Shown here in pieces: positions 1 to 64,000 of a stretch of 64,000 bases of DNA (position 1 is the first letter of the stretch; each line of letters starts with the position of its first letter). Location of the stretch: assembly GCF_001570525.1 (NCBI RefSeq), contig NZ_BBXC01000008.1, positions 845,247 through 909,246 on the forward strand. Direction: 5' to 3'. The DNA is from Herbidospora sakaeratensis. Lineage in GTDB: Bacteria; Actinomycetota; Actinomycetes; Streptosporangiales; Streptosporangiaceae. Both the position numbers and the translations under genes were made by a program. The notes beneath the pieces are model-generated. The model was not told the origin of the DNA and made no database searches. It saw only the letters and a program-made list of their open reading frames with translations.

Positions 1-1131
1 GCGCTGGTTGGGCGCGATCACGCTGATTCCGGCCTGGGCGAAACGCTGGAGGGTGGGGTCGAAGCCGAGGTCCCAGGCGGCTTCGGGGCCGCCGTGCAGC
101 GCGATGAGCACGTGTTCGGCTCGCCGCCAGTCGGGACCGTAGACGACGGCCTCCATCGTCCCGGCGGGCCCGTCGAAGCGTTCGAGCCGGGCGTCGCACC
201 AGGGCGTGTCGTGTCCGTCCGCCCACTCCGCGACCCCGGACGGGTCGACGGCGAGCACGCCGGAGGGATGCGCGGGGGCGGAGTAGCCGAAGCGCAGCGT
301 GTCCTTGGTCCAGGCGCTCGCGAACCCGATCACCCCTGGTGGAATCGGCTGCTCGCGCACCTGGTCGGCACGCCGCTCGTGGATCAGCAGGCGGGAACGT
401 GCTCCGTCGGTGACCTTCAGCGCGAGCCGGTCCCCCGACGGGTCGACGGCCAGCGGCGACACGGCGCCCCTGATGTCGTTCAGTTCGCGCGGCAGGTGAA
501 CATGCGGGTCGCCGGGGGTGAGCCAGCCCAGCCGCACGCCGTCCGTGACCAGCACGTCCCCCGTCGCGGGGGACGACAGCAGGACCGCGCCCCCGTCGTG
601 GGCGAACGGGGTCACGGCTCCGCTCGTCAGATCCAGGACGACGGCCCGGCGTTCGCCGTCGACGATCTGATCGGCCGCGAGCCGGCGGCCGTCAGGCGTG
701 AGGCGGCACTCCTTCGTGATCATCCCCGGCAGGCCCAGGACCGGTTCGAGGCCCTCGCCGGTGAGCCGCTGGATGACCGTGTTGCCGTTCGTGTACGCCA
801 CCAGCATGGCCGCCACGTCCGGATCGGGGCTTGGAAAGGCGCGCAACCTCTCGGCTCGCACCGTGGCCACCCGATGCGCGACGTGGCCGCCGTCGGACGG
901 GGTGATGACGGTGACCTCATGGGCGCCGGATCCGGGCCGCAGCAGGACGATCTCTCCGTCCTCCGCCGGAGTCACCTGCGCCGGTAACCCGGTCGTGGCG
1001 ACCCGCCGGACGTCCGCGTGCCCCCGCTCGAACGACCACGCCTCAACGGCGATCCGGCCGTCGCCGTCGATGGTCAGGCAGGCGGCGTGGTCCCCCCGCG
1101 CGGAGAATCGCAGGCTGACTCGATGAACCAT
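1..1131 (-). CDS. S9-family (prolyl oligopeptidase-like) peptidase, C-terminus outside window; candidate lanthipeptide leader peptidase
   Basis: The frame opens at ATG 1131, with AAGGGGG just upstream, and stays open to the window edge, giving 377 residues. Most of this looks like the N-terminal beta-propeller of S9 peptidases. The last 45 or so residues enter the alpha/beta-hydrolase domain (LIALHGGPEAAWD, an oxyanion-hole-type HGG). The catalytic Ser/Asp/His lie off-window. No signal peptide is visible, so it should be cytoplasmic. It is the third gene after lanL and lanA on the same strand. Prolyl-oligopeptidase-type proteases such as FlaP remove leaders in some class III lanthipeptide pathways, so a leader-removal role is inferred from context. 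A general peptidase remains possible. Confidence 0.8.
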   Translation of the reverse strand, partial: MVHRVSLRFSARGDHAACLTIDGDGRIAVEAWSFERGHADVRRVATTGLPAQVTPAEDGEIVLLRPGSGAHEVTVITPSDGGHVAHRVATVRAERLRAFPSPDPDVAAMLVAYTNGNTVIQRLTGEGLEPVLGLPGMITKECRLTPDGRRLAADQIVDGERRAVVLDLTSGAVTPFAHDGGAVLLSSPATGDVLVTDGVRLGWLTPGDPHVHLPRELNDIRGAVSPLAVDPSGDRLALKVTDGARSRLLIHERRADQVREQPIPPGVIGFASAWTKDTLRFGYSAPAHPSGVLAVDPSGVAEWADGHDTPWCDARLERFDGPAGTMEAVVYGPDWRRAEHVLIALHGGPEAAWDLGFDPTLQRFAQAGISVIAPNQR

Positions 1132-1157
1132 GTCGCCCCCTTCGATGGATTCAGGAG

Positions 1158-1189
1158 GTGCCGGTCTCTCCCGAGCGAGAGACCGGCAC
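1158..1189 (-). terminator. 13-bp perfect hairpin between lanA and the peptidase gene (attenuator or processing site)
   Basis: GTGCCGGTCTCTC and its exact complement GAGAGACCGGCAC are separated by a 6-nt loop. The stem lies 15 nt after the lanA stop and about 27 nt before the peptidase start. In the direction of transcription it is followed by CTCCTGAATC rather than a T-run. Partial termination or 3'-end protection of the lanA message is therefore more likely than full termination. Confidence 0.7.
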
Positions 1190-1203
1190 GATAAGAATTC
1201 CGG

Positions 1204-1326
1204 CTAGATCGTCGAACCCTGGTATTCACAGGTGATGATCAGACACGTCGCGAAGCACGGGTAAAGGCCCACACCCGTGGGGTCTTCAGCCGGCAGCGTG
1301 TCCAACGCCATGATGTCGATCTCCAT
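1204..1326 (-). CDS. class IV-type lanthipeptide precursor peptide (LanA), 40 aa
   Basis: ATG 1326 overlaps the lanL stop (TGATG). It follows GGAGGTGATT, a near-perfect Shine-Dalgarno, so a high translation rate is expected. The leader MEIDIMALDTLPAEDPTGVG resembles, from memory, the venezuelin (VenA) leader segment LPETDPVGVDG. The core that follows, LYPCFATCLIITCEYQGSTI, has three Cys (C24, C28, C33) and four Ser/Thr (T27, T32, S38, T39). The FATC stretch also resembles the start of the VenA core (FAATC). There is no double-glycine cleavage site; leader removal may fall to the adjacent S9 peptidase. The placement after lanL and the short length are seen directly. The product class rests on leader similarity and on the synthetase next door. 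Confidence 0.85.
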   Translation of the reverse strand: MEIDIMALDTLPAEDPTGVGLYPCFATCLIITCEYQGSTI

Positions 1327-4028
1327 CAGAAATCACCTCCCTCCCTGCTGAGATTCGGAACCGCGCCGCGAAAGCGGGCAACGGGGAACCATGGCCGCGG
1401 ACCGCCGTGCCGCAGCCGAATGAGAAAGCACAGAACCCCGGAAAGGCCGTTGCCGAAGTAGGCGTAGCTGTCGGTGCCGGACACATCGGGGAGCACCTGG
1501 CGGCCGTTCACGTGAAAACGCCGCAGATGAGCTACTCGGACGAGCTCGTGCGCCCATTCGCGATAACGCGGATTCCCGGTGGCCTCGGCCAGGTCGAGCA
1601 GGAACTCACCACCGCCGGCCAGGCCGCAACATTGGCCGAGCATCGTCGACCATTGAGATCGGCGAATCGCCGTGGCGGCCTGGTCGAGCAGCGGGTGAAT
1701 GTCTTTGTCGCCGGTCTGTCGCCACATCTGGAGCAGGAAGGCCGCCACGCCGCTCGATCCGCTGCACCAGCGGGTGTGCGGGGTTTCGTCGCCGGGGCCG
1801 ACGCCCCAGTAGGCGGCGTCGTCCTCTATCCGCGCGGCCGACACGAGCGTGTCAGCCGCCTCGGCCGCGAGGTCGACGTACAGGCTGTCGTCGAGTGCCC
1901 GCCCTGCGGCGAGCAGGAAGGCCGCGATGCCCGCCGTCCCATGGGCGAAGCCGTAGTGGACGACGCCCGCCAGGGAAGAGGTGAAATCCCGCGGGATCGG
2001 CCACAGGATCTGGCCGTCTCGACGTTGGGCCGCCGTCAGGAGCGCGTCGGCCGCCGTCCGCGTCCGGGCGAGGAACTCGTCGTTTCCGGTCCTCTCCCAG
2101 AATCGCAACTGGGCGAGACCGGCCCCCGCGGTGCCGTGGCAGACGTCGGGATTGGGCCAGGCGAGGGGCACACGCAGCGCGAGGTCGGTCGCGACGTCGA
2201 CCAGTCGCCGGTCGTCGAGCAGCCGGCCCGCGTCCAGCAGCGCCCACGCCGTGCCCGACCGGCCGAACTGCAGGCCGGGCAGCAGGCGGGGCTCCCATGG
2301 CACGGCACGGCGGATCCAGTTCGCCGCGACGGCGACGGCCTCCTCCAGCGCCGCGCTCGGCCGAACCTCATGAGCACGGGTGAGCACGCCCAGCACCCCG
2401 CCGGCGCCGTGCTGCACGTTGAGCGGATCGGTCGCCCGCTCCCTCGGCGAGGCCGGCCACAACCGTGCCTCGTTCTCCGGCTCCATGGTCGCGATCAGGT
2501 GATCGATCCCGTCGGCGATCAGCCCGTCGATGATCTGCTCGGGCTCCGGCGAGGCTTGAAAAGCCTGAGTTTCCTGTACGAGGCCGCGTGCGGCCGCCGG
2601 CCCGGGACGCCGCCCCGGGTCCTCGTCCATGAGCGCGAGAATGACGGCCGCCAGGCGGCGCACGACCGGATTGCCGATCGACATGTGCGCCAGCCAGTCA
2701 CGCAGGCGCTCGTGCGCCGTCCGCACCTGCGGCCGCTCGGGCGCGAGCAGCGGGTCGACCCCGCCGGCCAGGTAGAACAGCGTCGCGCCCAGGCCATAGA
2801 GATCGACCCTCTGGTCGGGCGCGGGGCCCAGACCCGACACCGGCACCTGCTCGGGAGCGCCGTAGGCGGGGGTGAACGCCCGCACCGTCGTCTCGCCGGG
2901 GCGGGCGGCGACCTCCACGTCGATCAGGCGCAGGTCGCCTTCGGGCCTGACCATCACGTTGTCGGGAGTGAAATCCTGGAAGACCAGCCCGCGCCCGTGC
3001 ACCGCCTCCAGCAGGTCGATCAGCCGCCCGGCCAGCCTCACCGCCTGGTCGGCCGGAGGTCCCCAGGCGACGTCGTCGGCGAATTCCAGGCGGGTCCGCA
3101 CCCATTCGCGGAGGGTGACACCGGCGACCGCCTCCTGCACCAGGAACAGGTCGCCTTGTTGCTCGAACAGGCCGACCAGGCGGGGCGTCACCGCCGACGT
3201 GCCCAGCGTCTCCAGCACGGCCGCCTCACGCCGGAGCGCGTCGCGGGCGTCCCTCCCGGTCAGGTCGCCGTTGACGTGGGCCCTGGCCTGCTTGACGATC
3301 ACCCGCTCGCCGGTCACCTGATCCGTGGCCCGGTAGACGCCGCCCCTGAAGGCGTGCCTGACGGCGGCGGTGACCGCGTACCGTCCACCGAGCAGGACCG
3401 CCGTGGGCGCGGCGGCCGGGCCGGCCGGCGCGGACCGGAAGGGATCGCGCGGCGCCCAGGCCGGCGGGGTGAACCACGCCTTGCGCTCGTCGAGAACCGG
3501 CTCCCCCTCGGGGTTGACCAGCATCGCCTCATACGACCCGTCGTTGCCGAGCATCGGCAGCCCGTGGAACACGCCGAACCGGTAGTGCACCAGGCTGCCC
3601 TCGCGGTAACGGCGGTCGGACAGGATGCCGGGACCCGGCAACCCCGCCGTCGCCTCGTGCAGCTCATCGGCCAGCAGGCGCAGCCGCTCCTCATCACCGT
3701 GCGGGTAGGCCGTGATGAACTTGCCGCCGCCGCCTCGGTCGAAGCGCGCCGACGTCAACTGCCGCACGGCGTCGAGGGTGTGCGCGAACTTGAACGCGCA
3801 ACCGTGCCGGACCAGCACGTCGGCGGCCCGCGCCAGAACGTGGGGCGCGGACAGGACCGTCGCCGACAGGTGCAGCTTCCATCCCTGGACGGCCTGCCGT
3901 CTCGGTTCCCGGCCGGGGCGCACGGTGCACCAGAAGTCACCCGGCTCCACCCGCCATTCGACGGCTTCGTGGCGGCCGATGATGGCACGGACACAATCCT
4001 CCAGAATCGTGTCTTCAATCTTGGTCAT
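1326..4028 (-). CDS. class IV lanthipeptide synthetase (LanL-like): lyase, kinase and LanC cyclase domains
   Basis: This 900-aa protein should phosphorylate Ser/Thr of the precursor, eliminate phosphate to give Dha/Dhb, and cyclise Cys onto them. Residues 1-200 fit the phosphoSer/Thr lyase region. Residues about 213-480 are a Ser/Thr kinase: ATP lysine K246 (VIVKQ), catalytic loop QDFTPDN (D352, N357), metal Asp D370 (LIDVE, replacing DFG). Residues about 530-880 are a LanC fold with HG-type repeats (VCHGTAG, FAHGTAG). Candidate zinc ligands are C755 (WCSG) and C800-C801 (CCGLAG). Class III LanKC enzymes lack these ligands, which argues for class IV. The third ligand is Cys rather than the usual His, as in CCG-type enzymes such as ProcM. 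The start has GGAAG upstream. It is the first gene of the operon. Confidence 0.9.
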   Translation of the reverse strand: MTKIEDTILEDCVRAIIGRHEAVEWRVEPGDFWCTVRPGREPRRQAVQGWKLHLSATVLSAPHVLARAADVLVRHGCAFKFAHTLDAVRQLTSARFDRGGGGKFITAYPHGDEERLRLLADELHEATAGLPGPGILSDRRYREGSLVHYRFGVFHGLPMLGNDGSYEAMLVNPEGEPVLDERKAWFTPPAWAPRDPFRSAPAGPAAAPTAVLLGGRYAVTAAVRHAFRGGVYRATDQVTGERVIVKQARAHVNGDLTGRDARDALRREAAVLETLGTSAVTPRLVGLFEQQGDLFLVQEAVAGVTLREWVRTRLEFADDVAWGPPADQAVRLAGRLIDLLEAVHGRGLVFQDFTPDNVMVRPEGDLRLIDVEVAARPGETTVRAFTPAYGAPEQVPVSGLGPAPDQRVDLYGLGATLFYLAGGVDPLLAPERPQVRTAHERLRDWLAHMSIGNPVVRRLAAVILALMDEDPGRRPGPAAARGLVQETQAFQASPEPEQIIDGLIADGIDHLIATMEPENEARLWPASPRERATDPLNVQHGAGGVLGVLTRAHEVRPSAALEEAVAVAANWIRRAVPWEPRLLPGLQFGRSGTAWALLDAGRLLDDRRLVDVATDLALRVPLAWPNPDVCHGTAGAGLAQLRFWERTGNDEFLARTRTAADALLTAAQRRDGQILWPIPRDFTSSLAGVVHYGFAHGTAGIAAFLLAAGRALDDSLYVDLAAEAADTLVSAARIEDDAAYWGVGPGDETPHTRWCSGSSGVAAFLLQMWRQTGDKDIHPLLDQAATAIRRSQWSTMLGQCCGLAGGGEFLLDLAEATGNPRYREWAHELVRVAHLRRFHVNGRQVLPDVSGTDSYAYFGNGLSGVLCFLIRLRHGGPRPWFPVARFRGAVPNLSREGGDF

Positions 4029-4343
4029 GCTCGTTCTTCCGTCCTGTGCTGAGCGTGGACGCGCATGACGGCTCCCTCCGAGGCTGCTGGTGATCAGGCT
4101 GCGCAGGCCGGAAAGAAAGGCGTGGCGGCGTGATGAGCTGCTGGAGCACTAGTTGTAATCGGGCGTTCATGGCAAGGTCCGCGTCGTTGTGCACAATGCG
4201 CACTTTTCACCCTTTGATAGCGAGTGATTTCGCCCTGAGCCGACCATGCAGTCGCCCACGTCTCGTATGAGCAGGCGCGAATCGGAGACCTTCGTGATCA
4301 GTGCATTTTTTGTGCGCGTCGGCGAAAAAGCCGTGTCGGCCGT
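4029..4343. other. intergenic region upstream of lanL
   Basis: No convincing gene. It must hold the lanL promoter on the minus strand, but I cannot assign -35/-10 boxes. A perfect 10-bp palindrome TTGTGCACAA lies at 4187-4196, within a somewhat AT-richer patch, and could be a regulator site. A 62-codon minus-strand frame here lacks a ribosome site and shows no family features. Confidence 0.4.
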
Positions 4344-4751
4344 TTGGCCGTCACCCTGGCTGACCATTCAGCCGGCTTTCGCGTGGTTCCGAAGGCCGCC
4401 GTCACGGTGAAGATCAAGAAGATCGTCGACGGTGACACGGTCGACGTCATGTACAAGGGGCGGACCGAACGGCTGCGCATCTGGTCGGGCGCATGCGACG
4501 GCGGCACCCCTGCTCCCAAGCCCTCCCCCAAGCCGTCGCCCACGCCCTCTGGCGGAGGCGGCGGGAGCAAGCCGACCTCCAGCCCGACGCCCTCGCCGAC
4601 GCCTTCAGGCGGATCGGGTGGCGACGACCCGAGGTTCGACACGTGCGCCAAGGCAAACGCGGCCGGATACGGCCCTTACCACAAGGGCACCGACCCGGAA
4701 TACGCGTGGTACCAGGACCGCGACGGCGACGGCATCGTCTGCGAACGCTGA
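4344..4751 (+). CDS. Excalibur-domain protein with a truncated nuclease-like N-terminus; possibly degraded
   Basis: The C-terminal ~40 residues form an Excalibur domain (calcium-binding-like) ending in DRDGDGIVCER, with a partner Cys in FDTCAKANAAGYG. A long Pro/Ser/Gly linker (PKPSPKPSPTPSGG and similar) precedes it. The N-terminal part contains IKKIVDGDTVDVMYKGR, which matches the first strands of thermonuclease (SNase) domains, but the rest of that domain is missing. The only in-frame start I see is TTG 4344, without a good ribosome site or signal peptide, although the frame stays open further upstream. Full-length relatives typically have signal, SNase and Excalibur parts. This copy therefore looks like an internal-deletion product that may not be expressed. 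Confidence 0.5.
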   Translation: MAVTLADHSAGFRVVPKAAVTVKIKKIVDGDTVDVMYKGRTERLRIWSGACDGGTPAPKPSPKPSPTPSGGGGGSKPTSSPTPSPTPSGGSGGDDPRFDTCAKANAAGYGPYHKGTDPEYAWYQDRDGDGIVCER

Positions 4752-4878
4752 GCGGTGCCGCGCCGCAGTCACGGCCGCCGATGGTTCACGAGGCGAGCGC
4801 CTACTCCTCTGGCGAATGAACGGCTCGTGGTGGTCACCGGCACGCGGCGGTCCTCATTCGCTGCCGCGCATGGCGAAC

Positions 4879-5508
4879 TCACCTGATCCACTGCCGGTCG
4901 CGCTGTGCGGCCCATTGAGGCAGCGTGCCGTTCATCGCGCTCGCCGCGAACGTGACCCTCTTCTCCATGTCGGCGCTCATCTCGCCTCTCGTGAAGGTCT
5001 CCCACAACCCGTCAGGTGTCGGAAACCGGTTGGCGTGGTTCGTGCCGAGTTTCCCGTCCAGGTACAGGAGAGCGCCGAGGGCGTGCGGCTGGTTGTACCG
5101 CTTCTCCGTCTGGGGAAGGTAACGATCGAGATAGGCGCACAGGATGCCCGCGTCTTCGGCCTCGCCCAACCGGGCCAGTGCCACGCAATATCCGGCGCCC
5201 GCGTACACGAGTTCGCTTTCGAGCAGCAGCACCGCCAGCCGGTCTCGGAAGAGCACCCGGCGCTCCAGCGCGATGAGCCAGGCGGCGGTGAGCCGGGCCC
5301 GCCACTCGCCGTCGAGCAGGACGCCGAGTTCATGGTCGGTGATGCGGCGGGCGTCCTTGGCGAGTGCGCGCCCGAACCTGATCGCCTCGTGGTCGGGAAA
5401 GCGCAGGAAGGCTCCCGGCAACTTCAGGTAGCGCCGGTACTCGCACCATCCCGGAACGACGAAGCGCCGCGCCAGATCGATCATCTCGTCATCCGGTGGA
5501 GACGGCAT
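4879..5508 (-). CDS. DUF6000 family protein
   Basis: This 209-aa soluble protein of unknown function is Trp/Tyr/Arg-rich. Typical DUF6000 stretches are seen: RRITDHELGVLLDGEWRARL, LLLESELVYAGAGYCVALAR, and the conserved GALLYLDGKLGTNHANRF near the C-terminus. ATG 5508 is chosen because upstream residues in the same frame lose family character; GTG 5514 is an alternative. It lies 13 nt after the WYL regulator stop on the same strand and is probably co-transcribed with it. No enzymatic motif is recognisable. Confidence 0.7.
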   Translation of the reverse strand: MPSPPDDEMIDLARRFVVPGWCEYRRYLKLPGAFLRFPDHEAIRFGRALAKDARRITDHELGVLLDGEWRARLTAAWLIALERRVLFRDRLAVLLLESELVYAGAGYCVALARLGEAEDAGILCAYLDRYLPQTEKRYNQPHALGALLYLDGKLGTNHANRFPTPDGLWETFTRGEMSADMEKRVTFAASAMNGTLPQWAAQRDRQWIR

Positions 5509-5521
5509 GCGCACGCGGCCA

Positions 5522-6490
5522 TCATGCCTGATTCGTCGCGGTCGCCCGGGTGAACCGCTCCGCCACCAAACGCAGGTGCTCGACCAGCTCCGGCGGGCCC
5601 GACACCTCGAACTCCAGGTCGAGCAGCCCGAGATGCACTGCCAGGCTGGAGATGTTCTCCGCGCCCGTGTCCAGCACACACGTCCTCTCGTCGACCGCCT
5701 CCACCACCCCCACGGCCGGGTTGACGCGCTCCGTCACCACGTCGGCGGCGGCGTGCACGACGACCCGGGCCCGCCAGCGCCAGGCCGCCGACGAAACGCC
5801 CCGTGCCACGTAAGCGGCCGCACCCCCCTCAGGCGGGTCGCGCGGCGGAAAGCGCGGACCGGTCGGCGTGCGCGGCGCGAGGCGGTCGACGCGGAAGGTC
5901 CGCCAGTCGTCGCGGTCCACGTCCCAGGCCACCAGGTACCACCGCCGCCCCCACGACACGATCCGGTGGGGCTCCACCACGCGCAGGGTGCTCGACCCGT
6001 CATGGGACCGGTAGTCGAACCGCAGTCTCTCCCGGTTCCGGCACGCCGTCGCGAGGGTCGACAACACCGCCGCGTCGACGGCGGGCCCCGGACGGTCGGC
6101 GGGGACCGGCTCCGTCGACGCCCGTAACGCGTCGACCCGGTGCCGCAGGCGGGACGGCAACACCTGTTCCAGTTTGGTCAGCGCGCGGGCGGAGGTCTCC
6201 TCGATGCCCGGTACGCCGTGCCGCAGGCCGATCGCGACGGCGACGGCCTCCTCGTCGTCGAGGAGCAGGGGAGGCATGGCCGTGCCGGCGCCGAGGCGGT
6301 AGCCGCCGTCGGTGCCCCGGCTCGCGTGGACGGGGTAGCCCAGCTCGCGGAGGCGTTCGACGTCGCGGCGGACCGTGCGGTCGCTGACGCCCAGGCGGTC
6401 GGCGAGGTCGCGGCCGGGCCAGTCGCGGCGGGCCTGCAGGAGTGACAGCAGGCGCAGGAGGCGGGCCGAGGTTTCCAGCATGGACGTCAC
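5522..6490 (-). CDS. WYL-domain transcriptional regulator (DeoR/YafY type)
   Basis: 322 aa. Residues about 5-60 form a winged helix (LADRLGVSDRTVRRDVERLR); a WYL sensor domain follows (RRWYLVAWDVDRDDWRTFRV). The C-terminal extension (GPPELVEHLRLVAERF) is typical of the family. GTG 6490 is preferred over ATG 6481 because GGAAGGAG sits 8 nt before it. The gene is divergent from the epoxide hydrolase across 54 bp, the usual arrangement for a WYL protein controlling its neighbour and itself. The ligand is unknown. Confidence 0.85.
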   Translation of the reverse strand: MTSMLETSARLLRLLSLLQARRDWPGRDLADRLGVSDRTVRRDVERLRELGYPVHASRGTDGGYRLGAGTAMPPLLLDDEEAVAVAIGLRHGVPGIEETSARALTKLEQVLPSRLRHRVDALRASTEPVPADRPGPAVDAAVLSTLATACRNRERLRFDYRSHDGSSTLRVVEPHRIVSWGRRWYLVAWDVDRDDWRTFRVDRLAPRTPTGPRFPPRDPPEGGAAAYVARGVSSAAWRWRARVVVHAAADVVTERVNPAVGVVEAVDERTCVLDTGAENISSLAVHLGLLDLEFEVSGPPELVEHLRLVAERFTRATATNQA

Positions 6491-6544
6491 ATTGCCACTC
6501 CTTCCGGACAGAGGTTGACCGGAAGTCCCCGTAGCGTGATGGTC

Positions 6545-7648
6545 ATGAACCCCTTCCGGATCGACATCCCCCAGGCCGTTCTCGACGATCTGCACGACCG
6601 GCTCGACGCCACGCGCTGGCCCGACCAGATCCCGGGCACCGACGGGGACTACGGAGTGCCGGTGACCTACGTGAAGCGGCTGGCCGAGTACTGGCGGCAC
6701 GGCTACGACTGGCGGGCATGGGAGGCGCGGCTGAACGCCCACCCGCAGTTCACGACCGAGATCGACGGGCAGAACATCCACTTCTTACACGTCCGCTCGT
6801 CGCGGGAGGACGCGCTGCCGCTGCTGCTCACCCACGGCTGGCCGGGGTCAGTCGTCGAGTACTTGGACGTCATCGGGCTGCTCACCGAGCCGCCGGCCGG
6901 GGAGCAGGCGTTCCACCTGGTGATCCCGTCGCTGCCGGGGTTCGGGTTCTCCGGTCCGACGCGGGAGCGGGGGTGGAACCGGTTCCGGACCGCGCGGGCG
7001 TGGGCCGAGCTGATGCGGCGGCTGGGATACGACCGTTACGGCACCGCCGGGAACGACGCCGGGTCGCTCGTCGCGCCGGAGCAGGGCCGGGTCGACCCCG
7101 AGCACGTCGTGGGCGTGCACGTCACGCAGATCTACTCCTTCCCGTCGGGCGACCCCGCGGAGTTCGCGAAGATCACGCCGGAGGACCAGGAAGCGCTGAA
7201 GGTCCTCTCGTGGTTCCGTGACAACAAGATGGCGTTCAGCACCCTGCATTCGCAGCAGCCGCAGACGCTCTCCTACGCCATCACCGACTCCCCGGCCGGG
7301 CTGCTCGGCTGGCACGCCCAGCTCCTGGGGGAGGATCTCGACCCCGACTTCGTGCTGACCAACGTCATGCTCTACTGGCTGACCGGCACCGCCACGTCGG
7401 CCACCCGCTTCTACTACGAGGACGCCAGGGCCGAGGCGCCGGCCGGGCCGACCACGGCGCCGATCGGGGTGGCGATGTTCAAGGGCGACTTCGTGTCGAT
7501 GCGCACCTTCGCCGAGCGCGACCACACGAACATCCGGGCGTGGCGCTCCCACGACGAGCCCGCCGGGCACTACGCGGCGCACCTGGCGCCGGAGGTGCTC
7601 GTCCAGGACCTTCGGGACTTCTTTCGGGAAGATCACAACTTTCGCTGA
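6545..7648 (+). CDS. epoxide hydrolase, alpha/beta-hydrolase with EHN N-terminal domain
   Basis: 367 aa, cytoplasmic. It opens with the EHN-type segment FRIDIPQAVLDDLHDRL. LLTHGWPGSVVEYLDVI supplies the HGxP oxyanion motif. The nucleophile position is Asp in GTAGNDAGSLV, where relatives usually have GGDWG. Near the C-terminus, PAGHYAAHLAPEVLVQDLRDFF carries the catalytic His. Its reaction should be hydrolysis of epoxides to diols through an alkyl-enzyme ester; the substrate is unknown. ATG 6545 is chosen as the start of the conserved domain; no strong ribosome site is visible. It is divergent from the WYL regulator, which probably controls it. Confidence 0.85.
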   Translation: MNPFRIDIPQAVLDDLHDRLDATRWPDQIPGTDGDYGVPVTYVKRLAEYWRHGYDWRAWEARLNAHPQFTTEIDGQNIHFLHVRSSREDALPLLLTHGWPGSVVEYLDVIGLLTEPPAGEQAFHLVIPSLPGFGFSGPTRERGWNRFRTARAWAELMRRLGYDRYGTAGNDAGSLVAPEQGRVDPEHVVGVHVTQIYSFPSGDPAEFAKITPEDQEALKVLSWFRDNKMAFSTLHSQQPQTLSYAITDSPAGLLGWHAQLLGEDLDPDFVLTNVMLYWLTGTATSATRFYYEDARAEAPAGPTTAPIGVAMFKGDFVSMRTFAERDHTNIRAWRSHDEPAGHYAAHLAPEVLVQDLRDFFREDHNFR

Positions 7649-7785
7649 TTCGCGCAAAAGACCCTGGGCAAGTTGACGATCTAGCTCTATATTACGGCGC
7701 AGAGCAGCATTAATACGGCTGTGTTACGGCCGTCACCCCCCTGCGCCGCCCTGACCGCGGCTCCCTCATCGAGATGGGACTGGCC

Positions 7786-10700
7786 ATGCGGAAAATACCC
7801 CTCTTATCCGTCTCAGTGCTCACAGCGCTCTCCTGTCTCGTCGTGCCCGCCCAGGCCCAGGCGGCGGTGCCGCCGCAGCAGCCGGGCGTGACCCTGCGCA
7901 CGTACGACGTCCAGGTCGAGCTGAACAAGCTCTGCACGCTCAAGCCCGGTCAGACGCCCAACGTCGACAAGCTGATGCCCACGATCGACTGGACGTCGGA
8001 CGCCGACTTCGGCCTCGTCGACATGTTCGTCACCGAGGTCGTCGGCAATATCAACATCGCCACCGCCGGGTCCTACGACTTCCGGCTGACCAGCGACGAC
8101 GGCTCCCGGCTGCGCATCGACGACACGGTCGTGATCACCAACGACGGGCGGCACGGCGCGATCGCCGTGGACGGCACGATCAACCTGACCACCGGCTACC
8201 ACGCGCTGCGCGTCGACCACTTCGAGCACCTCTACGGCCAGCAGCTCAAGCTGGAGTGGAAGCCCCCGGGCGCCTCGCAGTTCACCCTCGTGCCGAACTC
8301 GGTGCTGAGCACCGACGCCGACGTCGTGCGGGTCACCGGCCCCGGGCGCAAGGAGTGCGAGAGCGGCGCCGACTCCCCCGGCGACGGGCTGCCGCTGACC
8401 TCCGTCCACCCCGACTTCGCGCTCACCGACCTGCGGCCCGCCGGCTTCGAGCCGCAGGTCTCGGCCATGGACTGGCTGCCCGACGGCCGGCTGGCCATCG
8501 CCACCTGGGGCGGCTCGAACAACCGGCTCGGCGAGGTCTACCTGCTCGGCAACGTCACCGGCGCGACCTCGGCCGCCCAGGTGACCACCAAGAAGATCGC
8601 CAGCGGGCTGCAGGAGCCCATGGGCCTCAAGTACGTCGACGGCAAGATCTACGTGTCGGAGAAGTCCCGGCTGGTGGAGCTCAACGACACCAACGGCGAC
8701 GAGGTCGCCGACAACCTCCGGACCGTCGCGACCTGGCCGTTCGGCGGCAACTTCCACGAGTTCGCGTTCGGGCTGCTCTACCGCGACGGGTACTTCTACC
8801 TGAACCTGTCGGTCGCCATCAACTACGGCGGCGCGACCACCGACCCGCAGCCGGCGGCCGACCGGGGCACCACCATCAAGGTCAACAAGGACACCGGCGC
8901 GATCGAGTACGTCGCTGGTGGTCTGCGCACCCCGAACGGGCTCGCCTTCGGTCCGGGCGAGGACCTGTTCGTCATGGACAACCAGGGCGGCTGGTTGCCG
9001 GCCTCGAAGCTGGTGCACGTCAAGCCGGGCCGGTTCTTCAACCACTACACCAACCCCGACGGCCGGTTCGACAACAACGTCGTCACCAAGCCGGTGCTCT
9101 GGCTGCCGCACAACGAGATCGCCAACTCCCCCAGCACGCCGCTGCTGCTGAAGCAGGGCCGGTTCGCGGGACAGCTGCTCTTCGGTGACGTCACCTACGG
9201 CGGCATCCAGCGCGGCTACCTGGAGAAGGTCGACGGCGAGTACCAGGGCGCGGTCTTCCGGCTCACCCAGGGCCTCGAAGCGGGCGTCAACCGGATCAGC
9301 CTCGGCCCCGACGGCGCGATCTACGCCGGCGGCCTCGGCGCGGGCGGCAACTGGGGCCAGGAGGGCAAGCTCACCTACGGCCTGCAGAAGCTGACCCCGG
9401 TCGACGACAAGGCGTTCGACATCCTGCGCATGCGCGCCATCGCGGGCGGCTTCGAGCTGGAGTACACCCAGCCCCTCTCCGAGGCGACCGCCACGTCGCT
9501 GGCGGCCAAGTACCAGATCACCCAGTGGCGCTACGCCGCGTCCTCCACCTACGGCGGCCCCAAGGTCGACGAGGAGCCGCTGACCGTCACCTCCGCGGAC
9601 CTCTCCGACGACGGCAAGAAGGTCACGCTGAAGATCGCGGGTCTCAAGGCCGACCGCGTCGTGCACCTGCGCTCGCCGCGCCCGTTCGCCTCGGCGTCGG
9701 GACAGCCGCTCTGGAGCACCGAGGCCTGGTACACCCTGAACACGCTGGTCGACGGCCCGCAGACCGACACCGTCTACGAGGCCGAGAGCGCCTCGCACAG
9801 CGGCGGCGCGAACCTGGCCACCGACCACCTGAGCTACACGGGCAGCGGCTTCGTCGCCGGCTACGGGACCCAGGGCGCGGCCACGCAGTTCGCCGTCACC
9901 GTGCCCCGGCCCGGCACCTACCACGTCGGCCTGCGCTACTCCAACGGCCCGAACCCGGCCCCCGGCAACAAGTCGGTCAGCGTGTACGTCAACGGCACGA
10001 AGATCCGGCAGGTGCCGCTGCCCAGCACGGTGACGTGGGAGCAGTGGGCCACCCGGGTCGAGCCGCTGCAGCTGAACGAGGGCGTCAACCTCATCACGTA
10101 CAAGGTCGACGCCGGTGACACCGGCCACGTCAACCTCGACTCGCTCACCGTGGCCGCGCAGCGCGTCTTCGAGGCCGAGAACGCCACCCTGGCGGGCGGC
10201 GCGAAGGCGAACACGAACCACCCGGGCTACACCTACAAGGGCTTCGTCGACGGCTACTGGAACCAGGGCGCGAGCACCTCGTTCTCGGTGTGGTCGGACA
10301 CCACCGGCCCGCACAACGTCAGCCTCCGCTACGCGGCCGACACGGTCCGGTCGTTGAGCGTGTACGTCAACGGCGTCAAGGTCCGGCAGACGCGCCTGGC
10401 CTCCAGCGGCGGCTGGGACAGGTGGGCCGTCCAGACCGAGCGGCTCAACCTGAACCGGGGCACCAACGAGATCACCTACCGGTTCGACGCCGGCGACGGC
10501 GGCAACGTCAACCTCGACCACGTCTCGGTCTCGCTCGCGCAGCGCATCACGCTGTTCGACGGCACCAGCCTGGCGGCGTGGGAGAAGCGGGCCGGCGGCG
10601 CGGCGACGTGGCCGATCGCGAACGGCTCCGTCGAGTCGCTCGGCGGCGACATCCGCACCCGGCAGACGTTCGGCGACTTCACGCTGCACGTCGAGTGGCT

Positions 10701-11127
10701 GACGCCCGACTACCCGGCGAACGTGACCGGGCAGCAGCGCGGCAACAGCGGCATCTTCCTGCAGGAACGCTACGAGGTGCAGGTCCTGGAGTCGTCGGGT
10801 GACCCGGCGCCCCTGATCAACGGGGCGGGCGCGATCTACAACAAGCGCGCGGCCGACAGCAACAGGGCCACCGCCCCCGGCACGTGGCAGACCTACGACA
10901 TCACCTACCGCGCGCCCCGCTACACCAGCACGGGGGTGAAGGTCGACAACGCCCGCGTGACGGTCGTCTGGAACGGCCAGGTCGTGCACAACGACGTGTC
11001 GATCGACGGCGGCACGGGCGACAACATCGCCGAGAGCGTGGCGTCGGCGGGCATCCGCCTGCAGGACCACGGCGACGCCGGCGAGAACCCCCGTTTCCGC
11101 AACGTGTGGATCGAGCCCGTCTCGTAA
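7786..11127 (+). CDS. secreted multidomain protein: PA14, beta-propeller, two CBM6-type modules, 3-keto-disaccharide hydrolase domain
   Basis: About 1113 aa, exported by the signal peptide MRKIPLLSVSVLTALSCLVV... with AQA cleavage. ATG 7786 is preferred over 7774 because GGGA lies 6 nt upstream. The order is: PA14-like (TAGSYDFRLTSDDGSRLRID); a six-bladed propeller of the glucose/sorbosone dehydrogenase type; two carbohydrate-binding modules starting VYEAESASHSGG and VFEAENATLAGG; and a C-terminal DUF1080 domain (ITLFDGTSLAAWEK, RGNSGIFLQERYEVQVLESS). The last fold is known for hydrolysing 3-keto-disaccharides and also as a binding domain. A role on extracellular plant or fungal polysaccharides is inferred. 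The propeller may be catalytic or merely structural. Confidence 0.85.
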   Translation: MRKIPLLSVSVLTALSCLVVPAQAQAAVPPQQPGVTLRTYDVQVELNKLCTLKPGQTPNVDKLMPTIDWTSDADFGLVDMFVTEVVGNINIATAGSYDFRLTSDDGSRLRIDDTVVITNDGRHGAIAVDGTINLTTGYHALRVDHFEHLYGQQLKLEWKPPGASQFTLVPNSVLSTDADVVRVTGPGRKECESGADSPGDGLPLTSVHPDFALTDLRPAGFEPQVSAMDWLPDGRLAIATWGGSNNRLGEVYLLGNVTGATSAAQVTTKKIASGLQEPMGLKYVDGKIYVSEKSRLVELNDTNGDEVADNLRTVATWPFGGNFHEFAFGLLYRDGYFYLNLSVAINYGGATTDPQPAADRGTTIKVNKDTGAIEYVAGGLRTPNGLAFGPGEDLFVMDNQGGWLPASKLVHVKPGRFFNHYTNPDGRFDNNVVTKPVLWLPHNEIANSPSTPLLLKQGRFAGQLLFGDVTYGGIQRGYLEKVDGEYQGAVFRLTQGLEAGVNRISLGPDGAIYAGGLGAGGNWGQEGKLTYGLQKLTPVDDKAFDILRMRAIAGGFELEYTQPLSEATATSLAAKYQITQWRYAASSTYGGPKVDEEPLTVTSADLSDDGKKVTLKIAGLKADRVVHLRSPRPFASASGQPLWSTEAWYTLNTLVDGPQTDTVYEAESASHSGGANLATDHLSYTGSGFVAGYGTQGAATQFAVTVPRPGTYHVGLRYSNGPNPAPGNKSVSVYVNGTKIRQVPLPSTVTWEQWATRVEPLQLNEGVNLITYKVDAGDTGHVNLDSLTVAAQRVFEAENATLAGGAKANTNHPGYTYKGFVDGYWNQGASTSFSVWSDTTGPHNVSLRYAADTVRSLSVYVNGVKVRQTRLASSGGWDRWAVQTERLNLNRGTNEITYRFDAGDGGNVNLDHVSVSLAQRITLFDGTSLAAWEKRAGGAATWPIANGSVESLGGDIRTRQTFGDFTLHVEWLTPDYPANVTGQQRGNSGIFLQERYEVQVLESSGDPAPLINGAGAIYNKRAADSNRATAPGTWQTYDITYRAPRYTSTGVKVDNARVTVVWNGQVVHNDVSIDGGTGDNIAESVASAGIRLQDHGDAGENPRFRNVWIEPVS

Positions 11128-11139
11128 CACACACCCGAG

Positions 11140-11170
11140 AAGGGGTTCCGGCGCCGATCCGGAACCCCTT
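11140..11170. terminator. bidirectional hairpin terminator
   Basis: AAGGGGTTCCGG and CCGGAACCCCTT form a perfect 12-bp stem with a 7-nt loop. It sits between two convergent genes, 13 nt after one stop and 63 nt after the other, and is followed by TTGT on the plus strand. Confidence 0.85.
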
Positions 11171-11233
11171 GTCTCGCGGAGGACCGCGGACGGCCCGGGA
11201 GTGGCCGTCCGCGGCCTCAGTGGAGGCGCCGCG

Positions 11234-13924
11234 TCAGCTGCGCAGGCTCCACTGCTGGTTGGGTCCGCCGTTGCAGGACCACAGGATGATCCGGGTGCCG
11301 TTGGCCGTGCCGCCGCCGGAGGCGTCCAGGCACAGGCCCGACTGCACGCCGGTGATCGTCCCGTTCGCGTTGACGTTCCACTGCTGGTTCGTCTGGCCGT
11401 TGCAGTCCCAGATGATCACCTGGGTGCCGTTGGCCGTGCCCTGACCGGAGGCGTCGAGGCACTTGTTGCCGTAGACCTGCAGCTGCTTGCCCGAGGTGTG
11501 CGTGAACCGCTGGTTGGTGCCGCTGCCGCAGTCGTACAGCTGGGCCTGGGCGTTGTTGGCGGTCGAGCCGCCGGCGATGTCGACGCAGCGGTTCGACTGG
11601 CCGCCGACGATCTGCTGGCCGCCGCCGCTGTTCCCGCCGCCGCCCTGCCTGACGAGGGACACCGACGCCGCCGAGCGGTTGCCCTGGGCGTCCACGACGA
11701 AGAGACGGTACTCGCCGTTGGTGGTCGGGACGGCGATGGACGTCGCGGTGCCGCCCGCCCTGGTCATCGTGGCGCCGGCGGTGAAGGACGTCGTGCCGTT
11801 GGGAGCCAGCCAGACCGACTTCGACGAGTCGCCGGTGCTGCGGATCGGGATCGAGGTCTGGCCGCTGCTGGTGTACGTGCTGGCGGGCAGCACGTAGTCG
11901 GGCAGCGACAGGTTGCTCTGCGGGATGACGCTCCGGTAGGCGTCCTCGAGGCCGGAGTTCACCGCGATGCCGTAGGCCGGGGTCGGCCAGACGTAGTCGG
12001 ACGACACGATGATGTCGTGCACCGTGCTGTTCGGCAGGACCTTGTTGGAGACCTTGTTGATCGGCCCGTAGGTCTGCGTGATGCTCAGGTCGTGCTTGCG
12101 GCCCCAGTCGTCGGAGTTGACGAGCCACGTGATGTTCTTGTCGACGCTGAGGACGTTGTCGCGGAACACCATGTTGCCCGAGCCCTCGTCGGGGTGGAGC
12201 CCGTACTTGTGGCCTGAGGGCACGCCCTGCATGTAGTTGTTGGTGATCGTGGTGCCGGGCTGGTTGCCCAGCGTGTAGACGGGCGCGGTGTCGCTGAGGC
12301 GCTGGACCGTGTCGACGAAGTGGTTGTGGCTGATGGTGTTGTTCTTCGCCACGGTGGTCGGCACGTTGGGCCGGATCGAGCCGGACGACCCGTCGAAGTT
12401 CCACCAGCCCCAGCCGAGCGTGACGCCCGACCACGGGGCCTTCTCGATGCGGTTGCGCTGGATCGACAGCGTGTCGGCGAAGTAGGCCGAGATGGGGCTG
12501 TGACCCCAGAACAGCACCGCGCTGTCGTAGAGGTAGTTGTTCTTGATCTCGATGTTCTTCGGCGCGCCCTCGACCGCGGTGGTGTATTTCTCGCGGTTGG
12601 ACGAGGTGTAGTCGCCGATGTAGACGTGCTGCGGGTGGCCCACGGTGATCGCCGAGCCGGCGATGTCGTTCGTGTAGTTCCCGATCAGCTGCGAGTTCAC
12701 CACGTCGTTGACCATGTTGATGCCGTCGACGCCGGTGTGCTGGATGCGGTTGCCCTGCAGCAGCAGGCCGTCGGCGTTGTCGATCTGGATGATGCCGGGC
12801 GCGGTGTCCACGTTGCGGTAGGTGTAGGCGTGGAAGTTCTGCTTCGCGTAGGCGAGCGCGCCGAGGTTGCCCTGCTGGGCCTGCTTGAGCACCGAGCCGG
12901 CCACGTTGAACAGGTTCCAGTCGGAGTGCTGGACCGTCAGGCCGGTGAAGGTGATGTTGCGGGCGCGGGCGCTCGTGGAGCTGCCGGCGACCTTGATGAG
13001 GGTCGTCACGTTGTTGGGCGCGAAGACCGTCGCGGTCGACATGTTCTCCGAACCGGCCTTGTAGTAGTAGAGCGTCTTCGTCGTCTTGTCGAAGAAGAAC
13101 TCACCGGCCGTGTCGAGGAACTCGTAGGCGTTCATGAGCTTGTGGGTGCCGCCGACCTGGGCGTTGCCGTTGAAGGCGCCCTGGGCGATGGCCGCGCCCG
13201 GCTGCTGGAACGTCGCGATGCGGTTGGAGCCGTCGGAGGTGACCGTGCGGACGCCGACGATGGCGGTGGTCCAGGTCGTGCCGGTCTCGATCTCGATGTC
13301 GTCCTGGTTGCTCGCGACGGCCGGGAAGTCGTTCAGGCTGTACCGGGACCCCGCGCACTGCGAACCCGACTCCCACGCCCACGACGCCTGGCCGGCCGTG
13401 ACGTTGTAGGTGCCGGTGCACCCGCCGGAGTTGACGGTCTTCGTGGCCATGAACGCGCGCTTGTCGTTGACGTACAGCGCGCGGAGCTTGTTGTTGCGGT
13501 TCAGCGGCGCCTTCCAGATGTTGCCGCTGTGCTGCGTCCACCCCGTGACCTGGACGCCGCCGGTCAGGACCGGCGTCTCGTTCGGGTAGGCGGAGTAGAC
13601 GACCCGGAAGCCGTTCGTGCCGGAGTCGGCCGTCGTGAAGTCGATCGTGCTGCCGATCGAGTACGTCCCGCCGCGCAGGTAGACGTAGATGTCGCCGGTC
13701 ATGTTGCCGTTCACGGTGCGGACGACGTCCCTGGCCTTCTGCACGGTCTTGAACGGTGCTGCGAGCGTTCCGGGGTTGGCGTCGTTGCCGTCGGGGGCGA
13801 CGTAGTAGGTGGCCTGGGTCGCCGCCGAGGCGACCCCGCCCGCCAGGCTCGGGAGCACGACGGCGGCGACGAACACCGCGAGCGCTGCCAACACCTTCCC
13901 GGTGGTGGATAAGACTGACTTCAC
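11234..13924 (-). CDS. secreted right-handed beta-helix protein with C-terminal ricin-B (CBM13) lectin domain
   Basis: 896 aa from GTG 13924, chosen because AAAGGA sits 7 nt before it and a classical signal peptide follows (KVLAALAVFVAAVVLP, cleavage near ASA). The start of the mature protein, TYYVAPDGNDANPGT, and the many NITFTGL/NYMQG-type rungs indicate a parallel beta-helix of the pectate-lyase superfold. A GH141-type glycosidase is one possibility. A Gly-rich linker leads to about 130 residues with QxW repeats (NQRFTH, NQQWNVN, NQQWSLR), the ricin trefoil that binds sugars. It is convergent with the other large secreted protein, suggesting a joint glycan-degradation role. No catalytic residues can be assigned by eye. 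Confidence 0.8.
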   Translation of the reverse strand: MKSVLSTTGKVLAALAVFVAAVVLPSLAGGVASAATQATYYVAPDGNDANPGTLAAPFKTVQKARDVVRTVNGNMTGDIYVYLRGGTYSIGSTIDFTTADSGTNGFRVVYSAYPNETPVLTGGVQVTGWTQHSGNIWKAPLNRNNKLRALYVNDKRAFMATKTVNSGGCTGTYNVTAGQASWAWESGSQCAGSRYSLNDFPAVASNQDDIEIETGTTWTTAIVGVRTVTSDGSNRIATFQQPGAAIAQGAFNGNAQVGGTHKLMNAYEFLDTAGEFFFDKTTKTLYYYKAGSENMSTATVFAPNNVTTLIKVAGSSTSARARNITFTGLTVQHSDWNLFNVAGSVLKQAQQGNLGALAYAKQNFHAYTYRNVDTAPGIIQIDNADGLLLQGNRIQHTGVDGINMVNDVVNSQLIGNYTNDIAGSAITVGHPQHVYIGDYTSSNREKYTTAVEGAPKNIEIKNNYLYDSAVLFWGHSPISAYFADTLSIQRNRIEKAPWSGVTLGWGWWNFDGSSGSIRPNVPTTVAKNNTISHNHFVDTVQRLSDTAPVYTLGNQPGTTITNNYMQGVPSGHKYGLHPDEGSGNMVFRDNVLSVDKNITWLVNSDDWGRKHDLSITQTYGPINKVSNKVLPNSTVHDIIVSSDYVWPTPAYGIAVNSGLEDAYRSVIPQSNLSLPDYVLPASTYTSSGQTSIPIRSTGDSSKSVWLAPNGTTSFTAGATMTRAGGTATSIAVPTTNGEYRLFVVDAQGNRSAASVSLVRQGGGGNSGGGQQIVGGQSNRCVDIAGGSTANNAQAQLYDCGSGTNQRFTHTSGKQLQVYGNKCLDASGQGTANGTQVIIWDCNGQTNQQWNVNANGTITGVQSGLCLDASGGGTANGTRIILWSCNGGPNQQWSLRS

Positions 13925-14126
13925 GCTCTTTTCCTTTCGCTGGTTCATCATCTGTCGCGAGGTCGTCCGCCCCGTGCCACGCCGACGAAGACCAAACGTA
14001 TGACGTATGCCGACTGACGTCTGAGGTAATGTTGCACCAACAGGGGTGTCTGGCAACAGTGGGCAATCCGGGGGCCGCCGTGTTCACGGGCGGTGTGCGG
14101 CCCGGCCCGGCGTCGCGATGAAACTT
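13925..14126. promoter_or_regulatory. upstream region of the beta-helix gene
   Basis: This 202-bp non-coding stretch upstream of a single minus-strand gene contains TGTTGCACCAACA, a palindrome with a 3-nt centre, at about 14031-14043. Clustered ACGT motifs (ACGTATGACGTATG, GACGTC) lie near 14000. They could be operators for a sugar-responsive regulator. No promoter boxes are assigned. Confidence 0.3.
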
Positions 14127-14642
14127 TCAGGAACGGCGCAGCCCCGCCGTCACCACGGCGACGAGCCGGTCGAGCGCGGCGGGATCGGCCAGGTCGGCCG
14201 CCAGGCACCCCGCCATCAGGGCCTTGACGTCGGCGTAGGTGACGTCGGGCCGGACCTCCCCCGACTCCTGGGCCGAGGCGAGCAGGGCGCGCAGGCGGGC
14301 GCTCACGTCGTGGCCGGCCTGGGCGGCGGCGGCCTCCACGTCGAACCCGGCCCCGCTCAGCGCCTCGGCCAGCCCCCGGTTGGCGGCCGCCTCGCGGACC
14401 AGCGTGGCGAAGAAGGCGAAGAAGGTCAGCGCGTCGGCGCGGTCGCAGAGCTCCCGCATACGGTCGAGGAGGACGGCCGCGAACAGGTCCTCCTTGGTGG
14501 GGAAATGGCGGCTGACGGTGCCGGTGCCGACCCCGGCGCGGCGGGCGATCTCGTGCACGGGCACGGACAGGCCCTCCGAGGCGAAGACCTCCGCCGCGAC
14601 CTCCAGCACCCTGGCCCTGTTGCGCTGGGCGTCCGCGCGCAT
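14127..14642 (-). CDS. TetR family transcriptional regulator
   Basis: 171 aa. The N-terminal HTH reads RARVLEVAAEVFASEGLSVP then EIARRAGVGTGTVSRHFPTK. The C-terminal ligand domain resembles the SbtR-type fold. ATG 14642 has GAGGGAG upstream. It is divergent from a short-chain dehydrogenase across 80 bp that hold two matching palindromes, so it probably represses both itself and the SDR. The inducer is unknown. Confidence 0.88.
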   Translation of the reverse strand: MRADAQRNRARVLEVAAEVFASEGLSVPVHEIARRAGVGTGTVSRHFPTKEDLFAAVLLDRMRELCDRADALTFFAFFATLVREAAANRGLAEALSGAGFDVEAAAAQAGHDVSARLRALLASAQESGEVRPDVTYADVKALMAGCLAADLADPAALDRLVAVVTAGLRRS

Positions 14643-14662
14643 GGCACTCCCTCGTTGATAAA

Positions 14663-14706
14663 CGGGATGACCGTCCCGTATATTCGAAACCGGGACGACC
14701 ATCCCG
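14663..14706. promoter_or_regulatory. twin operator for the TetR regulator
   Basis: Two 16-bp sites are seen: CGGGATGACCGTCCCG at 14663-14678 and CGGGACGACCATCCCG at 14691-14706. Read on the opposite strand, the second becomes CGGGATGGTCGTCCCG, nearly identical to the first. Each has CGGGA/TCCCG arms around a 6-bp centre. They lie in the divergent promoter region, with centres 28 bp apart. Confidence 0.8.
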
Positions 14707-14722
14707 ATTCTAGGGGGACACC

Positions 14723-15646
14723 ATGCCTTGGACCGCCTCGAACATCCCCGACCAGACCGGCCGCACGGCCGTGGTGACGGGGGCCAACACCGGGCTCGGT
14801 TACGAGACGGCCCGGCTCCTCGCGGAGAAGGGCGCGACCGTGATCCTGGCCTGCCGCGACCCGGAGAAGGCCCGCCGGGCGGCCGCCCGGCTCGGCTCGC
14901 CGAGGGTGCGCACGCTCCACCTCGACCTGGCCTCCCCGGCCTCGATCCGATCGGCGGCCGGGGAGCTGCGCGGCGAGCGCGTCGACCTGCTCGTCAACAA
15001 CGCGGGCGGCATCCGCCCCCGCCACGCGGTGACCGAGGAAGGCCACGAACTGACCTTCGCCACCAACCACCTGGGCACCTTCGCCTTCACCGGCCTGGTC
15101 CTGGAGTGCCTGCTGCCCGTCCCGGGCTCGCGCGTGGTGACGGTCAGCAGCATCGGCCACTGCCGCGGCACCCTGAACCTCGACGACCTGCACTTCGAGC
15201 GCCGGTACGACTACCAGAAGGCCTACTTCCAGTCGAAGCTCGCCAACCTGCTGTTCGCCTACGAGCTGCACCGCCGGCTGACCGAGGCCCGCGCCGAGAC
15301 CGTCTCGCTCGCGGCCCATCCGGGCAACGCCCGCACCGAGTTCGGCCGCGACATGTCACCGTTCGTCCGGCTGATGATGCGCCCGGCCCTGCGTCCCCTC
15401 ACGTGGTGGCTGATGCACGACCCGCAGGTCGGCGCCCTGGCGGCCCTGCGCGCGGCCGTCGACCCCGCCGCGCGCGGAGGGGAGTTCTACGGCCCACCGG
15501 GACGCCTGCAGTTCACCGGCCACCCCGAACGCGTCGAGTCGAGCGCGGCGTCGTACGACACCGAGGCGCAACGCCGGTTGTGGTCGGAGTCGGAACGGCT
15601 GACCGGGGTCACGTACGACGTCGAAGTGCGCCGATTTCGCACATGA
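14723..15646 (+). CDS. short-chain dehydrogenase/reductase (retinol dehydrogenase-like)
   Basis: 307 aa, Rossmann fold. The cofactor motif is TGANTGLG (about residues 20-27), followed by NNAGG. The catalytic Ser is in VTVSSIGH and the active site is YFQSK (Tyr and Lys). CRDPEKAR after the second strand suggests NADP(H) preference. A GGGGG ribosome site lies 5 nt before ATG. Its promoter overlaps the twin operator of the divergent TetR gene. The substrate is unknown. Confidence 0.88.
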   Translation: MPWTASNIPDQTGRTAVVTGANTGLGYETARLLAEKGATVILACRDPEKARRAAARLGSPRVRTLHLDLASPASIRSAAGELRGERVDLLVNNAGGIRPRHAVTEEGHELTFATNHLGTFAFTGLVLECLLPVPGSRVVTVSSIGHCRGTLNLDDLHFERRYDYQKAYFQSKLANLLFAYELHRRLTEARAETVSLAAHPGNARTEFGRDMSPFVRLMMRPALRPLTWWLMHDPQVGALAALRAAVDPAARGGEFYGPPGRLQFTGHPERVESSAASYDTEAQRRLWSESERLTGVTYDVEVRRFRT

Positions 15647-15697
15647 TCTCCCCATCATCATCGCCACCTCGCCTCGGGTGACGGCTGCAATGGCGGG

Positions 15698-16468
15698 GTG
15701 AGGTTCTTCGTCGCGCAGGTGCTCCGGTTCGCGTGGGCCGAGGCGAAGGCGTGCGGGTTCGCGGTGGGGTTGTTCGCGGGGCTGGCCCTCTCCTCGGTGC
15801 TGCCGCTGCCCGTGCCGCGTTATGACGCGCTGTTCCTGTACGCCGTCGCGCTCACCGTCGTCTTCCGGGCGATGCGGTGGGAGACCAGCGAAGAGGTGGC
15901 CGTGATCGGCTGCTTTCACCTGGTCGGGCTGGCGTTCGAGCTGGTCAAGGTGCGGCTCGGGTCGTGGAGTTATCCCGAGGACGCCTACACGAAGTTCTTC
16001 GGGGTGCCCCTCTACAGCGGGTTCCTCTACGCCGCCGTCGGGAGTTACGTGTGCGCGGCCTGGCGGATCCTGTCGCTCAGCCTGGTCGCCTACCGGACGG
16101 TTCCGGTGACGCTGCTCGCGGTGGCGGTCTACGTCAACTTCGTCAGCCACCACTGGTGGGCCGACCTGCGGATCCCGCTGGCGGTCCTGCTGGTGGTCGT
16201 CACCTGGGGGACGGCGGTGCGGTTCACCGTGGGCGAGCGCCGCTACCGGCTGCCGCTGGCCCCGGCGCTGCTGCTGACCGGGTTCTTCCTCTGGGTGGCG
16301 GAGAACGTCGCCACCTACTTCGGCGCGTGGCAGTACCCCCACCAGCGGGACGGCTGGCGGCTCGTCCACACCGGGAAGATCGGGGCGTGGGCGCTGCTGG
16401 TCACCGTCAGCTTCGTGATCGTGGCCTCGTGGCGGGCGGCCCGGGAGCGGCGGGTCACGGCCGGGTGA
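15698..16468 (+). CDS. DUF817 family integral membrane protein
   Basis: 256 aa from GTG 15698, with about seven or eight hydrophobic helices. DUF817 signatures include FELVKVRLGSWSYPE, GVPLYSGFLYAAVGSY, NFVSHHWWADLR and ENVATYFGAWQYPHQRDGW. Conserved Trp/Tyr/His residues are concentrated in loops. The function is unknown. The 3' end overlaps the convergent phosphatase gene by 14 bp. Confidence 0.85.
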   Translation: MRFFVAQVLRFAWAEAKACGFAVGLFAGLALSSVLPLPVPRYDALFLYAVALTVVFRAMRWETSEEVAVIGCFHLVGLAFELVKVRLGSWSYPEDAYTKFFGVPLYSGFLYAAVGSYVCAAWRILSLSLVAYRTVPVTLLAVAVYVNFVSHHWWADLRIPLAVLLVVVTWGTAVRFTVGERRYRLPLAPALLLTGFFLWVAENVATYFGAWQYPHQRDGWRLVHTGKIGAWALLVTVSFVIVASWRAARERRVTAG

Positions 16469-17156
16469 GGCGCGTCTTCAGCGCCTTGACGTCGGCCGGG
16501 TCCATGCCTCCGGCCAGGAGATACGCCTCCGCGTCGAAGCCGTCGAGGGCGTCGTGCACGGCGGCGTGGAGCGTCGTCTTCTTGGTGCGCAAAATCTGCT
16601 CGATCTCCGCCGTCTGGTCGGTGATGCCCCAGGCCGCGTATAACGGCACCAGTCGCGACGTGCTCAGTCCGTAGTCGTCGGCGATGGCCTGCGGGGTCAC
16701 CCCCGCCAGCGACAGCAGCAGCATGACGATCAACCCGGTCCGGTCGCGGCCCAGTTCGCAGTGGACGAGCACGCCGCCCTCCGGCGCGCGGGCCACCGCC
16801 GTCGCCGCGGCCACGCACTGCGCCGGCTTGGACTCCAGGAAGTAGCGGTAGTAGAGCGGCGTGCCGTCGAGCTCGTTGTCGAAGATGTGGTTCCAGACCG
16901 CCTCGTCGGCCATGTCGTCGAGGTCGATCCGGACCGTCGTCAGGTGGGCGGGCCGGAGGTCGGGGCGGTGCGCCTCCCGCAGGTCGACGACGGTCCGCAC
17001 CCCGTGGGCGAGGGCGGCCGTCCAGCCGGCCGCCGTCAGGCGTTCGGGATTGTCCGAGCGGACCAGCGCGCCGAACGGTGTTTGGCCGCCGTCGTGGAGT
17101 GGGAGACCTCCCAGGTCTCGGGTGTTGTGACAGCCATCCCAGGACAGATGAGACAT
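16455..17156 (-). CDS. tyrosine-protein phosphatase, MptpB/DSP-like
   Basis: 233 aa. The P-loop VHCELGRDRTGL carries the nucleophilic Cys (about residue 133) and Arg, in the HCxxGxDRTG form typical of the atypical lipid/protein phosphatases. The N-terminal NTRDLGGLPLHDG and LVRSDNPERLT are also characteristic. ATG 17156 follows AAAGGATG, which argues against the start 21 nt upstream. The substrate could be phosphotyrosine or phosphoinositide. It ends inside the convergent DUF817 gene. Confidence 0.85.
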   Translation of the reverse strand: MSHLSWDGCHNTRDLGGLPLHDGGQTPFGALVRSDNPERLTAAGWTAALAHGVRTVVDLREAHRPDLRPAHLTTVRIDLDDMADEAVWNHIFDNELDGTPLYYRYFLESKPAQCVAAATAVARAPEGGVLVHCELGRDRTGLIVMLLLSLAGVTPQAIADDYGLSTSRLVPLYAAWGITDQTAEIEQILRTKKTTLHAAVHDALDGFDAEAYLLAGGMDPADVKALKTRLTRP

Positions 17157-17348
17157 AGCACATCCTTTCACGACCATAAACCGACATTTATCTGACTCTC
17201 GGCATTGACCTACCCGACACGTCCAGTCAACGTCGTTGTCGCAGGTCGCCAGCGTGAAATGTCAATTTAACGCAGATATATCTTGACTTGTGAGCCCAGA
17301 GGGCCTATCACTTGGTGGGCAGAAGTCGGCGATCTCCCATATGGCGGC

Positions 17349-18017
17349 ATGATGACAACTGAATCCGGTTCGGCTCAAAGTCGCGACGAATACCGGGCTA
17401 TGCAGGCCGAGGCGTTCAACCGCATCGGGTCACGATACGACGATGCCTTTCCCCACAAGGAGGGGCAGATCGCGGCCGGGGAGTGGCTGATCAAGCAACT
17501 CCAGCCGGGCGCCCGCGTGCTCGACGTCGGGTGCGGCACCGGAGAGCCGACCGCCAAGCAGTTCGCCGACGCGGGCTGCGAGGTCACCGGGATCGACATC
17601 TCGCCCGTCATGCTCGACCTGGCGCGCAAGAACGTGCCCGAGGGCACCTTCCTGGAGCGCGACGTCACCGAGATCGACTCCTCACTTGGTCGATTCGACG
17701 CGGTGGTGGCGTTCTTCTCGCTGCTGATGCTGCCGCGGGCCGACATCGCGACGGCGCTGCAGAAGATCCACGACGTGATCGTGCCCGGCGGGCTGCTGGC
17801 GCTGAGCATGGTCGAGATCGACCTCGACGACGTGCCGTTCCAGTTCCTCGGCGCGCCCGTCCGCGTCACCGGCTACCTGCGCGAAGACCTGCGGGCCCTG
17901 GTCGAGGAGACCGGGTTCACCGTGGTCGTCGAGACCGACATCTCCTACGCGCCGGCCACCACGCAGGCGCCACCGGAGATCCAGCTGTTCCTCAACTGCC
18001 GACGGAACCAGTTCTGA
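17349..18017 (+). CDS. class I SAM-dependent methyltransferase
   Basis: About 222 aa. Motif I is VLDVGCGTGEPTAKQF; motif II (GIDISPVMLDLARK) and the acidic DAVVAFFSLLMLPR follow. Two adjacent ATGs (17349, 17352) could initiate, and no clear ribosome site is present. The upstream 192 bp contain a perfect AGATATATCT palindrome near 17274-17283, next to TTGACTTG. The SpoIIE-type phosphatase gene follows after only 7 nt, so the two are probably co-transcribed. The methyl acceptor is unknown. Confidence 0.82.
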   Translation: MMTTESGSAQSRDEYRAMQAEAFNRIGSRYDDAFPHKEGQIAAGEWLIKQLQPGARVLDVGCGTGEPTAKQFADAGCEVTGIDISPVMLDLARKNVPEGTFLERDVTEIDSSLGRFDAVVAFFSLLMLPRADIATALQKIHDVIVPGGLLALSMVEIDLDDVPFQFLGAPVRVTGYLREDLRALVEETGFTVVVETDISYAPATTQAPPEIQLFLNCRRNQF

Positions 18018-18024
18018 CGGCGCA

Positions 18025-19491
18025 GTGATCGACACCGAGGGTCTGGCGTTTCTCGGTGACACGGCACGGGCGATCGGCGAGTGCCTCGATCCGGAGCAGG
18101 CCGCACGGCTGCTCTGCGAGGCGGCCGTGCCCCGGCTGGCCGACGCCGCCGCCGTCTACCTCGACGGGGGTGCCGTGCACCGGCTCGATCCGCGGGGGCG
18201 GTTGCCCTCGCGCTGGTCGGGCGATCCGGCGGCCACGGTCCCCGAGCTCGTGGGCGGGCGGCTGCTGACCGTGCCGCTGCGCGCCTACGGCGAGGCCATC
18301 GGCTGCGCGGTGCTCGCCCGGGATCGTGAACGCGCCGAGTTCGACCAGGACGACGTGCTGGTCACCGGGCAGCTGGCGGTCCCGGTGGCGTTGACGATCT
18401 TCCACGGGCGATTACACCGCCGTCAGCTTGAGACGCTGGAGATCCTGCAACGCGGGATCCGGCCCGGTCAGCCTCCCTCCCTGCCCGGTCTGGAGATCGC
18501 GTTCCGCTACCAGCCCGCCGCCGCGCGCGTCGGCGGCGACTGGTTCGACGTCATCCCGCTGCCCGGCTCGCGGGTGGCCCTGGTCGTGGGCGACGTCATG
18601 GGCCACGGCCTCGACGCGGCGGCGATCATGGGACAGTTGCGCATCGCCGTACAGACCCTCGCCTCCCTGGATCTGCCGGCCGAGCAGGTGCTGCAGTCGC
18701 TCGACGAGATGGCGCAGCGGCTGGCCGCCCAGACGATCACGACCTGTGTCTACTGTGTGTACGACCCCGTCCTGCGCCGCTGCACCATCGCCAGCGCCGG
18801 ACACCTGCCCCCGGTCCTCGTCAGCGCCGACGGCAAGGCCGAGGTGCTTCAGCCGCCCGCGGGCACCCCGATCGGGCTCGGGCGCAACGCGTTCGAGACG
18901 GTGGAGATCGCCGCCGACGACGACAGCGTGCTGGTCCTCTACACCGACGGCCTGGTCGAGGAGCGCGGCGAGGACATCGGCGTCGGGGTCGAGCGCCTGC
19001 GGCGCGGCCTGGCCGGGGTGCGGCCGCTCGAAGAGGTCTGCGCGAGCGTGGTCCCGGCCGCGCCGATGCGCGACGACGTGACCATGCTGGCGATCCGGTT
19101 CACCGGCATCCCCAGCGAGGACGTCGCCCAGTGGTTGCTGGAGCCGCAGGCCCAGACCCCGTCGCGGGTGCGCGGGCTGGTGCGGCGCACGCTGGCCGGC
19201 TGGGGGCTGCACACCCTCATCCCGACGGCCGAACTGCTCGCCTCCGAGCTGGTCACCAACGCGGTGCGGGCGACGGCCCGGCCGATCACCGTACGGCTGC
19301 TGCGCACCGACCACCTCCTGTGCGAGGTCAGCGACGACGACCACCGCATGCCGCGACTGCGCGAACCCGGCCGTTTCGACGACGAGGGGCGCGGCCTGTT
19401 CGTGGTGAGCCAGCTCGCCGACCGGTGGGGCACGAGCCGCGTCGCGGGCGGGAAGACGGTCTGGTTCAGCCTGCCGGTGAAGGGCGCCTGA
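18025..19491 (+). CDS. SpoIIE-type PP2C phosphatase with GAF-like N-terminus and C-terminal anti-sigma-type ATPase domain
   Basis: 488 aa from GTG 18025. Residues about 1-130 look like a small GAF sensor. Residues about 145-360 are PP2C/SpoIIE: GGDWFDV, GDVMGHGLDAA and MRDDVTML supply the metal-binding Asp residues. Residues about 380-485 are a HATPase_c module of the RsbW/anti-sigma type (LLASELVTNAVRAT, DEGRGLFVVSQLADRWG). Such fusions act in partner-switching control of alternative sigma factors by dephosphorylating anti-anti-sigma proteins. No STAS protein or sigma-B-like factor lies next to it, so partners must be elsewhere. Confidence 0.85.
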   Translation: MIDTEGLAFLGDTARAIGECLDPEQAARLLCEAAVPRLADAAAVYLDGGAVHRLDPRGRLPSRWSGDPAATVPELVGGRLLTVPLRAYGEAIGCAVLARDRERAEFDQDDVLVTGQLAVPVALTIFHGRLHRRQLETLEILQRGIRPGQPPSLPGLEIAFRYQPAAARVGGDWFDVIPLPGSRVALVVGDVMGHGLDAAAIMGQLRIAVQTLASLDLPAEQVLQSLDEMAQRLAAQTITTCVYCVYDPVLRRCTIASAGHLPPVLVSADGKAEVLQPPAGTPIGLGRNAFETVEIAADDDSVLVLYTDGLVEERGEDIGVGVERLRRGLAGVRPLEEVCASVVPAAPMRDDVTMLAIRFTGIPSEDVAQWLLEPQAQTPSRVRGLVRRTLAGWGLHTLIPTAELLASELVTNAVRATARPITVRLLRTDHLLCEVSDDDHRMPRLREPGRFDDEGRGLFVVSQLADRWGTSRVAGGKTVWFSLPVKGA

Positions 19492-19541
19492 AGACCAGGA
19501 AAGCCCGGCCGGCACGCGCTTCGCCCGGAAGGATGGCAACC

Positions 19542-20249
19542 GTGAAGCGCCTGCGGAATCTCGTCCACGACGACAATCTCGACCTCTACGCGCTGGCGCT
19601 GGTCGCGCTGGTGTTCACCGCGCTCGGGGTCGTCGGCCTGGCCGACACGGCCGCGCTCATCTCGGGCACGCTCGCCCTGCTGGCGTTCCTGGCGTTCTCG
19701 CAGATCAAGTCACGCCGCCAGGTCGCCGGGCTGGTCGCCGACCGGAACTTCCTGCGCGAGGACTTCCCGAAGGACCTGGCCGACCGCCGCGCGCGGGCCC
19801 GCGACTACCTGTTCATCGGGCGGTCGATGGCCCGGACGTTGAACACGGCCCGCGGCGAGCTGCGGACGATGTTGCTCAGCGGGGCGCGAATCCGGGTGAT
19901 GATGGTCGACCCCGACGACGAGGCGGCCATCGCGGCGGCGTCCCTGCACAGCTTCAGCGGCTCCGATCCGAGGTTGCTGGTCCAGCGCATCCAGAGCGCC
20001 CTGGCCGAACTCGACTCGCTGCGCGCGAAGACCGGGGGGAACCTGGAGGTCCGCCTGGCCCGGTTCGTCCCGGCGCTGGGCGTTCAGGTCATCGACGGCA
20101 CCTACCTCTGCGCGCAGCGGTTCGAGTACCTTCCCCCCGGTGAGAGCGGGCCGATCCTGGCGCTGGAGCCGCGTGACGGCGTCTGGTTCCACCGCTTCGC
20201 CGCCGAGGCCGAGCGGATGTGGGACGACGGGATCCCCTGGCCGAAGTAG
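19542..20249 (+). CDS. membrane-anchored protein with phospholipase D-like/DUF5919-like cytoplasmic domain
   Basis: 235 aa from GTG 19542, chosen because GGAAGGA lies 8 nt upstream (ATG 19533 overlaps that site). Two hydrophobic helices (ALALVALVFTALGVVGL; TLALLAFLAFS) are followed by a cytoplasmic alpha/beta region. RARDYLFIGRSMARTL and MLLSGARIRVMMVDPDD resemble the PLD-fold DUF5919-type domains found at the C-terminus of some actinobacterial regulators. No complete HKD motif is present, so catalysis is doubtful. It follows the SpoIIE phosphatase by 50 nt. The assignment is tentative. Confidence 0.6.
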   Translation: MKRLRNLVHDDNLDLYALALVALVFTALGVVGLADTAALISGTLALLAFLAFSQIKSRRQVAGLVADRNFLREDFPKDLADRRARARDYLFIGRSMARTLNTARGELRTMLLSGARIRVMMVDPDDEAAIAAASLHSFSGSDPRLLVQRIQSALAELDSLRAKTGGNLEVRLARFVPALGVQVIDGTYLCAQRFEYLPPGESGPILALEPRDGVWFHRFAAEAERMWDDGIPWPK

Positions 20250-20320
20250 TGCCGATCCCCTACCCGGTCTGAGTACGAGAGCGGTGCCCGCCATCGCCTC
20301 CAGGGAAGATCCTTTGGGGC

Positions 20321-21055
20321 ATGAAATGGTGGATTTTCCTGGTTTCCCTGACTTTCGCGATATTCGCCGCCTGGTTGACCTTCTCGACCGGCGTGGCCCC
20401 GAGCACCGTGCTGGCGATCGGCGTCGGCGCGGTCAGCCTGATCTGGTTGCTGGTCCTGCTGACGGTGCCGTGGAACCTGTACTTCTCGGCCCGCCGGGTC
20501 GTCCACGAGACCGCGTTGTCGCGGGAGCGCGGCATCGAGGTGCCCCAGGCCCGTGAGGACGAGGCCCGGGGCATCGCGAAGCGGATGTTGCGGCTGGCGG
20601 TGCTCGGCCACGTGGTCTCCGCGGCGGTGATCGCGACGGTCACCTACTTCTCCGGGGAGTACGTCGGCTACTACTTCGCCGGCTTCTACCTGCTGGCCAC
20701 CCTGTTCCGGCCCACGGGCGCCTACCTGGCCCACCTGAAGGACCGGGTCGGCACGCTGATGGAGGAGCTGCACTACCCGCGCCAGGACGTGGCGACGCTG
20801 CGCGCCGACGTCAAGGACCTGGTCGAGGCCCGGACCACCCTGGAGGCGTCGATCGAGACGCTGACCGAGGAACTGCGGCAGGTGCGCGGCGAACTGGCGG
20901 CGGCGCGGTCGGTGCTGGAGGACGCCGACCACGACCTGAACCGGCGCATCACGTCGATGACCCGAAAGTTCGACGAGACGGTCGACGGGCTGAGCGACAA
21001 CCAGGAGCTCATCACCGGCCTGAAGGCGTTCCTCCGCCTGGTGCGCACTAGCTGA
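20321..21055 (+). CDS. membrane protein with C-terminal coiled coil, unknown function
   Basis: 244 aa. Two N-terminal helices (WWIFLVSLTFAIFAAWLTF; AVSLIWLLVLLTVPW) and a second hydrophobic region around residues 95-135 are followed by a long heptad-rich coiled coil from about residue 150 to 215 (LVEARTTLEASIETLTEELR). I do not recognise a family. The pairing with the preceding membrane protein on the same strand suggests a shared membrane complex, which is inference only. The stop overlaps the convergent gene by 8 bp. Confidence 0.65.
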   Translation: MKWWIFLVSLTFAIFAAWLTFSTGVAPSTVLAIGVGAVSLIWLLVLLTVPWNLYFSARRVVHETALSRERGIEVPQAREDEARGIAKRMLRLAVLGHVVSAAVIATVTYFSGEYVGYYFAGFYLLATLFRPTGAYLAHLKDRVGTLMEELHYPRQDVATLRADVKDLVEARTTLEASIETLTEELRQVRGELAAARSVLEDADHDLNRRITSMTRKFDETVDGLSDNQELITGLKAFLRLVRTS

Positions 21056-22115
21056 CGGCCGGCATGGTCCGCAGTTCCCGCCCCTGGAGGGAGCCCAGCA
21101 GCCAGCCCTGCTCGTAGGGCACCACGTTGGCGGGCGCGGGGTCGAGGCCCGACAGGCTGCGCTCGATCCGGCCGCCGGGACCGATCACCAGGATCGAGCC
21201 GGCGATCGGGTCGTCCTCGTCGGCCAGCAGGGAGGCGGGCAGGCGGGCCGCCAGGCGGCGGGTCCAGGTGTTCGGCAGGATGCGCTCGTCGAGGAGGGGC
21301 ACCCTGTCGTACACGGCCAGGAGCAGGCGGCCGTCGGGGAGCCGGGTGAAGCCGTCGCCGATGCCGGGGAGGCGGTCGAGGAAGGTCGTGGTCGTGCCGT
21401 CGGTCAGCGAATGGCGGGTGACGCGGTAGCGGGTCGACTCGACCACGAGCAGGGCCCGCTGGTCGTCGGTGACGACGATGCCGTTGGGGAAGTAGAGATC
21501 CCCGGCCAGGACGGTGGTGGTCCTGGTCGACGGGTCGTAGCGGAGGAGCCTGCCCCGGGGGCGGCCCTCCAGGAAGTCGTACACGGAGAAGGCGGATCCC
21601 GGCAGGGTCGAGTTGTTCAGCCTGCTGTTGGAGTCGGAGAAGTAGACCGTTCCGTCGGCGGCCACGGCGAGGTCGTTGGCGAATCTGATCGGCTCGCCGC
21701 CCGCCTGGTCCGTGAGCAGGGTGACGGCGCCGTCGGGCGCGACCGACTGGAGGCCGACGCCGTGGTTGGCGACCAGCAGGTGCCCGCGCGCGTCGAACGC
21801 CAGCCCCAGGGGCCGCCCGCCGACCTCGGCGAAGGGTTCCGGCCGGCCGCCGGGACGCAGGCGCACGACCCGCCCGTCGAGCAGACCGGTGTAGATCCAC
21901 CCGGAGGCGTCGACCGCGAGGTCCTCCGGGCCGGGCAGCGTGCCGAGCGAGGCGACCCCGGCGGCGGGCGTGACCCGCGGGATCTTCGCGGGCGGCCCGG
22001 GGTCCCAGGCGACGGGGTCGAAGGGGTCGACGGGCGGGCGGAGGAACACGAGGAACGCGCCGGTCAGCAGCGCCACCGCGCCCAGCCCGATAAGGGCCGA
22101 TCTCTTGAGGTTCAC
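21048..22115 (-). CDS. strictosidine synthase-like/SMP-30-type beta-propeller protein, membrane-anchored
   Basis: 355 aa from GTG 22115 (NLKRSALIG...). An N-terminal helix (LIGLGAVALLTGAFLVFL) acts as anchor or signal. A six-bladed propeller follows with DLAVDASGWIYTG, GLAFDARGHLLVA and FANDLAVAADGTVYFSDS. FPNGIVVTDDQRALLVVEST is typical of the strictosidine-synthase-like family. Bacterial members are usually lactonases or esterases of unknown substrate. It ends in the convergent membrane-protein gene. Confidence 0.78.
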   Translation of the reverse strand: MNLKRSALIGLGAVALLTGAFLVFLRPPVDPFDPVAWDPGPPAKIPRVTPAAGVASLGTLPGPEDLAVDASGWIYTGLLDGRVVRLRPGGRPEPFAEVGGRPLGLAFDARGHLLVANHGVGLQSVAPDGAVTLLTDQAGGEPIRFANDLAVAADGTVYFSDSNSRLNNSTLPGSAFSVYDFLEGRPRGRLLRYDPSTRTTTVLAGDLYFPNGIVVTDDQRALLVVESTRYRVTRHSLTDGTTTTFLDRLPGIGDGFTRLPDGRLLLAVYDRVPLLDERILPNTWTRRLAARLPASLLADEDDPIAGSILVIGPGGRIERSLSGLDPAPANVVPYEQGWLLGSLQGRELRTMPAVS

Positions 22116-22184
22116 GCCGCCGAGTCTCGGGCGGGGGTCGGCGGCGCGGAAGCGTGCCCGCACGCATGCGGGGTGCGGCTGGCC

Positions 22185-22832
22185 TCACCCGTTCAGGTAG
22201 CGCAGCACCGCCAGGACCCGCCGGTGGTCGTCGGGGTGGGCGGGCAGGGTGAGCTTGGCGAAGATGCCCGAGCAGTGTTTCTCCACGGTCCGTTCGGCGA
22301 TGCCGAGCCGGGTCGCGATGGCCTGGTTGGTGCGGCCTTCCGCCATCAGCGACAACACGGCCCGTTCGCGTTCGCTGAGCCCGTTGAGCGGGTCGCCGGG
22401 GCTGTCCCGGCGGCCGACGAGCTGGTCGATGACGACGGGGTCGAACGCCGCCCCGCCACCGCCGACCTGGCGCACCGCGGCGGCCAGGTCGGCCAGGTCG
22501 GTCACCCGGTCTTTCAGCAGGTAGCCCACGCCCTTCGCGCCGCCGTCGAGCAGTTCGACCGTGTACGTGAGGCGGACGTACTGGGAGAGCACGAGCACCC
22601 CCGTACCGGGATGGAGCCGCCTGATCCGGCCCGCCGCCCGCAGTCCCTCGTCGGTGCGGGTCGGCGGCAGGCGGATGTCGACGATCGCGACGTCGGGGCG
22701 GTGGTCGGCCACCGATTTGAGCAGCCCGGCGGCGTCGTCGTGGGCCCCGACGACGGTGAAGCCGGCCTCGGCGAGCAGCCTGACCAGGCCCTCGCGCAGC
22801 AGCGTGTTGTCCTCGGCGAGGGTCACCCGCAC
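22185..22832 (-). CDS. NarL/LuxR-family response regulator
   Basis: 215 aa from GTG 22832. The receiver domain holds acidic residues in LAEDN, the phospho-acceptor Asp in VAIVDIRLPP and a Lys in LLKDRV. The C-terminal LuxR HTH is LSERERAVLSLMAEGRTNQAIATRLGIAERTVEKH. The start overlaps the sensor-kinase gene by 10 bp, indicating translational coupling. Target genes are not evident from the neighbours. Confidence 0.9.
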   Translation of the reverse strand: MRVTLAEDNTLLREGLVRLLAEAGFTVVGAHDDAAGLLKSVADHRPDVAIVDIRLPPTRTDEGLRAAGRIRRLHPGTGVLVLSQYVRLTYTVELLDGGAKGVGYLLKDRVTDLADLAAAVRQVGGGGAAFDPVVIDQLVGRRDSPGDPLNGLSERERAVLSLMAEGRTNQAIATRLGIAERTVEKHCSGIFAKLTLPAHPDDHRRVLAVLRYLNG

Positions 22833-24232
22833 GGCAGCACCGCCCGGACGACGGTGCCGGCGCGGCCGTCCACGTGGAAGGTGCCGCCGCAGACGGCGAC
22901 CCGGTCGGCCAGCCCGCGCAGCCCGGTGCCGCGCGAGGGGTCGGCCCCGCCGACGCCGTCGTCGCGGATTTCGACCGAGAGCACCCCGTCGGCCGCCTCG
23001 ACGCGCACGGCCGCCTCGGTCGCTCCGGCGTGTTTGCGCACGTTGGCCAGCCCTTCGGCGACGACGTAGTAGGCGACGGTCTCGACCTCGGGCGGCAGGT
23101 CGCCGACGCGGGCCGTGACCCGCACGGGCACCGGCGACAACGCGGCCAGTTCCCCGACCGCCCCGGCGAGGCCCCGTTCGGTGAGCATCGGCGGGTGGAT
23201 GCCCTGGGTCAGCGCCCGCAGGTCGCCGAGCACCGCGAGGAGGGTGTGCCGGGCCTCCCTGATCAGCGGCGCGGGATCGCGGGACGCCTCGGCCAGCGAC
23301 AACGTCATCGGGATCGACAACAGGCGCTGCTGCACGCCGTCGTGGAGATCGCGCTCGATCCGCCGCCGTTCGGCCTCGGTCGCCTCACCGGCCTGCCGGA
23401 TGCGCAGGCGCAACTCGGCGGCGAGCCGCTCGTTCCACAGCGCCAGCCCGGCCGCCGCGCAGGCGGCCTCGATCAGCTCGGGCTCCTCGAAGAGCAGGGG
23501 GTCGTGGACGAGCACCGCGAGCCGCTCCCCCGCCCGGTCGACCCGCGTGGCCCTGCCCTCGGGCACGTCGACGACCCGCCCGCCGAGGTCGACATAGCGC
23601 CCGGCGGCCCAGTAGCCGACCCGGAGCGTCGGATCGCGCAGCGTCGCGGCGAGCCCGGCCTCGATGCCGTCGGCCGGGACGTCACCCAGCCGCACCACGA
23701 GATCGGCCACGGCGACCCGCCGGTGCAGGAGCCCGGCCAGGTGGCCGACGGGCACCAGCCCGAGCGCGACCAGCAGCAGAACGCCGGCCAGGGGCTGGGT
23801 CGCGGCCACCGGCTTCAGCCCCAGCACCACCACGACGGCGACCAGCCCCGTCAGCGTGACCGGGTTGAACACCCGCCGCCGCGCCGCCGCGCTGCCCCGC
23901 CACCGCACCGCCTGGACCGCGATCACCGCCGCCCCGCCGACGGCCAGCCCCGCGAGCGGCACGAAGGCCGCCACCAGAAGCGCCCCGTAGACGACACCGA
24001 CCCCCGCCCGCCGCGCGGCGGTCTCGGCCCGGCCGGTCGGGAACGTGATCAGCCAGTGCCCCAGCACGGCGGCCCACGCGCCGCTCACGACGGGCACGGT
24101 GGGCCCCAGCTTGGCGAGCAGCCAGAGCGAGCCGACCCCCACCAGCAGCGGCCCCGCGCGATAACGCGGCTGGACGGCCCATCCCACGATCCCGGCGACG
24201 AGGTAGGCGGCCCCGACGAGTAATTCGCCCAC
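22823..24232 (-). CDS. sensor histidine kinase of the NarL/DesK class
   Basis: 469 aa from GTG 24232. The N-terminal half has about six to eight membrane helices. A short GAF-like linker follows (LAVLVHDPLLFEEPELIEAA). Then come the HisKA_3 dimerisation domain with the phospho-accepting His in RRRIERDLHDGVQQRLLS, and the ATPase domain (GLANVRKHAGATEA, GGADPSRGTGLRGLADRV). It pairs with the overlapping response regulator. The signal is unknown. Confidence 0.9.
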   Translation of the reverse strand: MGELLVGAAYLVAGIVGWAVQPRYRAGPLLVGVGSLWLLAKLGPTVPVVSGAWAAVLGHWLITFPTGRAETAARRAGVGVVYGALLVAAFVPLAGLAVGGAAVIAVQAVRWRGSAAARRRVFNPVTLTGLVAVVVVLGLKPVAATQPLAGVLLLVALGLVPVGHLAGLLHRRVAVADLVVRLGDVPADGIEAGLAATLRDPTLRVGYWAAGRYVDLGGRVVDVPEGRATRVDRAGERLAVLVHDPLLFEEPELIEAACAAAGLALWNERLAAELRLRIRQAGEATEAERRRIERDLHDGVQQRLLSIPMTLSLAEASRDPAPLIREARHTLLAVLGDLRALTQGIHPPMLTERGLAGAVGELAALSPVPVRVTARVGDLPPEVETVAYYVVAEGLANVRKHAGATEAAVRVEAADGVLSVEIRDDGVGGADPSRGTGLRGLADRVAVCGGTFHVDGRAGTVVRAVLPCG

Positions 24233-24271
24233 ACCGGGAGTCTAGAAGCCACCTCGATGGACATCACAAAG

Positions 24272-24290
24272 TAAGTCAAGCCTTACCTTC
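24272..24290. promoter_or_regulatory. possible iron box (IdeR/DmdR-like site) upstream of helD
   Basis: The minus-strand reading GAAGGTAAGGCTTGACTTA matches the actinobacterial iron-box consensus (TTAGGTTAGGCTAACCTAA type) at most positions of the left half and core. The right half is weaker. It lies between two divergent genes, 28 bp before the HelD start. This is a by-eye match only. Confidence 0.3.
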
Positions 24291-24318
24291 CGTATCCCTC
24301 GTCTCCATACTTGGGCGG

Positions 24319-26220
24319 GTGGAAACCGAACAGCAGATCGTTGACGGCCTGTACGACCGCCTCGACGCCGCCGTCTCCGACACGCTGGCCGCCCGCGACC
24401 GCGCCCTGACCACCTCCGACGACCTGCACGCCCGCGACGTCGAACTGTCGCGGCTGACCCGCAGGCTCGGCGAACTCCGGGCCGCCGAACGTTCGTTGTG
24501 CTTCGGCCGGATCGACACCCCGGCCGGAGAGTCCCTGCACATCGGCCGGGTCGGCCTGCGCTCCCCGGACGGCGAGGTCGTCCTGGTCGACTGGCGCGCC
24601 GACGCCGCCCGCCCCTTCTACGCCGCCACCCCGGCGACCCCGCTGGGCCTGCGCCGGCGCCGCCACCTGCGGCTGAACAACCGCCGGGTCGTGGACGTCA
24701 GCGACGAGATCCTCGACGGCTCCTCCCCCACGCCCGACGACGTGGTCGGCGACGGCCCGCTCACGGCCGCCCTCAGCCGGGCCCGGACCGGCCGCATGCG
24801 CGAGGCCGTCTCGACGCTCCAGGCCGAGCAGGACGCCATCGTGCGCTCACCGCACCGGGGCGTCACCATCGTGGACGGCGGCCCCGGCACCGGCAAGACC
24901 CTGGTCGCGCTGCACCGGGCGGCCTACGTCCTCTACGCCTTCCCCGCCCTCGCCGGGCGCGGCGTCCTCGTGTACGGCCCCAACAGCCGCTTCCTCGACT
25001 ACATCTCCGACGTGCTGCCGTCGCTGGGCGAGAACGACGTCCGGATGGCCACGCTGACCGACCTCGTGGGCCAGACCCCGGCCGACGCCGAGCCCGAGGA
25101 GGCGGCGCGGGCCAAGGGCGTCGCGGCCGTGGCCGCGGCGCTGGCCGGGCGGGTGCGCGCCCGGCAGCCGCGCGGGGTGCCGCTGGAGGTCAAGGTCGGC
25201 CAGGAGAGCCTGGTCCTGACCCCGGCCGAGGTCGACGCGGCCCGCCGCCACGCCGTGCGCGACGGCCTGGCCCACAACCCCGCCCGCGCCGTGTTCCTCG
25301 AGCACGTGGTCGACGCCCTCGTCGACCTGCTGGAACGGCGCACCGCCGAGGCGCTGGCCCGGCTCGACGCCGAGGTGGCGTCCATGCTCGGCGTCGACCT
25401 CGACGAGGCGGTGGCCGGCGACCTGCGCTCCCTCGGCCTCGACGACGCCCCGGCGGACGGACCGGAGTTCGACTGGGACGCCGTCCGCGAGCAACTCCTC
25501 GACGACCCGGCCGTCGACCGGGCGGTCGAGGCGGTGTGGCCGCGCCTGCGCCCCGAGGACGCGCTGGGCCGGGCCGCCCGCACCCGCGCCGACCTGGCGC
25601 TGCTCGACGAGGCCCGCGCGCTGGTCGACGGCCCGCCCGAGGAGGTGTACGGCCACATCGTCGTCGACGAGGCCCAGGAGCTCACCGAAATGGAGTGGCG
25701 GATGTTGCTGCGCCGCTGCCCGTCGCGCTCGATGACGGTCGTGGGCGACTTCGCCCAGTCGGGCTCGGCCACCACGGTCCGCTCCTGGCCCGAGGCCGTC
25801 GGCGAGCGCTTCGTCCACCACACGCTGACCGTCAACTACCGCACCACCGCCGAGATCCTCGGCCACGCCACCCCGCTGCTGGCCCGCATCGCCCCCGGTC
25901 AGCGGCCCTCCCGCTCGGTCCGCCACGGCGAGCCGCCGCGCACCGTGACCGGGGACCTGGAGACCGTGCGGGCCCTGGCCCGGGAGGAGGGCCACGGCCT
26001 GGTCGGCGTCATCGCCCCGCCCGGCGTGGCCGAGGCGCTGGAGGGGAGCGGCGCGATCGTCGTCGCCGCTCCCGACGCCCGTGGGCTGGAGTTCGACACC
26101 GTGCTCGTCGTCGACCCCGCCGCCATCGAGACCTACCGCGAGTCGGGCCCCAGGGACCTGTACGTCGCCCTCACCCGCGCCACCCGGCGGCTGATCGTCG
26201 TCACGCCGGCCGCAGGCTGA
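24319..26220 (+). CDS. HelD-like RNA polymerase-associated ATPase (UvrD/Rep superfamily)
   Basis: 633 aa from GTG 24319. The N-terminal ~60 residues form the coiled coil that enters the polymerase secondary channel in HelD. Walker A is GGPGTGKT (residues 187-194). Walker B/motif II is VVDEAQELTEMEWRMLLRR. A further motif is VGDFAQSG, then NYRTTAEI, GLEFDTVLVV and YVALTRATRRLIVV (motif VI). HelD proteins release stalled RNA polymerase from DNA; the HelR subgroup also protects from rifamycins. I see no rifamycin-associated element upstream, so a resistance role is not supported. It overlaps the convergent ferredoxin gene by 20 bp. Confidence 0.85.
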   Translation: METEQQIVDGLYDRLDAAVSDTLAARDRALTTSDDLHARDVELSRLTRRLGELRAAERSLCFGRIDTPAGESLHIGRVGLRSPDGEVVLVDWRADAARPFYAATPATPLGLRRRRHLRLNNRRVVDVSDEILDGSSPTPDDVVGDGPLTAALSRARTGRMREAVSTLQAEQDAIVRSPHRGVTIVDGGPGTGKTLVALHRAAYVLYAFPALAGRGVLVYGPNSRFLDYISDVLPSLGENDVRMATLTDLVGQTPADAEPEEAARAKGVAAVAAALAGRVRARQPRGVPLEVKVGQESLVLTPAEVDAARRHAVRDGLAHNPARAVFLEHVVDALVDLLERRTAEALARLDAEVASMLGVDLDEAVAGDLRSLGLDDAPADGPEFDWDAVREQLLDDPAVDRAVEAVWPRLRPEDALGRAARTRADLALLDEARALVDGPPEEVYGHIVVDEAQELTEMEWRMLLRRCPSRSMTVVGDFAQSGSATTVRSWPEAVGERFVHHTLTVNYRTTAEILGHATPLLARIAPGQRPSRSVRHGEPPRTVTGDLETVRALAREEGHGLVGVIAPPGVAEALEGSGAIVVAAPDARGLEFDTVLVVDPAAIETYRESGPRDLYVALTRATRRLIVVTPAAG

Positions 26221-26404
26221 TCGCCTCGCGCGGGCAACATTCGGCCACCTCCTCCGCGAGGGCGAGGTCGGCCGGATCGGTGAGCTCCTCCGCCCGCGCG
26301 ACGGCCACGCGGTCGGCGCCGAGGGTGAACAGCCCCGGCGCGGTCGCCGAGCAGAGCCCCGTGCCGAAGCAGAGCGCCCGGTCGACCTCCAGCCGCCGCC
26401 CCAT
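26201..26404 (-). CDS. [3Fe-4S] ferredoxin
   Basis: 67 aa. Cysteines are in CFGTGLCSATAPGLF and ECCPREAI, the C-x5-C...C-P pattern of single-cluster 3Fe-4S ferredoxins that serve P450s (the usual second Cys is replaced, leaving three ligands). ATG 26404 overlaps the P450 stop (TGATG), so the two are translationally coupled. It should pass electrons from a ferredoxin reductase encoded elsewhere to the P450. Confidence 0.88.
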   Translation of the reverse strand: MGRRLEVDRALCFGTGLCSATAPGLFTLGADRVAVARAEELTDPADLALAEEVAECCPREAISLRPA

Positions 26405-27615
26405 CAGAGGATCACCGGCAGGGCCCGGTAGTCGTTCAGCGCCCAGACCTCGTGGCGGCGGACCTCCTCGCGCGGGATCGCCAGCCGGATCCCGGGGAAC
26501 CGCCCGATGAGCGCCGCCAGGGTCATCTCGCTGATGAGCCGGGCCGCCGCCGCGCCGAGGCAGTTGTGGATGCCGTGACCGAGCCCGAGATGCCGGGCCC
26601 CGGCGCGGGTGAGGTCGAGCCGGTGGGGGTCGTCGAAGACGGCGGGGTCGCGGTTGGCCGCCGCGACCATGACCATGACCGGCTCCCCCGCCCCGATGAC
26701 CTGGTCGCGGACGCGGATGTCCTCGGTCGGGAACCGCCAGGGTGTGGAGGCCACCGGCGACTCGTACCGGAGCAGCTCCTCGACCCCCGTCCCGCCCAGG
26801 ATGCCCGGATCGTCGGCGATCAGTTTGAGCTGGCCGGGGTGGTCGAACAGGGCCAGCATGGCGTTGGTGAGGAACATCTTGGTCGTGCCGACCCCCGCGA
26901 TGATCATGATGATGACCAGCGCGTCGAGCTCGTCCCGGGTGATCCGCCCCTCCTCGTCGGCGGCCCGGATGAACGCGGAGGTGAGGTCGTCGCCCGGCTC
27001 GGCCCGCTTCAGCTCGACCAGCTCACGCCCGTAGGCGATGATGCGCTCCCGCGCGCCGGGGATGCGCGGGAAGTCGGCCGGGTCGGTGGAGATGAGCAGG
27101 TCGACGTCGCCCGCGAGCTGCTCCCGGCGCTCCAGCGTGAACCCGAGCCGCGTCGAGACGACCCGCGAGGGGATCAGCGCCGCGAACTCGGCGACGAGCT
27201 CCCTTTCCTGACCCGGCGCCCAATCCCGCATGGTGTCGTCGACGATTCCCCGGATGTCCTCCCGCCACCGGTCGACGCTGCGCGGCGTGAACGCGCTCAT
27301 GGCGCAGCGGCGTACTTTGCCGTGCTGGGGCGGGTCGAGGCCGGGAATCGTCTGCGAAAGGACCGTGCCCGCGCTGACGGAAAGGCCGGACGCCTGGAAT
27401 TCGGCGCTGCCGCGCCACTCGGCCGTGCTGAACCGGGTGTCGCCGAGGATTTCCATCGCGTCGTCGTACCTGGTCACGACCCACATGGGGACGTCGCCTA
27501 TGGGGAAGACGTATCGGTGGACGGGCGAGTTCTCGCGCAGCCAGTCGAGGGCTTTATAGGGGTCACGGAAATAGTCGGGACTGAACAACTCGAATGGGAC
27601 GACCGTATTCGACAT
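26404..27615 (-). CDS. cytochrome P450
   Basis: 403 aa from ATG 27615, preceded by AAAAGGAAACCGC. The I-helix is IIAGVGTTKMFL (AGxxT type), the K-helix ExxR is EELLRYESP, and the heme ligand is in HLGLGHGIHNCLGAAAAR (Phe of the usual F-x-x-G replaced by Leu). It is soluble and class I, with the coupled ferredoxin as donor. No other biosynthetic genes adjoin it, so it may be catabolic or an orphan. The substrate is unknown. Confidence 0.9.
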   Translation of the reverse strand: MSNTVVPFELFSPDYFRDPYKALDWLRENSPVHRYVFPIGDVPMWVVTRYDDAMEILGDTRFSTAEWRGSAEFQASGLSVSAGTVLSQTIPGLDPPQHGKVRRCAMSAFTPRSVDRWREDIRGIVDDTMRDWAPGQERELVAEFAALIPSRVVSTRLGFTLERREQLAGDVDLLISTDPADFPRIPGARERIIAYGRELVELKRAEPGDDLTSAFIRAADEEGRITRDELDALVIIMIIAGVGTTKMFLTNAMLALFDHPGQLKLIADDPGILGGTGVEELLRYESPVASTPWRFPTEDIRVRDQVIGAGEPVMVMVAAANRDPAVFDDPHRLDLTRAGARHLGLGHGIHNCLGAAAARLISEMTLAALIGRFPGIRLAIPREEVRRHEVWALNDYRALPVIL

Positions 27616-27683
27616 GCGGTTTCCTTTTACGTTGATCAGGTCGCCCGCATCGTACATTCACGACTTCACCGGGAGAACGCCCC

Positions 27684-28151
27684 ATGAAGAAACCACTGGC
27701 GTCGGACCCGCTGACGGGTGACGCCCTGACCGCCTTCGTCCCGGCCGCGCTCGGCGTCCCCGACGACGCCCCGATGCCGGCGGCCCTGGTCGTGGTCCGG
27801 TGCGGCGACCATCTGCTCCTGGTCCACGACCGCTACCGCGCGCAGTGGGAACTCCCCGGTGGCCGAATCGACCCGGGCGAGGGGCCGCACGAGGCGGCCG
27901 TCCGCGAACTCCACGAGGAGAGCGGCCTGCGGCTGCCCGCGCTCAGCCTCGCCGGCTACGCGCGTTTCGAGCTCACCCGACCGGTACGCACCGAATATGC
28001 CGCCATCTATGTCGCCGAGGTCCCGGCGCGCCACGACGACTTCACGCCCAACGAGGAGATCGCCGCGATCCACTGGTGGGACACGACAGGTCCGCCGCCC
28101 GAAGGCGCCCAGGACATCGACGTGACCTTGGGGCTCCTGCTCATTCGATGA
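27684..28151 (+). CDS. NUDIX hydrolase
   Basis: 155 aa. The Nudix box is GGRIDPGEGPHEAAVRELHE followed by ESGL, complete for GX5EX7REUXEEXGU. GGGAGA precedes ATG. It is divergent from the P450 gene across 68 bp. The substrate cannot be told from sequence. The 3' end overlaps the convergent gene by 11 bp. Confidence 0.85.
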   Translation: MKKPLASDPLTGDALTAFVPAALGVPDDAPMPAALVVVRCGDHLLLVHDRYRAQWELPGGRIDPGEGPHEAAVRELHEESGLRLPALSLAGYARFELTRPVRTEYAAIYVAEVPARHDDFTPNEEIAAIHWWDTTGPPPEGAQDIDVTLGLLLIR

Positions 28152-29064
28152 CGACCTCGGTGGTCCAGCGGCGTTCGTCCGCGCCGAGCAGGGTGATGCG
28201 CCGCAGGAGCCCGTCCGGGTCGACGCCCTTGGCGTCCACGCACACGGTGAGCCCGGCGGCGGCGCGGCACCGGCCTCCCGGCATCGTCAGCGGGCTGACC
28301 TGGATGGTGACCGACGCCCCGTCGGGGCCCGCGTAGAACATCGCCAGCTCCCACGTCTCGTCGTCGGTGAAACCGGGACGCCAGAAGTGGACTTCGGTGA
28401 CGTCGAGACCGGCCGGCAGGCCCTCGATGCGCAACGGCAGCGGCACGGGCCGGGTGCCGATCGTCACGTCCGCCGCGACGCGCAGCAGGACCGCCCCCTG
28501 ATCGGCCTCCTCCATGTAGTAGCCGTGCAGTTCGGCCCACCGGCCGTCGGGCACCCGCCATCGCAGGAAGGCGTCGCCTCCGTTGAGGGGATCGCGCGGA
28601 TCCTCGGTGATCCAGTACGCGCGCCGCCCGTTCACCGGGGGCGCGGGCAGCGCGGTCCGGCCGTCCTCCAGCGGCGGGTCGTCGTCGGCCTCGTACATGC
28701 GGAGCCACAGGCGCATGCCCCATTCGCCGCCCGCGCGGGCCATCACCTGGTCGCCGTGGGCGCCGACGGTGTGGCTGACGCCGATCACCGAATCGGGCAG
28801 CCAGCCGAACGCGGCATGGGCCAGGAGAGGGTCGCGGCCCTGGGAGAGCGAGGCGACCGCGACCGTCACGTCGTCGCCGCCGTTCACGACCGCCACGCCG
28901 CCGAACAGCACCCCGCAGGCCAGGACCCCGCCGGCCACTCGTACGGCCCTGCGCCGCCGCCGGCCCGCGGCCCGGACGGCCGGTACGTCCAGCCGCATCG
29001 GCGGAGCCGGCGAACGGGCCAGTTCCCGCAGGCCGGCGGCGAGTCCATCGGCGTCCAGGGTCAT
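28141..29064 (-). CDS. single-pass membrane protein paired with a SigE-type sigma factor (candidate anti-sigma or sensor)
   Basis: 307 aa. An Arg-rich segment (RRRRRAVRVAGGVLACGVLF) leads into one transmembrane helix around residues 37-60. The rest is a predicted extracytoplasmic beta-rich domain with two Cys (PGGRCRAAAGLTVCVD) that could pair. ATG 29064 overlaps the sigma-factor stop by 4 bp (ATGA). Topology and position are those of the membrane protein in SigE-family operons. There is no zinc anti-sigma HxxxCxxC motif, so the regulatory role is inferred only from the coupling. Confidence 0.65.
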   Translation of the reverse strand: MTLDADGLAAGLRELARSPAPPMRLDVPAVRAAGRRRRRAVRVAGGVLACGVLFGGVAVVNGGDDVTVAVASLSQGRDPLLAHAAFGWLPDSVIGVSHTVGAHGDQVMARAGGEWGMRLWLRMYEADDDPPLEDGRTALPAPPVNGRRAYWITEDPRDPLNGGDAFLRWRVPDGRWAELHGYYMEEADQGAVLLRVAADVTIGTRPVPLPLRIEGLPAGLDVTEVHFWRPGFTDDETWELAMFYAGPDGASVTIQVSPLTMPGGRCRAAAGLTVCVDAKGVDPDGLLRRITLLGADERRWTTEVVIE

Positions 29065-29570
29065 GATGTGACCTCCTCGGCGCTGGGCTGGAGTAGGCGG
29101 CGCAGCCGGTCGATCCCCCGGGCCGACTGGCTCTTCACGTTGCCCTGCGAGCACCGCAACGTGACGGCGGTCTCCTCGACCGACAGGTCGCAGTAGTACC
29201 GCAGCACCAGCACGGCCCGCTGGCGGGGCGGCAGGCTCGCCAGCGCCCGGCGCAGGTCGAGCACGCCGTCGAGGTCGCCGCCGGCGGCGGGCCGCTCCTC
29301 CTGCCCGCCGAGGGGGATCACCCGGCGGACCCACGACGACCGGCGTTCGGCCAGGTAGGCGTTGACCAGGACGGTGCGCGCGTAGCCGTCGGGGTTCTCG
29401 ACCGCGCGCACCCGCGACCAGTTCAGGTAGAGCCGGGTGACGGCGACCTGCAGCAGCTCGTCGGCGCCGTGCCAGTCGCCGCACAGGAGGAAGGCGACCT
29501 GCCGCAGCCACGCCGACCGGGTGTTCACGTAGCCGGTGAACTCCTCGTCGTGCGCGGACGGTCCCGCCAC
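29061..29570 (-). CDS. SigE-family ECF RNA polymerase sigma factor
   Basis: 169 aa from GTG 29570, after GGAGGTGA. Region 2 covers FTGYVNTRSAWLRQVAFLLCGDWHGADELLQ; region 4 is LPPRQRAVLVLRYYCDLSVEETAVTL. GNVKSQSARGIDRLR is typical of the SigE family. The operon continues directly into the membrane protein. No autoregulatory promoter is recognised by eye. Confidence 0.88.
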   Translation of the reverse strand: MAGPSAHDEEFTGYVNTRSAWLRQVAFLLCGDWHGADELLQVAVTRLYLNWSRVRAVENPDGYARTVLVNAYLAERRSSWVRRVIPLGGQEERPAAGGDLDGVLDLRRALASLPPRQRAVLVLRYYCDLSVEETAVTLRCSQGNVKSQSARGIDRLRRLLQPSAEEVTS

Positions 29571-29663
29571 TCGCCTTCACCTCCTCGTGTCATCGATCTA
29601 ATGCGCCGGACGGGCCCGAGGTTGCACGGGACTTGTCGTCCCCCTTCTCTAAGATCACGTCGC

Positions 29664-31424
29664 ATGTCCCCCGATGGCTTATGGCGGAAGATCAGGATCG
29701 GCGTCGTCGGTCTGCTCCTCGCGGCGGCGGCCGCGGGTCTCGTGCTCGGCGACACCTGGCTCTGGGTGGCCGTCCAGTGGTCGCCGCCGCCCTTCATGGG
29801 GTTCTACGCCACCGACGAGTTCGACCCCGCGACGGTCGCCGCGCTGGTCGGGGCGGCGGTGCTGAAGGCCGCCTTCGTGTGGTCGATCCTGCGGGCGCCC
29901 TCGCCGGGGCCGGTGACCGGCCGCGAGAAGGCGCTGCGCCTGCTGTTGTACGGGGCGGTGGCGTACGGCCTGGTGTTGTGGCTCCCCTTCGATCTGCTGC
30001 CCGGCCCGATCGTGACGGCTTTGCTGCTCGTGTGGTGGACCGCGATCGACGTCCTCCTCCTGCTGGTCGTCCGGTGGCGGTCGCGTGTGCTGCGGGCGGC
30101 GGCGGGGGTGGCGTTCGCCGTCGAGGTGGCCGGGCTCGCCGACGAGTTGCTCGACGCGCTCAACCTTCCCCAGCTCGGGCCCCGCCCCTACATCGACCTG
30201 GTCTGGCTGGTGTCCGGCCTGGCGGTGACCGTCGTCACGCTCGCCGGGCAGCGGCGCGACGGCCGCTGGAGCGCCGGCACCCTGCTCGCCGGATGGGCGT
30301 CGCTGGGCGTCCACGCGCTGTCGGTCGTGTACCAGTTCGCCTCCGGCGGCCGTTTCCCCGGCGGGCCGCTGTCGGTGACGGTCCTGCTCGACGCGGCGGG
30401 CTTCGTCACCCTCGTGTGGCTCGCGGGCACCGCCCGTGAGATGTCCGCCGACGCCCTCCCCGCCGTCCCCTCGCCCGCACGGCGGCGGCTGATGCGCGCG
30501 GTGGCGGCGACCGTGGCCGTCGTGCCGGTCGTGGCGCTGGTCCACCCGGAGCAGACTCCGCACCTGACCTTCAGCGGCTGGTCGACCGACTGCTACGACG
30601 GCTCCCACTTCGGCGACCTCGACCCCGCGGAACGCGACGCCATGTTCCTGTGCCGGGCCCGCAGCCAGGAGGGCGGGGTCCCGCCCCTGTTCCCCGACAC
30701 CCTGTCCGACCAGGGCGTGCTCGGCTACGGGCGCACCCTGTGTCACGCCCGCGACCGCGCGGAACAGGAGGCGATCCTGCGGCGCGCCGGCAGCGAGCGG
30801 CCCGGCGCGAGCGCCGACCCGTGGGACCTCGTGTACGTCTGCCCGGAGGTCGTCGGCGTGGCCAACCCCGAACTGCTGCACACGGCCGAGGAGGCGGAGG
30901 CGGCCGACGCCGCCGCCCTCGCCGCCGAGAACGCCCGCTGCCGCGACCCGTGGCCCCAGAGGAAGGGCGTCGTCCAGGCGTCGGCGAAGTACTTCCTGTT
31001 CGCCGACGGCGACCCCGGCTACATGATCTACGACCCCGAGGACGAGTCTCCCGGGCCCGGCATGGACGATCTCTTCGCTACCGACGACACGATCGTGGTG
31101 GCCGAGGGCAGCGCGGCTCTCGTCGGCCACGTGGCCGACGTCGTCGACCTCTGCCTCACGGTGAAGGCCTTCCGCAGCCCGCCGCCGAAGCGCACGGCCG
31201 GCTGGGACCACGTCGCCGAGGTGCCGATCCTGAGCCCCACCGGGCAGCTGACCCTGCCGGAGATGGCCGACGGCGTCGGCCCGGGCGCCCCGATGCCGAA
31301 CCTGGCGGTCGCGGGCAAGGGCCGCTACCGGCTCCGGGTCCACGTGCGGGTCCGCGGCGGGGAGGAGGAACACCTGGTCGTCGTGTTCCCCGGCCGGTCG
31401 GGGAAGAGGCTCACGCTGAGGTGA
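29664..31424 (+). CDS. polytopic membrane protein with extracytoplasmic C-terminal domain, unknown function
   Basis: 586 aa from ATG 29664. The N-terminal ~290 residues hold about eight hydrophobic helices. The C-terminal ~300 residues are soluble, with several Cys (STDCYDGSHFG, DAMFLCRARSQ, RTLCHARDR, LVYVCPEVVGV, ENARCRDPW) that may form disulfides outside the cell. I do not recognise the family. It is divergent from the sigma-factor operon across 93 bp, so it may be a target. The 3' end overlaps the decayed MFS gene. Confidence 0.65.
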   Translation: MSPDGLWRKIRIGVVGLLLAAAAAGLVLGDTWLWVAVQWSPPPFMGFYATDEFDPATVAALVGAAVLKAAFVWSILRAPSPGPVTGREKALRLLLYGAVAYGLVLWLPFDLLPGPIVTALLLVWWTAIDVLLLLVVRWRSRVLRAAAGVAFAVEVAGLADELLDALNLPQLGPRPYIDLVWLVSGLAVTVVTLAGQRRDGRWSAGTLLAGWASLGVHALSVVYQFASGGRFPGGPLSVTVLLDAAGFVTLVWLAGTAREMSADALPAVPSPARRRLMRAVAATVAVVPVVALVHPEQTPHLTFSGWSTDCYDGSHFGDLDPAERDAMFLCRARSQEGGVPPLFPDTLSDQGVLGYGRTLCHARDRAEQEAILRRAGSERPGASADPWDLVYVCPEVVGVANPELLHTAEEAEAADAAALAAENARCRDPWPQRKGVVQASAKYFLFADGDPGYMIYDPEDESPGPGMDDLFATDDTIVVAEGSAALVGHVADVVDLCLTVKAFRSPPPKRTAGWDHVAEVPILSPTGQLTLPEMADGVGPGAPMPNLAVAGKGRYRLRVHVRVRGGEEEHLVVVFPGRSGKRLTLR

Positions 31425-31790
31425 CCGGCTCGGGCAGCCTGCGGAACAGCACAGGGCCGGCATGACCACGAGCGGGCCCAGCGCGACCTGGAGCGAGGTC
31501 GCGTCGGCCAGCGCGCCGATGGCCGGGGTCACCAGGCCGCCGACGCTGACCGCCAGGCCCAGGGTGATCCCGCTCGCGGTGCCGACCCGGGAGGGCAGGT
31601 AGTCCTGCCCGAGTGTGACCTGCAGCGAGAACGGGATCGACAGGCTGACCGACGTGAGGGCCACGAAGAGGAAGAGGCCCGGTCCGGGCACCAGGACCAC
31701 CCCCGCCACCCCGCCGCCCGCGACCGTGCCGGCCGCGCCGCCGAGGTAGAGCAGGAAGAGGGCCACGGTGCCCGCCGTGGCGCCGCCGGC
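31411..31790 (-). pseudogene. MFS transporter remnant (C-terminal third, frameshifted)
   Basis: The minus-strand frame encodes C-terminal helices of a major-facilitator sugar/drug permease (GTASGITLGLAVSVGGLVTP, FVALTSVSLSIPFSLQVTLG). The N-terminal two thirds are absent; the frame simply merges with the AraC remnant near 31785. Around 31450-31455 a one-base loss shifts the frame. The natural ending FRRLPEPVTSA then stop is found only in the neighbouring frame. Truncation and frameshift together mark it as dead. Confidence 0.75.
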
Positions 31791-32314
31791 CGGGGTCCTG
31801 CACGCCCACCAGGCCCACGGCGACCTGGAAATTCACCTGGTCGGGCTGCCCGCGACCGACAACCCGCTCGGCCTCGGCGCGCCGACGGTGCTCGCGGTCG
31901 GCCCGCTGCCGCGGGAGCTGATCATCGCCTACACCCGGACGCCCGGCGACGAGGGCCCCGAACGGGCCCGGCTGCGCGCCGTCCTGCTCGACCAGCTGCG
32001 GGCCTCACCCGAGCAGCCGCTGCACCTGCCCATGCCGACCTCGCCCCTGCTGGCCGAGGTGTGCGGGACCTTGCTCGCCGAGCTGGGCCCGTCAGGTCGG
32101 GGCGAGCGACCGCACGCTGAGCCGCCTGTTCCACGACGACCTGGGCATGACCTTCCCCCAGTGGCGCACCCAGCTGCGGCTCCAGCACGCCCTGGTCCTG
32201 CTGGCCGAGGGCCATCCGGTGACGGCCGTGGCCCATCGGTGCGGCTGGTCGTCCGCGAGCACCTTCATCGACGTCTTCCGCCGGACGTTCGGCCGCACCC
32301 CGGGCCGCGGATGA
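31785..32314 (+). pseudogene. AraC-family regulator remnant (internal deletion and frameshift)
   Basis: The plus-strand frame begins inside an AraC N-terminal sensor domain (ELIIAYTRTPGDEG..., ARLRAVLLDQLRASPEQPLH) with no start codon of its own. It breaks near 32090. The HTH continues only in another frame: RQVGASDRTLSRLFHDDLGM, then HALVLLAEGHPVTAVAHRCG and IDVFRRTFGRTPGRG before the stop at 32312. A few residues (those joining LLAEL to RQVGA) are missing at the break. AraC/MFS divergent pairs are common; here one deletion appears to have removed the shared promoter and both 5' ends. Confidence 0.75.
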
Positions 32315-32339
32315 GGGCGGCCCGGGGGTTCTCGCGGGG

Positions 32340-35300
32340 TCAGCCGACGAAGACGGGGGCGCTCTCCGGCGCCTTCTCCTTCTCCGGTACGGCCGCCAGC
32401 AGCAGCTCCACCAGGTGGTCGGCGATGGCCGAGATGGTGGGCTGCTGCCACAACAACGTCGTGGGGAGGCGGCGGCCGAAGCGCTTCTCCAGACGACGCC
32501 GGACCATGATGGTCATCACCGAGTCGAGCCCCTGCTCGACCAGCGGACGCCGAAGAGACAGGTCCTCCGGCCCCAGCCGCATCACCGTCGCGATCTCCGC
32601 CCGGATCTCCGGCAGCACGCGTTCGCGCAACTCCTGCGGCGTCACGCCGGCGTACGACTCCGCCGGGCCCGTGAGGTCCTCCTCGTTCTGGAGGGGGGCG
32701 TCGATCACGGGGTAGCGCAGGCCGGTCAGGTGGCCCACGACCCTCCCGTCGAGGTCGGCGATGACCGCGCGGGCGGTGTCCTCAGCCGACGGGTCGACGG
32801 CCGCGTCGATGATCACCGTGGTGGGGGGTGTGCCGGTCAGCACCATCTCGTCGATGTGGACGACCATGCGCAGCACCGGGTCTCCGGGGAAGACGCAGGG
32901 GGCCACCGACATGACCGCGTCGAGGGCCGGGGCCCAGCCGGTCGCGCCGTCGGTGCGGACCGTGGCGCGCAGGGCGCCGTCGCCGCCGAGCAGCGTCTCG
33001 ATCGTCCAGTCGAAGCCCGTCGACGGGACGCCGACCGTGGCCAGGCGCTGGTGGACGAAGCCCGGGTCCATCGGGGTCAGGCCGCCCGCGTCCGGGAGGA
33101 CGTCGGGTTTGACCTGGCCGGGGGCGGCGACGTTCGCGGTCACGTGGACCAGCCACGCGGGGTCTGGCTCGTCGGGGGCCGCGGGGGTGCGGGCCGCGAG
33201 CCGGACCGCCGGGGGTTCGTGCACGACCTGGATCTGGCGGCGTTCCGCCGTCATCAGGGGGTGCATCATCTCGACGTCGGTGAGGGTGACGTCCTCGTCC
33301 TCGGCGGCCTGCAGGAACGTGTTGACCAGCACGGCGGCCGGCACGATCTCGACGCCGTTGAGGGCGTGGCTGCCCGGGTAGGGGCGGTTGGCGTCCTGCA
33401 CGCTGGTCCGCCAGACCCGGGTGCGGCTGCCCGCCAGGGTGGTCACGGCGCCGAGCAGGGTGTGGGAGTGCACGTCGTGGCCGCGGTTGTCGGTCTCGGT
33501 GTACGACTCGCGCCAGTGGCGGCGGTGCTGCCAGGCGTACGGCGGCAGGTCGGCGAGGCCGCCCGACGGCTGGAGCCTGGTCCAGTCGACGTCGACGCCG
33601 TGGCAGTGCGCGGTGCCGACCGAGGCGCGGAAGGTCGGCAGTTCCGGCTGGTTGCGGCGCAGCGACGTGCCGACGAAGACGTCCTCGTAGCCGTGCTCCG
33701 AGAGCGTCTCGGTCACCGAGTGGGCGACCACCGGGTGGGGGGAGATCTCCAGGAACACGCGGTAGCCGTCCTGCGCGGCGGCGGCGGTCGCGGTGGCGAG
33801 CCTGACGGGGTCGCGGAGGTTGGCGGCCCAGTACGTGCCGTCGAGGACGGGGGTCGAGCGGGGGTCGGCCAGCGCGGTCGTGTACATCGGGATCTTCGCG
33901 GGCCCGAACGTGAGGTCGCCGACCCCGGCGGCCAGCGCGACGGCCAGCGGCGTCATCTGCGGGCTGTGGAAGGCGACGTCGGAGGCCACCCTCCGGGTCA
34001 CGATGCCCTCGGCCGGCCAGTCGTTCAGCACCTCCTCGACCGCGTCGACGTCGCCCGACAACACGGTCGAGCCGGGAGCCGAGGAGATCGCGGCGACCAG
34101 GTCGGTGCGGTCGGCCAGCCGGTCGGCGGCCTCCTCGAAGGACAGGTCGACCATGACCATGGCGCCCTTGCCCGCGGCCTGGCGCAGCAGCGCCGAGCGG
34201 CGGCAGATGAGGCGGGCGCCGTCGGCGACGCTCATCGCGCCGGCGGTCACCGCGGCGGCGAGTTCGCCGACGGAGTGGCCGATGACGGCCGTCGGGGTGA
34301 CCCCGTGGGCGGTCCAGAGCCGGGCCAGGCCCAGCTGCATCACGAAGATCATGGTCTGGACGCGGTCGATGGTGTCGAGGTCGCCGTCGATCAGCACCTG
34401 ACGCGGCGAGAAGCCGATCTCCTCGACGAAGATCGGGTCGACCTCGTCGACCAGGGACGCGAACTCCGGCACGGCGAGCAGTTCCCGCCCCATGCCGCGC
34501 CACTGGCAACCCTGGCCGGAGAACACCCAGACCGGCCCGGGGCCGAGGTCGGGCAGCACGTCGCCGGTGATGACCGACTCGGCCGGCACGTCGTCGGCGA
34601 GCCGGCGCAGCGCGGCGGCCAGGTCGTCGCGGTCTTCGCCGAGCACGACGGCGCGGCGGGGCAGGTGGGTGCGGCGCAGCGCCAGCGTGTGCCCGGCCGA
34701 GGCCAGGTCCGCGCCCGTGTCGAGGTGGCCGGCGAGCACGCCGGCGTACTGCCGCAGCGCCTTCTCACTGGCGGCCGACAGCGGGAACAGCCGCTCGCCC
34801 GTCGTCTCCTCCGCCTCGACGGCAGGGGCGGGCGGGGCCTGTTCGAGCACGATGTGGGCGACGGTGCCGCCGTAGCCGAAGCTGGAGACGCCCGCCCGGC
34901 GGGGGTGGTCGCGGGTCGGCCAGGCCGACTGCTCGGTGACCACGCGCAGGCCCGAGGTCTCCCACGGGATGGAGGGGTTCAGGCTGGTCAGCACGTTGGG
35001 CGGGATCGAGCCCCGGTGGAGGGCGAGCACCGCCTTGATGACGCCGGCGATGCCGGCCGCGCCTTCGAGGTGGCCGATGTTCGACTTGACCGAGCCGATG
35101 AGGCACGGGTCGTCGGCGGGCCGCCCGGTTCCGTACACGGAGGAGAGCGCGCCCGCCTCCAGGGGGTCGCCGAGGCGGGTGCCGGTGCCGTGGGCCTCGA
35201 TGTAGTCGACCGTGGACGGCGACACGCCCGCCTGCTTGCAGGCCCGGTTCATCACGTGCTCCTGGGCCTCGCCACAGGGGGCCATGATGCCCTGGGTGTG

Positions 35301-36116
35301 CCCGTCCTGGTTCACCGCGCTGCCGATGACCAGCGCGAGGATCCGGTCGCCGTCGCGCTCGGCGTCCGACAGGCGCTTGAGCACGACCACGCCGACGCCC
35401 TCGCCGCGGCCGTAGCCGTCGGCCGACGCGTCGAACGACTTCGACCGGCCGTCGGGGGCCAGCGCGCCGGCCGTGCCGAGCGTGAGGGTCTGGCCGGGGG
35501 TGACGACGAGGTTGACGCCGCCCGCCAGGGCGACGTCGTTCTCGCCGAGCCGCAGGCTCTGGGCGGCCAGGTGCAGCGCGACCAGCGACGCCGAGCAGGC
35601 GGTGTCGATCGCCATGCTGGGGCCGCGCAGGTCGAGGGAGTAGGAGATGCGGTTGGCGACCGCGCAGGTGGCCGCGCCGATGCCGGTCCACGCCTCGATC
35701 TGGGGCAGGTCCTCCAGGAGGCGGGCGCCGTAGTCGCCGGTGCAGACGCCGACGAACACGCCGGTGTCGGTGCCGCGCAGCCCGTGGGGCGGCAGGCCGG
35801 CATGCTCCAGGGCCTCCCAGGCGGTCTCCATCAGGATCCGCTGCTGCGGGTCCATCAGTTCGGCCTCGCGGGGCGACAGGCCGAAGAACTCGGCGTCGAA
35901 GCCCTCGACGTCGTCCAGGAAACTGCCGAAACGCACGGCGTCACGCAGCGCGGCGGCGTTCTCGGGGCTCCGGTTCTCGTCCCGGCGCCAGCGGTCGGCG
36001 GGCAGCGGGCGGGTGGTGTTCCGACCGGCGGTCAGCAGGTCCCAGAACTCGTCCGGTGAGTGGACGTCACCGGGAAGGCGGCAGCCGATCCCGATCACCG
36101 CGACTGGTTCGACCAT
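32340..36116 (-). CDS. iterative type I polyketide synthase, KS-AT-TH/DH-ACP (orsellinic acid synthase-like)
   Basis: 1258 aa from ATG 36116. KS (about 1-430) has the active Cys near residue 174 in DTACSAS, plus EAHGTGT and SNIGH. AT has its Ser near 613 in GHSVGE and VAFHS near 713, predicting malonyl-CoA. The dehydratase/thioester-hydrolase-like fold has HALNGVEIVP near 916 (H-x3-G-x4-P). ACP has its phosphopantetheine Ser near 1197 in EQGLDSVM. There is no KR. Bacterial 6-methylsalicylate synthases carry a KR; orsellinate synthases of the AviM/CalO5 type have this KR-less order and about this length. It is last in a four-gene operon with two KASIII-like acyltransferases and an ACP. The aromatic product is inferred. 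Confidence 0.85.
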   Translation of the reverse strand: MVEPVAVIGIGCRLPGDVHSPDEFWDLLTAGRNTTRPLPADRWRRDENRSPENAAALRDAVRFGSFLDDVEGFDAEFFGLSPREAELMDPQQRILMETAWEALEHAGLPPHGLRGTDTGVFVGVCTGDYGARLLEDLPQIEAWTGIGAATCAVANRISYSLDLRGPSMAIDTACSASLVALHLAAQSLRLGENDVALAGGVNLVVTPGQTLTLGTAGALAPDGRSKSFDASADGYGRGEGVGVVVLKRLSDAERDGDRILALVIGSAVNQDGHTQGIMAPCGEAQEHVMNRACKQAGVSPSTVDYIEAHGTGTRLGDPLEAGALSSVYGTGRPADDPCLIGSVKSNIGHLEGAAGIAGVIKAVLALHRGSIPPNVLTSLNPSIPWETSGLRVVTEQSAWPTRDHPRRAGVSSFGYGGTVAHIVLEQAPPAPAVEAEETTGERLFPLSAASEKALRQYAGVLAGHLDTGADLASAGHTLALRRTHLPRRAVVLGEDRDDLAAALRRLADDVPAESVITGDVLPDLGPGPVWVFSGQGCQWRGMGRELLAVPEFASLVDEVDPIFVEEIGFSPRQVLIDGDLDTIDRVQTMIFVMQLGLARLWTAHGVTPTAVIGHSVGELAAAVTAGAMSVADGARLICRRSALLRQAAGKGAMVMVDLSFEEAADRLADRTDLVAAISSAPGSTVLSGDVDAVEEVLNDWPAEGIVTRRVASDVAFHSPQMTPLAVALAAGVGDLTFGPAKIPMYTTALADPRSTPVLDGTYWAANLRDPVRLATATAAAAQDGYRVFLEISPHPVVAHSVTETLSEHGYEDVFVGTSLRRNQPELPTFRASVGTAHCHGVDVDWTRLQPSGGLADLPPYAWQHRRHWRESYTETDNRGHDVHSHTLLGAVTTLAGSRTRVWRTSVQDANRPYPGSHALNGVEIVPAAVLVNTFLQAAEDEDVTLTDVEMMHPLMTAERRQIQVVHEPPAVRLAARTPAAPDEPDPAWLVHVTANVAAPGQVKPDVLPDAGGLTPMDPGFVHQRLATVGVPSTGFDWTIETLLGGDGALRATVRTDGATGWAPALDAVMSVAPCVFPGDPVLRMVVHIDEMVLTGTPPTTVIIDAAVDPSAEDTARAVIADLDGRVVGHLTGLRYPVIDAPLQNEEDLTGPAESYAGVTPQELRERVLPEIRAEIATVMRLGPEDLSLRRPLVEQGLDSVMTIMVRRRLEKRFGRRLPTTLLWQQPTISAIADHLVELLLAAVPEKEKAPESAPVFVG

Positions 36117-36136
36117 CTGCGTTGGTTCCCTTCGGT

Positions 36137-37180
36137 TCAGACCCACGGAGGTGTGTCAACGATCTTGATCACGGCGCTGGAGACGGTCACTCCGGGCCCG
36201 GTCCCGAGCATCAGCATGTGGTCGCCGGGCTTCAGCTGGCCGGTCAGCAGCAGGTGGTCGAGGGACAGGACCTGGTCGCTGGCCCCGCAGTGGCCGATGG
36301 TGCGGCCGTAGTCCCAGGTCGAGCGGGACATGGGCAGGTCGAGCATGGCCATGCAGCGCTGCTCGACGATCTCTTCCGAGTAGTTCATGAACGCCACCCG
36401 GGTGAGGTCGGCGGGTTTGATCCCGCTCTCGTCCAGGGCGCGCTCGACGACCTCCATCAGCGCCCGCTGGATCTTGAACAGCGCCGCGGTGGCCTCGCCC
36501 TTGGGCATGACCTGCTGGCGGAACTGCTCGTTCCTGGCCGCGAAGCTCATCTTGCGGCCGACGGTGACACCCGGCGGGAACAGCGGCTCGCTGCCCCGGT
36601 GCAGTTCCTCGGCCTCGGTCACGGTCGTCGTGCAGACCGACGTGAGCTGGGCGAAGCCCGGCTCCCTGGTGAGCACGAGCGCACTCGCGGCGTCGCCGCC
36701 GATGTACCCGGGGCCCATGCGCCAGCGGTCCATCAGCGGGGTGCCGTAGTTGTCGGCGGCCACCAGCAGCGCGGCCCGCCGGCCCGGGACGGCGGCCAGG
36801 TGACCGGCCGCCAGCTCCAGGGCGAGGAACACGCCGTTGCAGCCCTGCCGGATCTCGGTCGCGAGCACGTCCCCGCCGACGAGCTGACGCTGCAGGTAGG
36901 AGTGCGGGGGCCAGCCGTCGGGACCCTGGTGCCAGGTGGAGGCGTACAGGAGGAGATCGAGGTCGGCGGGCGCGCGCCCGCTGCGCTTGATCGCGCTCCG
37001 CGCCGCGTGCAGCGCCATCTCGGGGGCCGGCAGGTCGCCGGCCACCACCGCTCCGGCCAGGTTGTGCAGCTCGGCCTCTTCGGCCGGATACCAGCCCTTG
37101 GCCACGGCCTTCTCGACGCTGACGACGGTCCGCGGGACGAAGGCGCCCACTCCGCCGATGTACGTGTCCGGGTAGCGCAT
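36137..37180 (-). CDS. KASIII-like acyltransferase, catalytic His replaced by Asn
   Basis: 347 aa, thiolase fold. Nucleophile C114 is in EIRQGCNGVF. The third triad position is D302 in IGHCGASDQ, as in acyl-transferring KASIII homologues (CerJ/ChlB3 type, Cys-His-Asp) rather than the Asn of true KASIII. At the His position this protein has N266 (VAFMNYSEE), whereas its paralogue at 37428-38465 has His. ATG 37180 overlaps the ACP stop (TGATG). The PKS follows after 20 nt. By analogy with chlorothricin ChlB3/ChlB6, one of the two homologues should move the aryl group from the PKS to the discrete ACP and the other from ACP to the final acceptor. Confidence 0.82.
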   Translation of the reverse strand: MRYPDTYIGGVGAFVPRTVVSVEKAVAKGWYPAEEAELHNLAGAVVAGDLPAPEMALHAARSAIKRSGRAPADLDLLLYASTWHQGPDGWPPHSYLQRQLVGGDVLATEIRQGCNGVFLALELAAGHLAAVPGRRAALLVAADNYGTPLMDRWRMGPGYIGGDAASALVLTREPGFAQLTSVCTTTVTEAEELHRGSEPLFPPGVTVGRKMSFAARNEQFRQQVMPKGEATAALFKIQRALMEVVERALDESGIKPADLTRVAFMNYSEEIVEQRCMAMLDLPMSRSTWDYGRTIGHCGASDQVLSLDHLLLTGQLKPGDHMLMLGTGPGVTVSSAVIKIVDTPPWV

Positions 37181-37431
37181 CAGACGGTTTCGAGCTCTCT
37201 GACCATCGCCGCGATGGTCACGACGTCCTGGAAGTTCTCGGAGTCGAGCTTGGCGGCGGGGATCGGGACGCCGACGTCCTTGCGGAGGAAGTTCAGCAGC
37301 TTCGCCGTGCGCAGCGAGTCGAGCAGGCCCGACGTCAGGAGCGGGGTGGTCTCGTCGACGACGAGGTCGTCGCCCTCCTGGACCAGGTTCTCCTGGATGA
37401 AGTCGACGAGTCTGCGGTTGAGCTCGGTCAT
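37180..37431 (-). CDS. discrete acyl carrier protein
   Basis: 83 aa, acidic and helical. The phosphopantetheine site is Ser in TSGLLDSLRTAKLLNFL (about residue 39). It overlaps the upstream KASIII gene by 4 bp (ATGA) and the downstream one by 1 bp, so all three are translationally coupled. It probably carries the aryl group between the two acyltransferases, like ChlB2 in the chlorothricin pathway. Confidence 0.85.
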   Translation of the reverse strand: MTELNRRLVDFIQENLVQEGDDLVVDETTPLLTSGLLDSLRTAKLLNFLRKDVGVPIPAAKLDSENFQDVVTIAAMVRELETV

Positions 37432-38465
37432 GCGCGCGGCCCTTCCTTGATGACCTTGAAAACTGCGGCGGCGCACGACGTGCCGGAGCCGAAGCCGACC
37501 ATGAGCAGGTGGTCGCCGGGCTTGAGGCCGCCGGTGGCGAGCAGGTGCTCGAAGGCGATGAACTGGTCGACCGCGCCGCAGTGGCCGACGCGCCGGCCGT
37601 AGTCCCAGGTCGTCTGGTCCTCGTCGATGCCGAGCCAGGACATCTGGCCGTCGAGGTCCTCGCGGCGGCCGTGCGGCAGCGCCACCTTCGTGATGTCCGA
37701 CAGGCCGATGCCGGCCTCGTCGAGGGTCTGCTCGACCTGCTGCATCATCGTCTTCTGGATGGTCAGGTGGATGCCGGTGCCCTGCTTCTTGAGCAGCTTC
37801 TGGCGGAACTCCTCGTGCCGGTCGCCGAAGCTCAGGCCGACGCCGACGGTGGCGTCCGGGGGCCAGAGCGGGTAGCCGCCGTCGTTGACGGCGTCGGCCT
37901 CGGGGATCACGGTCGCGTTCACCGACAGGAGCTGGGCCATGCCGTGCTCCTTGCCGAGCAGCAGCGCGGCGGCGGCGTCGCCGATCAGCGCGCCGGGCGT
38001 CATCCGCCAGCGGTCGACCAGCGGGGTGCCGTGGTTGTCGGAGGAGACGACCATGGCCGTCTCGCGTTCCGGCAGCGCCATCAGGTAGCTGGCCGCGAGT
38101 TCGAGCGAGCTGATCATGCCGACGCAGCCGCTGCGGATCTCGTACGCCGGCACCGGGCCGCCGAGCAGGTGCATCTGCAGGTAGTGCTGCGGCTGCCAGC
38201 CGTTCGGGCCCTGGTGCCACACCGACGGGTAGAGCAGCAGGTCGAGATCCTTCGGGGACGACTCGCCGTAACGCTCGTAGGCGTCCAGGACCGCGAGCCG
38301 CGCCATCTCGGGGGCCGGCATGTCACCGGCCACCGCGGCGCCGATCTGCCGGAACTTCTCGGCGTCCTCGGCGGGATACCAGCCCTCGCGGACCGCGTGC
38401 TCGACGCTCACGCTCTCCGGCACGTGAACACCGAGGCTCCTGACGAACATGTTGGGTGTACGCAC
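37428..38465 (-). CDS. KASIII-like acyltransferase with Cys-His-Asp triad
   Basis: 345 aa from GTG 38465 (AGGGGA upstream). C114 (EIRSGCVGMIS), H265 (VALPHGRRED) and D300 (VGHCGAVDQ) form the Cys-His-Asp set of acyltransferase-type KASIII proteins. It shares long stretches with the 36137-37180 paralogue (WHQGPxGW, GTPLxDRWRM, TWDYGR), so the two arose by duplication. It is the first gene of the cassette. The role is transfer of an aryl-ACP acyl group to ACP or to a hydroxyl/amine acceptor. The acceptor is not encoded nearby. Confidence 0.85.
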   Translation of the reverse strand: MRTPNMFVRSLGVHVPESVSVEHAVREGWYPAEDAEKFRQIGAAVAGDMPAPEMARLAVLDAYERYGESSPKDLDLLLYPSVWHQGPNGWQPQHYLQMHLLGGPVPAYEIRSGCVGMISSLELAASYLMALPERETAMVVSSDNHGTPLVDRWRMTPGALIGDAAAALLLGKEHGMAQLLSVNATVIPEADAVNDGGYPLWPPDATVGVGLSFGDRHEEFRQKLLKKQGTGIHLTIQKTMMQQVEQTLDEAGIGLSDITKVALPHGRREDLDGQMSWLGIDEDQTTWDYGRRVGHCGAVDQFIAFEHLLATGGLKPGDHLLMVGFGSGTSCAAAVFKVIKEGPRA

Positions 38466-38753
38466 ACGTCCCCTAACTCATGAAAGGAAGCGTCCGAATA
38501 ATCGCGGGCCCGGGATATCAAGCACCTCGGCCGTTCAACGAAAACGGCGAAAAATGGGCCGGCGGGCCGCCAGGGGCAACACTAGGGGCGCGCCCTCGGA
38601 TAAATCAATGTTTCTGGTCGGCGACATTCCGTTAGCCGAACCCAACAGTACGTGTTGAGTTTCGGAAATGCGTCACCGACTTCACCGCATGGTTTTTCCG
38701 AAATCAAACGGCGCCGGGCCGTCGCCATTCGGGTCGGGCCCGGCGGGGTTCGT
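38466..38753. other. promoter region of the polyketide cassette and terminator of the esterase gene
   Basis: Non-coding, noticeably less G+C-rich around 38600-38710 than its surroundings. A GCCGGGCC/GGCCCGGC stem (8 bp, 16-nt loop) at 38713-38744 lies just after the esterase stop and could terminate that transcript. The cassette promoter must lie between it and 38465; boxes not assigned. Confidence 0.45.
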
Positions 38754-40070
38754 CTACGGCACGCGCGTGCAGACGATGTTGTTCATCTTGAACTGGGCCG
38801 GAATGGCGTTCGTCCCGGTGGCGGTGGCCGAGAAGCCGAAACTCTGGCTGGAGCCCGGGCCGATGTAGGAGTTGTGGCCGGCGTCCTTCGCGGTGACCGC
38901 GGCGCCGGTCTGGGTCACGGTGGCGTTCCAGGCGCCCGTGATCGCCTGGTTGCCCGACCACGTCCACTGGACGGTCCAGTTCTGGACCGGGGTGGTGCCG
39001 GTGTTCTTGACGACCACGCCGCCGTTGAAGGCGCCGTTCCAGGTGCCGGTGGAGTAGGTGACCTCGCAGGCGTTGCCCAGCTTGAGTCCGCTGCGCACCC
39101 ACGCGATGAAGTTGGCCCAGCTGGGGTGCAGCGTGCCGGTGCTGACCGTCTCACCGCAGTTGGCGGTGGTCTTGACGGTCTCGTTGCCGTACTGCGCGGG
39201 ATCCATGATCTGGACCATCATGTGGTCGGCCGCGGGCACCGAGACGAAGGTGGCGTTGCCGCACTGCGCCTTGATCCGGTTGAACAGCAGCACGCTCTGG
39301 CCGTGCGGCACCAGGAAGTCGGCCTGGCCGTGCAGGAACAGCAGCGGCGGGTCGGCCGAGTCGACGTAGGTCATCGGGTTGGCGGCGGCCACGGCGGCCG
39401 GGCAGGTCTGGATCGGGCAGCCCACCAGCAGCGACTCGGGCGAGGCGGGCGAGTTGTGGTCGAGCCCCCCGGTCGGCAGGTTCTGCGCGTTCATCTGCAG
39501 GAAGTCGGTCGGACTGTAGAAGGCGAGGCCCACGTGCACGGCGCTGGAGACGCCGGTCGTGCCGACGGTCCCCTCCAGCGCGGTCACGCCGCCCGAGAAC
39601 ACGGCCATCTGCGTCAGCCACGCGCCCGACGAGTCGCCCGCCATCGCGAAGCGGTTGGGGTCGAGCTGGTAGGTGGCGGCGTTGGCGCGCAGATAGCGGA
39701 TGGCCGCCTTGATGTCGTGCACCTGGGCCGGGAAGATCGCCTGCGCGCTCGACCGGACGTTGACGACGGCCACCGCGAAGCCCAGCGGGTTGAAGATGGC
39801 CGCGATCTCGGCCCCCAGGGGCTTGCTGTCGTCGCTCGTCCACGCCGAGCCGCTGTGCCAGATCAGCAGCGGCCGGGGCGTCATCCCGGTGGACGGGAGG
39901 TAGATGTCCAGCAGGTGCCCCCTGCTACCGGCCGGCTGTGCGGGCGCGTAGGCGATGTCGGAGATCACCTGCGCGTGCGCCGGCGGCGCCAGGGCCACCG
40001 ACACGCCGAGTGTGGCCAGCATGGTCATCACCATGCCGGCGACCGCGGCCATGTGTATTCGAACTTGCAT
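38754..40070 (-). CDS. secreted alpha/beta-hydrolase esterase with C-terminal CBM2 (cellulose-binding) module
   Basis: 438 aa. The signal peptide (AAVAGMVMTMLATLGVSVAL, cleavage near AHA) is followed by a BD-FAE/acetylxylan-esterase-like hydrolase. Its oxyanion region is LIWHSGSAW, the nucleophile Ser is in AGDSSGAWL, the Asp is in LHGQADFLVP and the His in AADHMMVQ. A short linker leads to a CBM2 of about 100 residues (CEVTYSTGTWNGAFNGG, NWTVQWTWSGNQ) with surface Trp residues and paired Cys at the ends. ATG 40070 has GGAG 9 nt upstream. It probably removes acetyl or feruloyl groups from cell-wall polysaccharides. It is a single-gene unit. Confidence 0.87.
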   Translation of the reverse strand: MQVRIHMAAVAGMVMTMLATLGVSVALAPPAHAQVISDIAYAPAQPAGSRGHLLDIYLPSTGMTPRPLLIWHSGSAWTSDDSKPLGAEIAAIFNPLGFAVAVVNVRSSAQAIFPAQVHDIKAAIRYLRANAATYQLDPNRFAMAGDSSGAWLTQMAVFSGGVTALEGTVGTTGVSSAVHVGLAFYSPTDFLQMNAQNLPTGGLDHNSPASPESLLVGCPIQTCPAAVAAANPMTYVDSADPPLLFLHGQADFLVPHGQSVLLFNRIKAQCGNATFVSVPAADHMMVQIMDPAQYGNETVKTTANCGETVSTGTLHPSWANFIAWVRSGLKLGNACEVTYSTGTWNGAFNGGVVVKNTGTTPVQNWTVQWTWSGNQAITGAWNATVTQTGAAVTAKDAGHNSYIGPGSSQSFGFSATATGTNAIPAQFKMNNIVCTRVP

Positions 40071-40520
40071 AGTGCGACTCCGGTCGGTCGGATGATCGCC
40101 GCTCCCCCGGCAGCGACGTCCTGCACGAGTGTCGCGGCTTCCATCGATATGGGCGGGGAGACGATATGACACATAAGTCGGGATGGTCAAAAAGTTCTTA
40201 ACTCGTTTTTCAGAGCGGCATAAACCGGACATCCCACATCGACATGGCGCTTAGAAGTACAGAAGACGCTTGCCCTGCACGGGCCGTCGGATACGCACCT
40301 GCGAGGCTCTTCAAGGCCGCCGTGTACGCAACGGGACAGCCCCCCGGAAAGTAATTTCGCATTCACCGACGGTGAATGCGCGCGAACAAACGCCACTTCA
40401 ACGCGGCAACGGATGAAAGTTTCACGGCCGGTTGCGCTCGGATACCGGCGTGACAATTTTCCTAACGAGCGGTGAGTGATAATGTCCGCCGTCATGATCT
40501 CCACGTTCCCAGGAGGACGA
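40071..40520. other. non-coding divergent promoter region
   Basis: 450 bp between the esterase and the small secreted protein. No protein-like frame with a ribosome site. The segment 40160-40250 is AT-richer and probably contains the esterase promoter. I could not find a repeated or clearly palindromic operator. Confidence 0.4.
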
Positions 40521-40742
40521 ATGCGAAAGGCACGCGCAGTTCTCGTCTCGGCCGTCGTGGTTCTCGGGGCCTCCTTGATGATCGGCGCCACCCCCGCACA
40601 GGCCGACACGCGGCTCGCCGGTGTCTTCAGGACGTCGGCGGAGTGCGAGCGGATCGGCGCCCACGGCGTCGCCCAGGACTGGTGGAACGACTACTCGTGC
40701 GTGTGGGAGGGCCGCTACCGCTACTACTTCCTCTACGCGTGA
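40521..40742 (+). CDS. small secreted protein, unknown family
   Basis: 73 aa. AGGAGGACGA immediately precedes ATG. The signal peptide (KARAVLVSAVVVLGASLMIG, cleavage near AQA) leaves a mature chain of about 43 residues with two Cys (SAECERIG; YSCVWEGRYRYYF) that can pair, and an aromatic C-terminus (YRYYFLYA). Small Cys-paired secreted proteins of this layout are common in actinomycetes and uncharacterised. It is monocistronic, with a terminator 20 nt after the stop. Confidence 0.7.
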   Translation: MRKARAVLVSAVVVLGASLMIGATPAQADTRLAGVFRTSAECERIGAHGVAQDWWNDYSCVWEGRYRYYFLYA

Positions 40743-40762
40743 CCCTGAAAGACGACCAGTAG

Positions 40763-40788
40763 CGGCGGTGTCGGTCGGGACACCGCCG
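40763..40788. terminator. hairpin terminator
   Basis: CGGCGGTGTC and GACACCGCCG form a perfect 10-bp stem around GGTCGG. It lies between the small secreted protein gene and the convergent ABC-F gene and may serve both. Confidence 0.75.
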
Positions 40789-40827
40789 TGGAAGTCTCCT
40801 GCTTTCCCCCGGAAGGCGGGCTGACGC

Positions 40828-42435
<1,608 letters not shown>

Positions 42436-42443
42436 GTGACGGC

Positions 42444-44072
42444 CTACGGCGCGGCCGTGCCCAGGTCCGTCAACCGGCCTTCGGAGAGCCGCAACCGGCG
42501 GTCGACCCCGATCTCGGTGAGGAACCGCTCGTCGTGGCTGACCACCACGAACGCCCCTTCGTAGGCGGTGAGCGCACTCTCCAGCTGGGCGACGCTGACC
42601 AGGTCGAGGTTGTTGGTCGGTTCGTCCAGCAGCAGGAGCTGCGGCGCGGGTTCGGCGTACAGCACGCAGGCCAGGGTCGCCCGCAACCGCTCACCACCCG
42701 AGAGCACCCCGACGGGAAGATGGATGCGCGCCCCCCGGAACAGGAAGCGGGCCAGCAGGTTCATGCGCTGCGCCTGCGGCATCGCGGGCGCGAACGCCGC
42801 CAGGTTCTCCGCCACGGTCCGATCGAGGTCGAGCAGATCGAGCCGCTGGGACAGGTAGGCGACCCGCCCATCGGCCCGCCGGGTCTCCCCGCCGTCGAGC
42901 TCACCGTTGATCACCCGCAGCAGGGTCGACTTCCCGGCCCCGTTGGGCCCGGTCAGCGCGATGCGCTCCGGCCCCCGGATCGTCAGATCGGCCCCCTCCC
43001 CCGCGAACAGAGCCCGCCCGCCGTAGTGGACCTGCATGTTCTTGCCGAGGAACACCGTGCGCCCGGCCGGAACATTGGTTCCGGGCAGCTCCAGCGTGAT
43101 CTTCTGCTCGTCCCGCAACGCCCGCCCCGCCTCGTCGAGCCGCGCCTTGGCCTGGCTCACCCGGGCGGTGTGGGTCTCGTTGGCCTTCCCCGCCGACTCC
43201 TGGGCGTTCCGCTTCATCGTCCCAGCGAAGATCTTCGGCAGCCCCGCGTTCTTGAGGTTCCTGGACGCGTTGCTCGCCCGCCGCTCGGCCCGCTCCCGCG
43301 CCTGCTGCAACTCCCGCTTCTCCCGCTTGACCTCCTGCTCGGCGTTGCGGACGTTCTTCTCCGCGACCTCCCGAGCGACCTTGACGGCCTCCTCGTACGC
43401 GGTGAAGTTCCCGCCGTGGAACTGAAGGTCGCCCTGGTGGAGCTCGGCGATCCGGTCCATCCGATCAAGCAGCGCCCGGTCGTGGCTGACCAGCAGCAGA
43501 CAACCGCTCCAGCCCTCCAGCACTTCGTAGAGCTGGTGGCGGGCGTCCAAATCGAGATTGTTGGTGGGCTCGTCGAGCAACAGCACATCGGGCCGCTTCA
43601 ACAGCTGGGCGGCCAGCCCGAGCGAGACGACCTGCCCCCCGCTGAACGTGTGCAGCGTCCGGTCGAAGGAGACGTCACCGAGCCCCAGCCGATCGAGCTG
43701 AGCACGAGTGCGCTCCTCGATGTCCCAGTCATTGCCGATCGTGGTGAAATGCTCCTCGCTGGCATCACCGGATTCGATGGCGTCCAGAGCCCTGATGACC
43801 GGAGCGATGCCGAGCACCTCGGCGACGGTGAGATCCCCGGCCAGAGGCAACGTCTGAGGCAGATACCCCAGCACACCCCCGACCGAGACCGATCCCGCGG
43901 CCGGCTTGAGCTCCCCGGCGATCAACCGGAGCAGCGTGCTCTTCCCCGCCCCGTTGGGCGCGACCAGCCCGGTCCGGCCGCCCGGGACGCTGAAGGAGAG
44001 ATCCTGGAACACCGGAGTGTCGTCGGGCCAGGAGAAGGACAGGGTGGAACAGACGACGAACGCGTCGGACAT
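42444..44072 (-). CDS. ABC-F ATPase, antibiotic-resistance/ribosome-protection type (first copy)
   Basis: 542 aa. Walker A: APNGAGKST and GPNGAGKST. Signatures: FSGGQVVSLGLAAQLL and LSGGERLRATLACVLY. Walker B: LLLDEPTNNLDL twice. A long charged interdomain linker (about 215-310; KREKRELQQARERAERRA) is a predicted helical hairpin. No permease partner is nearby, as expected for ABC-F. GAGG lies about 8 nt before ATG 44072. The 5' region carries a leader peptide and hairpins, typical of inducible ribosome-protection genes. Which antibiotic is involved cannot be told. Confidence 0.87.
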   Translation of the reverse strand: MSDAFVVCSTLSFSWPDDTPVFQDLSFSVPGGRTGLVAPNGAGKSTLLRLIAGELKPAAGSVSVGGVLGYLPQTLPLAGDLTVAEVLGIAPVIRALDAIESGDASEEHFTTIGNDWDIEERTRAQLDRLGLGDVSFDRTLHTFSGGQVVSLGLAAQLLKRPDVLLLDEPTNNLDLDARHQLYEVLEGWSGCLLLVSHDRALLDRMDRIAELHQGDLQFHGGNFTAYEEAVKVAREVAEKNVRNAEQEVKREKRELQQARERAERRASNASRNLKNAGLPKIFAGTMKRNAQESAGKANETHTARVSQAKARLDEAGRALRDEQKITLELPGTNVPAGRTVFLGKNMQVHYGGRALFAGEGADLTIRGPERIALTGPNGAGKSTLLRVINGELDGGETRRADGRVAYLSQRLDLLDLDRTVAENLAAFAPAMPQAQRMNLLARFLFRGARIHLPVGVLSGGERLRATLACVLYAEPAPQLLLLDEPTNNLDLVSVAQLESALTAYEGAFVVVSHDERFLTEIGVDRRLRLSEGRLTDLGTAAP

Positions 44073-44093
44073 GCGAGAAACCTCATGGGTGAT

Positions 44094-44118
44094 CCGGGCG
44101 CGCGAAGGGGGCGCCCGG
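44094..44118 (-). promoter_or_regulatory. hairpin just upstream of the first ABC-F gene
   Basis: CCGGGCGC and GCGCCCGG form a perfect 8-bp stem around a 9-nt loop. It lies about 10 nt before the ribosome site of the first ABC-F gene and downstream of the leader ORF, so it could act as an attenuator or ribosome-site sequester. Confidence 0.55.
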
Positions 44119-44195
44119 CAGGAAACAGGGGGACGACGAGATGGCCACGGCGGCTGCGCGAGTGCGCGCCTGCCAGCGGCCTATCGGGTCCGGTC

Positions 44196-44225
44196 TCAGC
44201 CGGAGATGTCGTCGTCTACCACCAT
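44196..44225 (-). CDS. 9-codon leader peptide upstream of the ABC-F genes
   Basis: ATG 44225 opens a short frame MVVDDDISG followed by TGA. It has a strong ribosome site (CAGGAGACCAGAC directly upstream). It lies about 120 nt before the first ABC-F start, between two hairpins. Short leader ORFs whose translation stalls with antibiotic commonly control ABC-F genes. Here the leader has a good start and the right placement; stalling is not shown. Confidence 0.6.
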   Translation of the reverse strand: MVVDDDISG

Positions 44226-44254
44226 GTCTGGTCTCCTGGTTTCTGATCACGCAC

Positions 44255-44291
44255 AGGTCCGGCTCCCGGAAGAGACGCGCCGGGAGGACCT
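44255..44291 (-). promoter_or_regulatory. hairpin upstream of the leader peptide
   Basis: An interrupted stem: AGGTCC pairs with GGACCT, and TCCCGG with CCGGGA, with a 3-nt bulge and a 10-nt loop. It lies 30 nt upstream of the leader ATG on the ABC-F transcript, or near its start. Confidence 0.5.
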
Positions 44292-44715
44292 GTCCCTGTC
44301 AGCCTAAGGGCAGCCAGGGGATGAACGGCGACGAGTGTGCCAAAGAGGCTCAGCACCGTCAACCACGAGCCCCCAGCCGGCAGGCCTGAACACCGACAAG
44401 GCGATCGCGATCGCGGAACCGACAGCCCGCCGCCAAATCGGCGCGGTACTCGTCTTGGCCTGGACGGTCGCCCAGCGCGACGCCGAACTCCTGCACTGTT
44501 GGGTGAGCAGGCCCGCCTGATACCGCGATCGGAAGCAGCGGATGACTCCTACTACGCATAGATGAAAGTCATCACCCATCTATGCGTAGTGTCATGCGGT
44601 TTGGAATCGGCGTCCCGAGTGAGTGGAGCCACAGGTAGATGGTTTGCGGCGGGTATTCGAGTAAGTCGATCACCCATCTCGTGATCGGGACGCCTGATCG
44701 CTAAGATCCGCCACC
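44292..44715. other. non-coding or decayed region with a 14-bp inverted repeat
   Basis: The region holds the presumed ABC-F promoter (minus strand) and a perfect inverted repeat, ACTACGCATAGATG (44551-44564) and CATCTATGCGTAGT (44577-44590). A second pair, GATGACT (44541-44547) and AGTCATC (44567-44573), overlaps it and would compete for folding. Short frames on both strands around 44335-44580 look weakly protein-like but match nothing I know and lack ribosome sites. Confidence 0.5.
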
Positions 44716-45474
44716 ATGACCTTGATCCTTAATGTCGCGATGGCCGTCTCGCTATTGGCGTCGGCGCCGACCGGCCCGGGGGCTCTCACCAAGAATGCGA
44801 TCTACAAAGCCGGTGCACTGCCCACGGTCACCTGCACCGAAGAGACCTACTTCGCCGAATTCGATGCCGCGAAACGACAGGCCGAAAACGCCCTGACCTG
44901 CCTGGAACAGGCCTGGCGGCCCTTACTGGCCAAGGCGAAGATCCCCTTCAAGCGCCCCAAACTCGTCATCAGGGACGGCGACCGCGTCAAAGCATGCGGA
45001 GTTTCCGGCACGACATACGAGACGCTCGGCATGTACTGCCCGAAGAACAACACGATCTACGTCTGGTCCCCGGAGAGGTCACGGAAAGACGAACTCGACC
45101 GCCCGACTCTCCTGGTGAGCGTCGCGCGTGCCTACGCCTACCACATCCAGCAAATCACCGGAATACGTCCCGCCGCGCAGAATGCCTTCGACAAAGCCTC
45201 GAAGCGCGGCAAGAAGGACGTGAGCCTCCGGTTGGAGATGCAGACCACCTGCTTCACGGCAGCCTTCCTCGGCAGCGTCTGGGATTCCCTCGGGTACACC
45301 GCCGAAGACCACACCTCGGACTACGTGCTGTGGGTGCTGGTCAACATGCATCATGCGACGGACTTCAACAACGGCAAGGCCGCCAACGCCAGTCATTGGG
45401 CGACACGAGGGTTCAACACTCGCTCCCCCGGAGCATGTCAGACGTTCTCGGCACCGGCGAAGCGGGTCAGCTAG
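44716..45474 (+). CDS. secreted homologue of neutral zinc metallopeptidases lacking the catalytic motif
   Basis: 252 aa, with a likely signal peptide (LILNVAMAVSLLASAP). The fold matches the YpfJ/neutral zinc metallopeptidase family: YCPKNNTIYVW, then LLVSVARAYAYHIQ where active members have a HEYGHH-type helix, then RLEMQTTCFTAAFLGSVW (active members: E-x-QADC). R138, A139 and Y142 replace the first His, catalytic Glu and second His; H143, E174 and C179 remain. It therefore cannot bind zinc normally and is probably a binding or regulatory protein. Several Cys suggest disulfides. The gene stands alone in an accessory region. Confidence 0.7.
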   Translation: MTLILNVAMAVSLLASAPTGPGALTKNAIYKAGALPTVTCTEETYFAEFDAAKRQAENALTCLEQAWRPLLAKAKIPFKRPKLVIRDGDRVKACGVSGTTYETLGMYCPKNNTIYVWSPERSRKDELDRPTLLVSVARAYAYHIQQITGIRPAAQNAFDKASKRGKKDVSLRLEMQTTCFTAAFLGSVWDSLGYTAEDHTSDYVLWVLVNMHHATDFNNGKAANASHWATRGFNTRSPGACQTFSAPAKRVS

Positions 45475-45631
45475 CCAGATGACACCGAGACACGATGCCG
45501 TACCCGCCGACCGGGCCGCCGCATCGGCCCACGTCGGAAGCTTCCGTGCCGAGATGCCGAGGATTCATCCGGGTCGTGGAGACAGGTTGCCGCACGACCC
45601 GGCACCACCGCCGTTGTGATGGTTCGAAATC

Positions 45632-46051
45632 ATGAAACGCGCCTTATATGTGGCGGCGGCCGTTCTGGTGCCGCTGGCCGGATTGTTCACCTTGATCATG
45701 ATTCCCATGTGGCGTGACGATGCCCGTCTCGACGCCTTGTAAGAGCGGGTGATCGCCCACCCGCTTCCGCCGGACACGCGTCGGGCTCACCCCGCGGCGG
45801 ATACCGCGACATTGAGCGGCAACCTGTGGGGCGGGAGCGGACAATACTGTGAGTATCTGGTGACAATCACGTTTCTAACGTATCTGAAACCGCAGGACAT
45901 ACGCCGCTACTACCGCCAGGCCAAAATCCCAGGAGTAGAGGGAGACGTGAACATCTCTCTCTTCTTCAAAGAGCCTGTCGACGGCGAGAGCCAGGTCATC
46001 CTCGAGGCTTACGACTCCCATGGAAGCGACTGGGACTGGCGCTGCACTTGA
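45632..46051 (+). pseudogene. single-pass membrane protein gene interrupted by an in-frame TAA
   Basis: ATG 45632 starts KRALYVAAAVLVPLAGLFTL, a clear N-terminal helix. The frame then reads WRDDARLDAL and meets TAA at 45740-45742. It continues unbroken in the same frame for 102 more codons (ERVIAHPLPPDTRRAHP... to DWDWRCT, stop 46049). The reading before and after the stop looks like one protein. CAA to TAA would be a single transition of a Gln codon. A GTG at 45749 could restart the second half without its anchor. The family is not recognised. Confidence 0.65.
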
Positions 46052-46207
46052 AGCACATTTCCACAGGCCCGATTCACTGACTCAACGCCACCTATGAAGG
46101 GTTCTCGGTGAACGCGATCAAGGAACGCGTCGTCAATAGGGAGAAGTTCCGGGTTCGCCTCCTCGACGGATGATCACCACAGATTCTCTCGTGTACAGGA
46201 AACGATA

Positions 46208-47167
46208 ATGACTCAATGGGCCGAGACCTTCGACTATTACCGCGCCCTGCTGGAGGCGGAGGAATGGCTCTCCTCCGCCATGTGCTGGACGGTCGTCGAA
46301 GGCGACCATTCGCTCGCGGAAACCGCGACCCGGCTCACCGGTCACCCAAACGTCGGTGATCCACGCCGCGTCGGTGACCTGCTCGGCGGACCACTCACGG
46401 TGAGCATCGGCCGGACGCCGTCGGAGGTCGTGCTCTTCGAACCGGGCGGTTTCCTCAGCAGCCACCCGCCGGTGCTGATACGGCTCAGCCGGGATTGCAA
46501 TGTGTATTCCGTCTTCTGGGACATCGACGGAAACAACTACCTCAGCCGTGCCTCCGGAGGGAGGATCCTGGCCCGCCTCGATCTCACGGAACCCGAAGAA
46601 TGGCCGGCCGAGGGTGTGGATACCTGGCCAGAACTCCGGCACTTCAACCACGCAGACGAAGACGACTGGCAGGCGGCCGGGCTCGCCGTCGCCGAACTCT
46701 CCACCGGGCGAAGATTCTCGCGAGAATGGCTCCAGGAGCCACACCGATTCATCCAGGTGAGCTGGCCTCTTCCCGACGAGAACACGGCACCCCCGGCATC
46801 CGGCCAGGAGCCCGGATTCGACACGAAGGCGCGCCTCGTGGAGGCCCTCATCGCCGATTTCGACTTCGGCGGCTTCCCCGCGGCCCACGAGGCCTTGACG
46901 CTGCTCCGGGCCGGCACTCACGCGCCGGATGACCTGATGACCCGCGTGCGCGAACTCGACCAGGTGATGGTCGCCGACTTCCGCGCCCACGACGAGGGAG
47001 AAATGGAAGACAACCCCAGGTGGCGAAGGATGCAGGCGGCCTTTGCATTGTCGATGGCGGTTGAGGAGCCCGGAATCCGGCCACCGGGGTTCGGCGTGTT
47101 CAACCACGCGGAGAACGCATACGGCGACCGCTGGCCCGAGATGCGTCGGCGGCTGATCGACCGGTAG
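46208..47167 (+). CDS. DUF6461-like protein
   Basis: 319 aa, soluble. The N-terminal half resembles DUF6461 (SSAMCWTVVEGDHSLAETAT; EVVLFEPGGFLSSHP; SVFWDIDGNNYLSRASGGRI), a family of actinobacterial immunity-like or stress proteins of unknown biochemistry. The C-terminal ~100 residues (FDFGGFPAAHEALTLLR...) appear separate. No enzymatic motif is visible. It lies in the accessory stretch without operon partners. Confidence 0.6.
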   Translation: MTQWAETFDYYRALLEAEEWLSSAMCWTVVEGDHSLAETATRLTGHPNVGDPRRVGDLLGGPLTVSIGRTPSEVVLFEPGGFLSSHPPVLIRLSRDCNVYSVFWDIDGNNYLSRASGGRILARLDLTEPEEWPAEGVDTWPELRHFNHADEDDWQAAGLAVAELSTGRRFSREWLQEPHRFIQVSWPLPDENTAPPASGQEPGFDTKARLVEALIADFDFGGFPAAHEALTLLRAGTHAPDDLMTRVRELDQVMVADFRAHDEGEMEDNPRWRRMQAAFALSMAVEEPGIRPPGFGVFNHAENAYGDRWPEMRRRLIDR

Positions 47168-47452
47168 AACCGGATACCCCAGCGGTTCGGCCAGGTCGAG
47201 GCTGTGCTCCTCCAGCGCTTCGAGGGCCGATCCGTCGCGTCGAGTCCACCAGTCCCCCGTCGGCATAGCCGCGACCCGTCATCACCCGAGAACAAAGCAA
47301 GCACATCTCTCCGTCGCGATGCGCAGTCTCTGACTTAAGCCGTTCGCCTCATCGATCGCGTCGGCCGTCGATGCCTGCGGCCTCACGTAGAGGGCTTTCA
47401 CGGCACTTCCCAGACCGTGCTGGCGATCTTCCAACGCGACAAAAGCCAAATA
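47168..47452. other. intergenic, possible gene remnant
   Basis: No complete gene. A minus-strand stretch (47160-47266) reads PTGDWWTRRDGSALEALEEH and looks protein-like, but it runs antisense into the DUF6461 gene and has no clear family. The remainder shows nothing I can assign. Confidence 0.35.
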
Positions 47453-47673
47453 CGAGCGAAGCGAGCTCGATCCGAGCGAAGCGAGGCCCTGTCAGGGAGC
47501 GAGAGCGCCCCCGGAGCGAAGCGACGCCAGGGACGCGAAGCGGACCAGGGGGAGCGCGAGGGGGCGAAGCCCTCTCGTATCGGGGGTCCGGGGGTCGCCC
47601 CCCGGCGCAAACGAGGAACGGCTCGCGAAAGGCGCCAAAGGCGCCGCCCACGAGCCGTTCCGAGAGTGGAGCT
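47453..47673. repeat. direct repeat copy A (221 bp) of the tRNA-Ala-linked repeat
   Basis: Runs from CGAGCGAAGCGAGCT to GAGTGGAGCT. It is nearly identical to 49831-50080 apart from about 29 bp present only there. It is very G-rich with multiple GCGAAGC and GGGGG units, and encodes no credible protein. Its last seven bases, TGGAGCT, equal the 3' end of the tRNA-Ala gene (as complement) adjoining copy B. Confidence 0.85.
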
Positions 47674-48100
47674 TACGCTCGTCTACTCGATTCGATCAGC
47701 CGGATCGAGATGCCTCATGAATGATGGCGTCTGACCCGGAGCGAACACGCCACATTGCAGGTTGAGCCCCGCGAACGCCGGGGGCTGCGACGAGACCGGT
47801 CGACAGTCCGGTCCAAGCCGGGCCGCCTGCCCTCGGCGATCCGAGGAACTGGTGGAGCCCACTGAGTCCGATGTCCTTCGGTGGTACGCATCGCCCTCGC
47901 AGGTGGTCTCCTTCTCGGCCGTGCACAGGTCGGTGCCCGGACCCCCAGAGACCCGATCGAACAGGGCCGAAGTGGCGATGGCGTGTCCCGCCGAGGTAGC
48001 CGGGGAAGCAGCTCGAAGGCGGCAGCTCCTTCATCGACAGCGTCCTCTAACCCGCATCGTTGATTGGCGACCATGTCCGAACTCAACTCTGCGACGCCTC
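47674..48100. other. non-coding stretch between repeat A and the lipoprotein gene
   Basis: No gene with a ribosome site or recognisable family on either strand. The sequence is less repetitive than its flank and could be a decayed gene; nothing specific can be supported. Confidence 0.4.
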
Positions 48101-48874
48101 TCAGGACCCCTGCAAGTCCTTGGATTTGAGCAACGCCACGAGCTCGTCCATGTTCTTCGGCTTCGCCCACGGAGAAGCGGTCCCGAGGTCGATGCCATGC
48201 ATTCCGCCCAGCAGAGAAGACCCAGCATCGGGCGACAGCCTCGCTAGCGCCGGGTCTTCCAGGACCAGGCCCTGTGGGGGCGCTATCATTCTTCGAGCGG
48301 CGGAGGGAAGAGCGATCCCGGAATATTTGATCCGGCCCTCTTCGATGATGTCTTCTTGCCCGAAGAACATGATGCGTGTGCCAGGCGGCACGGCTTTCTG
48401 GAAGTCCTCAACGGATTCTCCCGGCGACCATTCTGAGGGCTTCTTTGATTCGTCTCGGACGACTGGCCCCTGGTATATTCGAATGTACAGATCGCCGCCT
48501 GCAGCAGCGAGGTTCCCCTTGGCCCCCTTCAGTACATCGGTGACCGTCATTTTCAGCAGCACGTGATGCAGTAGCGGCCCACCGGGAGCAATTTCCAGAC
48601 CAGGCCCCTGGTCCCAGCCTGCGACTACCCCAACCGCCACCACCGGGACAGAAATCGCCAGCTCTTCCGGTGACTCTTTCACGTCAAAATCTGCGTCCGT
48701 GTATCGGAGTAATGATACGTCCAAGGACCCGGCGATGGTTGCCTTCGGCGTTGCGGGGGTTGCTGAGGGAGCTGTGGCATTGGTCGTGACGGTTCCACCA
48801 CATCCCGCGATGGCGAGAGAGGATGCGACCACCAGTCCCGCAAGGGCTGTCTTTGTACTAGCCGCATAGTTCAT
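48101..48874 (-). CDS. putative lipoprotein, unknown function
   Basis: 257 aa. The signal sequence ends in the lipobox LAIAGC with lipidated C25, followed by a Thr/Ala/Pro-rich tether (TTNATAPSATPATPK). The remaining domain (VAVGVVAGWDQGP, GGDLYIRIYQGPVV, GTRIMFFGQEDII) is beta-rich, with no catalytic motif. ATG 48874 starts 2 nt after the metzincin stop, with GGTGGTAAAG upstream; an in-frame ATG at 48886 would overlap that gene. The pair is probably one transcript. Confidence 0.7.
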   Translation of the reverse strand: MNYAASTKTALAGLVVASSLAIAGCGGTVTTNATAPSATPATPKATIAGSLDVSLLRYTDADFDVKESPEELAISVPVVAVGVVAGWDQGPGLEIAPGGPLLHHVLLKMTVTDVLKGAKGNLAAAGGDLYIRIYQGPVVRDESKKPSEWSPGESVEDFQKAVPPGTRIMFFGQEDIIEEGRIKYSGIALPSAARRMIAPPQGLVLEDPALARLSPDAGSSLLGGMHGIDLGTASPWAKPKNMDELVALLKSKDLQGS

Positions 48875-48876
48875 CT

Positions 48877-49509
48877 TTACCACCATGCGTTGATGTGGGC
48901 GATGTGATGACTGTTGTACGTGTACGTCCATGACCCTGTCGGCTCGTCGTAATCATCGACCGACTGGCTGGCCATGCAGTCGAGCACTCCGCCTGGCGGA
49001 AAGTCGGGTATTGGGGCCTGTGGGTAATAGTGGTCAAGTCCAACGGTATGCCCGAGCTCATGGCAGGTGGTCTTCATCATCTGATGCTGCCAGTGGTTGA
49101 CATTCTGGATGTTCGTGACATTGAGCGATACCAGTCGCTGATCGCACACGCTGCTGTCTGAGGCGGTCCTCACGGCGCATACTGCGCTTCCGTAGACAGG
49201 ATCCGAGAACTGTGCCCATGCCACATCGGTGGCAGGGTCTCCATCCTGGTTGGAATTGAGATAATCACAAGTGGCGTGCTGCGGGATTCCTGGAATATCA
49301 GTGGTCCAGTACAAGTAGTCCATGGCTTCGGGTATATAACTCCGAACCAAGGATCCCGCCGTGGGGGTGTAGCACCAACTGTGGGTGCTTTTATCCGGCG
49401 GGATGCCGTCGAACGGCCAGGGATTGGCCCGCGCCGGCACCGCGGAGACCGAGATGAGTGTGATCAGTGATGCGAGGATTGCAGCCAGTCGATTTCCCGA
49501 TCGGCGCAC
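48877..49509 (-). CDS. secreted metzincin-type zinc metalloprotease
   Basis: 210 aa from GTG 49509, with GGAG 4-5 nt upstream. The signal peptide (LAAILASLITLISVSAV, cleavage near ARA) precedes a matrixin/snapalysin-like domain. The zinc motif is HELGHTVGLDH (H150, E151, H154, H160), with a likely Met-turn M179 in VLDCMASQS. Seven Cys (for example 46, 81, 111, 122, 149, 178) suggest disulfides. At about 180 mature residues it is a minimal protease without obvious propeptide. It is co-transcribed with the following lipoprotein, which might bind or control it (inference). Confidence 0.8.
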   Translation of the reverse strand: MRRSGNRLAAILASLITLISVSAVPARANPWPFDGIPPDKSTHSWCYTPTAGSLVRSYIPEAMDYLYWTTDIPGIPQHATCDYLNSNQDGDPATDVAWAQFSDPVYGSAVCAVRTASDSSVCDQRLVSLNVTNIQNVNHWQHQMMKTTCHELGHTVGLDHYYPQAPIPDFPPGGVLDCMASQSVDDYDEPTGSWTYTYNSHHIAHINAWW

Positions 49510-49830
49510 GCGACTCCATTCTGTCGAAGCACTCGATGTGAGGGGATTGACTCCTTGATCTTGAACGCAGAAAACTCCATCAACAAGCCTTGATCTTTTG
49601 CGCGCCGCAAACTATCCTTCACACGTTCGCGATCAAAGTAATCCAGATTCGTTCGGTGCTTACTGAGTAGTGGTCAGGTGAAGCCGCAACACCTCATCGC
49701 TGTTATATAAATGACGGGACCAGTGACTTGGCTTCAGTGGTGTTCTTGCGAACACACTCAGTGGCTACTGATCGCTCAACCACGCCACCCCCATATCGAT
49801 GGGTGCTGGCACAGCGCCCAACATCAAGTG
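49510..49830. other. AT-richer non-coding region upstream of the metzincin gene
   Basis: Markedly lower G+C than the window average (many A/T runs at 49550-49700). It presumably contains the metzincin promoter on the minus strand. No gene is seen. The composition supports recent acquisition of the module. Confidence 0.45.
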
Positions 49831-50080
49831 CGAGCGAAGCGAGCTCCATCCGAGCGAAGCGAGGCCCTGTCAGGGAGCGCGAGGGGCGAAGCCCTTCGCC
49901 AGGGAGCGAGAGCGACCCCGGAGCGAAGCGACGCCAGGGACGCGAAGCGGACCAGGGGGAGCGCGAGGGGGCGAAGCCCTCTCGTATCGGGGGTCCGGGG
50001 GTCGCCCCCCGGGGTAAACGAGGAACGGCTCGCGAAAGGCGCCAAAGGCGCCGCCCACGAGCCGTTCCGAGAGTGGAGCT
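49831..50080. repeat. direct repeat copy B (250 bp) abutting tRNA-Ala
   Basis: Near-identical to 47453-47673, in the same orientation. It carries an extra ~29-bp segment (GCGAGGGGCGAAGCCCTTCG and flank) that duplicates AGGGAGCG. Its right end covers the last 7 bases of the tRNA-Ala gene. Confidence 0.85.
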
Positions 50081-50146
50081 ATGGGGATTCGAACCCCAGA
50101 CCCCTTCCATGCCATGGAAGTGCGCTACCAGCTGCGCTATAGCCCC
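50074..50146 (-). tRNA. tRNA-Ala (anticodon GGC)
   Basis: 73 nt. The acceptor GGGGCTA pairs with TAGCTCC (one G-T), discriminator A. The D-arm is GCGCAGCTGGTAGCGC. The anticodon arm is CTTCC-ATGGCAT-GGAAG with GGC at the anticodon. The T-arm is CTGGGGTTCGAATCCCCAT. No CCA is encoded. The 3' end points to the accessory region on the left. Confidence 0.95.
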
Positions 50147-50513
50147 GCCGCACTCGTTCCGTCTGAGTGCTGTGCCAGCATAGCGGATTCCGGAACGAGG
50201 GGTGAACGCGTCCGCGTCCCCCCGAAATCCCTTCGCATACCGCCACATCCCACCCGTAACGTTGATCCTGGTGCCGGCAGGTCAGGGGCGCCCCGGGTAT
50301 CGCCGGGTCGTGTTCCCCGCATCGCGTCGGCATCTCCTCTCTGGCAGGTCGCCACGACCTTGGGTTCGATTCCCTGCGGCGACCTCCGGCGGGTCGTGTT
50401 CGATGCGGTCGCCTGGGCCCTGCGGGCTCCCGTCCCCGACGGGAACGCCCCCGCCCATGGCTCCGTGACGGCCCGCCGGAGGCCGTCCTCGGCGAAAAAG
50501 CGGGTGATGCGAA
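50147..50513. other. non-coding region upstream of tRNA-Ala with a tRNA-like fragment
   Basis: No protein gene. At 50346-50385, AGGTCGCC...GGCGACCT (8-bp inverted repeat) encloses GGGTTCGATTCCC, a T-arm-like sequence on the plus strand. No D-arm or anticodon arm precedes it at the right distance, so it is a fragment or a mimic. The tRNA-Ala promoter must lie just right of 50146. Confidence 0.45.
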
Positions 50514-51167
50514 ATGGCGAAGATCACGGTCATGGAGTGGGAGCGCGTGCTGGCCTTCCACGACGGGCGGTTCGAGCGGGTGCACGGCCCGGGCCGGCAC
50601 CGTTACAACCCGCGCCGCACGACCCACGTCACCGTCGACGTCAGGCCGCAGCTCGTGCAGGTCCCGGGCCAGGAGGTGCTGACGCGTGACGGCGTCACCG
50701 TCCGGGTGTCGGCGACGGCGTCGTGGCTGGTGAGCGACCCCGTCGCGTACACCAACGGGGCTTCGAAGCCGGTCCAGGTGCTCTACGCCGCGCTCCAGGA
50801 GGGCATGCGCGCCAAGGTCGCCCAGCTCGATCTTGAGTCGCTGATCGCCGACCGGGCGGCGCTCGATCTCGACGGGGTACGCGCCGAGGTCGCCCCCCTC
50901 GGCATCGAGGTCACCGATTTCCGCATGCGTGACCTGATGCTGCCGGGTGAGCTGCGGCGGGCGGCGATGGACGCGGTCGTGGCGCGGGAGCGCGGTAAGG
51001 CGGTGCTGGAGGAGGCGCGGGCGGAGGCGGCGGCGCTGCGGTCGCTGGCGAACACGGCGCGGCTGCTGGAGGAGCACCCGGCGCTGCTGCAGCTGCGGAC
51101 GCTGCAGGTCGCGGCGGAGCGGTCGACGACGCTGGTCATCGACCCTCGGCGGTCAGCGGCCGAGTAG
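50514..51167 (+). CDS. SPFH/band 7 (slipin-like) protein
   Basis: 217 aa. It starts ITVMEWERVLAFHDGRFERV, then RPQLVQVPGQEVLTRDGVTV and the band-7 core VSATASWLVSDPVAYTNGAS. A helical C-terminus follows (VARERGKAVLEEARAEAAAL). It lacks the usual N-terminal membrane hairpin, so membrane contact must differ from classical slipins. The stop overlaps the convergent DUF1992 gene by 15 bp. Confidence 0.82.
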   Translation: MAKITVMEWERVLAFHDGRFERVHGPGRHRYNPRRTTHVTVDVRPQLVQVPGQEVLTRDGVTVRVSATASWLVSDPVAYTNGASKPVQVLYAALQEGMRAKVAQLDLESLIADRAALDLDGVRAEVAPLGIEVTDFRMRDLMLPGELRRAAMDAVVARERGKAVLEEARAEAAALRSLANTARLLEEHPALLQLRTLQVAAERSTTLVIDPRRSAAE

Positions 51168-51614
51168 GCGCCGCCACCACGAACGGGCCGGTGGCGGCGC
51201 CGTCAAGGGCTGAACAGGGGGCGGGTGGGCGGCGCGCCAGGCGGCGACCACCTCGTCCTCGTCGATGAGGGGCACGATGACGGGCGGTCCGGCCATGGGG
51301 TGGCGGACCGCCTCTTTGATGCGGTCGTTCATCTCGGCGACCAGGGTGCGGGCCTGGTCTTCCGACCGGGCCGCCACGGCGGCCTCCCTGACCTTCTCGG
51401 CTTCGCGTCGCAGGCCCAGGCCGCCGGGCAGAGGGAACTCCAGGCCCTCTTCGTCGAGTTTGCGCTTGATCCAGCCCATCTCGTCGTCGCGCCCGCGGGG
51501 CAGCGGCTTGCCGGCTCCGGGCAGGTCGTCGAACTCGCCGCGGGCGGCGGCCTCGCGGATCTGGCGGTCGATCCAGGTCTCGAAGTTCATCCCGCCGGGT
51601 TTGCGGTCGGTCAC
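51153..51614 (-). CDS. DUF1992 (DnaJ-homologue subfamily C-like) protein
   Basis: 153 aa. FETWIDRQIREAAARGEFDD and LPGAGKPLPRGRDDEMGWIK are the DUF1992 signature. The Pro-rich C-terminus ends SWWRRLLGR. GTG 51614 has GGAGG upstream and overlaps the MarR stop by 4 bp. The function is unknown; co-transcription with the regulator is likely. Confidence 0.82.
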   Translation of the reverse strand: MTDRKPGGMNFETWIDRQIREAAARGEFDDLPGAGKPLPRGRDDEMGWIKRKLDEEGLEFPLPGGLGLRREAEKVREAAVAARSEDQARTLVAEMNDRIKEAVRHPMAGPPVIVPLIDEDEVVAAWRAAHPPPVQPLTAPPPARSWWRRLLGR

Positions 51615-52393
51615 ACCAGCCTCCGGAGCAGCTCCCTGAACTCTTCGCCCTCGGCGGGGCCCCCGAGGACGGCGATCACCTCTTCCTGCAGCGTATCGGC
51701 CGACGCCTGGGCCGTTTCGACGCGCTCCATGCCGAGCGGGGTGAGTTCGAGGGCGTAGCGCCGCCGGTCGAGCGGGTCCTGCCCGCGGGCCACCAGGCCG
51801 GCTTCGGCGAGTTCGTCGACAACCTGGGCGGCGGCGGCCTCGGTGTAGCCCATGACCTCGGCGAGGCGCTGCTGGGGGCAGGGGCCGAGGCGGCCGATGG
51901 TCATCAGGGGGCCGACGAAGCGCATCTTCATGCCCGTGTGGGCGAGCAGGGCGTCGCCCCGGCGGCGCAGTTCGAAGTGGGCGCGGGAGATCAGGTGTTC
52001 GACGCTGCCGGACGAGCCGGCCAGGCGGCCGAGCAGTTCGGTGAAGCGGTCGCGTTCGGCGGGGGTGAGGGCGGCGGTGAGCCGGCTGTCGCGGGCGGCC
52101 GTGGTGGCGCGCAGCCCGTCGAGCGCCTCGCGGCCCTTGGGCGTGACGGAGATGACGTGGGAGCGCCGGTTGGCGGGGTTCACGGTGCGGACGACGAGCC
52201 CGTCCTCCGACAGGCGGTCGATCAGCCTGACCATGATCGTCCGGTTGATGCCGAGCCGTTCGGCCAGCTCCTGCTGCGACCCGGCGGCCTGGTCGGCCAG
52301 CGTGTCGAGGATCACGTAGTCGCGGGGGCCGGAGCCGTCGGACGCCAGGCGGGCGTACAGGGTCCGCAACAGATAGCCGATGTACTCCCGCAC
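51611..52393 (-). CDS. tandem double-MarR transcriptional regulator
   Basis: 260 aa, about twice the usual MarR length. The first winged helix (residues about 1-140) is QQELAERLGINRTIMVRLID with wing NPANRRSHVISVTPKG. The second (about 140-260) is QQRLAEVMGYTEAAAAQVVD with wing DPLDRRRYALELTPLG. A single chain can thus mimic a MarR dimer. Start GTG 52393 has little ribosome site and a TATGCT box close upstream, so the message may be leaderless. It is divergent from the hemerythrin gene, and the intergenic inverted repeat is its likely operator. Confidence 0.85.
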   Translation of the reverse strand: MREYIGYLLRTLYARLASDGSGPRDYVILDTLADQAAGSQQELAERLGINRTIMVRLIDRLSEDGLVVRTVNPANRRSHVISVTPKGREALDGLRATTAARDSRLTAALTPAERDRFTELLGRLAGSSGSVEHLISRAHFELRRRGDALLAHTGMKMRFVGPLMTIGRLGPCPQQRLAEVMGYTEAAAAQVVDELAEAGLVARGQDPLDRRRYALELTPLGMERVETAQASADTLQEEVIAVLGGPAEGEEFRELLRRLV

Positions 52394-52410
52394 CTCGACA
52401 GCATAAGATA

Positions 52411-52431
52411 CTTAAGTCATTGACGGTTAAG
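52411..52431. promoter_or_regulatory. candidate MarR operator
   Basis: CTTAA and TTAAG arms separated by 11 bp lie in the 62-bp gap between the divergent MarR and hemerythrin genes. They overlap a TTGACG that could be the -35 of the hemerythrin promoter, with GATAAT nearby. Confidence 0.5.
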
Positions 52432-52455
52432 CATGTTGATAATAAAGTCCGCGAC

Positions 52456-53046
52456 ATGAGCATCGATCTGACGATGATGTACGCCTTCCACGACGCCCTG
52501 CGACGCGAGCTCGACCGCATCGCCCGCCTGACCGAGACCCCCGGGAACCTGCTCAAGGCCACCGTGACCTGGGATCTGTTCACCACCTACCTGCACATCC
52601 ACCACACCTCCGAAGACGACGCCCTGTGGCCCGCCCTGCGCGCAGTGGTGCCCGAGACCGACCTGGCCCTCCTCGACGCCATGGAGGCCGAGCACGCCGT
52701 CATCGACCCCGCCCTGGCGGCCGTCGAGTCGAGCACCGCCGCCGACCTGGCCGAGAACGTGGCCGTCCTGCGCGACCGGCTGACCGCCCACCTGCGGCAC
52801 GAGGAGCGCGAGACCCTCCCCCTGATCGCCGCCACCCTCCCGCAGCAGGAGTGGGCCCGGTTCGGCGAGCTGCACCGCGGCCGCGTCGGCTCCGACACCG
52901 GCCGCTACCTGCCCTGGCTGCTCGACTCCGCCTTCGACGACCTGGCCGACCGGGTCCTGGCCGGCATGCCCGAGTCGTTCAAGGCCGCCTACCGGGACGA
53001 ATGGCTCCCGGGCTACCTCGCGACCCGGGGCGTGTCACATTCCTAG
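52456..53046 (+). CDS. hemerythrin HHE-domain protein
   Basis: 196 aa, four-helix bundle. Candidate di-iron ligands are His/Glu in MMYAFHDALRRELD, YLHIHHTSEDDALWP, AMEAEHAVIDPAL and HLRHEERETLPLI. A roughly 60-residue C-terminal helical extension follows. No ribosome site precedes ATG 52456. It may sense or scavenge oxygen, NO or oxidants under the divergent MarR regulator. The ECF41 promoter lies at its 3' end. Confidence 0.82.
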   Translation: MSIDLTMMYAFHDALRRELDRIARLTETPGNLLKATVTWDLFTTYLHIHHTSEDDALWPALRAVVPETDLALLDAMEAEHAVIDPALAAVESSTAADLAENVAVLRDRLTAHLRHEERETLPLIAATLPQQEWARFGELHRGRVGSDTGRYLPWLLDSAFDDLADRVLAGMPESFKAAYRDEWLPGYLATRGVSHS

Positions 53047-53059
53047 GGCGTGATACGTC
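53033..53059 (+). promoter_or_regulatory. ECF41-type promoter of the SigJ-like sigma gene
   Basis: TGTCACA, then 16 bp, then CGTC (53056-53059), 9 bp before the sigma-factor ATG. ECF41 factors are known to recognise TGTCACA and CGTC at this spacing and to autoregulate. The -35 lies inside the end of the hemerythrin gene. The transcript would be nearly leaderless. Confidence 0.85.
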
Positions 53060-53068
53060 TGTTCCGTC

Positions 53069-53941
53069 ATGACCACAGAGTCGTTCAGTGAGCACCGGAA
53101 GGTCCTGCTCGGGGTCGCCTACCGCATCCTCGGCAGCGTCACCGACGCCGAAGACGTCGTCCAGGAGGCCTGGCTGCGCTGGTCGCAGCTGCCCGAGGGC
53201 CACGCTGACGACGAGCGCGCCTATCTCGTCCGGGTCGCCACGAACCTGGCCATCGACCGGCTCCGGCACGTCAGGACGCGCCGGGAGTCCTACGTCGGCC
53301 CGTGGTTGCCCGAGCTCGTCAGCACGCCCGACGTGGCCGAGGAGGCCGAGCTCGCCGACACGGTCGAGCTGGCGCTCATGGTCGTGCTGGAGACGCTCTC
53401 GCCGCTGGAGAGGGCCGTCTTCGTCCTGAGGGAGGCGTTCGGCTACAGCCACGCCGAGATCGGCGCGGTCCTCGGCCGCGACGAGGCGGCGGTCCGCCAG
53501 CTCGCCAAACGCGCCCGCGACCACGTCAGGGAGCGGCGGCCGCGCTACGACGTCGACCGGGGCGAGCGCCGCGAGATCACCGAGCGGTTCGTCAGCGCCG
53601 CCGCCGGGGGCGACCTCGACGGGCTGACCGCCCTGCTGGCCCGCGACGTCACGCTGGTCGGCGACGGCGGCGGGAAGGCCAAGGCGCCGCGCAACATCCT
53701 CGCGGGGGCCGGCAACGTGGCCCGGTTCCTGGTCGCCATCGCCTCCGAGCGCGGCGTCGACCGCTTCCTGGGCGGGGCCGACGTCGAGCTGTCCATCGAG
53801 ATCGCGAGCGTGAACGGGGGGCCGGCGGTCGTCGTCCATGCCGACGGGCGGGTGGCGGCGGTCTTCTCGCTGCTCGTGGCCGACGGGCTGGTGCAGACGG
53901 TGTACGTCGTGGCCAACCCCGAGAAGATGTCACACCTGTGA
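53069..53941 (+). CDS. sigJ: ECF41 (SigJ-family) RNA polymerase sigma factor with SnoaL-like C-terminal domain
   Basis: 290 aa. Region 2: VAYRILGSVTDAEDVVQEAW. The interdomain motif is YVGPWLPEL (WLPEP-like in the family). Region 4: LSPLERAVFVLREAFGYSHA. The C-terminal SnoaL-like domain (about 180-285) ends in NPEKMSHL (NPxK motif), which in ECF41 proteins replaces an anti-sigma factor and tunes activity internally. The gene has a matching promoter in front, and the next gene, an oxidoreductase, has another. The symbol is family-level only. Confidence 0.88.
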   Translation: MTTESFSEHRKVLLGVAYRILGSVTDAEDVVQEAWLRWSQLPEGHADDERAYLVRVATNLAIDRLRHVRTRRESYVGPWLPELVSTPDVAEEAELADTVELALMVVLETLSPLERAVFVLREAFGYSHAEIGAVLGRDEAAVRQLAKRARDHVRERRPRYDVDRGERREITERFVSAAAGGDLDGLTALLARDVTLVGDGGGKAKAPRNILAGAGNVARFLVAIASERGVDRFLGGADVELSIEIASVNGGPAVVVHADGRVAAVFSLLVADGLVQTVYVVANPEKMSHL

Positions 53942-53954
53942 GGTCGCGCCCGTC
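53928..53954 (+). promoter_or_regulatory. ECF41-type promoter of the FAD oxidoreductase gene
   Basis: TGTCACA (53928-53934), exactly 16 bp, CGTC (53951-53954), 10 bp before ATG 53964. Motifs, spacing and distance to the start codon match the sigma gene's own promoter. The -35 overlaps the last codons of the sigma gene. Confidence 0.85.
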
Positions 53955-53963
53955 CACGGGTGC

Positions 53964-55124
53964 ATGACGCAGATCACCATCATCGGCGGCGGGCTCGCCG
54001 GGCTGACCGCGGCCATCGCCTGCGCCGAGCAGGGCGCGGACGTCCTCCTCCACGAGGCCCACCAGACCCTCGGCGGCCGGGCCCGGTCGACCGCCGGGCC
54101 CTACGTCGCCAACGACGGCACCCACGTCCTCTACGCCGACGGAGCCCCGTTCCGCTGGCTGCACCGGCGCGGCCTGGCCGGGCCCTGCCGGTCGCTGGGC
54201 CTGAGGGAGGTCAGGAAGATCCGGGTCCGGTACGACTCCCGTCTGCTCTCCCGCCCGCCCCGCCCGCTGGTCACGGCCCTCCTGAACCGGGGCCGCGAGG
54301 CTCCCGTACACGAGAGCTTCGAAAGCTGGGGCCACCGCTGCCTGGGCGAGGAGGCGACGGGCGCCGTGGCCGGCCTGCTGGGCGTGGTCACCTACGAGGC
54401 CGACCCGGGCCGCCTGTCGGCGAAGTTCGTCTGGGACCGCTTCCGGCGGGTCTCGCGGCCCGGCTTCCCGGCCCCCCGCTACGTCGTCGGCGGCTGGGGA
54501 CGCATGATCGAGCGCATGGCCGCGCGGGCCCGCGAGCTCGGCGTCGCGATCGAGACCGGTTCGCGGGTCACCGAGCCGCCCCCGGGCCCCGTCATCGTCG
54601 CCACCGGCCTGGACGCCGCTCGCACCCTCCTCGGCGACCCGGCCCTGACCTGGGAGAGCGGCCGGGCGGCCCTGCTCGACCTGGGCCTCCGGCGCGACCC
54701 CGCCGACGCCTTCCTGGTCGCCGATCTCGACGAGGGCGGCTTCTTGGAACGGTACTCATCGCCCGACCCCACCCTCGCGCCCGAGAACGAGAGCCTGATT
54801 CAGCTCCAGATGCCGCTACGTCCCGAAGAGAGCAAGCTCACAGGGATCGCCCGGTTGGAGCGGCTCGCCGACCTCGGTCTCCCCCGCTGGCGCGAGCGCC
54901 TCACCTGGCGGAGAGAGGCCCTCGCCTCGCGCCGCACCGGCGCCCTTGACCTGCCCGGATACACCTGGCGCGACCGTCCGGCCATCGACCGGGGCGACGG
55001 GGTCAGGCTCGCCGGAGACAGCGTCGCGGCCCCCGGTCTGCTGGGTGAGGTGGCGGTCAACAGCGCCCTGGAGGCGGCCCGTCAGACGGTCGGATCGATC
55101 GGGAAAACGCGCCTGATGACGTAA
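53964..55124 (+). CDS. FAD-dependent amine oxidase/protoporphyrinogen oxidase-like oxidoreductase
   Basis: 386 aa. The dinucleotide site is ITIIGGGLAGLTAAIACAEQ, then GGRARST and the FAD/substrate segments PGFPAPRYVVGGWGRMIE. A closing motif is VRLAGDSVAAPGLLGEVAVN. It is the likely target of the ECF41 factor, since oxidoreductases are the usual partners of that group and its promoter carries the ECF41 boxes. The substrate is unknown. It ends before a strong terminator. Confidence 0.85.
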   Translation: MTQITIIGGGLAGLTAAIACAEQGADVLLHEAHQTLGGRARSTAGPYVANDGTHVLYADGAPFRWLHRRGLAGPCRSLGLREVRKIRVRYDSRLLSRPPRPLVTALLNRGREAPVHESFESWGHRCLGEEATGAVAGLLGVVTYEADPGRLSAKFVWDRFRRVSRPGFPAPRYVVGGWGRMIERMAARARELGVAIETGSRVTEPPPGPVIVATGLDAARTLLGDPALTWESGRAALLDLGLRRDPADAFLVADLDEGGFLERYSSPDPTLAPENESLIQLQMPLRPEESKLTGIARLERLADLGLPRWRERLTWRREALASRRTGALDLPGYTWRDRPAIDRGDGVRLAGDSVAAPGLLGEVAVNSALEAARQTVGSIGKTRLMT

Positions 55125-55180
55125 AGGATGGGGGCAGATTGGCCCGATCCACCTCCCATGGCCTAGGCTTAATGAGTGGT

Positions 55181-55211
55181 CGCCCGAGGCGAGGTCAGGT
55201 CGCCTCGGGCG
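55181..55211. terminator. bidirectional hairpin terminator
   Basis: CGCCCGAGGCGA and TCGCCTCGGGCG form a perfect 12-bp stem around a 7-nt loop, followed by CCACCCTTATTT on the plus strand. It sits between the convergent oxidoreductase and alaX genes. Confidence 0.82.
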
Positions 55212-55218
55212 GCCACCC

Positions 55219-56055
55219 TTATTTGCGGGCCACGCGCGTCGTCATCGCCAGTTCGTCGCCGTCCAGAGCGAACTCCACCGCGACCGCGTTGAGCTCTCCC
55301 GTACTGGTCAGATGGGTGCCCCCGCAGGGGATCGACGCCTCGGCCCCGGGCAGCAGGCAGCGCCACGTGCGGCGGGCGGTGAGGGCCTCGTCGGGGCAGT
55401 CGACCCAGACGGGCGCGTCGGCGGCGATCCACTCCTTGAGGCGCTCGCCGACCTGCTCGGTCACCGCGGCGAGGTCGAGGCCGGCGGGGTCGAAGCCCTT
55501 GCGCCGCAACGACTTGCCGAGCCTGTAGACGTCGCGGCTGCCGTGGTTCAGGATCCGCGACGACGTGATCGCGAGCTGGTCGAAGTCGGGGTGGCCGAGG
55601 CTGTCGGCCCTGGCCTCCTTGCGCCACAGCGGCGCCAGCGCCTCGTTGAGCGCCAGCGCCGTCAGATGGCAGGCGGTGTGGCCGGCCGAGAGGCCGTGCC
55701 GCCGGTCGGGGTCGACCCACAACTCGACCTGGCCCTCGATGGGCTCCTCCATGATGTGGACGACCAGCCAGTGCCACCCCTCGGCGCCCCGCTTCACGGG
55801 GATCTCGTCGCCGATGTAGAGGGTCTGGCCGTCAGTCGCACCGGTCTGGCAGTCGACCACCCGGGCCCCGGCGAGCAGGCCGGTGTCGGCCGGCTGGTCG
55901 GGCCAGGCGTGGTCGAGCGGGTGGAACGGGGTCCGGGCCACGATGACTCCGTGGCCGCCCCCCAGCGGCACCCGCGCGACCACTTCCGACGACCCGGTCA
56001 GCCCGCCCTGGGGATAGGTGACCTGGGTCGATGCGCGAAGGTCCATGACTGTCAT
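55219..56055 (-). CDS. alaX: alanyl-tRNA editing protein (AlaX-like)
   Basis: 278 aa. Zinc ligands of the editing site are visible as HTACH (in SAGHTACHLTALALN) and CGGTH (in ASIPCGGTHLTST), the HxxxH and CxxxH pattern of AlaRS editing domains. The N-terminal barrel region (VARTPFHPLDHAWPDQPADT) is also typical. It should hydrolyse misacylated Ser- or Gly-tRNA(Ala). ATG 56055 or 56046 could be used. Its first 224 bp lie inside the 3' extension of the MFS frame. Confidence 0.85.
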   Translation of the reverse strand: MTVMDLRASTQVTYPQGGLTGSSEVVARVPLGGGHGVIVARTPFHPLDHAWPDQPADTGLLAGARVVDCQTGATDGQTLYIGDEIPVKRGAEGWHWLVVHIMEEPIEGQVELWVDPDRRHGLSAGHTACHLTALALNEALAPLWRKEARADSLGHPDFDQLAITSSRILNHGSRDVYRLGKSLRRKGFDPAGLDLAAVTEQVGERLKEWIAADAPVWVDCPDEALTARRTWRCLLPGAEASIPCGGTHLTSTGELNAVAVEFALDGDELAMTTRVARK

Positions 56056-57250
56056 TATCGGGCACGGCGTCCAGAACCCGGTCGCCGCCCACGTACCATC
56101 CGGTGACCGCCTGGGCCGCCACGACCACGAAGAGCAGGGCGAACGGCAACGTCCAGCCGCCGGAGAGCTGGTAGAGCAGGCCGACCAGGAGCGGCCCGGC
56201 CCCGGCGATGAGGTATCCGGCGCTCTGCCCGAACGCCGACAACGCGGCGGTGGCCTCGGCGGTCCGGGTGCGCAGCCCCAGCAGCGCCAAGGCCAGTGGG
56301 AACGACCCCATGGCCAGCGACAGCACCAGCGTCCACACGATGATCGCCTGGCCGGTCATCAGCCCGGCGAAGCCGATCACGTAGATGGCGACGAACCCGA
56401 GCACCAGGGCCCGCTGGTCGCGCATCCGGGTCGCCAGGGCCGGCACGACGAGCGAGACGGGGATGCCGACCGCCGCGAAGATCGCCATGACGGTCCCGGT
56501 CTGCTCGCCGGTGAACCCGTGGTCGAGCAGGAACTGCGGGAACCAGCCGAAGATGACGTACGCGATCAGGCTCTGCGAGCCGAAGTAGCCGGCCATGGCC
56601 CAGGCGAGCCGGTTGCGGAGCAGGTCCCCCGGCCTGATCCCGCCGGCCGCGCCGCGCTCGGGCTCGGTGCGCAGCAGCGCGAGCCACGGGATGACCGCCA
56701 CGGCCGCCAGCGCCGCCCACACCCCGAGGGCGACGTGCCAGTCGCCGTCGGCGGCCTTCTGGATCGGCACGGTCGCGGCCGCCGAGATCATCGTGCCGAA
56801 CGCGAGCCCGACCGAGTAGAGCGTGGTCAGCGGCCCCGGTCGCGACGGGAAGTGCCGCTTGATGAGCGTGGGGATCAGCACGTTGCCGATCGCACCGCCC
56901 GCCAGCGCGACGGCGCTGGCCAGCAGGAACACCGCGGCGTCGTCGACCATCGACCGGATCAGCAGGCCCACGCCGGTGAGCACCAGCGCCGCCACGAGCA
57001 GCCGGTGTTCCCCGGCCCGTCGGGACAGGGCCGGGGTCACCGCGCCGAAGGCGGCGAAACAGAGGACCGGCAGCGTGGTGAGCACCCCCGCGGTCACCGC
57101 CGACATGCCGAGAGAGTCTCTGACCTGGTCCAGCACGGGGCCGACGCTGCTGACCGCGGTACGCAGGTTCAGCGCGGCCAGCACGATCCCCAGGGCCACC
57201 AGCCAGGCGATCGATCCGGTACGACTTCGGCGGGCGGCGATCGCTGCCAT
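55832..57250 (-). CDS. CynX/NimT-type MFS transporter with aberrant C-terminal extension
   Basis: 472 aa as read. Residues 1 to about 395 form twelve helices of the cyanate/nitroimidazole-type family (LAALNLRTAVSSVGPVLDQV near the start; GPLTTLYSVGLAFGTM). After YVGGDRVLDAVPDND the frame runs about 70 residues of Arg/Pro-rich sequence overlapping alaX, which is unlike the family and probably results from loss of the native stop. A 21-bp palindrome lies upstream, suggesting control by a GntR/FadR-type regulator not present in the window. The substrate is unknown. Confidence 0.75.
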   Translation of the reverse strand: MAAIAARRSRTGSIAWLVALGIVLAALNLRTAVSSVGPVLDQVRDSLGMSAVTAGVLTTLPVLCFAAFGAVTPALSRRAGEHRLLVAALVLTGVGLLIRSMVDDAAVFLLASAVALAGGAIGNVLIPTLIKRHFPSRPGPLTTLYSVGLAFGTMISAAATVPIQKAADGDWHVALGVWAALAAVAVIPWLALLRTEPERGAAGGIRPGDLLRNRLAWAMAGYFGSQSLIAYVIFGWFPQFLLDHGFTGEQTGTVMAIFAAVGIPVSLVVPALATRMRDQRALVLGFVAIYVIGFAGLMTGQAIIVWTLVLSLAMGSFPLALALLGLRTRTAEATAALSAFGQSAGYLIAGAGPLLVGLLYQLSGGWTLPFALLFVVVAAQAVTGWYVGGDRVLDAVPDNDSHGPSRIDPGHLSPGRADRVVGSGRAGAAGGRPRSHRGPDPVPPARPRLARPAGRHRPARRGPGGRLPDRCD

Positions 57251-57272
57251 GCCTAACTCAATCCCCCACTCA

Positions 57273-57293
57273 TCGAATCATCCTATGATTCGA
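57273..57293. promoter_or_regulatory. 21-bp palindromic operator upstream of the MFS gene
   Basis: TCGAATCAT, CCT, ATGATTCGA: perfect 9-bp arms with a 3-bp centre, 22 bp before the MFS start. The length and the TGATTCGA-like half-sites would fit a GntR/FCD-type dimer. Confidence 0.65.
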
Positions 57294-57342
57294 CAAAGTT
57301 TAGGACCCTTTTGTCCCGTTAGGCAAACTGGTTGTAATGAAC

Positions 57343-57366
57343 GTGGGTGGCCCGGGGGCCGCCCAC
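57343..57366 (-). terminator. hairpin terminator of the SRPBCC gene
   Basis: GTGGGTGGCC and GGCCGCCCAC form a 10-bp stem (one G-T) with loop CGGG, 7 nt after the SRPBCC stop on the minus strand. No strong T-run follows. Confidence 0.6.
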
Positions 57367-57373
57367 GGGGGAA

Positions 57374-57958
57374 TCAGGCCACCGGAGGGGTCATCGGCGG
57401 GCCCTCGTCGTACCGGGGGTTGCCGAAAGGCCGGGGCGTCGCGCCGGGCGTCGGGCCGGGCGGGGGCAGGGTCGTGTCGCCCGGCAGGGCGCCCCCCGGC
57501 TCGTGCCGGTCGCCGACGTCGCCGCGCCAGCCGCCGGTCTCCTCGCCGCGCGACTCGATGAACTCCTTGAACCGGTCGAGGTCGCCGTTGACCCGCATGC
57601 GGACGATCTGCAACGCGTCGCCCACGGTCTCGGTGAACCCCTCGGGGTCGTACTCCATGCGCAGCGTCACCCGGCAGGCGGCGGCCCCGAGGGTCTCGAA
57701 GGTCACCGTCCCCGACTGGCGGGGGCGCTCCAGCGAGCGCCACTCGATGCGGTGGTCGGGGGTCTGCTCGGTGATCTCGGCCTCGAACTCGCGCCGGATG
57801 CCGGCGATCTCGACGACCCAGTGCGTGCGCCGGTCGTCGAGCTGCTTGACCGACTCCACGCCTTCCATGAATTCGGGGAAGGACTCGAACTGCGTCCACT
57901 GGTTGTAGGCGGTCCGGATAGGCACATCCACGTCCACCGTGTGTTCGATCGTGCTCAC
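57374..57958 (-). CDS. SRPBCC/polyketide cyclase-like (COQ10-type) protein
   Basis: 194 aa from GTG 57958, with GGAGGAACGGCA upstream. Residues 1 to about 145 are a START-like lipid/ligand-binding fold (EHTVDVDVPIRTAYNQWTQF; ESFPEFMEGVESVKQLDD; RIEWRSLERPRQSGTVTFE). A disordered Pro/Gly tail follows (TLPPPGPTPGATPRPFG). These cyclase-like proteins usually bind hydrophobic ligands. The role is unknown. Confidence 0.82.
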   Translation of the reverse strand: MSTIEHTVDVDVPIRTAYNQWTQFESFPEFMEGVESVKQLDDRRTHWVVEIAGIRREFEAEITEQTPDHRIEWRSLERPRQSGTVTFETLGAAACRVTLRMEYDPEGFTETVGDALQIVRMRVNGDLDRFKEFIESRGEETGGWRGDVGDRHEPGGALPGDTTLPPPGPTPGATPRPFGNPRYDEGPPMTPPVA

Positions 57959-57988
57959 TGCCGTTCCTCCAGAATTGTTGGGGAACGG

Positions 57989-58381
57989 TCACCCCTGCCC
58001 GCGTCTGCGGTTTCCGAACAACCACAGCAGACCGATCACCGGCAGGACGAGCGGGATGAACAGGTAGCCGCTGCCGTATCCCGACCACACGGTCGCGTGC
58101 GGGAACGCCTGCGAGTCGACGATCGACAGGGTGCCCACGACGAGCACGCCGGCCAGCTCGATCAGGCACGCCGCCACCGCCAGCCGCTCGTTCCCCCTGG
58201 CCAGCGCCACGGTCAGGACGATGTAGACGGCCGCCGCGACCGCCGACAACGAGTAGGCCAGCGGCGCCTCGGAGAACTTCGCGGCGATCTGCACCCCGGC
58301 CCGCGCCGAGGCGGCCAGCGCGAAGATCCCGTAGACCGCGACGAGCACCCGGCCCGGCCCGGTGTTCACCCCGGTGGTCAC
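57989..58381 (-). CDS. four-helix membrane protein, unknown function
   Basis: 130 aa from GTG 58381, overlapping the previous stop by 4 bp. Four hydrophobic helices: VLVAVYGIFALAASARAGV, AVAAAVYIVLTVALA, LIELAGVLVVGTLSI and YLFIPLVLPVIGLLWLFG, ending in a positive tail. It pairs with the next membrane protein as a small conserved couple seen in actinobacteria. Function not recognised. Confidence 0.7.
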   Translation of the reverse strand: MTTGVNTGPGRVLVAVYGIFALAASARAGVQIAAKFSEAPLAYSLSAVAAAVYIVLTVALARGNERLAVAACLIELAGVLVVGTLSIVDSQAFPHATVWSGYGSGYLFIPLVLPVIGLLWLFGNRRRGQG

Positions 58382-58728
58382 GGCATGTCCCACAGCTGCA
58401 GCAGCCGCCCCGTCATGACCCCGGCCGTGAACGCGGCCACCGCGATGACGGCGGGCCCCCAGCGGGTGCGCTCGGCCCGGCCCCACCAGAGCGCCGCCGG
58501 CGGGATGACGATCGTGCCGATGAGGTAGCCGACGAAGGTGGCCTGCTCGGTGACCTGACCGGCCTTCGGGAACGCGATCACGGCCTGCACGACGAGGGCC
58601 AGCTCGACCAGGACCAGCCCGGCCAGGATGAGCGCCCCCATGGGCCGGTTCCGGATCGCCGTGACGAGGGAGACGACGGCCAGCAGCAGGGCCGCGCCGA
58701 TCACCCATCCGGAATAGGCGGAGAACAT
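58378..58728 (-). CDS. small membrane protein, partner of the gene at 57989-58381
   Basis: 116 aa with about four helices (WVIGAALLLAVVSLVTAI; GALILAGLVLVELALVVQAV; FVGYLIGTIVIPPAALWWG). Its stop overlaps the start of the next gene (GTGA), so the two are translated together and may form a complex. No motif suggests a substrate. Confidence 0.7.
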   Translation of the reverse strand: MFSAYSGWVIGAALLLAVVSLVTAIRNRPMGALILAGLVLVELALVVQAVIAFPKAGQVTEQATFVGYLIGTIVIPPAALWWGRAERTRWGPAVIAVAAFTAGVMTGRLLQLWDMP

Positions 58729-58749
58729 GCCCAGCAGGGTACCGGTGGC

Positions 58750-59385
58750 CTATGCCAGTCCGTGCTCCACGGCCAGCACGGCGAGCCTGATCCGGTTGGC
58801 GCACCCGGTCTTGGCCATCACGCTGGCCACGTGGGTCTTCACGGTGGTGACGCCGAGGCTGAGCCGCTCGGCGATCTCGGGGTTCGACAGGCCCGCGCCG
58901 ACGAGCGCGAGCACCTCGCGCTCGCGCCGGGTGATGGGCAGCGGCGGCGGTTGCCCGGCGGGCACGTGGGTGACCGCGCGCTCGACGATCCGGGCCAGCG
59001 CCGACCGGGAGAAGGCCCGGTCGCCGTCGGCGGCCCTGCGCACGGCGTCGAGCAGCTCGGCGGGCGGGGTGTCCTTGACGAGGAAGCCGCAGGCCCCGGC
59101 GTTCAGCACGGCGTAGAGGTTCTCGTCGTCGTCGAACGTCGTCAGGGCCAGCACCCGCGTGGCCGGGCGGGCCGCCGTGATGCGCCGGGTGGCCGCCACG
59201 CCGTCGAGGCCGGGCATGCGCAGGTCCATCAGCACGACGTCGGGGATCAGGTCGTCGACGAGCCTCACCGCGTCGGCGCCGCCGCCGGCCTCCCCCACCA
59301 CCTCGACGTCGCCGGCCGACTCGAACAACATGCGCAGGCCCATGCGGACCAGCTGCTGGTCGTCGACGAGCAGCACGCGGATCAT
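58750..59385 (-). CDS. NarL/LuxR-family response regulator
   Basis: 211 aa. Receiver: LLVDDQQLVRMGL with the phospho-Asp in DVVLMDLRMPG, Thr in ALTTFDDDE and Lys in FLVKDTPP. LuxR HTH: ITRREREVLALVGAGLSNPE then LGVTTVKTHVASVM. ATG 59385 overlaps the histidine kinase stop by 4 bp. It pairs with that kinase. Confidence 0.9.
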   Translation of the reverse strand: MIRVLLVDDQQLVRMGLRMLFESAGDVEVVGEAGGGADAVRLVDDLIPDVVLMDLRMPGLDGVAATRRITAARPATRVLALTTFDDDENLYAVLNAGACGFLVKDTPPAELLDAVRRAADGDRAFSRSALARIVERAVTHVPAGQPPPLPITRREREVLALVGAGLSNPEIAERLSLGVTTVKTHVASVMAKTGCANRIRLAVLAVEHGLA

Positions 59386-60497
59386 GTCAGCACCTCCGGG
59401 AAGGTCGCCCGCACCCGCCAGCCGGGCCGCCCCGGTCCGGCCGGTCCGGCGGTCAGGCTGCCGCCGAGCAGTTCGACGCGTTCGCGCATGCCGAGCAGGC
59501 CGTGCCCGGTACGCGCGGCCGGGGGCTCGCGCCCGGCGCCGTCGTCGTCGATCTCCACCCGGACCGTCCCGCCGAGGCGGGTCACCCGGAGCGAGGCGCG
59601 GGCCGAGGGCCCCGCGTGGGTGGCGGCGTTGGCCAGGCCCTCCTGGGCGACGCGGAGGACCGCGAGGCCGCGTACCGGATCGAGGTCGGCGACCCCCGGG
59701 TCGACGGCCGACTCGACCACCAGCCCGGTGCCCTTGGCCCGGTCGACCACCGCGCCCAGCGCGTCGGGCAGCCCGCCCGGGTCGACGAACGAGGCGTCGA
59801 GCGGCGCCCGCAACACGCCGACGAGGCGGCGCAGGTCGTCGAGGGCGGCGGAACCGGCGGCGTGGAGGTCGTCGAGCACCTCGGTCACCCGGGGGTCGGC
59901 GCCGGGCGCGAGCACGTGGCGGGCCACGCCGACGCGCAGCACCATCGAGGACACGTGGTGGGCGACCAGGTCGTGCAGCTCGCGGGCGATGGCCGCGCGT
60001 TCGGCGGCCCGCGCCGCCTCGACCCGCCGGGCCGCGCCGTCGCGCTCCCGCCGCGCGGCCTCCCGGGCCAGCCGCACGTAGCCGCCGAGCAGCAGCGGCA
60101 CACCCTGGAGGATCACCACCCGGAACACCACCTCGCCGGCCGAGCCGGCGTGCCAGCAGACGACGAACCCGCAGGCCGCGGCCGCCCCGAGCACCTGCCA
60201 GAGCGGCGCGCGCACGGCCGTCTCGAACAGCAGCACGCAGGTCAGCACCTTGAGCGCGGGGGTGACCGCGAACCCGTGCAGCTCGCCGTAGAGCAGCAGC
60301 CCGGCCGCGATCAGCGTGGCCGCCGGCGGCGACCACCGGCACACCCCGGCCAGCGCCAGCGCGAGCAGGGCCAGCGCCCAGTCGCGGCCCTCCACGCCGG
60401 GGATGATCCACACCAGGTCACCCACCAGTGCGGCCAGCAGGATCGCCAGCCGCACCAGGATGTAGTCAGGCTCGAAGACACGCTCGATCCACACCAC
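59382..60497 (-). CDS. sensor histidine kinase, HisKA_3 type
   Basis: 371 aa from GTG 60497 (GTG 60494 also possible). About five or six N-terminal helices, then the phospho-accepting His in AAIARELHDLVAHHVSSM. The ATPase domain follows: VAQEGLANAATHAGPSA, VEIDDDGAG and TGHGLLGMRERVELLGG. It is coupled to the response regulator. The signal is not deducible. Confidence 0.9.
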   Translation of the reverse strand: MVWIERVFEPDYILVRLAILLAALVGDLVWIIPGVEGRDWALALLALALAGVCRWSPPAATLIAAGLLLYGELHGFAVTPALKVLTCVLLFETAVRAPLWQVLGAAAACGFVVCWHAGSAGEVVFRVVILQGVPLLLGGYVRLAREAARRERDGAARRVEAARAAERAAIARELHDLVAHHVSSMVLRVGVARHVLAPGADPRVTEVLDDLHAAGSAALDDLRRLVGVLRAPLDASFVDPGGLPDALGAVVDRAKGTGLVVESAVDPGVADLDPVRGLAVLRVAQEGLANAATHAGPSARASLRVTRLGGTVRVEIDDDGAGREPPAARTGHGLLGMRERVELLGGSLTAGPAGPGRPGWRVRATFPEVLT

Positions 60498-60552
60498 GCG
60501 AGGAGCGTAACCGGCCGGATCGCCGGAAACCTCCTCCCGCGGCAGGACCCGG

Positions 60553-61647
60553 TCAGCCCTCGGCGGTCTCCCGCACCAGCAGGTCCACCACATCGGTGGC
60601 CTGCCCCTTCTTCCGGTACGCCGCCCGCTGCCGCGCCGCCGACCCGCCGAGCCGCACGGCCTCCAGGGCGAGCGCCGAGACGGTCTCCCAGTCGCCGAGC
60701 GCCTCCAGGGTCGGCCGCAGCTCCTCCAGCAGCGTCTCCACCAGCAGGCCCGCCGGGCCCGGTTTCCCGGTGAGCGGCGAGATGAGGTCGCCGCTCAGCC
60801 CGGAGCGGGCCGCCCGCCAGGTCGCCGCGCGCAGCAGCGCGGGCCGCTGGTCGAGCCGGGGCGGGGCCCCGGCCTCCACGGCGTCGGTCTCCCTGACGAC
60901 CAGGGCCCGGAACAGCCCGGCCAGCAGGATCATGTCGTCGACCCGGGGCACCGCGTCGCACACCCGCAGCTCCATCGTCGGCACGTGGGCCGACAGGCGG
61001 ATGTCGAAGTAGACCATCCCCGGGTCGTCGATCACGCCCGAGGTGACCAGGTCGGCGACGGCCTGGTCGTATTCGGCCGCCGAGGCGAACGGCCCGAGCG
61101 GCCCGGCGGTCGGCCAGCGCTGCCAGGCCAGGGCCCGGCTGCTGGCGTAGCCGCTGTCGGCCTCGAACCAGTAGGGCGAACTCGCCGAGACGGCCAGTAA
61201 CACCGGCAACCAGGCCTGCACCCGCTGCGCCACCAGCACGGCCAGGTCGCGGTCGGTGATCTCCACGTGGACCTGGCCGCCGCAGATGAACTGCTCGCGG
61301 GCGATGAACTGGTAGCTGTCGAGCAGGTATTCGTAGCGTTCGTCGGCGGTGAGCTCGAACCCCTCGGCGCCGTGCAGAGGGGCGGTGCCGGAGCCGACGA
61401 TGCCCAGGCCGTGGGGTTCGGCGCTGGCGATCAGGCGACGGCGCAGGCCGACCAGGTCGGCGCGGAGGGCGGCCAGGTCGGGGGTCGGGGTGCTGTTGGT
61501 CTCGACGACGGCCCGCTGGAGCTCGGCCGAGAAACTGCTGTCGGGAAGCCCGTCGAGGACGACATGGGCCTGTGGGGTCAGCCGGCGGCTGACGAGATCG
61601 ACGACGTGGAATTCCTCTTCCACGCCCAGCGCCACCAAGCGAGTCAT
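60553..61647 (-). CDS. YbdK-type carboxylate-amine ligase (GCS2 family)
   Basis: 364 aa. It starts LVALGVEEEFHVVDLVSRRL, the family's N-terminal GxEEEF. QFICGGQVHVEITDRDLAVL and SAHVPTMELRVCDAVPRVDD are also signatures. Family members are weak glutamate-cysteine ligases or related carboxylate-amine ligases (ATP-dependent). ATG 61647 is chosen because the conserved domain begins there; no strong ribosome site. Confidence 0.85.
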   Translation of the reverse strand: MTRLVALGVEEEFHVVDLVSRRLTPQAHVVLDGLPDSSFSAELQRAVVETNSTPTPDLAALRADLVGLRRRLIASAEPHGLGIVGSGTAPLHGAEGFELTADERYEYLLDSYQFIAREQFICGGQVHVEITDRDLAVLVAQRVQAWLPVLLAVSASSPYWFEADSGYASSRALAWQRWPTAGPLGPFASAAEYDQAVADLVTSGVIDDPGMVYFDIRLSAHVPTMELRVCDAVPRVDDMILLAGLFRALVVRETDAVEAGAPPRLDQRPALLRAATWRAARSGLSGDLISPLTGKPGPAGLLVETLLEELRPTLEALGDWETVSALALEAVRLGGSAARQRAAYRKKGQATDVVDLLVRETAEG

Positions 61648-61733
61648 AAGACGTGATCTACCCATCATCCGGTGAATGAGCACGAACTAGGTCAAGCGAG
61701 ACGCAGACGGCCGGAGGCCGGCTGTGGCTCGCA

Positions 61734-63530
61734 TTAGGAACCTGCCTCAGAAACACTGTCGAGCCAGGCCTGGTGCAGGCCCGCGAACCGTCCCGCGCCG
61801 GCGATCAGCTCGCCGGGAGGGCCGTCTTCCACCACCCGGCCGCCGTCGATCACGAGAACGCGGTCGGCGATCTCCACGGTCGACAACCGGTGGGCGATGA
61901 TCAGGGCGGTCCGGCCCGTCAGCACGGTCCGCAGAGCGCGCTGGACGAGCCGTTCGCTGGGCACGTCGAGGCTGGAGGTGGCCTCGTCGAGGATGAGCAC
62001 GGCCGGGTCGGCCAGGAACACCCGGGCGAACGCGACGAGCTGCCGCTGCCCGGCCGACATGCGCGCGCCGCGTTTGCCGGCCTCGCCGTCGAGCGAGGAG
62101 ACGAAGCCCCGCACCCCGACCGCGGCGGCGGCCGCCTCGACCTCGGCCGTCGACGCCGATGGCCGCCCGAACCTGATGTTGTCGGCCACGCTGCCGCCGA
62201 ACAGGTAGTTCTCCTGGGTGACCATGACCACCGCGCGCCGCAGGTCGGCTTCGGCCAGATCGCGCAGGTCGACGCCGTCGAGGGTGATCGCGCCGGTGAC
62301 GGGGTCGTAGAACCGGGCGATCAGCTTGGCCAGCGTGGTCTTCCCGGCCCCCGTCGCCCCGACGACCGCGACGGTCTGACCCGCGGGGATGACCAGGTCG
62401 AGCCGGTGCAGCACCGGGACGTCGGGCTGGTAGCGGAACCGCACGTCCCGGAAGACGACCTCGCCCCGGGCGGCCGGCAGGGCCAGCGGCACGAGCGGCT
62501 CGGGCACGCCGGGACGCTCCTCCAGCACCCCCGACAACTTCTCCAGCGCCGCGCCCGCCGACTGGAGCGTGTTGTAGAACTGCGAGATCTCCTGCATGGG
62601 CTCGTAGAACTGCCGCAGGTACAGCAGGAACGCGGCGAGCACCCCGACGGTGACCTCGCCGTGGATCGCCAGCCAGCCGCCGTAGACCAGCACCGCCGCG
62701 ATGGTGACGTTGCCGAGCAGCTTCACCCCGGGCTGGAACAGCGCGATCAGCCGCATTCCGGCCAGGTTGGCGGCCCGGTAGCGCTCGTCGAGCTCCTCGA
62801 AGATCTCCTGGTTCCGGTCTTCCCGGCGGAAGGTCTGGGCCGCCCGGATGCCGGTCATCGACTCCACGAAGTGCACGATCACCCCGGCGACCGCCTCGCG
62901 GCTGCGCCGGTAGGTCACCAGGGAGGCCCGCCGGAACCAGCGGGCCATCAGGAACAACACCGGGAACGGCGCCAGCGCGACCAGGCCGAGCCGCACGTCG
63001 AGCACGAGCAGCATCACGGCCGTGCCGAACAGCGTCAGCACGGCAGTGATCAGCCCGTCGAAGCCGCCCGCGACCAGTTCGGCGATGGCCTCCACGTCGG
63101 AGGTCAGCCGCGAGATCACCCGCCCCGAGGTGTACTTCTCGTGGAAGGCCGGGGACAACCGCTGGAACTGCTCGAACACCCTCCGCCGCAGCTCCAGCAG
63201 CGTCTCCTGGCCGATCTGGCCGGAGAACCGCAGGAACGCCTGCCGGGTCAGCGCCTGGGTGACCGCGCAGCCGAGGATGGCCCCCACGATCAGCAGCAGG
63301 GTCCGCGTACCCGCCGGGATCCCGGTGTCGATGCCGACCTTCACCAGGTAGGGGATGGCCAGCCCGGCCGCGTTCGCCACCACGATCAGCACGACGAGCA
63401 GCCCGATCGCCCGGCGGTGCGGGCGCAGCAGATCGCCGAGCAGCCGCCGCGACCGGGCCCGGAGCAGGACGTCGGCCGCCGCGTCGAGGTCGTCGCGGTT
63501 CTCCGCCGCGACGCCGCACCAGTCGGTCAA
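61734..63530 (-). CDS. ABC exporter half-transporter (permease-ATPase fusion), second subunit of a heterodimer
   Basis: 598 aa. The TTG start at 63530 is supported by GGAGGAGGTG about 5-8 nt upstream and a 4-bp overlap with the preceding gene. Six membrane helices ([20 protein letters not shown]...) precede the nucleotide-binding domain: Walker [10 protein letters not shown], signature MSAGQRQ (degenerate LSGGQ), Walker [12 protein letters not shown] with catalytic Glu, switch His in IAHRLST. It pairs with the upstream half-transporter. The substrate could be a drug, lipid or peptide. Confidence 0.87.
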
Positions 63531-64000
63531 CTCAGCACCTCCTCCGCCGCCAGGAGCGCCCGATACCCCGGCACCTGGGCCAATAACTCCCGGTGAGTGC
63601 CGACGTGGGTGATCGTCCCGCCGTCGAGGAGGGCGACCCGGTCGGCCAGCAGCACGGTGGAGGCCCGGTGGGCGACCACGATCCCGGTCGCGTCGGCCAG
63701 CACGCGGCGAAGGGCGTCTTCGACCAGCGCCTCGGTCTCGACGTCGAGCGCCGACAGGGTGTCGTCGAGCACCAGGATCCGGGGCCGCCCGAGCACCGCG
63801 CGGGCCAGCGCGAGCCGCTGCCGCTGCCCGCCCGACAGGGACATGCCCTGCTCGCCGATCCGGGTGTCGAGCCCCCACGGCAGGTCGTAGGCGAAGGTCG
63901 CCTGCGCCACCTCCAGCGCGGCCCGCACCTCGGCGTCGGTGGCGTCGCGGTGGCCGAGCGTGACGTTCTCGCGCACGCTCATCGAGAAGAGGGTGGCCTC
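63527..64000 (-). CDS. ABC exporter half-transporter, first subunit, N-terminus outside window
   Basis: Only the last 157 residues are present, from the Q-loop region ([19 protein letters not shown]) to the stop. Signature [15 protein letters not shown] is canonical. Walker B is [11 protein letters not shown] with Asp in place of the catalytic Glu, so its own ATP site is hydrolysis-deficient. VAHRAST carries the switch His. Together with the second subunit this gives one canonical and one degenerate site, the pattern of heterodimeric exporters. Confidence 0.85.

Follow-up and report, generated by a model that had tools for sequence, protein, structure and literature searches.

Gene organization of the lanthipeptide locus

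The lanL, lanA and S9 peptidase genes all lie on the minus strand, from position 4028 down to position 1 of the window (the whole 64,000-nucleotide stretch of Herbidospora sakaeratensis DNA analysed here), and a radical-SAM gene follows beyond its left end. The features are given below in window coordinates, or in those of L011, our 20-kb region around this locus.

1326..4028, minus strand: lanL, 900-aa class IV synthetase (lyase-kinase-LanC cyclase; Pfam and NF038150)
1332..1340, minus strand: putative ribosome-binding site of lanA, GGAGGTGAT (from the sequence)
1204..1326, minus strand: lanA, 40-aa precursor with an ALQxL-family class IV leader and core Cys24, Cys28 and Cys33 (NF038157)
1255..1263, minus strand: codons for Tyr22-Pro23-Cys24, the aromatic-Pro-Cys motif that accompanies the radical-SAM gene
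1..1131, minus strand: 5' part of the S9 peptidase gene (acyl-peptide-hydrolase/POP-like), complete at L011:14407-16131 (574 aa)
L011:13418-14437, minus strand (G000:C8:843664-844683): radical-SAM gene (339 aa), entirely beyond the window, with its start codon within the S9 gene

The ATG of lanA has one base in common with the lanL stop codon (TGATG) and is separated by 5 bases from GGAGGTGAT, which bears out the original prediction of a 40-codon precursor gene overlapping the lanL stop and served by a ribosome site. The S9 gene runs on for about 590 bases to the left of the window, and its end overlaps the radical-SAM gene, which lies some 560 bases from the window edge. The predicted operon is one of four genes, lanL-lanA-S9-rSAM. 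The next gene downstream, encoding a neutral zinc peptidase (L011:12639-13337), was rejected as a further member since a search of the 153 other regions at E 1e-5 gave no homologue. A plasmid origin was likewise discarded, as the radical-SAM protein had no plasmid match at E 1e-60.

A class IV synthetase and an ALQxL-type precursor

LanL carries RamC_N, Pkinase and LANC_like domains above the Pfam cut-offs in a single protein. It scored 1088.9 bits with the class IV model NF038150 (cut-off 650) and 458.3 bits with the class III model, below the cut-off of 575, so that a class III identity was rejected and the proposed class IV assignment stands on its predicted protein. The kinase lysine and both aspartates were kept in all 63 LanL proteins, including this one, in the one automatic alignment on which these counts are based. 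The zinc-ligand motifs of the cyclase, WCSG and CCG, are present, with cysteine as the third ligand (QCCGLAG) where histidine is usual; among the 63 proteins, 57 have CHG at this site and 6 have CCG. These motifs are absent from the commonest forms of the alignment of LanX, the class-III-type synthetases described below.

The venezuelin system (VenL-VenA-VenTH) has a LanL with the same lyase, kinase and LanC-like parts, and there too lanL stands ahead of lanA. The gene order, earlier taken as inverted, is therefore that of venezuelin. The present locus differs from it in the Cys-Cys-Cys zinc site of the cyclase, in the S9 and radical-SAM genes, and in having no ABC genes close by. This last point held after extension to the left, as had been suggested: a single ABC query found no transporter gene in the 20 kb of L011, and within the window the matches nearest to the locus are those at 41.8-44.0 kb and 61.8-64.0 kb.

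LanA scored 27.3 bits with NF038157, the 'ALQxL' leader family of class IV precursors (cut-off 19). The leader of the peptide is thus a catalogued one. The core, which the earlier reader did not recognise, starts with YPC, whereas the members of NF038157 seen at collected loci beside a LanL without a radical-SAM gene show RDC, QIC, KYC and similar triplets.

The S9 peptidase gene is an ordinary member of such loci

The 377 residues of the S9 protein encoded within the window gave no Pfam S9 match. The full 574-aa protein matched Peptidase_S9 at 52.4 bits (cut-off 22.6), as well as Hydrolase_4, which upholds the earlier reading of an S9 peptidase in the operon. Its closest solved relatives are acylamino-acid-releasing enzymes, and alignment with 1ve6 placed its Ser-Asp-His residues in GASYG, ERDH and GGAHY. 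An S9 gene in a class III/IV operon is also known from FlaP, the POP of flavipeptin (PMC10885120), and from other POP-type lanthipeptide proteases; unlike FlaP, the protein here is nearest to S9 acylamino-acid-releasing enzymes among solved structures, and its role is putative. The combination of lanL with an S9 gene had been thought unusual. An S9 homologue was found in 35 of 66 LanL-type loci, so the gene is ordinary in this setting and was dropped as the oddity of the locus. What is new at this locus is not the content of the window but the radical-SAM gene past its edge, which the earlier reader could not see because it lies outside.

A radical-SAM protein with a SPASM-like end that lacks cluster ligands

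The radical-SAM protein matched PF04055 at 85.2 bits. Its nearest curated models were mostly SPASM-type maturases, with MftC first (117 bits, cut-off 265) and PqqE at 59.1 bits (cut-off 381.35). It differs from both of these enzymes in scoring under their cut-offs and in missing the auxiliary-cluster cysteines. Across 86 aligned relatives, CX3CX2C was kept in every sequence and no other cysteine was invariant. The C-terminus is SPASM-like without cluster ligands: RAMPIYEG and variants of it stand at the expected site of the first SPASM cysteine. Judged by these conserved residues, the enzyme probably carries one [4Fe-4S] cluster only. No leader-binding domain was detected with Pfam, nor a C-terminal RRE at E 0.01.

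An aromatic-Pro motif accompanies the radical-SAM gene

We collected related regions and compared the start of the precursor core at loci with and without the radical-SAM gene. The 154 regions, less L100, gave 153, and removal of 25 duplicates left 128 distinct loci; an order-level search of 345 genomes mostly repeated the family-level set. Loci with the radical-SAM gene were found mostly by searching with its protein and those lacking it by searching with the ALQxL leader or the LanL model, so the two sets were sampled differently. LanL-type and LanX-type synthetases were told apart by the best tblastn query; the class III model (cut-off 575) gave four LanX proteins scores from 687 to 997 bits, and 3 of the 34 LanL-type loci without the radical-SAM gene (L211, L212 and L213) fell under the class IV cut-off. 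Precursors were picked by leader, ribosome-binding site and cysteines, and the motif played no part. The pattern had been spotted on visual inspection of the first 38 regions, before these motif-independent rules were composed, and the final union rule was set after lists from earlier rules had been inspected.

An aromatic-Pro dipeptide (Y, W, F or H before P) was present in the precursors of 59 of 60 loci with the radical-SAM gene and of 4 of 34 without it (Fisher p 4e-19), some picks in the latter set, such as that of L194, perhaps not being precursors. When the motif was required to precede the first core cysteine (the strict form), the counts became 59/60 and 1/34. Outside the loci in which the pattern was first seen, the dipeptide occurred in 39/39 and 2/22, respectively. 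The four cases lacking the radical-SAM gene are L093 and L097, with FPK past the first cysteine; L203, where the dipeptide is in a second, membrane-like ORF that is probably no precursor; and L233, where it is near the C-terminal end. The opposite exception is L085, whose sole candidate precursor has no motif despite the radical-SAM gene, and L121 and L167 each have three precursors, one of them without the motif. The contrast also appears within single genomes: G058 has LWPC beside the radical-SAM gene and LRGC at a LanL locus without it, and G179 has LFPC with the gene as against LKYC and LQVC without it. On the LanL tree, well supported branches provided only 4 independent contrasts, none of them contrary (sign test p 0.125), a number too small for the test to reach 0.05.

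Among 77 motif-bearing precursors the first residue was W in 45, Y in 14, H in 12 and F in 6, and the residue after proline was Cys in 72, P in two, and E, D or Q in one each. L100 was left out of all counts because its 20 kb holds neither a synthetase nor the radical-SAM gene; it encodes an ALQxL precursor with LYPC and so speaks against the association, and its genome, G201, has two radical-SAM genes, both on other contigs.

Since POPs cleave after Pro, and S9 and motif occur together in this operon, the motif might serve the peptidase, with the radical-SAM gene a mere companion. This is highly improbable in view of the distribution. The strict motif was found in 18 of 19 LanL-type loci with both S9 and radical-SAM genes and in 0 of 16 with S9 alone, yet in 8 of 8 that have the radical-SAM gene without S9. 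At LanX-type loci with the radical-SAM gene, S9 was present in 0 of 33, and the motif in all 32 with a precursor. The motif goes with the radical-SAM gene, whether S9 is present or not.

The other reading that would divest the gene of a role is an ordinary class IV locus with an unrelated radical-SAM neighbour. Lanthipeptide clusters with radical-SAM genes of undemonstrated function are mentioned in PMC7268733, and no synthetase was counted in 17 of the 82 distinct loci with the gene. In two of these 17, L146 and L156, a contig end cuts a synthetase. The family has further contexts as well, with a YcaO-TfuA fusion in L170 and a LanB-like protein in L086. The small ORFs of loci without a synthetase included no convincing precursor, and among all 82 loci the picking rule gave no precursor in 22. 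Against an unrelated neighbour stand the overlap with the S9 gene, the motif association, and the proximity of 65 of the 82 genes to a synthetase (32 LanL-type, 33 LanX-type) in several actinobacterial families. We regard this reading as very improbable.

Predicted maturation pathway and chemistry

The product of the operon would most plausibly be a class IV lanthipeptide that also bears a radical-SAM modification, introduced by an enzyme family common to two lanthipeptide classes and acting on an aromatic-Pro(-Cys) core start, here Y22-P23-C24; we hold this to be likely. LanL would bind the ALQxL leader, phosphorylate and eliminate core Ser/Thr residues (candidates Thr27, Thr32, Ser38 and Thr39), and form thioether rings with Cys28 and Cys33, perhaps also Cys24. 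The radical-SAM enzyme would take a hydrogen at Tyr22-Pro23-Cys24 and alter either the aromatic residue or those next to it; a cross-link, with loss of 2 H, would be the most likely change. Leader removal would fall to the S9 peptidase, which may cut after Pro12 or Pro16 and may be assisted by an aminopeptidase encoded elsewhere. The same family would work with class III synthetases on precursors that have another leader and the same aromatic-Pro-Cys start.

A cross-link is the top-ranked chemistry within this scheme, though a tentative one: the aromatic ring would be joined to the residue two positions on, or to the Cys sulphur, giving a three-residue-cyclophane-like or aryl-thioether bridge within aromatic-Pro-X. 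The predominance of SPASM-type maturases among the closest curated models points this way, as do the residues at motif position 1, since W, Y, F and H are ring residues accepted by triceptide enzymes (PMC11002830 gives W and F in its text, and the title of its reference 108 gives Y and H). The triceptide 3-CyFE enzymes treated there (XncB, OscB and MscB) likewise act on a short core motif headed by an aromatic residue, and their aromatic-X-X is found here as aromatic-Pro-X in the 59 loci, which alone is no proof of a cyclophane. However, the three-residue-cyclophane enzymes in that account contain SPASM, and its examples have Asn, Asp, Arg or Ser as third residue, whereas here the substrate is a lanthipeptide, position 2 is Pro, the third residue is mostly Cys, and CX3CX2C alone is invariant, the SPASM cysteines being lost. 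PMC8326336 describes the auxiliary clusters as essential for modification by such C-C cyclases.

Epimerisation, in which the alpha carbon would be inverted at the aromatic residue, at Pro or at Cys with mass unchanged, is in our estimate unlikely. Like the present protein, PoyD-type peptide epimerases have the cysteines for a single radical-SAM cluster, as stated for proteusin epimerases in PMC8326336, and PMC10676384 reports Pro epimerisation in the cca pathway by a PoyD homologue. The former source describes a critical Cys in known epimerases, but no further cysteine is invariant here: the best candidates, Cys169 and Cys155, occur in 57 and 42 of 69 lanthipeptide-associated proteins. In addition, the best 25 of 72 NCBIfam matches, which include MftC, StsB and PqqE, contain no peptide epimerase.

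In a more speculative reading, the family has lost its SPASM clusters and makes a new side-chain bridge in the aromatic-Pro-Cys start with no auxiliary cluster; class III and class IV lanthipeptides, with their different leaders, would both have taken it up, and its product would be a hybrid of lanthipeptide and radical-SAM cross-linked peptide. We found no account of the family or the motif in the mainly open papers searched, and an earlier description is possible. A radical-SAM enzyme that lacks auxiliary clusters and is linked with a three-residue start across two families of precursors could find use in peptide engineering and would test the need for SPASM clusters in side-chain cross-linking. 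The locus names enzyme, substrate and target residues, making it a specific, testable case, with two relatives of near-identical core. At these loci, L101 and L102, as at our own, the picking rule took an inner start codon; from residue 20 of LanA on, L101 differs at 1 of 21 places and L102 at none.

The operon and its radical-SAM gene

The operon was completed from L011, a 20-kb region of the same assembly starting at 830247, which overlaps the window (C8:845247-909246) on its left side:

4028..1326, minus strand: lanL, first gene of the window in the direction of transcription
1326..1204, minus strand: lanA, 40 codons; its ATG and the lanL stop have one base in common, and GGAGGTGAT precedes the ATG
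1131..1, minus strand: 5' part of the third gene (S9 peptidase), which continues past the left window end
L011:14437..13418, minus strand: radical-SAM gene; AAGGAG lies ahead of its ATG, and it overlaps the last 31 bases of the S9 gene

Class IV lanthipeptide loci are an already known type, and this is one of them. LanL carries RamC_N, kinase and LANC_like domains in a domain search. The class IV model gave it 1088.9 bits and the class III model 458.3, the latter under its own cut-off. The precursor MEIDIMALDTLPAEDPTGVGLYPCFATCLIITCEYQGSTI matched the NCBIfam model 'ALQxL family class IV lanthipeptide' (27.3 bits, cut-off 19), which covers only the 17-residue leader. These two matches show that the original prediction had the class right, and that the precursor, whose core it did not recognise, falls in a family already catalogued. 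The gene order that it called inverted is that of venezuelin, where lanL precedes lanA (PMC2843593). The leftward search for transporter genes that it proposed found none in the 20 kb of L011 with one ABC query; in the window, the matches of that query closest to the operon are over 37 kb away from it. The LanL cyclase has a three-Cys zinc site, with Cys-Cys-Gly where Cys-His-Gly otherwise stands, as in 6/63 LanL proteins (its own clade, L011, L101 and L102, plus L205, L206 and L208). The gene at 4344-4751, divergent from lanL, codes for a small protein that carries an Excalibur calcium-binding domain.

The completed S9 protein has 574 aa (Peptidase_S9, 52.4 bits), and its best matches among solved structures were acylamino-acid-releasing enzymes. 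The radical-SAM protein has 339 aa (PF04055, 85.2 bits). Its top NCBIfam match was the mycofactocin maturase model (117 bits, under the cut-off of 265), followed by many SPASM-type maturases; matches to solved structures stopped by residue 192 of query or profile, inside the radical-SAM core. Among 86 aligned radical-SAM proteins, the only invariant cysteines were those of CX3CX2C. In the SPASM-like stretch, most of the first 24 proteins have EPDGxxRAMPxYEGxVGN, and conserved ligand cysteines are absent. These features suggest that the enzyme is probably SPASM-derived and has lost its auxiliary clusters. The Zn-peptidase gene next after the radical-SAM gene had no homologue in related regions.

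Distribution of the radical-SAM family

Relatives of the radical-SAM gene (E 1e-40 or better) were present in 23/250 genomes of the taxonomic family, and ALQxL precursors in 20/250; an overlapping order-level set of 345 genomes gave 30 and 24, respectively. A scan of named-species genomes gave 104 matches, of which the best 80 reduced to 76 distinct radical-SAM loci. These were spread over Streptosporangiaceae, Streptomyces, Amycolatopsis, Actinoplanes, Kribbella, Nocardia, Geodermatophilus and other groups; a few came from Microvirga and Hyalangium.

Of 154 regions, L100 was dropped; the remaining 153 represented 128 distinct loci, 82 with (rSAM+) and 46 without (rSAM-) a relative of the gene. 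By best tblastn query, the synthetase near the gene in rSAM+ loci was LanL-type in 32 loci and LanX-type (LanKC) in 33, with none counted in 17. The class III model (cut-off 575) gave four LanX examples 687 to 997 bits, and in the LanX alignment the LanL zinc ligands were absent from the commonest forms; as far as tested, LanX is class III. One relative adjoins a YcaO-TfuA fusion (L170:6789-10010) and another a lantibiotic-dehydratase (LanB-like) protein (L086:11347-13668), so members of the family may also act in further classes of peptide.

An aromatic-Pro motif accompanies the radical-SAM gene

In the first 38 regions, where the motif was noticed by eye, cores of precursors beside the radical-SAM gene start with aromatic-Pro-Cys (LYPC here, LWPC or LFPC elsewhere), versus LRGC, LRDC, LQIC, LKYC and similar in ALQxL precursors beside LanL without it. 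Class III precursors beside the gene, which have another leader, start with HPC in P450-LanKC-LanA-ABC-rSAM loci and with WPC in rSAM-LanKC-LanKC loci.

Precursors were chosen by leader pattern, ribosome-binding site and Cys only, and the motif was scored as [FWYH]P past residue 13 in loci with a precursor. It occurred in 59/60 rSAM+ versus 4/34 rSAM- loci (Fisher p 4e-19), and under an earlier, narrower rule in 46/47 versus 2/29. A strict form, the dipeptide before the first core Cys, was a refinement introduced once the data had been seen, and gave 59/60 versus 1/34 loci and 77/80 versus 1/47 precursors. Beyond the discovery regions, the counts were 39/39 versus 2/22 (strict form 1/22). The first residue was W in 45, Y in 14, H in 12 and F in 6 of 77; Cys followed Pro in 72/77, and P (2), E, D or Q in the rest. 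Exceptions among rSAM+ loci were L085 and one precursor out of three in each of L121 and L167. The dropped L100 (G201:C4:27500-47400) holds an ALQxL precursor with LYPC in 20 kb without synthetase or radical-SAM gene; its genome has two radical-SAM copies, both on other contigs.

The strict motif tracks the radical-SAM gene, and neither the S9 nor the ABC genes.

Strict motif in LanL-type loci with a precursor
Neighbour: rSAM+; rSAM-
S9 present: 18/19; 0/16
S9 absent: 8/8; 1/7
ABC present: 13/14; 1/20
ABC absent: 13/13; 0/3

The same contrast was seen within single genomes: G058 reads LWPC where the gene is present and LRGC where it is absent, and G179 reads LFPC versus LKYC and LQVC. A 63-row LanL tree required at least nine state changes of the gene, six forced by well supported branches. 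In four independent contrasts at starred branches, the motif agreed in 3.6 on average (strict form 3.8) and was opposed in none (p 0.125; n=4 is too small for significance by itself).

Radical-SAM genes within lanthipeptide clusters were remarked on generally in 2020 (PMC7268733); the part of that paper available makes no mention of this family or motif. As far as literature searches can tell, a radical-SAM partner and motif common to class III and IV are new.

L115 (also L076) has a radical-SAM gene and an ALQxL LYPC precursor with no LanL within the stretch; its genome has a LanL elsewhere (G118:C21, L096). Four LanL-type loci (L138, L143, L149, L152) each carry two radical-SAM copies and very short precursor candidates ending in FPCKCTC, FPCRCTCHTAE or FPCCGTC.

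Possible chemistry

LanL would form the rings, the S9 peptidase would remove the leader, and the radical-SAM enzyme would modify the aromatic-Pro-Cys start of the core. A cross-link ranks first, as a tentative choice: the W/Y/F/H set resembles that of triceptide enzymes, which, however, are SPASM-containing as described in PMC11002830, so we do not claim membership among them. Epimerisation ranks second and is rather unlikely: the single cluster predicted here resembles that of proteusin epimerases, but these use a critical Cys (PMC8326336), whereas none is invariant here (Cys169 in 57/69). The remaining probability falls to other chemistry or to no action of the enzyme.

LanKC kinases

LanKC kinases adjoining the radical-SAM gene look degenerate. 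In single LanKC proteins, the beta3 Lys is replaced by L, R, S or V in 16/16 rSAM+ loci and is K in 10/11 rSAM- loci. In tandem rSAM+ pairs (L126, L128, L132, L136, L139, L145, L147, L148, L150, L155, L158, L160-L162, L166, L169, L175), the first copy lacks the first catalytic Asp in 17/17, and the second retains the two Asp residues, its Lys place being taken by R in 15 pairs and K in 2. Kinases are intact in the only rSAM- tandem pair (L227) and in 63/63 LanL proteins. The H. sakaeratensis genome also encodes a separate class III LanKC (G000:C11:460892-462019; 768.4 bits over 578 scanned residues).
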